Origin: Betaproteobacteria bacterium
Lineage (GTDB): Bacteria > Pseudomonadota > Gammaproteobacteria > Burkholderiales > SHXO01
Direction: 5' to 3'
Assembly (NCBI GenBank): GCA_009693245.1
Contig: SHXO01000024.1
Span: forward strand, 1 to 33,795
Length of the DNA: 33,795 bases
The notes beneath the pieces were generated by a model. The model did not search any database and was not told where the DNA came from. It saw nothing but the letters and a program-made list of their open reading frames with translations. Each line of letters begins with the position of its first letter. Position 1 is the stretch's first letter. A program made the position numbers and the translations under genes. Below are positions 1 through 33,795 of this stretch, one piece after another.

Positions 1-124
1 CAATCTGCGCCTTCAACCCCACCAGCGGATCTCCCATCCGAGTGAGTTGCTCGGCGCGCTCTTGTACATCGAAGAATCCAGGCTGCTTGGGTTTGGGTTG
101 CTTCCTGCGTTTGTCTTTCTTCAT
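1..124 (-). CDS. IS5-family transposase, N-terminal fragment (runs off the window)
   Basis: The first 41 codons of a transposase are visible. After a lysine/arginine-rich start the protein reads KQPGFFDVQERAEQL and then TRMGDPLVGLKAQI. This matches the conserved N-terminus of IS5-type DDE transposases, whose usual pattern is PGFFD-x-ER-x-x-L-x-x-x-GDPL. The catalytic DDE residues are beyond the left edge. The ATG at 122-124 is chosen because the family motif starts about 15 residues downstream. Whether the element is intact cannot be judged here. Confidence 0.75.
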   Translation of the reverse strand, partial: MKKDKRRKQPKPKQPGFFDVQERAEQLTRMGDPLVGLKAQI

Positions 125-213
125 CGGCCTCGGGATCACTTTGCGCTTCTAGGCTTTTTATCACATCGATTCCATACACACTACTCTAGAATGCTGAATT
201 ATTAGAGGTGCCC
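1..213 (-). mobile_element. IS5-family insertion sequence, 5' end only
   Basis: The window opens inside an insertion sequence read on the minus strand. The start of its transposase lies at 124, followed by about 90 bases of leader. The outer edge is placed near 213 because the minus strand there begins GGGCACCTCTAATAATT, which resembles the terminal inverted repeats I remember for IS5-group elements. The other end and the target duplication lie outside the window, so the boundary is an inference. The carbonic anhydrase stop codon lies only about 8 bases beyond this edge. Confidence 0.55.
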
Positions 214-220
214 ATGATTC

Positions 221-859
221 TTACCATTGCATGGTAGTTTTCGGAACTCCGTCGAAGAATTCGACGACTCCGCTCTTCAGCGAATATTCCGCGCCAACGA
301 CGAGCAAGCCATCGGTTTCGATCAACTGCTCGAGGATTTCGGAGCCGTGCCGCAGATGGCTCGCCGAAGCACGCACGTTGGCGCGGACCGCCTGGCGCAA
401 AAGTGCGTCCCGGTTGTGTTCGAGTTCCGTGTCCAGCAAGGTCTCGACGGCGGGCCGGATGCGGTCCACGATGGCGCGCAAGTTTCGCGATTGGTCCTCT
501 GTCGGGCGTGCAAGCTCCTCCAGCGTGGCCTCGATGGCACCGCATTGAGAGTGGCCCACCACCACGACGAGGCGGGTGCCGAAGCGCGCCGCGGCGAATT
601 CCACGCTGCCCACTTGCGAGGGGGCGACAATATTGCCGGCCACACGGATGACGAAAAGGCCTCCCAGGCCTTGATCGAACACGATCTCTGCCGGCACTCG
701 TGAATCCGAACATCCGAGAATTATGGCGAAGGGCTCCTGGCCATCGGCGAGTTCGCGGCGCCGGGTCCGGTTCGTGACTTCTCCGAGGCTACTGGCTTCG
801 GCGACAAAGCGCAGGTTTCCTTCGCGTAGACGGTCGAGGGCTTCTATTGCTGGGATCAT
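221..859 (-). CDS. Beta-class carbonic anhydrase
   Basis: This cytoplasmic zinc enzyme interconverts CO2 and bicarbonate. The 212-residue protein has the beta-class signature: C50-S-D52-S-R54, with C50 a zinc ligand and the Asp-Arg dyad next to it, and then H103-S-Q-C106, which supplies the other two zinc ligands. RVAGNIV and EYSLKSGVVEFF are also family-typical, and the length is normal. The start is the ATG at 857-859, because the protein then begins with the usual helix EALDRLREGN. A TTG ten codons upstream (889) is possible; neither has a clear Shine-Dalgarno. The stop at 221-223 lies about 8 bases from the presumed IS edge, so the last residues (PKTTMQW) could have been altered by the insertion. 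A co-transcribed partner is not evident. Confidence 0.93.
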   Translation of the reverse strand: MIPAIEALDRLREGNLRFVAEASSLGEVTNRTRRRELADGQEPFAIILGCSDSRVPAEIVFDQGLGGLFVIRVAGNIVAPSQVGSVEFAAARFGTRLVVVVGHSQCGAIEATLEELARPTEDQSRNLRAIVDRIRPAVETLLDTELEHNRDALLRQAVRANVRASASHLRHGSEILEQLIETDGLLVVGAEYSLKSGVVEFFDGVPKTTMQW

Positions 860-965
860 GGCGTCAATATAGAAGGGTGAAACGTCCAAAAATTTCGGCT
901 ACGGCAACCGTTATTCATAACGCCAACTGGTGGAGATTAAGTTGTCCTTGGAGTTGCTTCACGGC

Positions 966-1400
966 TCATATCCGGGAAGTGGGCATTTTTAGGGCTTCCG
1001 CAGCCTTGTTTAGTTTGTGGTCCAAAGCGGCAATTTCGCGCACCGCGCGCCTGGATGCAATAGCCAGATGCAAGGCATCGCCCGCCCGCAATCCGAGCGT
1101 GAATTCACGCAACATCGATTCCGCGAGGCGGAAATCCGTGGTCGTTACCTCCAAGATGGAGAGGTGGGGCAGAACCGTCTCTTCAAGTAACGCTATGGCG
1201 GCCTCACCTTGTCCACGGGTAATTTCCCTGTTTCTTACCTTAAGGCCAATCGCACTACTGAACTCCGTAATGGTCCATGTGCTCAAGGCCAGTTCCTTCT
1301 CTCCTTGGCTGCCCAGACTGGCACGCCAAGCACGTGCTTTTACTGATGCCGCCTCCGGAACAATCAAAGGAACTAGCACGCTCGTGTCCAGATAGATCAT
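966..1400 (-). CDS. vapC: VapC-type PIN-domain toxin
   Basis: A 144-residue PIN-domain ribonuclease, the toxin of a type II pair. The Mg-binding acidic residues expected of the fold are present: D5 in MIYLDTSVLV, E46 in TWTITEFSSA, D108 in GLRAGDALHLA and D127 in ALDHKLNKA. Members of this family cleave tRNA or rRNA; the target here cannot be read from sequence. The gene starts 3 bases after the antitoxin stop on the same strand, the usual order and spacing for co-translated pairs. Length is typical and nothing suggests inactivation. It lies in the accessory stretch next to the IS element. Confidence 0.93.
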   Translation of the reverse strand: MIYLDTSVLVPLIVPEAASVKARAWRASLGSQGEKELALSTWTITEFSSAIGLKVRNREITRGQGEAAIALLEETVLPHLSILEVTTTDFRLAESMLREFTLGLRAGDALHLAIASRRAVREIAALDHKLNKAAEALKMPTSRI

Positions 1401-1403
1401 CCT

Positions 1404-1634
1404 TCAGTAGCGCGCTCGTTTACGCAATGATGGAACACTTGCCTTGCTCTTGCGCAAAGTTACATGAAACGCGTCAATCTTGGCCCAATCGATCTTCTTC
1501 TCATTCTGGCTCTCGGGAAGAATGCGCGCGACGGGCTTTCCTCGCTTGGTAATAATGACTTCCTCGCCGTTGCGCACTGCTTCGAGGATTGCGCTAAGGT
1601 GCGCTTTGACTTCCGCGACACTGTAGGCTCCCAT
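1404..1634 (-). CDS. Phd/YefM-family antitoxin
   Basis: A 76-residue antitoxin. The N-terminal half (MGAYSVAEVKAHLSAIL, then EVIITKRGKPVARILP) is the Phd/YefM DNA-binding dimer fold. The C-terminal half is charged and likely disordered until it binds the PIN toxin. It precedes vapC by 3 bases. The ATG at 1632-1634 has GGAGA about 8 bases upstream on the minus strand. Antitoxins of this class normally repress their own operon; candidate operator repeats lie just upstream at 1653-1682. Phd-type antitoxin with a VapC-type toxin is a common mix. Confidence 0.93.
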   Translation of the reverse strand: MGAYSVAEVKAHLSAILEAVRNGEEVIITKRGKPVARILPESQNEKKIDWAKIDAFHVTLRKSKASVPSLRKRARY

Positions 1635-1652
1635 CTCAGTTCTCCACGAATG

Positions 1653-1682
1653 TGGTCATTTAGATGGTCATGATGATACCAT
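1653..1682 (-). promoter_or_regulatory. Candidate operator of the toxin-antitoxin operon
   Basis: Within 50 bases upstream of the antitoxin start there are two direct copies of TGGTCAT (1653-1659 and 1665-1671), 12 bases apart start to start. The second overlaps an inverted repeat, ATGGT (1664-1668) with ACCAT (1678-1682). Repeats about one helical turn apart at this position are what an autorepressing Phd-type antitoxin would bind. That role is inferred, not shown. Confidence 0.4.
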
Positions 1683-1718
1683 TTCAAACGGGAGCCTCCA
1701 TCGTGGTCTTGAGTTCAA

Positions 1719-2528
1719 TTACGCGGGGCGATGCCGCCGAAGAAAATCTCGCATTACTTCCGCGCATGCCTTGCCGTGCGAAAGCGGCAACCCGTGCTTC
1801 GCATGTGCGAACACTTGTAGCTCCGCGCCAGGAATGGCGGCGCGCATACTGGCCATCACCTCGAGGGGAATGAAGGGGCTGGCTTCCGGTGCGAGTAGGA
1901 GCGTTGGAGCCTTGATCTCGCTTAGTCGTGGCGTCAAGTCCGAAGCCAGGAGCAAATCCGCCAAGCCAAGAGTGGCATCCATGGAACAGGTTTCGTGAAC
2001 GTGCGTGTACCAGGCATATACATCTGGCGCCAAACCGTCCGGATGAAACCGCCACGGCATCATTTGCCGGGCCCATGCAGCTTGCCCGCCTTGCGCGAGA
2101 ATCTCGCGCCAGCCCTTGACGTTACCAACCAAGCCGCCCCGTGCCGCGGCGTTGGAAAGCGTTAGGCTCAATACGCGGTGGGGAATTTTCAATGCCGCGG
2201 CCAGCACGGCGGTGCCGCCGATGGATTCGCCCACGAGGTGAAAGCGTTCCGCCTGAACGGCGTTGGCGATTTGCAGTAGATCGTCCACGAGAACATCGAA
2301 GGTCCATGCAAAAGTCTTGGGTGGCACGACGGATTCGCCGAATCCGCGCATGTCGAAACGCACCAAGCGGTATTGCGTCGCGAGCACCGGCAACCAGTTT
2401 GCCCATATGTGCATGTTGGCGCCGATACCGTGATGAAAGATGATGGTTTGCGGATCTGGCACCCATGAGGGTACGAGATTACAAACGTCGTAATGCAGAT
2501 GTCCGGAATGGGTTTGGAGGATTGGCAT
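1719..2528 (-). CDS. Alpha/beta-fold hydrolase (3-oxoadipate enol-lactonase-like)
   Basis: A 269-residue single-domain alpha/beta hydrolase. The oxyanion-hole motif is FHHGIG (31-36), the nucleophile elbow is G-E-S102-I-G-G, and the catalytic histidine is in KHGLPLSHG (about H245). FDMRGFGES is the classic strand-turn of esterases, lactonases and C-C hydrolases. The overall shape is close to PcaD-like lactonases and MhpC-like enzymes; the exact substrate cannot be assigned. The ATG at 2526-2528 has GAGGT about 9 bases upstream. The gene begins 12 bases after the stop of the MFS transporter, so the two are probably co-transcribed, with the carrier importing the compound that the hydrolase, or the pathway it serves, acts on. 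Confidence 0.88.
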   Translation of the reverse strand: MPILQTHSGHLHYDVCNLVPSWVPDPQTIIFHHGIGANMHIWANWLPVLATQYRLVRFDMRGFGESVVPPKTFAWTFDVLVDDLLQIANAVQAERFHLVGESIGGTAVLAAALKIPHRVLSLTLSNAAARGGLVGNVKGWREILAQGGQAAWARQMMPWRFHPDGLAPDVYAWYTHVHETCSMDATLGLADLLLASDLTPRLSEIKAPTLLLAPEASPFIPLEVMASMRAAIPGAELQVFAHAKHGLPLSHGKACAEVMRDFLRRHRPA

Positions 2529-2540
2529 GGGCGTGAAACC

Positions 2541-3776
2541 TCAATCGTAGACCGCCAGTTGCTTCCCGCGCGTTTCGGGAAACAGGGAAACCGTGAGAAT
2601 GACCACGAAGAATCCGATCACGGCGACGATACCGATGGATTTGCCCAAGGCCATGCCGCCGCTCAAATATCCTACCAAGGGCGCGGTGAAGGCACTCAAG
2701 CCGCGTCCGAAATTGTAGGTGAATCCTTGGCCGGAGCCGCGAACACGGCTGGGGAAAAGCTCCGTCAGGAAAGGACCGCAGCCACTGAAGTTTCCCGAGA
2801 CGAAGAAGCCCAAGGGAAATCCCAGATAAAGCATTACTTCATTGCTGATGGGCACTAACGTGTAGAGCACCGCAATGGCGGCCGAGCCCGCCGCGAAGAT
2901 GAAGAACGTCATGCGCCGCCCGATGTGGTCGGAGAGATAGGCCGCGACGATGTATCCGAGAAACGAACCCACTATGATGACCATCGTGTACCACCCCGTA
3001 TTCAGGACGGAAAGCCCGCGTTCCGTTTTGAGGTAGGTGGGTAACCAGGTGAACACGGCGAAGTAGCCCACCATCATGCCCGTGGTCATCAGGCACGCGA
3101 GCAACGTGGTGCGCAACATGGGGGGCGAAAAAATCTCCAGGAAATGCCCGCCGCGTTGCTTGACTTCGTCCTTCGTGGCTTGATAGACCTGGGGTTCCTT
3201 CACATAACGCCGGATGTAGAACACCAGCAAGGCGGGCAGGATGCCGGCCCAGAACATGGCCCGCCATGCCCATTCCTCCGGCAACAGGCTGAACATCAGC
3301 AGGAAGAGCAGATTGGCACCTGCCCAACCGACAGCCCAACCGCTTTGCATGGTGCCCACGGCCTTGCCGCGGTGTTCCGGGCGAATCATCTCGCCGATCA
3401 GCACCGCGCCGACGGCCCATTCACCCCCAAAGCCAAGGCCTTGCAAGGCACGCGTGACCAGCAGTTGTTCGAAGGAATTGGTGAAGCCGCAGAGGAACGT
3501 GAAGAACGCGAACCACAGAACGGTAAGTTGGAGAACGCGAACGCGTCCGTACTTATCGGCCAGGATCCCTGCCGTCCACCCCCCCACGGCGGAGGCCAGT
3601 ACGGTGGCGGTGGTGATGTAACCGGCCTCGACCTTGGACATCCCCCAGAGCGTAATGAGGGTTGGAATCACGTAGAAATAGACCATGACGTCCACGGCAT
3701 CCACGGCCCAGCCGCCAAATGTGGCTGTGAGCGTCCTGCGCTCAGACGTAGTGAGCTCCTTGAGCCATGCGAACAT
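2541..3776 (-). CDS. MFS transporter, organic-acid/sialate type
   Basis: An inner-membrane major facilitator of 411 residues with about 12 hydrophobic segments. The loop after TM2 carries the MFS motif (LADKYGRVRVL) and it recurs in the second half (LSDHIGRRMTF). TM1 contains GWAVDAVDVMVY, where the acidic residues are typical of the aromatic-acid and sialate proton-symporter branches. GFGGEWAVGAVLIGE and HRGKAVGTMQSGWAVG are also typical of those carriers. It is probably a proton-driven importer of a carboxylated substrate. GGGGGAG lies just upstream of the ATG at 3774-3776. It is followed closely by the alpha/beta hydrolase and is divergent from the serine-hydrolase operon across a 74-base gap. 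Confidence 0.9.
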   Translation of the reverse strand: MFAWLKELTTSERRTLTATFGGWAVDAVDVMVYFYVIPTLITLWGMSKVEAGYITTATVLASAVGGWTAGILADKYGRVRVLQLTVLWFAFFTFLCGFTNSFEQLLVTRALQGLGFGGEWAVGAVLIGEMIRPEHRGKAVGTMQSGWAVGWAGANLLFLLMFSLLPEEWAWRAMFWAGILPALLVFYIRRYVKEPQVYQATKDEVKQRGGHFLEIFSPPMLRTTLLACLMTTGMMVGYFAVFTWLPTYLKTERGLSVLNTGWYTMVIIVGSFLGYIVAAYLSDHIGRRMTFFIFAAGSAAIAVLYTLVPISNEVMLYLGFPLGFFVSGNFSGCGPFLTELFPSRVRGSGQGFTYNFGRGLSAFTAPLVGYLSGGMALGKSIGIVAVIGFFVVILTVSLFPETRGKQLAVYD

Positions 3777-3850
3777 TTTCTCCCCCGGTAGTTGTTATAG
3801 GCGGAATGATATGGCATAACGGGCATCATCTGAAAATAACCGGAGGAGCC
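3777..3850. promoter_or_regulatory. Divergent intergenic region with shared control potential
   Basis: These 74 bases separate two divergent operons, so both promoters must lie here or overlap coding sequence. The MFS side has the leader CTCCCCCGGTAGTTGTT (3780-3796, plus-strand reading). The plus side has the ribosome binding site GGAGGAG at 3842-3848, just before the ATG at 3851. No convincing -35/-10 pair was found by eye on either strand. Confidence 0.4.
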
Positions 3851-5158
3851 ATGACAATAAGATGGATTCAGCATGGGGCAGCTCTTGCCGTCCTAACCGT
3901 ATGCGCATGGGTTGTCCAGGCGCAGGATCTGCCGCTTGCCAAGCCGGAAGACGCGGGGATGTCTTCCCAAAGCCTGGAACGGCTGGACAGCACCTTCAAA
4001 CGCGAGATTGACCAAGGCCGCCTGCCTGGCGTGGTAATGATGGTGCTGCGCCGCGGCCGTCTGGTCTATTCGGCTGCCATGGGTGTCCAGGAGCCCGGCA
4101 AGCCCATGACTCGCGATTCGATCTTCCGGCTTTATTCGATGACCAAGCCGTGGGTATCCGTCGCGGCAATCATGTTGATGGAGGAGGGCGCCCTTCAACT
4201 CTCGGATCCTGTCTCGAAGTTTCTTCCATCCATGAAGGGGATGCAGGTCAGCGTTGCCAGGATCGATCCCGCTTTGGGCAAGGTGAGCTACACGCAAGTT
4301 TCCGCCGATCGCGAGATAACGGTGCAAGATCTTCTGCGCCATACCGCAGGCCTCGTCTATGGTGAGCTTTCGGTGAATGCGCCGGTGAAAGAGGCCTACA
4401 CCAAGGCGGGTTTCTATTCTCCCGAAGTCAGTTTCGATCTGCGCGCGATGACTCCGGCGGAACAGGTGGAGCGGCTATCGAAAGCCCCGCTCGCGCAACA
4501 GCCCGGAGCGGTGTGGGAGTACGGGTTGGCCTCCGACGTGCTGGGTCGCGTGGTGGAAGCGGCGAGCGGCAAGAGGCTCTCGGAGTTTCTCGCGGAGCGT
4601 TTGTTCAAGCCCCTGAAGATGACAGACAGCGGATTCTCGGTGCCCAAGGATAAACTCGCACGCATGGCCCAGCCTTTCGAAAAAGATCACGCAACGGGTA
4701 CCCCCAACCGCTTGATCGACATATCGAAGGTTCCTGGGAACGATTCGGGCGGTGCCGGTGGCGTGGGCACGGCGGCGGATTACTTGCGCTTTTGCCAGAT
4801 GCTGCTCAATGGCGGGCAGTGGAATGGCGTTCGCATACTCAGCCGTACCAGCGTTGCCTTGATGACTTCCGATCACTTGGGCACGAAGATCCAAGCGCCT
4901 CTTACCCCGGGCGAACTGCTCTTCGGGGTACAGGGCTACACCTTCGGTTTGGGCTTTGCCGTGCGCCAAGGCCCGGGCGTTTCGCAGGTGCCTGGTTCCG
5001 CGGGTGAATACATGTGGGCCGGTTTCGCCGGGACCTACTTCTACGCCGATCCAAAAGAGGAGTTGATCGGCATCTACATGTCGCAAGCCCCCGGCGCTAC
5101 CCGGCAGTACTACCGGCGCTTGTTCAAGCAACTGGTTTCTCAAGCCATCACGGATTGA
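3851..5158 (+). CDS. Secreted serine hydrolase, class-C beta-lactamase/esterase (EstB-like) family
   Basis: A 435-residue periplasmic hydrolase. Residues 1-25 form a Sec signal peptide (MTIRWIQHG, a hydrophobic core, then VQAQ). The class-C active site is readable: S96-M-T-K99 carries the nucleophile and general base, and WEYGLASDVLG gives the Tyr-x-x motif. The third motif lies in GEYMWAGFAGTYFYADP, which follows the W-G-G-x-x-G-T form of esterases rather than the KTG of true beta-lactamases. The likely activity is ester, lactone or cyclic amide hydrolysis. The ATG at 3851 is preferred over an upstream start at 3767 because it gives a clean signal peptide and follows GGAGGAG. It leads the operon; the next gene starts 2 bases after the stop. 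Confidence 0.9.
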   Translation: MTIRWIQHGAALAVLTVCAWVVQAQDLPLAKPEDAGMSSQSLERLDSTFKREIDQGRLPGVVMMVLRRGRLVYSAAMGVQEPGKPMTRDSIFRLYSMTKPWVSVAAIMLMEEGALQLSDPVSKFLPSMKGMQVSVARIDPALGKVSYTQVSADREITVQDLLRHTAGLVYGELSVNAPVKEAYTKAGFYSPEVSFDLRAMTPAEQVERLSKAPLAQQPGAVWEYGLASDVLGRVVEAASGKRLSEFLAERLFKPLKMTDSGFSVPKDKLARMAQPFEKDHATGTPNRLIDISKVPGNDSGGAGGVGTAADYLRFCQMLLNGGQWNGVRILSRTSVALMTSDHLGTKIQAPLTPGELLFGVQGYTFGLGFAVRQGPGVSQVPGSAGEYMWAGFAGTYFYADPKEELIGIYMSQAPGATRQYYRRLFKQLVSQAITD

Positions 5159-5160
5159 AT

Positions 5161-5829
5161 ATGCCATCCGGATTTCTTCTCATCACCCACGATGTCGGCA
5201 CCGCCAGCGAGAGCGAATTCCAATCTTGGTACCAGTTCGAGCATCTAGACGAGCGCTTGGGCGTGCCGGGCTTTCTCACGGCGCGCCGTTACATCTCCCA
5301 AGCCAGCGCCCAGCGCTACGCGGCCATGTACGAAACGCTCTCGCCGGATGTGTTGCGTTCGCCCGCCTATGCGGCGCTGATGGGAAAACCCAGCGAGAAA
5401 ACTCGCGCCATCATGCCGCACTTCAAGGACGTCACGCGCATCATCGGGCGCGTGGCGTTCAAGCACGACCGTGGCGCTGGTGGCGCGGGGGCGATTCTCT
5501 TCCTGGACCGGCCCAATGCGACGGATGACGATGCCCAGTCCATCGGACGGATCGCCATGCAGGCGCGGGCCGCGGGCCTGGCCCCCGAGGCGGTGCGAGT
5601 GGTCGTGGTGGAGCACGATAACGTGGGCGTGGATACACCGGAATCGAGATACCGACCAACGCCCGACCGCAAAGCACACGTGGCGTTAGTCGTGGAGTGG
5701 CTGCAAGCTACCTCCGCGGATGTGCAAGAACTGCGAACCTCTCTCGCGCGAGCGGGGTGGAAGGTGGAGAGCGACCGCGGCGGGTTGTACCGGCTGCTGT
5801 GCGCACGCGTGCGCGAGGCGGTGCCATGA
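5161..5829 (+). CDS. EthD/DUF4286-like protein of unknown role
   Basis: A 222-residue cytoplasmic protein with no signal or membrane segment. The N-terminal half (GFLLITHDVGTASESEFQSW, then FEHLDERLGVPGFLTARRY) has the look of a dimeric alpha-beta barrel domain. In such small proteins the W/H-containing segment follows an input such as 'E-x-x-F-x-x-W-Y-x-x-E-H'. The C-terminal half (AHVALVVEWLQ to RLLCARV) looks like a second, more diverged copy. Related proteins sit in catabolic operons and have been linked to degradation or isomerisation of aromatics, but none fixes a reaction. It is 2 bases downstream of the serine hydrolase and overlaps the next gene by 4 bases (ATGA), so it is translationally coupled to an SDR. 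Confidence 0.8.
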   Translation: MPSGFLLITHDVGTASESEFQSWYQFEHLDERLGVPGFLTARRYISQASAQRYAAMYETLSPDVLRSPAYAALMGKPSEKTRAIMPHFKDVTRIIGRVAFKHDRGAGGAGAILFLDRPNATDDDAQSIGRIAMQARAAGLAPEAVRVVVVEHDNVGVDTPESRYRPTPDRKAHVALVVEWLQATSADVQELRTSLARAGWKVESDRGGLYRLLCARVREAVP

Positions 5830-6626
5830 GACTCCAAGGAAAAACCGCCATCATCGTCGGTGCCGGCCAAAGCCCAGGGGAAGGTATCGGAAACGGCCGT
5901 GCCACCGCGCTGCGCTTCGCGCGCGAGGGCGCCAAAATTCTCGCCGTGGACCGCGACCTCGCCTCCGCCGAAGAAACCGTTGCCATGATCGCCGCCGAGA
6001 AGGGCGAAGCCGCCGCCTTCCAAGCTGATGTCACTCAGGAATCCACTCTCGCCGCCGCCGTTCAATTCGCGCACAAGCTGTGGGGGCACATCGATATCTT
6101 GCACAACAACGTTGGAGTGAGCATCGGCGGGGGCGATGCGGTGCTGGCGGATATCACCGAGCAAATCTTAGATCGCGTCAGCGCCATCAATCTGCGCGGC
6201 ACCATCATGGCCTGCAAGCACGTCATCCCAATCATGCGTGCGCAGCGCAGCGGTGTCATCATCAACATCTCTTCCATCGCGGCGTGGATCGATTATCCCC
6301 TCGTGGCCTATAAAGCCACCAAGGCGGCGATGATCGCCTTCACGCAGCAACTCGCATTGCAAAACGCCGCTTACGGTATTCGCGCCAACGTCATCTTGCC
6401 GGGTTTGATGAATACCCCCATGGCCGTGGATACGCGCGCTCTAACCTTCGGAAAATCCAGGGACGCCGTGGTCGCCGAACGCGACGCGAAAGTCCCTCTG
6501 CGCGGTAAGATGGGCACGGCGTGGGATGTGGCCAATGCGGCACTATTTCTCGCTTCCGATGAGGCGAACTTCATTACCGGCGTGTCGCTGCCGGTGGATG
6601 GGGGAGCGTTGGTGCGGGTTGGCTGA
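5826..6626 (+). CDS. Short-chain dehydrogenase/reductase (SDR)
   Basis: A 266-residue classical SDR, an NAD(P)-dependent oxidoreductase acting on an alcohol or ketone. The nucleotide-binding turn is GAGQSPGEGIG (12-22), longer than the usual TGxxxGIG. D41 or R43 at the end of strand 2 (AVDRD) suggests NAD preference. NNVG (94-97), N122 in INLRG, the catalytic Ser in NISS (149-150) and Y162-K-A-T-K166 complete the active site. FITGVSLPVDGGALV is the usual C-terminus. It overlaps the stop of the preceding gene by ATGA. The order esterase, small alpha-beta protein, dehydrogenase fits hydrolysis of an ester or lactone and oxidation of the freed alcohol. Confidence 0.93.
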   Translation: MRLQGKTAIIVGAGQSPGEGIGNGRATALRFAREGAKILAVDRDLASAEETVAMIAAEKGEAAAFQADVTQESTLAAAVQFAHKLWGHIDILHNNVGVSIGGGDAVLADITEQILDRVSAINLRGTIMACKHVIPIMRAQRSGVIINISSIAAWIDYPLVAYKATKAAMIAFTQQLALQNAAYGIRANVILPGLMNTPMAVDTRALTFGKSRDAVVAERDAKVPLRGKMGTAWDVANAALFLASDEANFITGVSLPVDGGALVRVG

Positions 6627-6861
6627 CCAAGCTCATGCTTTGGTCTCGGAGGTTCGGGTGGGTCTTTTCAGGGTGAAGTGGACCCCACCATCGAGACAGA
6701 TCTGACGGTAGTTTAAGCTGCACCCGATTTCATACAGCTGGACGGCGCTGCCCCGATTTTTGCATTCTGCATTGCTGACTCATTCTCAATTCTGACTTCC
6801 CCGAATTCAGTCGCCGTGGAGCGAAGCGTAATGGGGAGTCCCTGCGTTGCCCCGTACTTAT
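6627..6861. other. Noncoding gap with an imperfect hairpin
   Basis: There is no convincing gene between the SDR stop and the convergent minus-strand gene. A long interrupted hairpin is visible: TCTCG (6644-6648) with CGAGA (6692-6696), and inside it GGTGGGTC (6657-6664) with GACCCCACC (6681-6689). It could end the SDR operon transcript, but it lacks a run of T. The stretch 6764-6800 contains several ATTCT/ATT repeats without a clear meaning. Composition here is less GC-rich than in the flanking operons. Confidence 0.35.
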
Positions 6862-7464
6862 CTATGGTAGGAATCTACAAAAAGCTGCAGTAAGCATATT
6901 GGCAGGATATATTTTTTTACAATGTCCACCTAAAAAACTGAAGCCAGGTGGACAAGTCGCGGCAACGGTTAGGGTGCAAGCATAGCCGTTCGATGATGTT
7001 AAAGATAGATTTCCTCCCTGAGGACAGTCATAAACTGCTGCACCTCTGTCCAATACGCCGATTGTGTGATCAGCTCCGCCGGTGGCTAAGTTTCCGGCTT
7101 TTGATATGGCTCGGACAATGTCATTGTCTAGGGCGCCCGCGGCTGCCACGACGATGCTGCCCAAAAATCCGGTTTTCCCGCCCTGGACACGTAATTGCAG
7201 CGTGCTGCGCTGCGCGATCAGCCAGACCATGAGCAACGCTCCGCCATAGGAGAATAGTTTGACCAACTGCGACGCGGTGAGCTTCGCGGTACCGAGTGTG
7301 GCCCGCTTGAACAGAGTCAAATCGCCCAGCAGGCTCCCGAGTAACATCAGCACGAATATGATCACCATGTAGGGGGCCAGCCAAGCCCAGCTTGCGGCCG
7401 GCGCCGCGACGGAAGGGGCGGGCGCGGATTCGATGGGCATCGAAGGTGCCGTCTGGGTGGTCAT
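6862..7464 (-). CDS. Apparently chimeric protein: small membrane protein with a Cys-rich tail
   Basis: I do not recognise this 200-residue protein as a whole. After a flexible Ala/Pro/Ser-rich start (to about residue 28), two hydrophobic segments (WLAPYMVIIFVLMLLGSLLG and LFSYGGALLMVWLIA) form a small inner-membrane protein of a kind often annotated 'hypothetical' in betaproteobacteria. From about residue 110 the character changes. The tail has five cysteines in patterns such as YDCPQGGNLS and ATCPPGFSFLGGHC, recalling Cys-rich repeats of bacterial surface proteins, and the DNA becomes AT-richer. A fusion by deletion or insertion would explain this. The ATG at 7462-7464 is chosen over an upstream start at 7545 because AGGAG lies 8 bases before it. 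It could also be one real, unusual protein. Confidence 0.6.
   Translation of the reverse strand: MTTQTAPSMPIESAPAPSVAAPAASWAWLAPYMVIIFVLMLLGSLLGDLTLFKRATLGTAKLTASQLVKLFSYGGALLMVWLIAQRSTLQLRVQGGKTGFLGSIVVAAAGALDNDIVRAISKAGNLATGGADHTIGVLDRGAAVYDCPQGGNLSLTSSNGYACTLTVAATCPPGFSFLGGHCKKIYPANMLTAAFCRFLP
6923..6954. repeat. Perfect 9-bp inverted repeat inside the Cys-rich tail
   Basis: TGTCCACCT (6923-6931) pairs exactly with AGGTGGACA (6946-6954) across a 14-base loop. It lies within the coding sequence for CPPGFSFLGGHC. No T-run follows on the minus strand (an A-run does), so it is not a standard terminator for that gene. It may be a remnant of a mobile element end or a chance product of the PP/GG codons. 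Confidence 0.5.
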
Positions 7465-7625
7465 GGGGTTTTCTCCTCTTGGTACAAGACAAAGTGCGGG
7501 AGCCGGGAATCTAATCCAGGCCATGGCCGCATGGTTCATGGGCAAAACTTTCCGCTGGCCGGAAGTTGCGGTCCACCCATATCGGACGCGAGGGCGGAAC
7601 CTTGATGCCCCGCCCGCCCTGGGGA

Positions 7626-7654
7626 TTGGCTCCCACCGAAACGCAAGGGATAAT
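7626..7654 (+). promoter_or_regulatory. Candidate sigma-70 promoter for the monooxygenase-VOC-cofD operon
   Basis: TTGGCT (7626-7631) and GATAAT (7649-7654) are separated by 17 bases, which is the optimal spacing. They lie about 32 bases upstream of the GTG start at 7686. Transcription would begin near 7661. This is the clearest promoter-like pair seen by eye in the window; no operator was recognised beside it. Confidence 0.5.
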
Positions 7655-7685
7655 GGCGCGTTAAAGCAAGCAAACCGAACATCTC

Positions 7686-8900
7686 GTGAAGAATAGAAGG
7701 GCTCTGATCATTGGCGGTTCTGTTGCCGGCCTGTTCGCCGGCAACCTGCTGCGCCAGCACGGCTGGGAGGTGGAGATCTACGAACGCGTGGCGGAGCCCC
7801 TCTCCAGCCGGGGCGCGGGGATTGCCACCCATGAGGAATTACTCGATCTTCTGCAACGCGTGGGGGTGCCGGCGGGGGAGACAGTGGGCGTGAGCTTGCG
7901 CTCCCGCGTGGTATTCGGTTCTTCCGGCGATATCGTGGGCGAACTGGAATATCCGCAAGTTCTCACGTCCTGGGGGCGGATCTATGAATTGCTCCTGGCG
8001 CAGTTTCCTTCCGGACAATATCGCCAAGGCGTGTCGGTCCTTCGCGTGGAGCAAAACGACACCGAAGTGACGGCGCATTTCGATGATGGCAGCCGCCGCG
8101 GCGCGGACCTGTTGGTTGCCGCCGACGGGACTCGGTCCACCATTCGCGCGCAGTTTCTGCCGCAAGTGACGCCGCTCTATGCGGGCTATGTGGCGTGGCG
8201 CGGCGTGGCAGAGGAGCCTCACCTGAGCCCCGAGACCAACGAAGATTTGTTCGGCCGCTTCAGTTTTTGTCTGCCTCCCGGGGAACAGTTGGTGGGCTAT
8301 CCCATCGCGGGGGATGGCAACAGCGCCGAGCCCGGTAAGCGCCGCTACAACATCGTTTGGTACCGGCCGGCGGACGAGAAGACCGATCTGGTGAGCATGC
8401 TCACGGACGCCCAGGGCAAGGTGCATGAATTCGGCATCCCGCCGCCCCTCATTCGCCAGGAGGTCATCGCCAAGGTGCGCGCCGATGCGCACCGGCTGTT
8501 GGCTCCCCAATTCGCGGAGGTCCTGTACCGTACGGCCCGCCCGTTCTTTCAGCCCATCTACGATCTGGAGTCACCGAGCCTCGTATTTGGGCGCGTGGTG
8601 CTCATCGGGGATGCGGCCTTCGTGGCGCGTCCCCACGTGGGCATGGGCGTGACCAAGGCGGGGAGCGATGCCGCAGCCCTTGCCGATGCGCTGGCGAACC
8701 CGGCGGCGCGGTATAGTGAAGCCTTGCGGGAATTCGAGAAAAAACGCTTGCATGTGGGAACGGCCATGATCGCGCGGGCACGCCATCTTGGCGCATACAT
8801 GCAGGCGCAGATTCGCAACGAACAGGAGCGCGCCATGGCGGAGCGCTACCGAACACCCGAGGCGGTGATGCGCGAAACCGCCGTCGCATTCGCAATTTAG
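7686..8900 (+). CDS. FAD-dependent aromatic-ring monooxygenase (2,6-dihydroxypyridine 3-monooxygenase-like)
   Basis: A 404-residue flavoprotein hydroxylase of the p-hydroxybenzoate hydroxylase fold. The dinucleotide motif is IIGGSVAGLFAGNLL near the N-terminus. LLVAADGTRSTIR is the DG motif, and VVLIGDAAFVARPHVGMG is the GD motif that contacts the FAD ribityl chain. RGAGIATHEELLDLL and AGYVAWRGV resemble the dihydroxypyridine and salicylate-type hydroxylases of N-heterocycle pathways, although the substrate is not fixed by sequence. Such enzymes use NAD(P)H and O2. The start is GTG at 7686, giving MKNRRALIIGG directly; no strong Shine-Dalgarno is present. VOC follows 14 bases after the stop and cofD overlaps VOC, so the three genes appear to form one transcript. 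Confidence 0.9.
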   Translation: MKNRRALIIGGSVAGLFAGNLLRQHGWEVEIYERVAEPLSSRGAGIATHEELLDLLQRVGVPAGETVGVSLRSRVVFGSSGDIVGELEYPQVLTSWGRIYELLLAQFPSGQYRQGVSVLRVEQNDTEVTAHFDDGSRRGADLLVAADGTRSTIRAQFLPQVTPLYAGYVAWRGVAEEPHLSPETNEDLFGRFSFCLPPGEQLVGYPIAGDGNSAEPGKRRYNIVWYRPADEKTDLVSMLTDAQGKVHEFGIPPPLIRQEVIAKVRADAHRLLAPQFAEVLYRTARPFFQPIYDLESPSLVFGRVVLIGDAAFVARPHVGMGVTKAGSDAAALADALANPAARYSEALREFEKKRLHVGTAMIARARHLGAYMQAQIRNEQERAMAERYRTPEAVMRETAVAFAI

Positions 8901-8914
8901 ACCAAGGAGGCAAC

Positions 8915-9355
8915 ATGGCCATAGGGAAACTCGATCACTACACCATCCGCACCACGGACTTGGAGGCATCCCGCAAGTTCTACACGGAAGTCATGGGATT
9001 CACCGTGGGCCACCGCCCGCCCTTCAATTTCCCTGGGATTTGGCTGTACAACGGCACGACATTCCCCGAGACCTACGGCGTGGTGCATATCATCGGAGTC
9101 GATCCCAACGACAAGGAAGCGCTCAACGCCTACATGGGCGACCGCTACGATGTCAGCATGTTGAAGGGCACCGGCACCGTGGACCACATGGCGTTTCGCG
9201 CCACCGGGTTCGAGGAAACCAAGGACAATCTGCGTAAACAACAGGTGCCCTTCCGCGAGGCGACGGTTCCCAACCTCGGATTGCACCAGGTATTCCTGGA
9301 AGATCCGAGCGACGTCACCATCGAGCTGAACTTCTTCGCCAACGATCAGGGGTGA
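8915..9355 (+). CDS. VOC-superfamily protein (glyoxalase/extradiol dioxygenase fold)
   Basis: A 146-residue vicinal-oxygen-chelate protein. The opening KLDHYTIRTTDLEASRKFY is the standard first beta-alpha-beta unit, and a second unit begins with GTVDHMAFRATGFEE. Metal ligands are probably H8 in LDHYT, H in VDHMAF and the E in VTIELNFF. At this size it could be a lyase, isomerase or ring-opening dioxygenase. AAGGAGG at 8904-8910 lies 4 bases before the ATG and is the strongest ribosome binding site in this operon. The stop overlaps the GTG start of cofD (GTGA). Confidence 0.9.
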   Translation: MAIGKLDHYTIRTTDLEASRKFYTEVMGFTVGHRPPFNFPGIWLYNGTTFPETYGVVHIIGVDPNDKEALNAYMGDRYDVSMLKGTGTVDHMAFRATGFEETKDNLRKQQVPFREATVPNLGLHQVFLEDPSDVTIELNFFANDQG

Positions 9356-10293
9356 TACTCGCCCTGGCGGGTGGAGTCGGCGGCGCCAAGCTCGCCACGG
9401 GCTTGGCTCGCGCACTGCCCCCGTCCGAACTCATGATAGTCGTCAACACAGCTGATGACTTCGAGCACTTGGGCCTGCACATCTCGCCCGACCTCGACAC
9501 CGTGATGTACAACCTCGCCGGTGTCCATGATCCGGAACTGGGGTGGGGTATCGCCAACGAGACCTGGAACTTCATGGCGGCGTTGAAAATGCTGGGCGGC
9601 GAGACTTGGTTTCAGTTGGGCGACCGCGACCTCGCCACCCACCTCGAGCGTACACGCCGGCTGAAAGCAGGGGAGGGATTGACCAGCGTCACCCAAGCTC
9701 TCCACAGAAGCCTGGGCGTACAGCACGCCATCGTCCCCATGAGCGACGATTCGGTGCGAACCATCGTTCACACCGAAAGCGGCCGCCTGGCTTTCCAGGA
9801 TTATTTTGTGCGGCTCAAATGCGAACCCGCGGTGAAAAGGATCGAGTACGAAGGCGCCGCGCGGGCACGGCCAAGCGCGGCATTCAGCGCGACGCTCGGC
9901 GATGAGCGATTGCGCGGCATCGTGATCTGCCCGTCCAACCCGTTCTTGAGCGTGGCGCCTATTCTTGCAATTCCCGGTGTGCGAGAGAAACTTCAATCCA
10001 GGCAGGTACCAGTGATCGCGGTGTCCCCCATCGTGGGCGGGCGAGCCATCAAGGGGCCGGCGGCGAAGTTGTTTCAGGAGCTAGGCAAGGAAGCCTCGGT
10101 CACCGAGGTAGCGCGCTTCTATCGCGGGTTGGTGGATAAGCTGGCGATCGACGAAGTGGACCGGCCATCGATGAGCGCGATCCGCGACTTGGGAATCGAA
10201 CCGGTGGTGGCTAGGACGGTGATGAGCAGCGATGCGGACAAGGAGCTATTGGCTAGGGAAGTAGTGAGCGCATGCGTGCCGGGATTGTCATGA
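9352..10293 (+). CDS. cofD: 2-phospho-L-lactate transferase (CofD), coenzyme F420 biosynthesis
   Basis: CofD transfers a phospho-acid moiety (phosphoenolpyruvyl, phospholactyl or phosphoglyceryl, depending on lineage) from a GDP-activated donor to Fo, making F420-0 or its dehydro form. The 313 residues carry the family hallmarks in order: LAGGVGGAKLATGLA at the N-terminus, NTADDFEHLGLHISPDLDTV, NETWNF, FQLGDRDLATHLERT, MSDDSVRTIV and SNPFLSVAPIL. Length is normal (about 310-330). The GTG at 9352 overlaps the VOC stop by 4 bases, so the genes are translationally coupled. F420 genes are uncommon in betaproteobacteria, and no cofC, cofE or Fo synthase is present in the window. Which donor it uses cannot be read reliably from sequence by eye. 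Confidence 0.93.
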   Translation: MILALAGGVGGAKLATGLARALPPSELMIVVNTADDFEHLGLHISPDLDTVMYNLAGVHDPELGWGIANETWNFMAALKMLGGETWFQLGDRDLATHLERTRRLKAGEGLTSVTQALHRSLGVQHAIVPMSDDSVRTIVHTESGRLAFQDYFVRLKCEPAVKRIEYEGAARARPSAAFSATLGDERLRGIVICPSNPFLSVAPILAIPGVREKLQSRQVPVIAVSPIVGGRAIKGPAAKLFQELGKEASVTEVARFYRGLVDKLAIDEVDRPSMSAIRDLGIEPVVARTVMSSDADKELLAREVVSACVPGLS

Positions 10294-10335
10294 CCAGCGG
10301 CCGCCAAAATGTCATTCACCTCCTCTAACCATGGA

Positions 10336-10391
10336 CCACACGGAATACACGGAAAATTCCAGGTTCTAGTTTTATTCCGTGTGTTCCGTGG
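10336..10391. repeat. Intergenic palindrome, CACGGAA type
   Basis: The left arm reads CCACACGGAATACACGGAA (10336-10354) and the right arm TTCCGTGTGTTCCGTGG (10375-10391), near-complementary with a small bulge. It fills the space between the plus-strand cofD and the minus-strand dioxygenase. Sequences of this form recur between genes in many environmental proteobacteria. It may also act as a bidirectional terminator, though it has no long T-run. Confidence 0.6.
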
Positions 10392-10412
10392 TTAATGCTC
10401 TTCTCTCGATTC

Positions 10413-11249
10413 TCACCCCACCGCCGCCGAACTCACGGTCCCGCCCGCATAACGCTTGTGCCACGAATCGTGGCCGTGGGTGAGGTCGTTCTTGTCGGTA
10501 CGGTCCGCGCCGCGCATCAACCATAGAGGCTGCTCGTAAATGTTGAAAGGGGTGTTGTCGCGCCGTTGGTCCACCAAAGAGCGGTCGTAGTACGAGGTGG
10601 CCGGCATGTAGCGCATGATGAGCGCGCCACGGCGCTGGCCGGAATTGTTGGCGAGGGATCCGTGGATGAGGCGCACGTCGTGCAGCGATATCTGGCCGGG
10701 TTCCAATTCGATATTCACGGCGTCGGCTTCGTTGAATTGATCCTGGTCGAGTTCCAGATTGAGCACCAGATTCTCGCGATTCGAAACGTGATGCCGGTAC
10801 ATCTCTTTTCGATTGTGCGAACCCGGAATGAAGCGCATGCAGCCGTTGAGGGTGGATACTGGATCGATGGCGACCCAGGCGGAGCAGGTGGCGAGCGGCC
10901 GCATGGGCCAATACTCGCCATCTTGGTGCCACGGCACCTCGCGTCCTTTCACCGCCGGTTTGCACAGGATACGCGTGATCCACAAGATGATGTCGCGGCC
11001 GATCAACTGCTCGATCATGTCCAGCAACGCCGGATGCCGCGCCGCCGTCATGAATGGGTTGGCGTTAGCGCCATCCACTGGCGGTAGCATGTGCGGATTG
11101 GCGAGATCCTCCTGCTTGACGTCGGTGTAGGCCGCCAGAAGATCCGCCATTCCTTTTTGCAGCCGTTTGAGCAATTCATCCGGCAACCGAAAGTTCGGAA
11201 TGACGTAGCCACGCTCGTGGTAATGCTCGATTTCTTTCTCGGTCAACAT
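10413..11249 (-). CDS. Phytanoyl-CoA dioxygenase (PhyH) family, Fe(II)/2-oxoglutarate oxygenase
   Basis: A 278-residue double-stranded beta-helix oxygenase that would hydroxylate an organic substrate with O2 and 2-oxoglutarate at Fe(II). The facial triad is visible: H108-Q-D110 in VPWHQDGEYW and the distal histidine H196 in HDVRLIHGS, with R207 near by for 2-oxoglutarate binding. MRFIPGSHNRKEMYRH is a conserved PhyH segment. TAGGAG lies about 8 bases before the ATG at 11247-11249. The substrate is unknown; bacterial members act on fatty acyls, osmolytes, alkaloids and secondary metabolites. The flanks are palindromic repeats, so it is probably transcribed alone or after the flavoprotein gene upstream. 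Confidence 0.92.
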   Translation of the reverse strand: MLTEKEIEHYHERGYVIPNFRLPDELLKRLQKGMADLLAAYTDVKQEDLANPHMLPPVDGANANPFMTAARHPALLDMIEQLIGRDIILWITRILCKPAVKGREVPWHQDGEYWPMRPLATCSAWVAIDPVSTLNGCMRFIPGSHNRKEMYRHHVSNRENLVLNLELDQDQFNEADAVNIELEPGQISLHDVRLIHGSLANNSGQRRGALIMRYMPATSYYDRSLVDQRRDNTPFNIYEQPLWLMRGADRTDKNDLTHGHDSWHKRYAGGTVSSAAVG

Positions 11250-11268
11250 GCAACAAACTCCTAAAGAA

Positions 11269-11301
11269 CAAGCCGGGCTTCGCGAATTCAGCCCAACCTA
11301 C
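11269..11301 (-). repeat. Dispersed intergenic repeat, GTAGGTTGGGCTGAA family, copy 1
   Basis: The minus strand reads GTAGGTTGGGCTGAA (11287-11301) followed by TTCGCGAAGCCCGGCTT. The first 15 bases are identical to the copy at 12123-12137, and the rest follows the same GCGAAGCC pattern. This is a well-known type of short intergenic repeat in environmental betaproteobacteria. It lies in the leader of the PhyH gene. Confidence 0.7.
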
Positions 11302-11306
11302 GCCCC

Positions 11307-11334
11307 CTCACGTTTCACCCTTCACGCTTCACGG
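11307..11334. repeat. Heptamer tandem repeat (TTCACSC type)
   Basis: Four consecutive seven-base units read CTCACGT, TTCACCC, TTCACGC and TTCACGG. They lie between the GGTTGGGCT-type repeat and the end of the flavoprotein gene. The pattern resembles the 'TTCACCCTTCACGTTTCAC' intergenic sequences found in various proteobacteria. Confidence 0.5.
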
Positions 11335-11337
11335 TTC

Positions 11338-12000
11338 TTAGGCTTCTTCACTACCTTGGTACAACTTTCCGAACCAATCCTCGACCGTGAGCAATCCGCC
11401 GGCCTTCGCGGCCTTGCCTTGATCCTTGGCCGGCAGGGCGTCTTGCACGATATCCATGCGCTTCCAGCCGGCGAGCGGGGTTTCGCAAGCCTTGCGTGGC
11501 ACGTAGCGGGAAGCCTTGACCTTTTCGAAGCGATGCACATAGCGCGGGCAATTGGGCCATAGGCCTTCGACGGTGACTCTCACAATGCCTTGAGCTTCGG
11601 CGTAGTCCAGCATGAGCGGGTCGTTCATGTCGGCCTTGGCGGTGCCTTGCACGCGCAAGCGGTTGGGGGTGGTGAAGTCGATGAACAGCATGCCGATCTT
11701 GGCGTTACCCGCGATGTTGCCCCAGGAGTAGAACATCCCGTTGCCGTCGTAGAAGGGAAAGGCGATGGTCTTGCTGTCCACCACTCTTACGAATCCCGGA
11801 TCGCCTCCCTTGTAGGAAACGGTCGGATTGCCGTTCTGGTCCACGGTGGACAAAAAAAACATGTCGCGCGATTCGATGAAGGTCTTGGTGTTGGCATCGA
11901 CTTCCTTGGCGATGAAGCCGCCTTCGATCAAATCCGCCAAACGGCGCGTGTCGAATTGGTCCTGCAACGCGCGATGCTGCGCGCCGTAAACATTGCTCAT
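11338..12000 (-). CDS. Pyridoxamine 5'-phosphate oxidase-like flavin-binding protein
   Basis: A 220-residue split-barrel protein of the pyridoxamine-phosphate-oxidase superfamily. Recognisable parts are IESRDMFFLSTVDQNGNPTVSYKGGDPGFVRV and GNAKIGMLFIDFTTPNRLRVQGTA, which form the flavin-binding barrel, and then a C-terminal part WPNCPRYVHRFEKVKASRYVP. This form is typical of the group annotated 'pyridoxamine 5'-phosphate oxidase family' that is not PdxH: it lacks the PdxH-specific C-terminus. It may bind FMN, or F420 in related subfamilies, which is worth noting because cofD lies 1 kb away. GGAGGAG precedes the ATG at 11998-12000 by 5 bases. It is probably a soluble reductase or oxidase with an unknown substrate. 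Confidence 0.88.
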   Translation of the reverse strand: MSNVYGAQHRALQDQFDTRRLADLIEGGFIAKEVDANTKTFIESRDMFFLSTVDQNGNPTVSYKGGDPGFVRVVDSKTIAFPFYDGNGMFYSWGNIAGNAKIGMLFIDFTTPNRLRVQGTAKADMNDPLMLDYAEAQGIVRVTVEGLWPNCPRYVHRFEKVKASRYVPRKACETPLAGWKRMDIVQDALPAKDQGKAAKAGGLLTVEDWFGKLYQGSEEA

Positions 12001-12099
12001 GTGCTCCTCCGGTAGTTGTTTTGGTCAGCCAAGCGCGAACGAGGAGGATGCTATCAGGAAACTTCCCGGGGGTACCGAGGAACGTTGGGCTCCAATGCA

Positions 12100-12155
12100 T
12101 TCAGCCCAACCTACACACCTCGGTAGGTTGGGCTGAACTTGCGAAGCCGAACAAA
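12100..12155. repeat. Dispersed intergenic repeat, GTAGGTTGGGCTGAA family, copies 2 and 3 as a perfect palindrome
   Basis: TTCAGCCCAACCTAC (12100-12114) and GTAGGTTGGGCTGAA (12123-12137) form a perfect 15-base stem with an 8-base loop. The right unit continues CTTGCGAAGCCGAAC in the same way as copy 1 at 11269-11301. A nearby GTTGGGCT (12084-12091) can pair alternatively with the left arm. The repeat lies between the Tim44-like gene and the flavoprotein gene, both on the minus strand, and could terminate the upstream transcript. Confidence 0.75.
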
Positions 12156-12166
12156 GCGCCCAACAG

Positions 12167-13069
12167 TTATTGGATCTGCTGAACCCCCGCCAACAGCCAT
12201 CCGGAGCGCCCGCTCTTGGGCTTGGCCAGATTCCATACTTCCTGGAACGGCTCCGCCGCCGCGTTGGGGGCTTCCCTGATGGCGCCTTTCAGGCGAACGC
12301 TGGCCAAATCTTCCCTCGCGCTGGCTTCAACTCCCAGCACTTCGGCCTCGAGGTCAATCACCTCGGTCTGCGTTTTTTCGCCCTTGAGTTCCGAGAGCTG
12401 CATCTTGATCTCGGCGTACATTTCAGGCGTGGTGAATTCGCGGATATCGGCTAGTTCCTTCGCATCCCAGGCCGCTTGCAGGCGGATGAAATGCACCTTG
12501 GCGCTGCGCTCGAAGCCTTCCTTGTCGAAATCCGCCGGGATTCCCCAGTTGGCGGCACCGGCGAAGGAGGACATCACCGAATTGGACGCGCCTCCTGGTA
12601 GCGGGGCCTGCGCGGAAAAATCGCTACTCTGCGGGCTCGCACCCGCGTAAACGTGTTCCTGGCGCGGCTGGGCTACGCTGGGTTGGCCACGGCGAAGCAT
12701 GCGCCATACGAACATGGCCGCCATCGCTAAGAGCAGGATCATGAGAATGCTGCCGAAGCCTTCCGAAAGACCGAGATGGGAAAACAGTGCCGCCAATCCC
12801 AAACCTGCCGCGATACCGGCGAGAGGGCCAAGCCAGCGGTTGCGTTGGGCTTGCTGCGGGGCCGCCCCTGGAGCAGTCTGGGTGGGGGCCGCTGCTGCAT
12901 TAGCGGGCGCGGCTTGTTTGTTCACGTTGCCCGACTGCCGCCCGAAACTCTTACCGCCTCCGAAGCGCCGGGCCGCCTCGGCATCTTGAGCGACCATGGC
13001 TAGAGAGCTGCCCAGAGCGATGGCGATGACGGCGAAGCGTGAGATCCATGTGCGAGAGGTGCTGGTCAT
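12167..13069 (-). CDS. Tim44-like domain membrane protein
   Basis: A 300-residue membrane-anchored protein. It begins with a signal or anchor helix (TWISRFAVIAIALGSSLAMV) ending near AEAARRFGGGKSFGRQ, a motif common at the start of bacterial Tim44-like proteins. A low-complexity Ala/Gln/Pro linker follows, then two membrane helices (WLGPLAGIAAGLGLAALFS and FGSILMILLLAMAAMFVW). From about residue 170 comes the Tim44/calcineurin-like soluble domain (FDKEGFERSAKVHFIRLQAA and EFTTPEMYAEIKMQL, with the C-terminal WNLAKPKSGRSGWLLAGVQQ). Mitochondrial Tim44 tethers Hsp70 to the import channel; the bacterial role is unclear and this family is broadly conserved. The ATG at 13067-13069 gives the signal start; an earlier start (13147) would add an unlikely N-terminus. 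Confidence 0.9.
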   Translation of the reverse strand: MTSTSRTWISRFAVIAIALGSSLAMVAQDAEAARRFGGGKSFGRQSGNVNKQAAPANAAAAPTQTAPGAAPQQAQRNRWLGPLAGIAAGLGLAALFSHLGLSEGFGSILMILLLAMAAMFVWRMLRRGQPSVAQPRQEHVYAGASPQSSDFSAQAPLPGGASNSVMSSFAGAANWGIPADFDKEGFERSAKVHFIRLQAAWDAKELADIREFTTPEMYAEIKMQLSELKGEKTQTEVIDLEAEVLGVEASAREDLASVRLKGAIREAPNAAAEPFQEVWNLAKPKSGRSGWLLAGVQQIQ

Positions 13070-13308
13070 AGATTTAGTAAGACTCCTATTGGTGAGAGCA
13101 AGGTGAAACTGGGGTTTCGATCCCGCGAATCCAGGGCGGTTCCCCATATTCGTCAGGATTTTGGTAATCGCAATACCTTATTCCGCGATGAGGCAGTGGA
13201 TGGGCGGCATGGGCGCCAAGCGCGGGATCATCGATTCGCGGAAGTAACGGTCCGCATGGTACTCCTTCGCCTAGGTGCATGCCGCCCATGCAAAATGCGC
13301 TCAGTGGA

Positions 13309-14499
13309 TCACGACGCACACAACGTAACGCCTTGCTTTGCAAGCTCCCGGATTTCGCTATCGCTGTATCCAAGTTCCGCCAGCACTTGCGCGGAGTGCT
13401 CGCCCAGCCGCGGCACGAATCCTCCCGCGGCGGGTGGCGATTCGGACCAACCCGTGGGCGTGCGCATGGTGCGGATCTTACCTTCGGTGGGATGCTCTTC
13501 AATGGAAAAGAACCCCGTGGCGGCATGGTGCGGATCGGATATCACATCCTCCACCCGGTTCATGGGCGAAACCGGGACATCGGCCTTTTCCAGAATGGAA
13601 ATCCACTGCGCGGTGGTCTTGGTCTTGAAAATTTTCTCGAGGAAGGCATAGACCTCGGCAATGTGGTTGGCGCGCACCGCGTGGTTGGAGAAGCGCGCGT
13701 CCTCCAGCACTTCAGAGCGTCCGATGGCGCCCAGGAAGCTGCGCCATTGTTTGTTGTTGTACACGAGCGCGCATAGGTAACCGTCTTGAGTGGCGTAGGG
13801 CCGCCGGTGGCGCAAGCGCGTGTACCCCGTGGCGCCAATGGGAGGTTCATAGCCCATGCCGGCGATGTGATCGCCCATCACGAAGTGTGTGATGCTCTCG
13901 AACATGGGCACCTCCACGGATTGGCCCTTGCCGGTGCGCTCGCGATAGAACAAGGCCGAGGTCACGGCGTAGACGGCGTGCAGGCCGGTCACGCGGTCCG
14001 CCAGGTTGAGCGGCACATAGCGTGGCGCCCCGCCTTCTTGCAAGGAGATGGCGGGTAATCCGGTGGCGCCTTGAATCAAATCGTCGTAGGCTGCTTGGCC
14101 CGCCTTGGGTCCTCGCTGAGAATAGCCATAGGCACCCACGTAAATAATCTTGGGGTTCGCCGCGCGCACGTCCTCGTAGGAAAGACCTAGGCGGCCCATG
14201 GCGGAAGGGCGCACGTTGTAGACCAGCACGTCCGTCTTCGGCAGTAAACGCATGATGACCTCACGGCCCCCGGGTTTTTTAAGATCGAGCACGATGGCGC
14301 GCTTGCCGCGGTTCAAGTTCATGAACAGGTGGCCCATGTGCGGGCTTCGCATGGGACTCACGTCGCGCATGTTGTCACCTTCGTGGGATTCCACCTTGAG
14401 GACTTCAGCGCCAAGTTCGGCGAGGATTTGGGTCGCGAAGGGACCCATGACTACGGTGGTGAGATCGAGAATTCTCACGCCTTCAAGCGGACCGGGCAT
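13309..14499 (-). CDS. CaiB/BaiF family CoA-transferase (family III)
   Basis: A 396-residue family III CoA-transferase, moving CoA between acyl-CoA and a carboxylic acid through an aspartyl thioester. The N-terminus GVRILDLTTVVMGPFATQIL plus LGAEVLKVES is canonical. The catalytic aspartate is D139 in AAYDDLIQGATGLP. NLNRGKRAIVLDLKKPGG and GKGQSVEVPMFESI are conserved. It is the last gene of the minus-strand group with the Bug binding protein (85-base gap), a pairing common in betaproteobacteria for uptake and CoA activation of dicarboxylates. The ATG at 14497-14499 has no clear Shine-Dalgarno. Substrate cannot be assigned (formyl-CoA-, succinyl-CoA- or racemase-type relatives exist). Confidence 0.92.
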   Translation of the reverse strand: MPGPLEGVRILDLTTVVMGPFATQILAELGAEVLKVESHEGDNMRDVSPMRSPHMGHLFMNLNRGKRAIVLDLKKPGGREVIMRLLPKTDVLVYNVRPSAMGRLGLSYEDVRAANPKIIYVGAYGYSQRGPKAGQAAYDDLIQGATGLPAISLQEGGAPRYVPLNLADRVTGLHAVYAVTSALFYRERTGKGQSVEVPMFESITHFVMGDHIAGMGYEPPIGATGYTRLRHRRPYATQDGYLCALVYNNKQWRSFLGAIGRSEVLEDARFSNHAVRANHIAEVYAFLEKIFKTKTTAQWISILEKADVPVSPMNRVEDVISDPHHAATGFFSIEEHPTEGKIRTMRTPTGWSESPPAAGGFVPRLGEHSAQVLAELGYSDSEIRELAKQGVTLCAS

Positions 14500-14559
14500 T
14501 GCGATTAATTGTTCTGGGGTGGAAAAATGACGCTGGCTATTTTGCTTGCGACCCTATTT

Positions 14560-14589
14560 CTTGTAGCCCGATTACTTGTAGCCCTATTC
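14560..14589. repeat. Two-copy 15-base tandem repeat at the Bug gene stop
   Basis: CTTGTAGCCC occurs at 14560-14569 and again at 14575-14584, within a 15-base unit (TTGTAGCCCGATTAC then TTGTAGCCCTATTCA). The second copy overlaps the stop codon of the minus-strand binding protein. This looks like a short duplication, probably replication slippage. Confidence 0.5.
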
Positions 14590-15537
14590 AGGCTGAATAC
14601 CGGCCGCTTTCACCAGCCGCCCCCAATGGTTGATTTCCTCTTGCATGAAAGTGCCGAAAGGTGCCGGTGGCATGGGCGCTAGTTCCACGCCCACGGAAGC
14701 GAGTTTGGCACTCATTTCGGGAAGCGCCAGCAGACTCAACAGTTCCTTCGACAGGCGGCCGGTCACGGCCTTGGGCGTTCCGGCTGGCGCAACGATGCCG
14801 ATCCACGGCGTGAACTCGAAACCCTTCAGCGTCTCGCCGATGGGGGGCAATTCGGGCATCAACGCCGTGCGCTTGCGCATGGGAACCGCCAGGGCTCTGA
14901 GCTTGCCCGATTTCACCTGCGGCACCGACACAGCGAAATCGCAGATCATCATATGGATCTCTCCGCTGATGAGGTCGATGATGGCTTGCTGGCTCGCCTT
15001 GTACTGCACACCCACCGTGGAAACCTTGGCCATGACGTTGATGGTTTCCGCGCTCACCAGCGACGTGCTGTTCGAAGTTCCGTAGGTGAGCTTGCCTGGA
15101 TTGGCGCGAGCATAGGCAATGAGTTCCTCCACGTTCTTCACGGGTAGCGAGGGATTGACCACCAGCATGAATGGAATGGTTCCGATGCGCGCCACCGGGA
15201 TGAAATCCTTCACGGGGTCGTAGGGAAGTTTCTTGTACAAGTGCACATTGGCGGCGTGCGGCGTATTCGTGGTGGCCATGATCGTGTAGCCATCGGGCGG
15301 GCTCTTGGCCGCGAAGGAGGCGCCCAGTTGCCCATTGGCGCCGGGCCTGGTATCGACAATGACGTTCTGGCCCAAGCGTTTGCCTAGTTCATGGCCGATC
15401 ACGCGCGCCACCGCGTCGGTCAAACTCCCCGGCGCGAAGGGTACGATCAAGCGCACTGGTTTGTTGGGATAAGAGTCCTCCGCGCGTACGCCGGTGGCGC
15501 ATGCGAGCGCGACCGCAATGACGGCTATTAATCTCAT
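14584..15537 (-). CDS. Bug/TctC-type tripartite tricarboxylate transporter substrate-binding protein
   Basis: A 317-residue periplasmic binding protein. A Sec signal peptide (MRLIAVIAVALACATGVRAE) is followed by YPNKPVRLIVPFAPGSLTDAVARVI, the classic start of mature Bug proteins. RPGANGQLGASFAAKSPPDGYT is the second conserved block, and YKASQQAIIDLISGEIHMM the third. These proteins capture carboxylated or aromatic compounds with high affinity; many lack a TctAB transporter beside them, as here, and may work with a distant one. It starts 3 bases after the cupin stop and precedes the CoA-transferase, suggesting an operon. The gene ends at a short tandem repeat. Confidence 0.94.
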   Translation of the reverse strand: MRLIAVIAVALACATGVRAEDSYPNKPVRLIVPFAPGSLTDAVARVIGHELGKRLGQNVIVDTRPGANGQLGASFAAKSPPDGYTIMATTNTPHAANVHLYKKLPYDPVKDFIPVARIGTIPFMLVVNPSLPVKNVEELIAYARANPGKLTYGTSNSTSLVSAETINVMAKVSTVGVQYKASQQAIIDLISGEIHMMICDFAVSVPQVKSGKLRALAVPMRKRTALMPELPPIGETLKGFEFTPWIGIVAPAGTPKAVTGRLSKELLSLLALPEMSAKLASVGVELAPMPPAPFGTFMQEEINHWGRLVKAAGIQPE

Positions 15538-15540
15538 CGC

Positions 15541-15921
15541 TTAACCCTTCACCGCACGCTGGGGATTCTCTTCGTAGGGTGGCGAGTAAATCACCAAGAC
15601 CTTGACCGGTTCATCGCTGGTCACCGTGAAAATGTGACGGGCATTGGCGGGAAAGAAGCAGCAGTCCCCCGGCCCCAATTCGCAGACCTCGCCATTCACC
15701 TCCGCCCGTGCCCGGCCCTCCAGCATGTAGCACACTTGCTCGATTCCGGGATGGGCATGAGGCAAGGCACCCTTGTTCTTTTCCACCACGCCTAAAACAA
15801 CTTCGATGTTCTTGGCGCCAACGTTTTCCGGGCCGATCAAGCGGCGATTGACCGTGCCCGTGTGGTTGGCGGGATGGTAGGGCGTGACGTCTTGCGGTTT
15901 GACGAAATAGCGAGGTGGCAT
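15541..15921 (-). CDS. Single-domain cupin protein
   Basis: A 126-residue cupin. Motif 1 is read in HAHPGIEQVCYMLEGRARAEV and motif 2 in GPGDCCFFPANARHIF, so the metal ligands are likely the two His and the Glu of motif 1 plus the His of motif 2. The opening PPRYFVKPQDVTPYHPANHTGTVNRRL is typical of a group of small cupins in catabolic operons. It could be a dioxygenase, isomerase or a ligand sensor. The start is placed at the ATG at 15919-15921, since the family-like sequence begins there; a GTG at 15999 would add 26 unconvincing residues. The stop lies 3 bases from the Bug gene start. Confidence 0.88.
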   Translation of the reverse strand: MPPRYFVKPQDVTPYHPANHTGTVNRRLIGPENVGAKNIEVVLGVVEKNKGALPHAHPGIEQVCYMLEGRARAEVNGEVCELGPGDCCFFPANARHIFTVTSDEPVKVLVIYSPPYEENPQRAVKG

Positions 15922-16015
15922 GAGGATGCGAAGAATTGATAAAGACGCTATGTTGGCATAACTGGGGCTATGGGACGCCACACTGAAAATATTCACCACG
16001 GAGGTTGTATAGCCT

Positions 16016-17404
16016 TCACCTTCGCGCCGGATTCGCCCGCCACAGTGCCGCTACTCCCTTCGTTGTGGACGACTCCTCCAGTTTTAGCGCGGGCAGCATG
16101 TCGTAGGCGTATTCGTTGAGCTTGCCCAGCATTTCCTTGGCGCGGTCTGGGTAGCGCTGCGCGACGTTGTCCGCTTCTTCTGGATCGTTGGCGATGCGGA
16201 AGAGTTCCACCTTGCTGGGCAGGGCGGCATGAACGATCAGTTTGTATTCCCCCACGCGCAGCGCCCCGTGAAAATCCTCCACGTTGAGCAAGATCTCCTT
16301 GCGCGGGCTGCGGGTGGCGCCGGTGAGCGCGGACCACAAATCCATGCCGTCGAGCTTTTTCTTGGGATCGGCGGACGCCCCCGCCAGCGCCAGCAAGGTG
16401 GCGGGAAAGTCGGTGACGTGAACCGGATCGGTGATGACGGTCTTGGGCGCAATCTTGCCCGGCCAAAAGGCAAGCGCTGGTACGCGCAAACCGCCTTCGT
16501 AAAGGCTGCCGCGCCCCTCGCGGAATACGCCGTTGTCGCCCCCTTGCTCCTCCACGTCGCCATCGCCTGTGGGGAATTTCGTTGCCATGGCCGCGCCGCT
16601 ATCGCTATGGAACAAGATGAGAGTGTTCGCCAATTGCCCGCGTTGTTCGAGGCTGCTCACCACCTCGCCGATGGCTTGGTCCAAGGCCGTCACAGCGGCG
16701 GCGTAACGGCGCTGGGGTTCATCCTTGATGCTGGAATAGGAATCGAGCAATTCCTTGGTGGCCCCGTAAGGTGCGGCTGGTGCGCTGAAGGAGAGCATCA
16801 CGAACCAAGGTTGGGTTGTGCTTGCGAGGAAACCCGCCGTGTACTTGCCTAGCAGCGCGCTTACCCATCCTTCCACCTTGGCCGGTTTATCGTTCAGGCG
16901 CCAATCGGTTTTGGTGGTCTTCTTGATAATGGAGTCCGCGGGTTGGGTGAGCGGCCCGTAGAAATGATCGAATCCGCGTTTATTGGGGAGGCACTCCGGC
17001 TGCGCGTGGCCCAATTGCCATTTGCCAACGAAGGCGGTGCCATAGCCCGCTTCCTTGAGCGCTTGGCCGAGGGTACGTTCCTCGGTGGACAAGCAATAGG
17101 CGCTCGCCGCGGTGAGGGTGCCTGTTTGAAGGCCGTAGCGCATGGGGTAGCGACCCGTGATCGCGGCCGCGCGCGTTTGGCTGGAGCTGGGTTGGACGTA
17201 GAAGGCGTTCAACATCGCCCCACCGGTAGCAAGTTTGTCCAAGGTCGGTGTGCGTGGGGTGCCGCCATGAAAACCAACGTCCTTCCATCCCAGATCATCG
17301 GCCACGATGTAGAGGATGTTGGGTTTGTCCGCACCCCAGCCATACAGGGGAAGAAGTAAACAAGCCAAGCCGAACAGCGCAGTGCGGAGAAAGTAGTTGG
17401 CCAT
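16016..17404 (-). CDS. Secreted sulfatase (arylsulfatase family), Ser at the formylglycine site
   Basis: A 462-residue alkaline-phosphatase-superfamily sulfatase with a Sec signal peptide (YFLRTALFGLACLLLPLYGWG). NILYIVADDLGWKDVGFHGG supplies the metal-binding D36-D37. The signature block is YVQPSSSQTRAAAITGRYP. Aligned to the C/S-x-P-S-R-A-A-x-x-TG motif it reads S74-S-Q-T-R78, so the residue normally converted to formylglycine is Ser, and the motif proline is Gln. The length and the C-terminal domain look complete. Other sulfatase features (GKWQLGH and LFHSDSGA) are present. Substrate is a sulfate ester of unknown type. It is upstream of the cupin by about 95 bases and likely the first gene of the group. 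The start at 17404 gives the signal peptide; an earlier start is possible but unlikely. Confidence 0.88.
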   Translation of the reverse strand: MANYFLRTALFGLACLLLPLYGWGADKPNILYIVADDLGWKDVGFHGGTPRTPTLDKLATGGAMLNAFYVQPSSSQTRAAAITGRYPMRYGLQTGTLTAASAYCLSTEERTLGQALKEAGYGTAFVGKWQLGHAQPECLPNKRGFDHFYGPLTQPADSIIKKTTKTDWRLNDKPAKVEGWVSALLGKYTAGFLASTTQPWFVMLSFSAPAAPYGATKELLDSYSSIKDEPQRRYAAAVTALDQAIGEVVSSLEQRGQLANTLILFHSDSGAAMATKFPTGDGDVEEQGGDNGVFREGRGSLYEGGLRVPALAFWPGKIAPKTVITDPVHVTDFPATLLALAGASADPKKKLDGMDLWSALTGATRSPRKEILLNVEDFHGALRVGEYKLIVHAALPSKVELFRIANDPEEADNVAQRYPDRAKEMLGKLNEYAYDMLPALKLEESSTTKGVAALWRANPARR

Positions 17405-17509
17405 GGTCGGATTCCGAGGCGATTCAAGCGCCGCGGGACGTTTGTGTAAGCAAGTCGAGTCGTACTTTGTCCTCAAGATGGCCTCCAACCACAACGGTTA
17501 CGGGCATTG

Positions 17510-19561
17510 CTATTCCTTCGAAAGTTTTTGGATTCTTATGAGGAAACTGCGTAGGTTCGAACGGTTGGCTACTTTCACTTGCGCAATAGCCTTCATGGAA
17601 TTTACACCATGCTCGACCTTATGTGTATCCGCTTCGCTAAATGGCTTGCCTTCGGGGTCGCGGCGCTCATATCGCTCTTGCCGCTTGGCAACTGGCGACT
17701 GAAGATGTACGTGGGTAAATGCTGGTCCAAAAGATTCAATTAGCAGGGCATGGTCTTCCGGGAACCGCATTCCATCAATTGCAATTCGGCGGCTATCGTT
17801 GAATAACCCCAGCAAACGCCTACCTAACCAACGCTGTCCAAGCTCGCGATTAACGTGTAGACCAAATTCCTGAAGGGCCCTTCTCGTTGGCTGTTCTCCT
17901 CTTTTGGTTAACTCATCTTCGAGCACCATACTATAACGCCCATAGCCGAATCCCAGGCTTTCAAGGTGTTTGGCTGCGGTTGTTTTGCCGCTGGCTAGCG
18001 GGCCACTGAATCCGATTACCTTCCTTGATTTCCAAGCCGTTGGGTCAATTCTTAGATCGGGAATAATTAAGGATTCTTCGTCGTCTTTCCCGAGACGCTC
18101 AAATCTACCAGCAAAGAAGAATAATCCAACGATAGCTGAGGTTATTGCATCCAATTCGTCATGCGTGACATCCTTGGTTATGAATCCCCCGCGAATCCCA
18201 AACTCCTTAAGACCTTGCTTTAGGAGCGGTAATCCAGCGCGCTTACGTGGAATATTCATGATGTCTTGAGCTGCCCCTGGGTAACTTTCAATCACAGCCA
18301 AGCCTAGCTTTCTAAACTCATCTGCCAACTTCAAACCTCGCGCAGTCAACCGCTGCATACTGGGTATTAGCGCGGGATACACATTTATTCCGCGCTTCTT
18401 AAGCACCCGTTCGCTATGGCGCATGATTCCAAACTCTTTCCGCCCAGGGTCATCATCGAAGGGCGACAGCCTCCCCGTCGGCAGGGATAAGGGAGAGTCG
18501 ATTGAAACCAAGTGCGGCTTGGCGGCCAATGTCGCCTTAATAATGTCTTCGTCAGTGCTCAGAGATTTTACTGTAGCGAAGGTGCCATTAAGAAGGCTCC
18601 AACCGGTGGGTCTTGCGGCTGATCCAGTCAGATCGATCCCAACAACGCGACAGTCTTTTATCCCACATTCCGTGAGCAAGGTAGTAGCCGTGATCCGCTT
18701 TTTATCTTCGATCTTAAAAGGCGGAATAAGGATCCCACTCGATCGCGTTGGGGTTGACCAACGGATGGCGTTGATCCCTTGAACGCGTGGGCGCTCACGT
18801 ATCAGGCTCTCAGGCGCGCCAAGCCGAACCATGGCGCGTTGAGCAACTTCATCGAATATGAATTGTAGTCCGCCAACGTCTGCGTGGTTATAAGCAATTA
18901 GGCGCCTCAATGCCTTTGTATCTCCGCGCGCATAGTTGGCCCAGAGTACGGGAGCGATTTCACCTTGAATTTTTTGAGCGATCTTGCTTCTGGCGAGCCC
19001 CAACTGATTCTCTATATCTTTCTGTCCGCCTGTTAGCCCAACCCGTTTACCGGCAAAGCGAAGATCAACGTGAATTGGCGGTAGTTCAACTCCAGGGAAA
19101 TCCTTCTGAAGGAATGGAATATCAAATAAAGTCCCGTTGTACGTAACGATTGCACTTGCGTCACGTAAGTCCCGCCTAAGTTTGCTGTCGTCTTGACCGC
19201 GTATGTGCACGTGATACTTGGAGTTTAGAGACCATCCAACGATCGTGACGATATCGTAGTACTTACTGAGCCCGGTCGTCTCCAAATCGAGGAAAATCGT
19301 GTCGTTGGGGTACTCCAGAACGACGCGAAACCAATCCTCAGGATACAGTTCGTTGGCAAAGAACTCGACATCCTTGTTCGCAATTGCCTGTATCGTTTCA
19401 GCAACAAGCGGGGCAGGTTTTGCATCGTGACCGTTCGAGAAGAGGTCCAACTGGTACGTTGGCTGAACATAGTCTTCGAGACGCATTATTCCACGCTGCC
19501 AGATGCGGCTCTCACTTTCGCGCAACAGTCCTCTTAGGTGCTTGAAGGTGGCGCGGAGCAT
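17510..19561 (-). CDS. Three-domain fusion: YprB-like exonuclease + DUF429 + P-loop nucleotide kinase-like protein
   Basis: A 683-residue cytoplasmic protein. Residues 1-30 (MLRATFKHLRGL and W-x-x-GI) match the opening of YprB-type RNase H-like proteins, which supports this start. Residues 85-240 form the exonuclease domain with DEDD-type motifs: D92-L-E94-T-T-G, YNGTLFD147 and Y224-N-H-A-D228. Residues 305-485 look like DUF429, an RNase H-fold domain with D310 (VGIDLTG), D355 (SIDSPLSLP), E425 (VIESYPGA) and D468 (THDELDA). Residues 512-683 carry a Walker A, G520-P-L-A-S-G-K526-T, and resemble dephospho-CoA or deoxynucleotide kinases. Linkers are short. The DNA is visibly AT-richer than its neighbours, suggesting transfer. 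It stands alone with no operon partner. A role in nucleic-acid processing or phage defence is inference. Confidence 0.85.
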   Translation of the reverse strand: MLRATFKHLRGLLRESESRIWQRGIMRLEDYVQPTYQLDLFSNGHDAKPAPLVAETIQAIANKDVEFFANELYPEDWFRVVLEYPNDTIFLDLETTGLSKYYDIVTIVGWSLNSKYHVHIRGQDDSKLRRDLRDASAIVTYNGTLFDIPFLQKDFPGVELPPIHVDLRFAGKRVGLTGGQKDIENQLGLARSKIAQKIQGEIAPVLWANYARGDTKALRRLIAYNHADVGGLQFIFDEVAQRAMVRLGAPESLIRERPRVQGINAIRWSTPTRSSGILIPPFKIEDKKRITATTLLTECGIKDCRVVGIDLTGSAARPTGWSLLNGTFATVKSLSTDEDIIKATLAAKPHLVSIDSPLSLPTGRLSPFDDDPGRKEFGIMRHSERVLKKRGINVYPALIPSMQRLTARGLKLADEFRKLGLAVIESYPGAAQDIMNIPRKRAGLPLLKQGLKEFGIRGGFITKDVTHDELDAITSAIVGLFFFAGRFERLGKDDEESLIIPDLRIDPTAWKSRKVIGFSGPLASGKTTAAKHLESLGFGYGRYSMVLEDELTKRGEQPTRRALQEFGLHVNRELGQRWLGRRLLGLFNDSRRIAIDGMRFPEDHALLIESFGPAFTHVHLQSPVAKRQERYERRDPEGKPFSEADTHKVEHGVNSMKAIAQVKVANRSNLRSFLIRIQKLSKE

Positions 19562-19846
19562 GGTGGAGGATCGATAAGTGTTGCAACGGGCAAAGGAAAT
19601 GCGCGGATTACGTAGCGCTCAATAGGGATCTACGGACTTGTGTTATATCGTGCAAATTCATAACCCTGTCTTGGCATACCGTAATGTATTCGCGGATTTT
19701 GGCCTCTACAGGAGAAAATTTGTCGCGCCGGGGAGGACCAATACCTCGCGTCGATTTCCATAAGAACTCAATCGCTATGATACGATGACTTCTGCAGGCG
19801 GAGTCACGGGTCGGTGTCTCCTCCCACCCAAACCCTTTATTGTTCG
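19562..19846. promoter_or_regulatory. Divergent intergenic region between the fusion gene and the BatA-type cluster
   Basis: About 285 bases separate two divergent genes. On the minus strand TATAAC (19642-19647) is a possible -10 for the fusion gene, with only a weak -35 upstream. On the plus strand TATGAT (19776-19781) is a possible -10 for the membrane cluster. No strong ribosome binding site precedes either start. The stretch shares the AT-rich look of the island, so the island may extend to about 19800. Confidence 0.35.
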
Positions 19847-21331
19847 ATGTCCGCGCGCCAATTTCTCATTCTGTGGTTATCGCAAGTGGCGGGGCGCCTG
19901 CGCATGATCCGCGGTATTCATGCAGGGGCCTCGGTCACTTTTTGGTTGCTCGGTATCTTGGTGCTTTACCAAGTGCTGCGCGGGGTAATTCCCTATCCCG
20001 AGGTTCAAGCCTTGTTGCCCTTGCTCGTGATTGCTGCCGTGGCGGCAACCGGTTACGGCGCCATGCGCATGATCCGTACCGCCAGTTTGTCTGAGGCCGC
20101 CGGTGTTGCCGACCAAAAAGCCAATCTTCGAGACCAACTGAAGAGTGCCTATTGGTTCGCGCAATTGCCTTGCGTCCAACCGGCGGTGGAGTTGCTCGTG
20201 CAGCGCGCGTCGCGCGCGGCGCGGGAGCGCCATCCGCGCGAGATTCTTCCGTTACAAGTTCCGAAAAGCGCCTGGGGTTCGCTGGGCTTGATGCTCGTCG
20301 TGGCAATTCTCGCCGCATGGCCGCCGCAATGGGCGCGTTCGGTGAAAATGCCGGAATCCTCGGCGGTGGCCGCGCGTAACGCAAGCAAGCCTACGAATCT
20401 GGCCCCGGCTACCGGGCCGGCCGCCGGTGGAATGACTTCGCAAGGAACTTCACCTACTCGCGCCACCACTCCGGAGAGTGCGGGCTCCGTTCATAACGAA
20501 GAGGCAAGCGACGAGGATAAAGATTCCAAGGGAGCCGCCGATGATGGGCAACGCGATGATGCCCCAAGGCAGGCCGCGGCGGGCGAGACGGCGGCAGGGG
20601 CAGGCGGCACGCCAGGCACACGTTCGGTACAAAACTCCCAGCGCGAATCCCCCACGGAATGGCTGGGAAGCGTCATTTCGCGCTTGAAGGAGATGATCGC
20701 GCAAGACGATGGGAAGGGCGAGGACTTCGCGCCCGAAGGGAGCGCGCAAGGTGTTGCCCGCGCGGCGCGGGCTGACAATGGCCGCAACGCGGACACCGGC
20801 TCGGCGAATCCCTCGCCCGAGTATCGCAAGGCGGAACGCTCCGAGAATTCCAACATGGCCTTGAACTCCTTGGGGGGCATGGGCCCGCGCAACACTGTTG
20901 CTGGCGAGGCAGATAACGAGGCGGGCGAGGAACAAAGTGGCCGCAACAATTCCAACGCGGGCCCCCTCGGCCAGCGCGTGGGCACCAGCCGGGCTGGCGC
21001 GGGCGATGAGGGCGATGCGCCGCGCGGGGATCCTGGCGGCAACGCGGAGGCGGCCCCCGTGCTGGGCAATAAGACCCAGCGCCTGGCCATGCAATTGCGG
21101 CGCGTGACGGCGCAGTCCAAATCTTCCTCGGAGGCCCGCGACGAGGAGGAGGGCACGCCCGAAGCCTTTTTCTCCGCGACGCGCTCCCAGGCGGCACGCG
21201 CTGAAATGCGCGAGGTCGAAGGAACAGTGAGCGCCGTGCGTGCCGAGGCCGCCCATACCGAGGAAACACCACTCGCCTACCGCGCCGTGGTGAAAGACTA
21301 CTTTCTCACCCAGCATCGCAAAGAGAAGTAA
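19847..21331 (+). CDS. Membrane protein with a long low-complexity tail (DUF4175-like), BatA cluster partner
   Basis: A 494-residue protein. The N-terminal 160 residues hold three hydrophobic helices (VTFWLLGILVLYQVL, EVQALLPLLVIAAVAATGYGAMRM and SLGLMLVVAILAAW) with a soluble helix bundle between. The remaining 330 residues are rich in Gly, Ala, Asn, Ser and charged residues, most likely disordered in the periplasm. The C-terminus is more ordered (AYRAVVKDYFLTQ). Proteins like this precede VWA proteins in MoxR-type clusters; the role is unknown. The start is ATG at 19847; a GTG at 19814 would add 11 residues. The gene ends 6 bases before the next start. The shape recalls DUF4175 proteins, but I am not sure of the family. 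Confidence 0.8.
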   Translation: MSARQFLILWLSQVAGRLRMIRGIHAGASVTFWLLGILVLYQVLRGVIPYPEVQALLPLLVIAAVAATGYGAMRMIRTASLSEAAGVADQKANLRDQLKSAYWFAQLPCVQPAVELLVQRASRAARERHPREILPLQVPKSAWGSLGLMLVVAILAAWPPQWARSVKMPESSAVAARNASKPTNLAPATGPAAGGMTSQGTSPTRATTPESAGSVHNEEASDEDKDSKGAADDGQRDDAPRQAAAGETAAGAGGTPGTRSVQNSQRESPTEWLGSVISRLKEMIAQDDGKGEDFAPEGSAQGVARAARADNGRNADTGSANPSPEYRKAERSENSNMALNSLGGMGPRNTVAGEADNEAGEEQSGRNNSNAGPLGQRVGTSRAGAGDEGDAPRGDPGGNAEAAPVLGNKTQRLAMQLRRVTAQSKSSSEARDEEEGTPEAFFSATRSQAARAEMREVEGTVSAVRAEAAHTEETPLAYRAVVKDYFLTQHRKEK

Positions 21332-21337
21332 TCCTGC

Positions 21338-23104
21338 ATGCGGTTCGTTGCGCTCTCCCCGGCGGTTACGGTTGCCATGCTTCTGGCGGTGCTGGGAGCA
21401 ATCGTCCTGGCTTATTGCTTGAAGCCAAGGCGCCGGCGCATTGCTGTGTCTTCCCTCAATTTGTGGGGCAAGGTACTGCGCCAGCACCGCTCCTTGGTGA
21501 GCCGATGGCGCTGGCTGGTGTCCTTGTTGCTGGCGTGCGCGATTGGCGCCGCCATGGCACTGGCCTTGGCGCGGCCGGAAATTCCCGCGCTGGGTGCCGT
21601 GTCCAAGCGCGCCGTGCTCATTCTGGATAATTCGCCCTCCATGGCCGCCCGCGCGCGCGACGGCGGCACGCGCTGGATGCATGCCCAGTCCGACGCCCGC
21701 CTCCTGGTGGCCCGCTTGGGCAGTGCCAGTGAAGTGATGGTGCTGGATACCATGGGACGCGCCACGCTTTCCGGATTTGTCACGCCCGCCATGGCTTGGA
21801 ATCAAATCGAGCGCTTGTCCGTGGTGACCTCGGGCGTTGCGCGCCTGCCGGAGATGGGCGGGAGCGGGGAGCGCTTACAGATCCATCTATTTTCCGACGG
21901 TGTGGGCGTGCCCGATCCCGGCACGGAGGTGCATCTGCATTCGGCCTTCGAGCCCGCGGCCAATCTGGCACTGAGCGCCTTTGAAATCCGGATGCATCCG
22001 GGTGATGGCACTCGCGCGGAAGCTTTGCTGCAAGTCTTCAACGCCTCGGAGCGTGCGATGCAGGCCGTGGTGACGGTCACCGGCCCGAATTACGAAACTA
22101 CTCGCACCATGCGGATTGGCGCCGGCGAAAGCGCCAATGAATCCATTGACCTTAGCCAAGCTCCAGCGGGAATTTTTCGCGCGCAATTGCAGGCCGACGC
22201 CGACGCGCTGGCCGCGGATGACACCGCCTACGGCGTGCTCGCGCCCCATGCCATCCGCGACGTACTGCTCGTGACACCGGGGGATTCTTATATGGAAGAT
22301 TCGCTACGGGCGCTGCCCGGTGTTCGCCTCACAACGGTGAGACCTAATGCGTACCGGGAGGATGGGCGCTTCAGTGCTTACGTCTTCGATCGCTACGCGC
22401 CCAAATTGCTCCCGGTAGCCGGTGCCCTGTTGTGGGCGCCACGCGCCAGGACGGGGGAGGTGGTGGTCACGCGGTGGGACACGGCCCATCCCGTGTCCTC
22501 TGGTGTTTCTTGGGGAGATCTGCGCATCGAGCATGCCGATCTCGCCGTGGACCCCGCCGCCGAAGAACACACCTTGGTCAATGCCTCCACCGGTAGCCTC
22601 GAAGGCGGATTGATCACCAGCGGCGAAGCCGGTTCGCGTTGGATTCGCGTCGGTTTCGCCCTGAATCAAACCAACTTTCATTTGCAACCCGGGTTCCCCG
22701 TATTCCTGGGCCAAGCACTGAATTGGCTCGGTGGCGCCTCGCAGGTTCTGGTGCGCAATACCGGCAGCGTGACTATTCCCATGGAGAAGGCCACGGTGGT
22801 GGATGGCGAGCGACGCGTGGTGAAAAGTGTTTCCACCGGCAGCGGCACGGTGTTCGATGTGCCACGCCCCGGTATCTACAAGGCCAGCGCCGCCGGACGC
22901 GAATTGACGGTCGCGGCAAACATACTGGATCCTGGCTATGCGCTCATCAACCGCACATGGTTGCGCCCGCGTGAAGAGGGCCGCGCGTTACGCGGTAACG
23001 ATTCTTACCTGGCGCGCTCCGAGTTGTGGACTTTGCTGCTAAGCATGGCGGTGCTGCTCGTGGTCATCGAATGGGCGGCATTTTGCCGCCGGGTGAGCGT
23101 TTAG
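21338..23104 (+). CDS. BatA-like membrane protein with von Willebrand A domain
   Basis: A 588-residue inner-membrane protein. The N-terminal 80 residues form the BatA/aerotolerance N-terminal domain with two helices (TVAMLLAVLGAIVLAYCL and WLVSLLLACAIGAAMALAL). A VWA domain follows, with the metal-ion motif D97-N-S99-P-S101 intact, and a C-terminal helix (LWTLLLSMAVLLVVIEWAAF) closes the chain. The middle region (300-500) reads like beta-sandwich and amidotransferase-like modules. In other bacteria BatA partners work with the AAA+ ATPase MoxR and a DUF58 protein, apparently assembling or protecting envelope or metal-dependent proteins. Those genes are absent from the window. It abuts the next gene with no gap. 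Confidence 0.88.
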   Translation: MRFVALSPAVTVAMLLAVLGAIVLAYCLKPRRRRIAVSSLNLWGKVLRQHRSLVSRWRWLVSLLLACAIGAAMALALARPEIPALGAVSKRAVLILDNSPSMAARARDGGTRWMHAQSDARLLVARLGSASEVMVLDTMGRATLSGFVTPAMAWNQIERLSVVTSGVARLPEMGGSGERLQIHLFSDGVGVPDPGTEVHLHSAFEPAANLALSAFEIRMHPGDGTRAEALLQVFNASERAMQAVVTVTGPNYETTRTMRIGAGESANESIDLSQAPAGIFRAQLQADADALAADDTAYGVLAPHAIRDVLLVTPGDSYMEDSLRALPGVRLTTVRPNAYREDGRFSAYVFDRYAPKLLPVAGALLWAPRARTGEVVVTRWDTAHPVSSGVSWGDLRIEHADLAVDPAAEEHTLVNASTGSLEGGLITSGEAGSRWIRVGFALNQTNFHLQPGFPVFLGQALNWLGGASQVLVRNTGSVTIPMEKATVVDGERRVVKSVSTGSGTVFDVPRPGIYKASAAGRELTVAANILDPGYALINRTWLRPREEGRALRGNDSYLARSELWTLLLSMAVLLVVIEWAAFCRRVSV

Positions 23105-25828
23105 ATGCTGGCCTTCGCCGCTTACTGGCCGCTCGTCTTTCTCGCCGGTATTTTGGTCATTGCGTGGTTTACCCGCCGCCAGCGCACGAGCTTGAGCCCG
23201 CGCCGGGTACGAGCCGCCGCTCTCGTTCGCATGGGCGTGCTAAGTCTTCTCGTGCTGGCCCTGATGCGCCCAACGCTGCAAACGCCAGAGCGCGATGTGG
23301 CGGTGGTCTACGCTCTGGATATTTCGCGCAGTATCGCCCCGGCCTTCGTGAAATCGGCGCTCGATGCCATCGCGGGCGCCAACGACAAAGCGGGAGCGAG
23401 CGCGGAGAATCTGCGATATGTGGTGTTCGCGGACAGGCCACGCACGTTGCAGTCGTTGAGCGAAGTGCCATTGGTTGCGGTGCGAGGGGAAGACGAAACC
23501 GGCTCTCACGCCGTTGATCAAGGCGGCACCAACCTGGAGCGCGCGCTTTCGGCCGCGCTGCTGGCCTTCCCGCCCCGGCACGAGAAGCACTTGGTTTTGC
23601 TGAGCGACGGCCGCCAGACCGCGGGCGACCTATGGCGCGTATTGCCGCGTTTGCGCGATGCGGGAGTGCGGGTATTCTCGCTCCCCGCGCAGGTGGCCGT
23701 CGCCAAGGATGCCTGGATTGAATCCATTGCCGTGCCGGAAGGTGTGCGCGAGAAAGAAACTTTCGCATTGCGCGTGGACGTGTTTTCGCGCATGGAGGCG
23801 CCAGCCAAGGTAGCCCTGTTCGATGGAAACCGTCTCCTGGGCACGCAGTCCGTGCAGCTTGCCGCGGGAAGCAATGAGATTGCCTTTGAAGCCCGTATGA
23901 ACACAAGCGGGCGCCACGACATGAGCGCGCGCGTGATGGCCGAGGGCGACGAAGTGCCTCGCAACGATGCGCTGGCGCGCGTGCTTTGGGTGCACCCGCC
24001 ATTCAATGTGCTGTATGTGGAAGGCGGCGCGGGCGGCGCCAAATACTTGCCGGATGCATTACGGGCACAAGGGATCAGCGTCAAGGCGGGGGCCGTGGAG
24101 CAACTGGCGGATGAGTCCTTGCAAGCCTTCGATGCCGTGATACTGAGCGATGTACCGGCGGACAAGCTAGGCGCAAAGGCGGGCATGCGGTTGGAGGCGT
24201 ATGTGCGCGACCAAGGTGGCGGTTTGATCTTTGCAGCCGGCGAAAACTCCTACGGCAAATCCGGTTTTGCCAAGAGCGAGATCGAACGCCTGCTGCCGGT
24301 GAAGTTCGAAGGCAAGCGCAAGCGCAAGGACATCGACTTGGTGCTGCTCATCGACCGTTCCTACAGCATGCGCGGAAAGAAGTTGGAGATTGCCAAGACC
24401 GCGGCCCTGGCCACGCTGGACCTGCTTGATCCGCAGCACCGGCTGGCCGTGGTGGCGTTCGATGCGCGGCCTCGCGATGTGGTGCCCCTGGCGGAAGTCT
24501 GGGGAAAACGCCGCGCCGAGGATCTCATCGGCAGCATGACCTCCAGCGGCCAGACCAATATCTATCCCGCGTTGTATCGGGCGCACCAACTGCTGCAAGG
24601 TTCGCAAACCAAGACTAAGCACGTGATCCTGCTATCCGACGGAATCAGCGCGCCTCCTCCAGGCGTGGCGGGCGCCAAGGGCGTGACCAGCGACGAACAG
24701 ATGGAGATGGTGCGCAAGGCGCGGGCGGATTACTTCACGCAATGGCGGCGCGATCACCCAGGCCAACCTTTACCAGGCGTGGACGATTTACCCGCGGAAC
24801 CTCCGCCGGGAACCTTCGAGGAAATCGCCGCCAAATTCGTGCAAGACAAGATCACCCTATCCACCGTGGCGCTCGGTGAGAAACCGAATGTGGAACTGTT
24901 GGCCAATCTGGCCGCATGGTCCGGGGGGAAGAGCTACGTGGCGCGCAATGACAACGAGATTCCAGGCCTGTTCATCGCGGAGGCGCAACGGCTACTGGGC
25001 GAATCGCTGGTGGAGGAATCCTTCCGGCCGGTCGTCAAGGTCAATGCGACGGCGCTCGGCGGAGTGGATTTCGCGGCGGGACCGGAACTCAAGGGTTTGG
25101 TGGTGAGCAAGGCCAAGCGCTTTTCCGATGTACTGCTCGAAGGTAAGAAGAATCTTCCGCTCATGGTGGAAACGCGTTATGGTCTGGGCAAGACCGTGGC
25201 TTTTCTATCGGACGTGAAGAACCGCTGGGCGGCCGATTGGCTGCGGTGGCCTGGCTACGGCAAGCTGTGGGCGCAAGTGGTGCGCGGCGCCGCGCGGCGC
25301 GATGGCGGCCAGGAGTTGATCTGGAGTGTCGGGCGCGAAGGCAACGAAGCCGTGGTGACGCTATCGGCCTTCAAGCCCGACGGCAGCTTCCGCAACGACA
25401 TGCTGCCCAAGGTGCGCGTTTCCGGCACGACGGAAGTCGCGCAAGTATTCGCGCTTCGGCAATCGGCGGCTGGCACTTACACCGAACGCATCGCATTGCC
25501 GGGGCCGAGCGGGCAGCCCTACGTGTTCGAGTTGCTCTCAACTCCTAGCGTGAGCGCGCGCGAAATCGCACGCACCGGGCCGCGCAGCCTGGCCTATGCG
25601 CATAGCGACGAGTATCGTGTTCTACCCGCCGACCACAAATTGCTACGCGCCTTGAGCGAGCAGACCGGCGGTAAATTCGCGCCCGAGATGGCGGATATCT
25701 TCAGGCATTATGGCGATGCTGGCACGCGCTCCCGGGCGTTGTGGCCTTGGCTGGCCGCCATGGCATTGGCGTTATATCTCACCGAGGTGTTTGTACGGCG
25801 CTCGCCTTGGGCGTTTGGTAGTGAATAA
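23105..25828 (+). CDS. Large membrane-anchored protein with two VWA domains and a glutamine-amidotransferase-like domain
   Basis: A 907-residue protein, starting right after the stop of the BatA-like gene. The N-terminus has two membrane helices (WPLVFLAGILVIAWF and ALVRMGVLSLLVLALMRP). A first VWA-type domain carries D72-I-S74-R-S76. A middle beta domain is followed by a type-1-glutamine-amidotransferase-like segment (FNVLYVEGGAG to ERLLPVKFEGK, about 298-400) without an obvious catalytic Cys. A second VWA domain has D417-R-S-Y-S with TSSGQTNIYPAL for the third MIDAS residue. The C-terminus ends in a membrane helix (WPWLAAMALALYLTEVFV). It should sit on the periplasmic face as a metal-binding scaffold, probably in a complex with the two upstream proteins. 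The precise job is unknown. Confidence 0.88.
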   Translation: MLAFAAYWPLVFLAGILVIAWFTRRQRTSLSPRRVRAAALVRMGVLSLLVLALMRPTLQTPERDVAVVYALDISRSIAPAFVKSALDAIAGANDKAGASAENLRYVVFADRPRTLQSLSEVPLVAVRGEDETGSHAVDQGGTNLERALSAALLAFPPRHEKHLVLLSDGRQTAGDLWRVLPRLRDAGVRVFSLPAQVAVAKDAWIESIAVPEGVREKETFALRVDVFSRMEAPAKVALFDGNRLLGTQSVQLAAGSNEIAFEARMNTSGRHDMSARVMAEGDEVPRNDALARVLWVHPPFNVLYVEGGAGGAKYLPDALRAQGISVKAGAVEQLADESLQAFDAVILSDVPADKLGAKAGMRLEAYVRDQGGGLIFAAGENSYGKSGFAKSEIERLLPVKFEGKRKRKDIDLVLLIDRSYSMRGKKLEIAKTAALATLDLLDPQHRLAVVAFDARPRDVVPLAEVWGKRRAEDLIGSMTSSGQTNIYPALYRAHQLLQGSQTKTKHVILLSDGISAPPPGVAGAKGVTSDEQMEMVRKARADYFTQWRRDHPGQPLPGVDDLPAEPPPGTFEEIAAKFVQDKITLSTVALGEKPNVELLANLAAWSGGKSYVARNDNEIPGLFIAEAQRLLGESLVEESFRPVVKVNATALGGVDFAAGPELKGLVVSKAKRFSDVLLEGKKNLPLMVETRYGLGKTVAFLSDVKNRWAADWLRWPGYGKLWAQVVRGAARRDGGQELIWSVGREGNEAVVTLSAFKPDGSFRNDMLPKVRVSGTTEVAQVFALRQSAAGTYTERIALPGPSGQPYVFELLSTPSVSAREIARTGPRSLAYAHSDEYRVLPADHKLLRALSEQTGGKFAPEMADIFRHYGDAGTRSRALWPWLAAMALALYLTEVFVRRSPWAFGSE

Positions 25829-25850
25829 AGGTGCAAAGGCAAAAGCTTTC

Positions 25851-25913
25851 AACGCAAAGACGCAAAGTAAACCTGAGAAAATTCTTTCTTTGCGCCCTTT
25901 GCGTCTTTGCGTT
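25851..25913. repeat. Perfect 17-base intergenic palindrome, CGCAAAGACGCAAAG type
   Basis: AACGCAAAGACGCAAAG (25851-25867) pairs exactly with CTTTGCGTCTTTGCGTT (25897-25913), with a 29-base loop. It lies between the VWA cluster and the dioxygenase. This sequence type is widely dispersed among intergenic regions of unrelated bacteria. It may act as a terminator for the VWA operon. Confidence 0.75.
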
Positions 25914-25959
25914 TAATGTTGTTGTAGTGTGATCTGGATTGAAAAGGAGGGCATTCCCA

Positions 25960-26685
25960 ATGAGTAACGAAACGAAGATTCTGGTTCCCACTTCACCCTT
26001 GTACCGGTTACCCACGGCGCCGGACGACCCGGTATCGCGCCGAAATTTACTCAAAGCCGCTCTGGGCATGGGCGTGGTGAGCCTGCTTGCCCCCATGGCG
26101 TATGCACAGCAAAAGCAACTGTTGACGCCCACACCGGACCAGATCCTGGGGCCGTTCTACCCTGTGATCAAACCCACGGACGGCGGAACGGATCTCACGA
26201 AGCTTCCGCAGCGCCCGGACAAAGCCTCGGGTAAGGTGATCTACGTCATGGGCCAAGTAGTCAATCGCAAAGGCGAGCCTGTGCGCCGCGCCCGCATCGA
26301 AATCTGGCAAGCCAATGCGGGCGGGCGTTACGTACACCCTTCAGACCGGGGCCAGGTACCCACGGATCCCTATTTCGATGGCTATGCCGTCCTGCGCACC
26401 GACGACGAAGGGCGCTACCGCTTCAAGACCATCAAGCCCGGAGCCTACGCGGTGAGCCCCGATTGGAAGCGGCCGCCGCACATTCACTTCGAGATCAAGG
26501 GCGGCGTCAACCGCCTCATCACCCAAATGTATTTCTCCGACGAGGAAGCGCTCAACAATGCCGACAAGCTGTTGCAAAGTTCCTGGAGCAAGGAAAGCTT
26601 GATAGCCAAGGTCGTGCCGCCGACTCCAAACGAGGAGCCCGATGCGCAGCTGGTGATGTGGGATGTGGTGTTGTTGACGGGGTGA
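25960..26685 (+). CDS. Intradiol ring-cleavage dioxygenase-like protein with a Tat signal
   Basis: A 241-residue secreted protein of the protocatechuate 3,4-dioxygenase beta-chain fold. The twin-arginine motif SRRNLLKAALG at 26-36 precedes a hydrophobic stretch ending near AYAQ, so the folded iron enzyme is likely exported by Tat. Fe(III) ligands are expected at Y124 (GGRYVHP), Y163 (GAYAVSP), H174 and H176 (PPHIHFEI), matching the Tyr-Tyr-His-His set. ILGPFYPV is the family N-terminal motif. It could cleave catechol-type rings in the periplasm, or act on another substrate, since many such secreted members are uncharacterised. AAGGAGGG at 25943-25950 supports the ATG at 25960. It stands apart from the ligase gene downstream by about 280 bases. 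Confidence 0.9.
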   Translation: MSNETKILVPTSPLYRLPTAPDDPVSRRNLLKAALGMGVVSLLAPMAYAQQKQLLTPTPDQILGPFYPVIKPTDGGTDLTKLPQRPDKASGKVIYVMGQVVNRKGEPVRRARIEIWQANAGGRYVHPSDRGQVPTDPYFDGYAVLRTDDEGRYRFKTIKPGAYAVSPDWKRPPHIHFEIKGGVNRLITQMYFSDEEALNNADKLLQSSWSKESLIAKVVPPTPNEEPDAQLVMWDVVLLTG

Positions 26686-26873
26686 ATCGGCTGAGCAAGC
26701 TGCTTGTACCGGCCGTGGGCGACCTCGCCATCGCGTCCGTCCAGAACCCGGTCATGCTACCGCCCCATTCCGAGCCACAGCCGGATTTCGCTCCGTTATT
26801 CCGCATGGGCGGCTGCGTTTCGCCTGAGGCGCTACCCCAGGTGAGCATTGCATTGAGCGAGGTATTCCAGTAG
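26682..26873 (+). CDS. Possible small protein overlapping the dioxygenase stop
   Basis: A 63-residue open frame starts at a GTG that overlaps the dioxygenase stop (GTGA) and ends at a TAG at 26871-26873. Codon third positions are mostly G or C, as in genuine genes here, but no motif or family is recognised and no ribosome binding site is evident. It could be a real coupled gene or a chance frame filling the 285-base gap before the ligase. Confidence 0.25.
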   Translation: MNRLSKLLVPAVGDLAIASVQNPVMLPPHSEPQPDFAPLFRMGGCVSPEALPQVSIALSEVFQ

Positions 26874-26970
26874 CCGTGCGCTCATGGAACTTGCACGCCG
26901 CGAGGCGCTTGTACGCAGTCGCGCGCCATATTCTGGAGGGGCGCTCGCTGGGCGTAGGATAATCCTCACC

Positions 26971-28494
26971 ATGAATCTCGCTCAACTCCTGCTGCGGGCC
27001 GCACGCACGTTTCCGCAAAGGCCAGCGGTGTCGCGCGGAACGAGCGTGATGACCGATTACGCCGGTCTTGCCAGAAATGCGAGCCGGCTGGCCCACGCCT
27101 TTCGTCACCGGTTGGGCTTGCACCCGGGTGAGCGCGTTGCATTGTGCATGACCAACTGCGCGCAATACGTGGAGTTGGTATTCGCGGCGTGGTGGGCAGG
27201 GCTCGCCATCGTGCCCATCAATGCCAAGTTGCACGCCAAGGAGGTGCGCTACATTCTGGAGAACGCGCAAGCGCGGCTGTGCTTTCTCTCGTCCGATTTG
27301 GCGGATGGAATGCAAGCCTTGGAAGGGGCCGTGGGGCGCATTCTTGTTGCCGGTGACAAGGAGTATGGAGCACTCTTGGCCGGTGATGAGATGGCGCCGC
27401 AAGCCTGCGAGCCCCATGATGCCGCCTGGCTGTTCTACACCAGCGGGACCACGGGATTTCCCAAGGGGGTGATGATCACGCACCGCAATCTGTTGCTGGC
27501 CGCGCTGTGTTACTTCACCGACGTGGACCAGATCGGTGCCACGGATTGCATCGTGCACGCGGCGCCCATGTCCCATGGCTCGGGACTCTACAGCTTGCCT
27601 CACGTGTTGCGCGCGGCCAACCAGGTGATCCCCGAGAGCGGGCATTTCGATCCGGCGGAAATCTTCGAATTGTCGCGGCGCTGGCCGGGCGTATCGTTAT
27701 TCGCGGCACCCACCATGGTGCACCGTATGGTGAGCCTCGCAAAAAAAGCGGCGCCGGATTTGCGCGGCCTCAAGTCGGTGGTCTACGGCGGCGGGCCCAT
27801 GTATCTGGAAGATATTCGCGGCGCGCTCGAGGTCATGGGCAACCGTTTCATCCAGATCTACGGCCAGGGCGAATGCCCCATGTCCATCACGGCGTTGTCG
27901 CGCGAGCATCTTTGGGACCGGGCGCATCCGCGCTGGGAAGCGCGCGCGGCTTCCGTGGGCGTGGCGCACTCGGCGGTGGAAGTCATGGTGGCGGATGCCG
28001 GGGACCGGCCGCTTCCGGCCGGCGAAACCGGCGAAGTGCTCGTGCGCGGGGATATCGTGATGCGCGGCTACTGGGCCAACGAGGAGGCCAGCGCGGCCAC
28101 TCTGCGCAATGGCTGGCTGCATACCGGCGATGTCGGCGTGCTGGACGAGGACGGGTTTCTCACGCTCAAGGACCGCTCCAAGGATCTGATCATCAGCGGC
28201 GGTACCAACATCTATCCGCGAGAGGTGGAGGAAGCGCTGCTCAAGCATCCGGCAGTGAGCGAGGTGTCGGTGGTGGGCCGGGCCCATCCGGAGTGGGGCG
28301 AGGAGGTGCTGGCCTTCGTGGTGAGACGCGCCGATGTCAGCGAAACCGAATTGGACGCCTTGTGCCTGGATCATATCGCGCGCTTCAAACGGCCCAATGC
28401 CTACCGGTTCGTGGAGGCGTTGCCCAAGAACAATTACGGCAAGGTGTTGAAGACCGAGCTGCGAAAACAACTTGAGAACGAGAAGAATGCCTGA
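26971..28494 (+). CDS. Acyl-CoA synthetase / AMP-dependent ligase (ANL superfamily)
   Basis: A 507-residue ATP-dependent carboxylate-CoA ligase. The adenylation loop is LFYTSGTTGFPKGVM. Other core motifs follow: YGQGECPMSIT (A5), GWLHTGDVG (A7), KDRSKDLIISGGTNIYPREVEE (A8), and NNYGKVLKTELR with the A10 lysine near the end. The enzyme activates a fatty or aromatic acid by way of an acyl-AMP; the substrate is undetermined. Starting at ATG 26971 gives MNLAQLLLRAARTFP, the usual family start. An upstream ATG at 26884 would add 29 residues of poor similarity. It overlaps the MazG-like gene by 8 bases, and rlmJ follows 4 bases after that. Confidence 0.92.
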   Translation: MNLAQLLLRAARTFPQRPAVSRGTSVMTDYAGLARNASRLAHAFRHRLGLHPGERVALCMTNCAQYVELVFAAWWAGLAIVPINAKLHAKEVRYILENAQARLCFLSSDLADGMQALEGAVGRILVAGDKEYGALLAGDEMAPQACEPHDAAWLFYTSGTTGFPKGVMITHRNLLLAALCYFTDVDQIGATDCIVHAAPMSHGSGLYSLPHVLRAANQVIPESGHFDPAEIFELSRRWPGVSLFAAPTMVHRMVSLAKKAAPDLRGLKSVVYGGGPMYLEDIRGALEVMGNRFIQIYGQGECPMSITALSREHLWDRAHPRWEARAASVGVAHSAVEVMVADAGDRPLPAGETGEVLVRGDIVMRGYWANEEASAATLRNGWLHTGDVGVLDEDGFLTLKDRSKDLIISGGTNIYPREVEEALLKHPAVSEVSVVGRAHPEWGEEVLAFVVRRADVSETELDALCLDHIARFKRPNAYRFVEALPKNNYGKVLKTELRKQLENEKNA

Positions 28495-28837
28495 GCGCCT
28501 GGATATCTTGCGCGAGAAGTTGCGCGCCTTCGTCAACGCCCGCGAGTGGGACCAATTCCATAATCCGAAGAACCTGGTGATGGCCGTGGCGGGGGAGGCG
28601 GCGGAGCTGATGGAACACTTTCAATGGCTGACCCACGCTGAGAGTGCTAACCTCGCACCTGAAACCAAGTCCGAAGTGGAGTTGGAAATCGCCGATGTCC
28701 TGCTCCTGCTGTTGCGCTTGTGCGATAAGTTGGACGTGGATCCCGTCGAGGCCGCAGAGCGTAAGCTCGTCCTGAATGAAATCAAATATCCCGTGGAGAA
28801 ATCGCGCGGGCGCTCCGCCAAATACACCAAGCTATAG
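28487..28837 (+). CDS. MazG-like nucleotide pyrophosphohydrolase
   Basis: A 116-residue all-alpha NTP pyrophosphohydrolase of the iMazG/RS21-C6 type, which hydrolyses non-canonical or excess (d)NTPs to the monophosphate. The Mg-binding helix pair is readable: G-E37-A-A-E40-L-M-E43-HFQW and E67-I-A-D70-VLLLLLRL. The start FVNAREWDQFHNPKNLVMA is characteristic of this family. ATG 28487 overlaps the ligase stop by 8 bases; a TTG at 28472 is less likely. The C-terminus KYPVEKSRGRSAKYTKL matches the family. House-cleaning activity is probable, and linkage with rlmJ may be only positional. Confidence 0.92.
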   Translation: MPERLDILREKLRAFVNAREWDQFHNPKNLVMAVAGEAAELMEHFQWLTHAESANLAPETKSEVELEIADVLLLLLRLCDKLDVDPVEAAERKLVLNEIKYPVEKSRGRSAKYTKL

Positions 28838-28841
28838 TTCA

Positions 28842-29684
28842 ATGCTGGCCTACCGCCACCTGTTTCACGCTGGGGGATTCACGGACGTTTTCAAGCACGC
28901 ACTGCTCGCGTGCCTGATGTCGCATCTGAACAAGAAAGAGAAACCGTACTTCTACCTCGACACGCACGCCGGCATCGGTCTGTACGACTTGCATCACGAC
29001 TGGGCGCAAAAGAACAAGGAGTTCGAGGGCGGTATCGCCAAGGTATTGAAAGCGCCGCACGCTCCCGAAGAGCTCTCGCCTTATCTGCAAGCCGTCGCGG
29101 CGGAAAATACTTTTCGGTCCTTGCGTTATTACCCGGGCTCGCCTGTCCTTGCACGGCGCTTCCTGCGCGCCGGAGACCGCATGGTCTTGAGCGAACTCAA
29201 CCGCGAAGACCACCGGGCATTGGAACATCATTTCAAAAGCGACCGGCAGGTGCATGCTCACAACATGGACGGCTATCAAGCGCTGAAAGCCTTTCTCCCG
29301 CCACCCGAGCGGCGCGGATTGGTGTTGGTCGATTCCTCCTTCGACCGTGCCCAGGAGTTCAAACGCCTGGCGGAGGCATTGTCCGAGGCCCACCGGCGCT
29401 GGGACACGGGCATTCATGCCATGTGGTATCCGCTGATGGCATGGCAGGACATGGATAGCTTCGAGCGGCGCGTGATCGCCACGGGAATTCGCAAGATTCT
29501 TCATCTGGACCTTTCGCTGTTCCCCGAAAACTGGACGGAAAGTTTGCGCGGCTGCGCCATGCTGGTGGTCAATCCGCCTTGGGGATTCGAGGAGGAAGCC
29601 AAGAAGATTCTGCCTTGGGTACGGAGCACGCTGGCTGGCGGCGGCCAAGGCGGATGGAACGTGCGGTGGTGGGTTAGGGAGTAG
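28842..29684 (+). CDS. rlmJ: 23S rRNA (adenine-2030-N6)-methyltransferase RlmJ, altered motif IV
   Basis: RlmJ methylates A2030 of 23S rRNA with S-adenosylmethionine. The 280-residue length matches the family (E. coli 280). The opening MLAYRHLFHAGGFTDVFKH and the SAM-site stretch YFYLDTHAGIGLYDL are canonical. RMVLSELN and PGSPVLARRFLR are also typical. Motif IV, which is DPPY(E) in E. coli around residue 164, here reads D164-S-S-F-D168, keeping the Asp but losing Pro-Pro-Tyr. ATG 28842 lies 4 bases after the MazG-like stop. The 3' end overlaps the convergent phosphodiesterase gene by 11 bases. Function is likely conserved but not certain because of the altered motif. Confidence 0.9.
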   Translation: MLAYRHLFHAGGFTDVFKHALLACLMSHLNKKEKPYFYLDTHAGIGLYDLHHDWAQKNKEFEGGIAKVLKAPHAPEELSPYLQAVAAENTFRSLRYYPGSPVLARRFLRAGDRMVLSELNREDHRALEHHFKSDRQVHAHNMDGYQALKAFLPPPERRGLVLVDSSFDRAQEFKRLAEALSEAHRRWDTGIHAMWYPLMAWQDMDSFERRVIATGIRKILHLDLSLFPENWTESLRGCAMLVVNPPWGFEEEAKKILPWVRSTLAGGGQGGWNVRWWVRE

Positions 29685-30834
29685 CCACCACCAGCGGCAC
29701 CAGCATCTCGTCTTGCGTCGTTCCGCCGTGCACGCCGGTCAAGTTGTGGCGTTTCTCTCCCGGCAACCAATCCTTGATCGTGTAACCGGCGTTCATCAGG
29801 AGGGTGTAGTCGCCGGTTCGGTTCGGCAACTTGGGGTGAGCTTCTCCGATCCCGAAGTAGTGCTTGTCCACCAACTCCGAACTCGGCACGGCTGTGCAGG
29901 CATGCGCCAGTTCGTTGGCGACATACGTTTCGAATGGCTGGTGCTTATCCGGTTTGACGTAGCAATAGGCCAAGCGGCGCTCGCCGCATAATGGCTGAGC
30001 GAGGCACTCTTGTAGGTAGGGATGGGCATCGAGTTCCACTCGCTTGGCGGCCGGGGCATCCACGAAACCGTGATCGGCCGTGACGATGACGGTTACGCCA
30101 CGTCCGGCCAGGCTGCGCAGCAAGCGTTCGAGGCCCTCCGCCACGCGCCTACACACGTTGGCTACGGGGAGGCTTGCAACTCCGTGCTCATGGGCGCTGC
30201 TGTCCAACTCGGGATAATAGGCGTAGATGAAGCGCCGCTCGTCTTGCGCGCGAGTGAGGCGTTCGATCGCTTCGAAGAATTGGGTGAGGGAGCGATAGGG
30301 TAGGGTGAGCGCTCCGCGTGTGTGGGCGCGGTTGAAATCCGAAAAGGCGATGCTGTCAGGAGAGATCGCGTGGCACCCGGCGTTCAAGTTTTCGAAGAAC
30401 GTGGGGTAATCGAATAACTTCGCTGGATCGATGTGGCGTTGGCGAAGCGGTGTGCTGGCACCACGGGTCTCGAAAAGCAAAATGGCGGCGCTCTCGCCGA
30501 TCTCTTCGAGGTAGATATGCCAGCCCGTCAACCCATGCTGCTGGGCAGGCACCCCGGTCAGGAAGGTGGTGACCGCCGTGGCCGTGGTGGAGGGAAACAC
30601 CGAAGTGAGGGAGCCCGCGAGATGCTGGCGCAGCACCGATGCGCCAGACGCCTGTTGCACATAGTTGTAGCCCAGACCATCGATGACGATAAGCACCATG
30701 TGACCACTGTGCTGTTGGCCAACGCGGCCCAACGAACCTAACGTGTTATATAGTCCCGGCGGCGAACCAAACCCGGCGGCGATGGAACTCATCAGGTTGG
30801 CGATGCTTCCGCCAGCGTAATCAGGTAGAGTCAT
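29674..30834 (-). CDS. Type I phosphodiesterase / nucleotide pyrophosphatase family protein
   Basis: A 386-residue alkaline-phosphatase-superfamily protein without an evident signal peptide. The metal and nucleophile sites are readable: D52 in MVLIVIDGLGYN, the TT pair at 83-84 in FPSTTATAV (the Thr nucleophile), DSSAHEHG, VTADHGF and GVHGG near the C-terminus. The family cleaves phosphodiesters, for example nucleotide-sugar or phospholipid headgroup bonds. The substrate is unknown. The start ATG at 30834 is 55 bases from the divergent pcm gene. The gene ends convergently with rlmJ, with an 11-base overlap. Confidence 0.88.
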   Translation of the reverse strand: MTLPDYAGGSIANLMSSIAAGFGSPPGLYNTLGSLGRVGQQHSGHMVLIVIDGLGYNYVQQASGASVLRQHLAGSLTSVFPSTTATAVTTFLTGVPAQQHGLTGWHIYLEEIGESAAILLFETRGASTPLRQRHIDPAKLFDYPTFFENLNAGCHAISPDSIAFSDFNRAHTRGALTLPYRSLTQFFEAIERLTRAQDERRFIYAYYPELDSSAHEHGVASLPVANVCRRVAEGLERLLRSLAGRGVTVIVTADHGFVDAPAAKRVELDAHPYLQECLAQPLCGERRLAYCYVKPDKHQPFETYVANELAHACTAVPSSELVDKHYFGIGEAHPKLPNRTGDYTLLMNAGYTIKDWLPGEKRHNLTGVHGGTTQDEMLVPLVVATP

Positions 30835-30889
30835 CTTTCGCTGGCGAGATTAAGCCGAAACCACAGTAGCGAGTGAATGGCGGTGAGCA
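30835..30889. promoter_or_regulatory. Divergent promoter gap between the phosphodiesterase and pcm-like genes
   Basis: Only 55 bases separate the two start codons, so promoters for one or both must overlap coding sequence. No clear -35/-10 pair or operator was seen. The only purine-rich candidate near the pcm start is GCGGTGAG (30879-30886), a weak ribosome binding site. Confidence 0.3.
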
Positions 30890-31579
30890 ATGGTAATTGA
30901 GGAATATTACGGACCCCTTCGGCGGCAGATGCTGCGCGACATAGCGGCGGACGTCAAGACACTGAGCGCCAGCGTGGGGCGAGACCACCTGTCCGCGCGG
31001 GTAATGGAGGTCATGACCAAGGTGCAGCGGCACCACTTCGTGCCCATCGAAGTGCAAGCTTTTGCCTACGCCAATACACCGCTGCCCATTGGCCATGGAA
31101 AAACCATTTCGCAACCTTTCATCGTGGCGCTCATGACCGATCTGCTGGACCTTGCTCCCACGGACCGGGTCCTGGAGATTGGGACTGGATTTGGCTATCA
31201 AGCCGCCGTTCTGGCCGAACTCGCGGGTGCCGTCTATACCGTGGAGATCATCGAGGCACTACAAGTCCGGGCGAAAAAAACCTTGGGGCAACTAGGGTAC
31301 AAGAACATCGAGTTCCGGCTTGGGAATGGAAGTTATGGATGGCCGGAAAAAGGCCCCTTTGACAAAATCATTCTGACGGCCGCGCCAGAGCTGATTCCCC
31401 CGCCCTTGCTGGAGCAACTCAAACCCGCTGGCAGGCTCGTGCTGCCAGCGGGGCCTCCAGAGAACCAACTGTTGATGCTGGTGGAGCGCGACGCCGCCTC
31501 GCGCTTGACGAGCCGCACCATATTGCCCGTGCGCTTTTCGCGGTTGGAGGAGGAAGGTCCTATGAAGGGACATGCCTGA
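30890..31579 (+). CDS. pcm: Protein-L-isoaspartate O-methyltransferase family protein
   Basis: A 229-residue SAM-dependent methyltransferase that tags isoaspartyl residues in damaged proteins for repair. The family core is clear: MTKVQRHHFVPIEVQAFAYANTPLPIGHGKTISQPFIVALM and motif I, VLEIGTGFGYQAAVLAELAG, followed by FDKIILTAA, LLEQLKPAGRLVLP and PVRFSRLEE. The length fits. The start ATG at 30890 gives MVIEEYYGPLRRQML; the segment before residue 40 is somewhat longer than in E. coli Pcm. The gene ends with hairpin-forming sequence at 31582-31627 and the NUDIX gene follows about 90 bases later. Confidence 0.93.
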   Translation: MVIEEYYGPLRRQMLRDIAADVKTLSASVGRDHLSARVMEVMTKVQRHHFVPIEVQAFAYANTPLPIGHGKTISQPFIVALMTDLLDLAPTDRVLEIGTGFGYQAAVLAELAGAVYTVEIIEALQVRAKKTLGQLGYKNIEFRLGNGSYGWPEKGPFDKIILTAAPELIPPPLLEQLKPAGRLVLPAGPPENQLLMLVERDAASRLTSRTILPVRFSRLEEEGPMKGHA

Positions 31580-31581
31580 TG

Positions 31582-31627
31582 GCGGGAAGACGTAATCCCG
31601 CGAGGCTAGCCCGCATGTCTCACGGGC
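31582..31627. terminator. Two adjacent hairpins after pcm, possible terminator
   Basis: GCGGGA (31582-31587) pairs with TCCCGC (31596-31601), and GCCCG (31609-31613) with CGGGC (31623-31627). Both are compact G/C stems immediately after the pcm stop. Neither is followed by a T-run, so factor-dependent or weak termination is more likely than a classic intrinsic terminator. Confidence 0.35.
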
Positions 31628-31669
31628 GAGAACCCTACCGGGTGCATTGCGGATACATCGGTTCCATAA

Positions 31670-32101
31670 GTGACTAACGCCCGGCGCAATAAATTCTCCG
31701 CCGGCGTGGTGGTGGTGCGAACTTTTGGCGAAGAATGGCGCTATTTGCTCCTGCGAGTATTCAAGAATTGGGATTTTCCCAAGGGAGGCGTGGAAGAAGG
31801 CGAATCGCCCCTGGAGGCCGCGCGCCGGGAAGTGGAAGAGGAAACCGGGCTCACGGTGCTGGAGTTCCGCTGGGGAGAGCAATATCTCGACACCGAACCG
31901 TACAGCAACGGAAAGGTGGCGCGGTATTACCTGGCGGCGTGCGACCAGGGCGAGGCATGGCTTCCCATCAACCCCGAATTGGGGCGCCCCGAGCATCACG
32001 AATTTCGCTGGTGCGCCATCGACACCGCGCGGCGCTTGCTACCCGAACGCATAAGCCCTGTGCTGGAATGGGCGCATAAGACGCTGCAAGGCAATGGTTG
32101 A
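31670..32101 (+). CDS. NUDIX hydrolase
   Basis: A 143-residue NUDIX protein. The Nudix box is complete, GGVEEGESPLEAARREVEEE then TGL, with all catalytic glutamates of the G-x5-E-x7-R-E-U-x-E-E-x-G-U pattern. The flanking DFPKGGV and the early SAGVVVVRTFGEEWRYLLLRV resemble bis(5'-nucleosyl)-tetraphosphatase members. Substrate is a nucleoside diphosphate linked to another group. The start is a GTG at 31670 with no good Shine-Dalgarno; the N-terminus MTNARRNKFSAG is typical. The stop is overlapped 8 bases by the Bug gene, so the two are coupled in translation. Confidence 0.9.
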   Translation: MTNARRNKFSAGVVVVRTFGEEWRYLLLRVFKNWDFPKGGVEEGESPLEAARREVEEETGLTVLEFRWGEQYLDTEPYSNGKVARYYLAACDQGEAWLPINPELGRPEHHEFRWCAIDTARRLLPERISPVLEWAHKTLQGNG

Positions 32102-33065
32102 GGTCTTACGCCGGATTTGCGTGTCCGGGATATTTTTCACCATTTGCGCCCTCGCGCAAGCGCAGGCCTACCCATCGAAACCCATCAAATTGATTGTTCC
32201 TTTTCCTCCGGCGGGGGCCACGGACCAACTGGCGCGCATTCTTGGCGAGCGCATGTCGTCCCTTCTTGGCCAACAGGTGATCGTGGATAACCGCCCAGGC
32301 GCGGGGGCCAACCTGGGCGCCGAATTGGCAGCGCGTGCCGCGCATGATGGGTATACCTTGCTCATCGCGCCGACTTCCATCTATGCCATCGCCGCAACGC
32401 TTTATTCGAGGCTGAGCTACGGCCTGCTGCGCGATTTCACTCTCGTCTCGACCTTGATCAACACTCCCCACGTGCTCGTGGTACATCCGTCCTTGCCCGC
32501 GCGCACCTTGAGCGATTTGATCAAGCTGGACAAGGCGCGCCCGCGCGGGCTGAACCTCGCCTCGCAAGGCAGTGGAACCGTATCTCATTTGGAAGGCGAA
32601 ATGCTGGCACGCATGACGAACATGAATCTGGTGCACGTGCCTTACCGCGGGAGTACACCGGCAGTGCAAGATTTGATCGGAGGCCAGGTGGATATCATGT
32701 TCGATAGCATCGCTTCCTCGCTACCGCATATCCGTTCGGGAAGATTGCGCCCGCTCGCCATCACGTCGGGCCGCCGTTCGCCCTTGTTACCGGATGTGCC
32801 CACCATGACCGAGGCCGGAATACCGGGATATGTCACCGAATCCTGGCTTTCCTTGGCGGCGCCGCAAGGCACCCCCGAGGAGATCCTCCTGCGGCTGAAC
32901 AACACGATCGTCCGCGTGCTCAACGAACCCGAAACCCGTGGCCGCCTGGCGGAACTGGGGCTCGAACCCCAGAGCAGTTCCCCCGAGGAGTGCCGGCGGC
33001 GCTATGAGGCGGAAGTCATCAAGTGGCGTCCCCTGGTGAAATCTTCCGGGGCGCGGGTGGATTGA
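32094..33065 (+). CDS. Bug/TctC-type substrate-binding protein
   Basis: A 323-residue periplasmic binding protein. A signal peptide (RRICVSGIFFTICALAQAQA) is followed by YPSKPIKLIVPFPPAGATDQLARILGE, the usual mature start. NRPGAGANLGAELAARAAHDGYTLL and VPYRGSTPAVQDLIGGQVDIMF are the two standard ligand-domain motifs, and SLAAPQGTPEEIL follows in the second lobe. It should bind a carboxylate, amide or aromatic compound. The start overlaps the NUDIX stop by 8 bases. A CoA-transferase starts 34 bases after its stop, repeating the binding-protein plus CaiB arrangement seen at 13309-15537. Confidence 0.94.
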   Translation: MVEVLRRICVSGIFFTICALAQAQAYPSKPIKLIVPFPPAGATDQLARILGERMSSLLGQQVIVDNRPGAGANLGAELAARAAHDGYTLLIAPTSIYAIAATLYSRLSYGLLRDFTLVSTLINTPHVLVVHPSLPARTLSDLIKLDKARPRGLNLASQGSGTVSHLEGEMLARMTNMNLVHVPYRGSTPAVQDLIGGQVDIMFDSIASSLPHIRSGRLRPLAITSGRRSPLLPDVPTMTEAGIPGYVTESWLSLAAPQGTPEEILLRLNNTIVRVLNEPETRGRLAELGLEPQSSSPEECRRRYEAEVIKWRPLVKSSGARVD

Positions 33066-33098
33066 CCGGCTGGAATACGATAGGCGATGGAGTCAGAC

Positions 33099-33795
33099 AT
33101 GAAGGGAGCATTGCAAGGTGTGCGGGTGCTGGATCTCACGCGGATTCTCGCGGGGCCCTACGCCTGTCAGACGCTGGCGGATTTGGGAGCGGAGGTGATC
33201 AAGGTGGAGCGGCCGGGGCGGGGGGATGACAGCCGCGCCTGGGGCCCGCCCTTTCAAAAAGATGAGCAGGGACAAGATACGCCCGACAGCATCTACTACC
33301 TCTGTTGTAATCGCGGCAAGCGCTCCATTACCGCGGATCTTTCGCGGCGCGAAGGCCAGGACCTCATCAAACGGTTGAGTCTGAAATCCGATGTGCTAGT
33401 GGAGAACTACAAGGTGGGCGATCTCAGACGTTATGGCCTGGACCACGAGAGCTTGCGCCAGGAAAACCCGCGTTTGATTTACTGCTCCATCACCGGTTTC
33501 GGGCAAGATGGCCCCTATGCCGCGCGCCCAGGCTACGATCCTGTCGTGCAGGCCATGGGCGGCATGATGAGCGTGACCGGAGAGCGTGACGGCGATCCGC
33601 AGCGAGTGGGGGTGGCGGTCACGGATAAGATCACCGCGCTCTACGCCGTGATCGCCATTCAAGCGGCGCTGCGTTACCGCGATTTGACGGGGCAAGGCCA
33701 GTACATCGATTTGGCGCTCCTCGACGTACAACTCGCCTCCATGATCAACGTGGCGCAGACCTATCTGTCCACGGGAGCGGTGGGCCAGCGTAACG
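33099..33795 (+). CDS. CaiB/BaiF family CoA-transferase, 5' part (runs off the window)
   Basis: About 232 codons are visible. GVRVLDLTRILAGPYACQTL and LGAEVIKVERPGRGDDSRAWGPPF are the family start, and NRGKRSITADLS is the second conserved block. The catalytic Asp is in ARPGYDPVVQAMGGMMSVTG, with GQGQYIDLALLDVQLASM further on. It is a family III CoA-transferase resembling formyl-CoA- or succinyl-CoA-type enzymes. ATG 33099 is chosen because GGAG sits 6 bases upstream; an in-frame ATG at 33087 is possible. The gene follows the second Bug protein by 34 bases. Its C-terminal part is not in the window. Confidence 0.92.
   Translation, partial: MKGALQGVRVLDLTRILAGPYACQTLADLGAEVIKVERPGRGDDSRAWGPPFQKDEQGQDTPDSIYYLCCNRGKRSITADLSRREGQDLIKRLSLKSDVLVENYKVGDLRRYGLDHESLRQENPRLIYCSITGFGQDGPYAARPGYDPVVQAMGGMMSVTGERDGDPQRVGVAVTDKITALYAVIAIQAALRYRDLTGQGQYIDLALLDVQLASMINVAQTYLSTGAVGQRN

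Follow-up and report, generated by a model that had tools for sequence, protein, structure and literature searches.

A nuclease-kinase fusion protein that looks like the orphan of a rare four-gene deoxynucleotide cassette

Does a single chain that joins nuclease-like parts to a nucleotide kinase work alone, or is it one piece of a larger system? The question is raised by P0001, a protein encoded in the window, by which we mean the whole 33,795-nucleotide stretch of betaproteobacterial DNA that was analysed. Its frame runs on the minus strand from an ATG at 19561 to a stop at 17510-17512 and specifies 683 amino acids, with the domains in the order exonuclease, RuvC-like DUF429, P-loop nucleotide kinase. 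An earlier note on this DNA had proposed this three-part architecture, with nuclease action tied to nucleotide phosphorylation, and a single-protein system with no partner gene adjacent. The features discussed below are the following.

17510..19561, minus strand: three-domain fusion P0001, apparent orphan, gene 1 of a deoxynucleotide cassette in its relatives (683 aa; homologue identity)
19472..19561, minus strand: N-terminal lead segment, residues 1-30 (motif MLxxTFxHLxG...ExxxWxxGI)
18848..19297, minus strand: DEDDy exonuclease domain, residues 89-238 (PF13482, MrfB profile match, invariance)
18047..18655, minus strand: DUF429-like domain with predicted RuvC fold, residues 303-505 (sub-threshold Pfam match, model, invariance)
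17513..18025, minus strand: P-loop nucleotide kinase domain, residues 513-683 (AAA_18, phrog_139, profile matches)
17981..18004, minus strand: Walker A GPLASGKT, residues 520-527 (sequence, invariance)

The proposed architecture is borne out by the Pfam score for RNase_H_2, by a RuvC-like model of the middle domain and by profile matches of the P-loop kinase. All the residues listed earlier (D92/E94, YNGTLFD ending at D147, Y224-NHA-D228, D310, D355, E425 and D468) lie at the positions given for them, and the sequence at 520-527 is indeed GPLASGKT. Domain searches of the separate parts agreed in part only, as RNase_H_2 passes its Pfam cut-off while DUF429 and the kinase stay below theirs in the window protein. 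All parts of the fusion belong to known superfamilies. The architecture predicted from the sequence holds up, as does the proposed coupling of nuclease action to nucleotide phosphorylation. An AlphaFold2 model of the whole fusion had a pLDDT of 43 and was left unused. No description of the fusion or of its cassette was found in the literature searched, which comprised open-access papers only.

The match of the exonuclease to PF13482 (RNase_H_2) scores 91.7 bits against a cut-off of 22, with an E-value of 6.5e-26, which is far beyond chance, and D92, E94, D147, Y224 and D228 are invariant in all eight full-length sequences. A profile built from four homologues and compared with the PDB matched the exonuclease MrfB (8un9) with E 4.9e-4. 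The fusion thus resembles the YprB/MrfB-type RNase_H_2 exonucleases in its strong family match and its retained DEDD residues, but differs from them in adding two further catalytic domains, in having Tyr in the last motif (DEDDy) and in its cassette context. The lead segment formed by residues 1-30 is common to stand-alone haloarchaeal RNase_H_2 proteins, and matches to plasmid sequences begin at query residue 2.

For the middle domain, a Pfam match to DUF429 starts at residue 308 and reaches 14.0 bits. The cut-off of 23 is never attained among the fusion relatives, the best score being 21.3 (L002), and we therefore call the domain DUF429-like. A model of this domain alone, made with AlphaFold2 from the window sequence and three cassette sequences only, has a pLDDT of 72. 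Foldseek places RuvC resolvases first among its matches (E 3e-5), and in a VIA comparison with RuvC it gives Z 14.8 over 144 aligned residues with an rmsd of 2.8. An RNase H-like/RuvC-like fold of the middle domain is hence supported by the model independently of the Pfam score. D310, D355, E425, D468 and D471 are invariant in 8/8 sequences, and by topology and spacing in the model D310, D355, D468 and D471 would match the catalytic residues of RuvC. This is also the most conserved part of the fusion (65-67% identity).

The same fold has been predicted for the DUF429 family (PF04250, COG2410/4328/4923), for which the only fusions listed are with NUDIX and RelA/SpoT (PMC3985635). The window domain shares with the family the Asp of the first strand and the SIDSPL motif as well as the RNase H-like/RuvC-like fold. 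It differs in scoring under the Pfam cut-off and in falling into a subfamily of its own, shared with a plasmid protein of Dyadobacter. On the Dyadobacter chenhuakuii plasmid NZ_CP099631.1 (L008:6432-8594), a gene for a diadenylate cyclase with DACNG-DACNH sensor domains is followed, 63 bp downstream, by one for this stand-alone DUF429 protein, which belongs to the subfamily of the window domain (53-55% identity); the two are possibly a cyclic-dinucleotide gene pair. In PADLOC, the DUF429 part matches the candidate system PDC-S44 weakly (E 3e-4 for the window, 2e-8 for Dyadobacter).

The kinase assignment draws on several matches, all of them weak. The window part (residues 516-640) scores 28.2 bits against 29.4 for AAA_18 (E 2.9e-6) and 12.4 against 27 for CoaE, both sub-threshold; the corresponding part of the relative L003 passes the two cut-offs with 37.0 and 30.6 bits. 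Among the PHROGs, it matches phrog_139, deoxynucleoside monophosphate kinase, with E 3e-8, and the four-homologue profile finds the UPF0200/AdkA-like structure 3lw7 and dephospho-CoA kinases in the PDB. The Walker A residues G520, A523, G525, K526 and T527 are invariant in 8/8 sequences.

A search for the architecture elsewhere found the same domain order, end to end, in other genera and in another class, and the fusion is therefore not an assembly artefact. Seven full-length relatives are 46-50% identical to the window protein. They come from a Rhodospirillales MAG (L002), from a genome of the same order (G182), from another class of the phylum (G686) and from four further genomes, all in the family of G182 (G1091, G1043, G1034 and G1112). 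To the first three of these, the exonuclease and kinase parts of the window protein are 40-44% identical.

It is in these relatives that the partners appear. The fusion is the first gene in 7/7, followed by a gene for a PurA/PurZ-like enzyme and then by one for a membrane protein with the DCD/dUTPase fold, and in 6/7 also by a deoxynucleoside kinase (dNK) gene; in the seventh, G1091, a contig of 4,218 bp breaks off inside the third gene or just past it. The first three operons are those of L002, L010 (G182) and L021 (G686), and four more belong to the family of G182, the dNK being seen also in L047. Neighbouring genes overlap or are separated by no more than about 25 bp, and their order is constant. 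The single-protein reading must thus be given up as a general state: given seven cassette-bearing relatives, the fusion is not a single-protein system by origin. That the four genes form a module is well supported.

The cassette is rare, and its patchy occurrence is of the kind left by horizontal spread. The fusion occurs in one of 78 genomes in the class of G686, in five of 125 in the family of G182, and in two of 300 genomes sampled from the order, the window genome included. In G686 the cassette is an insertion of ~4.95 kb (L021, about 7436-12390) that comprises these four genes alone; it contains neither an integrase nor a transposase gene. Nine genomes of the same genus lack the fusion; the flanks adjoin directly in seven of them, ~60 bp apart in the example measured, and only one flank was seen in the other two. 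Only one flank was available likewise in G018, of the same genus as G182. A phage origin of the fusion was considered and rejected: among 50,697 phage records there was one weak match (H12, annotated polB, E 3e-4), to the exonuclease part only, and IMG/VR gave no match by the patterns used.

We can now return to the window copy. The observation that no partner gene is adjacent stands for the window and for none of the seven relatives. A sulfatase gene lies downstream of the fusion, a divergent gene and a BatA/VWA cluster lie upstream, and the remaining contig genes scanned are mostly metabolic; neither a partner gene nor a convincing relic of one was found in the window. The genome, which is 97% complete, yielded only a PurA of canonical size, in a 440-codon frame that aligns as two pieces with 31-35% identity, and a single weak DCD match (E 0.006) in a frame of 213 codons; no dNK was found in the window contig. 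Small gene trees put the window copy, with moderate support, inside the diversity of the cassette-borne copies, a placement that speaks for lost partners rather than for a gene that was solitary from the start. The window copy thus looks like an orphan of the four-gene cassette, an origin that explains an otherwise puzzling three-domain protein. Synteny with its own genus is too poorly conserved to show an insertion.

The orphan either acts alone as a nuclease and kinase or is a recently orphaned remnant. A remnant already in decay, with no present function, would agree with the missing partner genes and with the position of the copy within the cassette diversity, and losses do occur, as seen from G104, where 31 residues of the C-terminal motif of this DUF429 subfamily, HDELDAITSAVVGVFFWAGMFERLG, survive at about 70% identity in otherwise unrelated sequence (L011:8831-8923). 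However, the frame of the window copy is open over its full length and every catalytic residue is kept. Private changes in its DUF429 and kinase parts are about as numerous as in other copies, and the identities of these parts to those copies equal the identities among the copies themselves; the exonuclease part and the linker have somewhat more private changes. We consider decay highly improbable. The survival of the copy without its partners also counts against the cassette reading preferred below, in that at least some of the function may be independent of them.

PurZ-type chemistry is known mainly from phages, which use it to alter their own DNA, and from a few archaeal sequences. The enzyme encoded by the second gene of the cassette, of 343-349 aa, scores 231-260 bits with the NCBIfam PurZ model NF038379 against a cut-off of 300, and is for that reason called PurZ-like here; with the archaeal-type short PurA model it scores 265-271 bits against 368. 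Its match to phrog_1211, annotated as 2-aminooxy adenylosuccinate synthetase, has E 6e-77. In the P-loop GGQFGSEGKGK, a Ser takes the place of the catalytic Asp13 of PurA and is invariant in eight sequences; in aligned structures the PurZ enzymes 7vf6 and 6fm1 have Ser and the archaeal short PurA 2d7u has Asp. In a published survey, Asp13 was changed to Ser in 100% of the phage PurZ proteins examined, while 99% of the PurA group had Asp (PMC12884076). Judged from sequence, the change suggests that the substrate is a 2-amino purine.

The likeness to the phage 2-aminoadenine pathway extends to the RVAGNSG loop and, for the PurZ0 phages, to the linked Dut/DCD-fold protein, which has its counterpart there in DutZ; a Dut-like gene is present in 98/98 PurZ0 phage genomes (PMC12884076). 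The cassette is nevertheless bacterial and chromosomal, has no purB, DNA polymerase, DatZ, MazZ or DpoZ gene, and adds the nuclease-kinase fusion, the dNK and a membrane helix. These differences bear on the possibility that dZTP is made for incorporation into DNA, as a Z-type modification, or that the cassette was captured from a PurZ phage. The hallmark Ser, the Dut-like proteins that accompany every PurZ0 phage (PMC12884076) and an Arthrobacter phage PurZ (39% identity) would all agree with it. With DatZ, MazZ and DpoZ missing, with no more than the one weak exonuclease-part match in the 50,697 phage records, with IMG/VR yielding nothing to the patterns used, and with the nearest PurZ-like relative outside the cassette (50% identity) on a plasmid of Sinorhizobium medicae and not in a phage, we regard this possibility as very unlikely.

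The third gene bears on another alternative. Defences that deplete dNTPs exist, such as dCTP deaminase and dGTPase, and the cassette could have an anti-phage or stress role of this kind without any modified nucleotide, its nucleases destroying DNA and its other enzymes depleting or rebalancing dNTPs. The DCD fold of the partner, which also has a predicted membrane helix and a C-terminal tail, is in favour of it, as is a weak PADLOC match to dCTPase, which is confined to the fusion's kinase part; a DCD fold and a P-loop kinase-like domain are indeed common to the cassette and the dCTP deaminase defence. However, the domains are linked differently, the PurZ-like and nuclease parts are extra, and the partners have an invariant Pro, in IPxHN/CPxYN, at a position that we take to be the site of the catalytic Glu in active dCTP deaminases. 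The kinases, moreover, would build nucleotides rather than deplete them. Such a role appears quite unlikely.

Our preferred reading, which we put forward tentatively, is that the cassette encodes a pathway for a base-modified deoxynucleotide, most likely serving anti-phage signalling or as an antimetabolite, by analogy with Kongming. Kongming consists of KomA, an adenosine deaminase, KomB, which is HAM1-like, and KomC, which is SIR2-like, and the Pfam families of the three are absent from the cassette genes scanned. In Kongming, a dITP signal is built from phage-derived dAMP with the aid of phage dNMP kinases (PMC12948488), and what the two would share is the logic of a base-modified dNTP immune signal made with dNMP kinase activity (PMC12948488); apart from the missing Kom families, they differ in that the kinases are encoded by the cassette itself and are not phage-derived.

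In the mechanism that we infer, the RuvC-like and DEDDy domains would degrade DNA, probably of phage or damaged, to dNMPs, chiefly as a supply of dGMP, and the dNK would feed the same pool by phosphorylating deoxynucleosides. The PurZ-like enzyme would join dGMP and aspartate to give succino-2-amino-dAMP, which PurB of the host could convert to dZMP, and the fused dNMP-kinase-like domain would phosphorylate the product further, towards the triphosphate. The DCD-fold membrane protein would bind or hydrolyse the modified nucleotide, either as the membrane effector of an abortive response or as a DutZ-like supplier of dGMP. The narrower version, an immune system in which the nucleases cut invading DNA down to dNMPs, the PurZ-like enzyme and the kinases turn them into a 2-amino-purine deoxynucleotide signal and the membrane protein receives it, is in our judgement doubtful.

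The pathway is favoured by the co-travel of the four genes in a fixed order, by the retention of the predicted nuclease residues and the P-loop, and by the Ser of the PurZ-like enzyme. Also in its favour are the insertion at a clean site, the rarity of the cassette, the joining of a related kinase to a PurZ-like enzyme in Rhizobium Kim5 (described below), the BilD, AbiJ-type or YfbR-like phosphatase genes close to other PurZ-like genes, and the weak PDC-S44 match. Against the modified nucleotide are the score below the NCBI cut-off for the PurZ model, the lack of purB and DNA polymerase genes in the cassette, the weakness of all matches that bear on the substrate of the kinase domain, and the Dyadobacter relative of the DUF429 part, which adjoins a diadenylate cyclase gene and not a PurZ gene. 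The cassette as a whole also matches no known defence system, and most of the copies seen lie outside any obvious defence island, flanked mostly by housekeeping genes, e.g. EttA, RlmJ and IleS. An anti-phage role is plausible all the same.

Insertion among housekeeping genes would also suit a non-immune role in the salvage or repair of deoxynucleotides, in which DNA fragments are turned into dNMP and then dNTP and the PurZ-like protein is an alternative purine enzyme. Each of the four parts either acts in (deoxy)nucleotide metabolism or is similar to enzymes that do, and the window gene persists alone. For salvage, however, movement as a unit and so patchy a distribution (1/78 and 5/125) would be unusual, the membrane-anchored DCD protein has no evident part to play, and the Ser in place of Asp speaks for a 2-amino purine as substrate. 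We find this role unlikely.

A bacterial cassette in which a PurZ-like enzyme is coupled to nucleases, kinases and a nucleotide-binding-fold membrane protein would either widen the range of base-modified immune signals beyond dITP or reveal a use of 2-aminoadenine chemistry by bacteria. DUF429, still annotated as of unknown function, gains from the cassette a pathway context that can be tested. No open-access paper was found that ties adenylosuccinate synthetase to defence.

Outside the cassette, PurZ-like genes occur near BilD, AbiJ-type or YfbR-like phosphatase genes. On the S. medicae plasmid pMl2 (L014:7302-11944), a PurZ-like and DCD-like pair is found with the fusion absent, a YfbR-like phosphatase gene being divergent upstream, while BilD (550 bits) follows closely downstream. 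On the Rhizobium sp. Kim5 plasmid NZ_CP021125.1 (L015:5449-9914), and similarly in Agrobacterium rubi (L017), a protein of 537 aa combines a PurZ-like enzyme with a relative of the fusion's kinase domain, which is an independent link between this kinase and PurZ-type chemistry. With DUF7002, a YfbR-like HD phosphatase and an unknown 452-aa protein, it makes up a second, different set of PurZ-like genes, which in Kim5 adjoins AbiJ-type and RelA/SpoT genes. On Rhizobium leguminosarum p3 (L016:6375-14721), a PurZ/PurA-like gene lies by folE, purB, queC, queE and 6-carboxytetrahydropterin synthase genes, an arrangement that resembles a 7-deazapurine pathway cluster equipped with a PurA/PurB pair of its own. 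In the window itself, positions 9352-10293 hold a CofD-like (2-phospho-L-lactate transferase) gene, of an enzyme family of the coenzyme F420 pathway.
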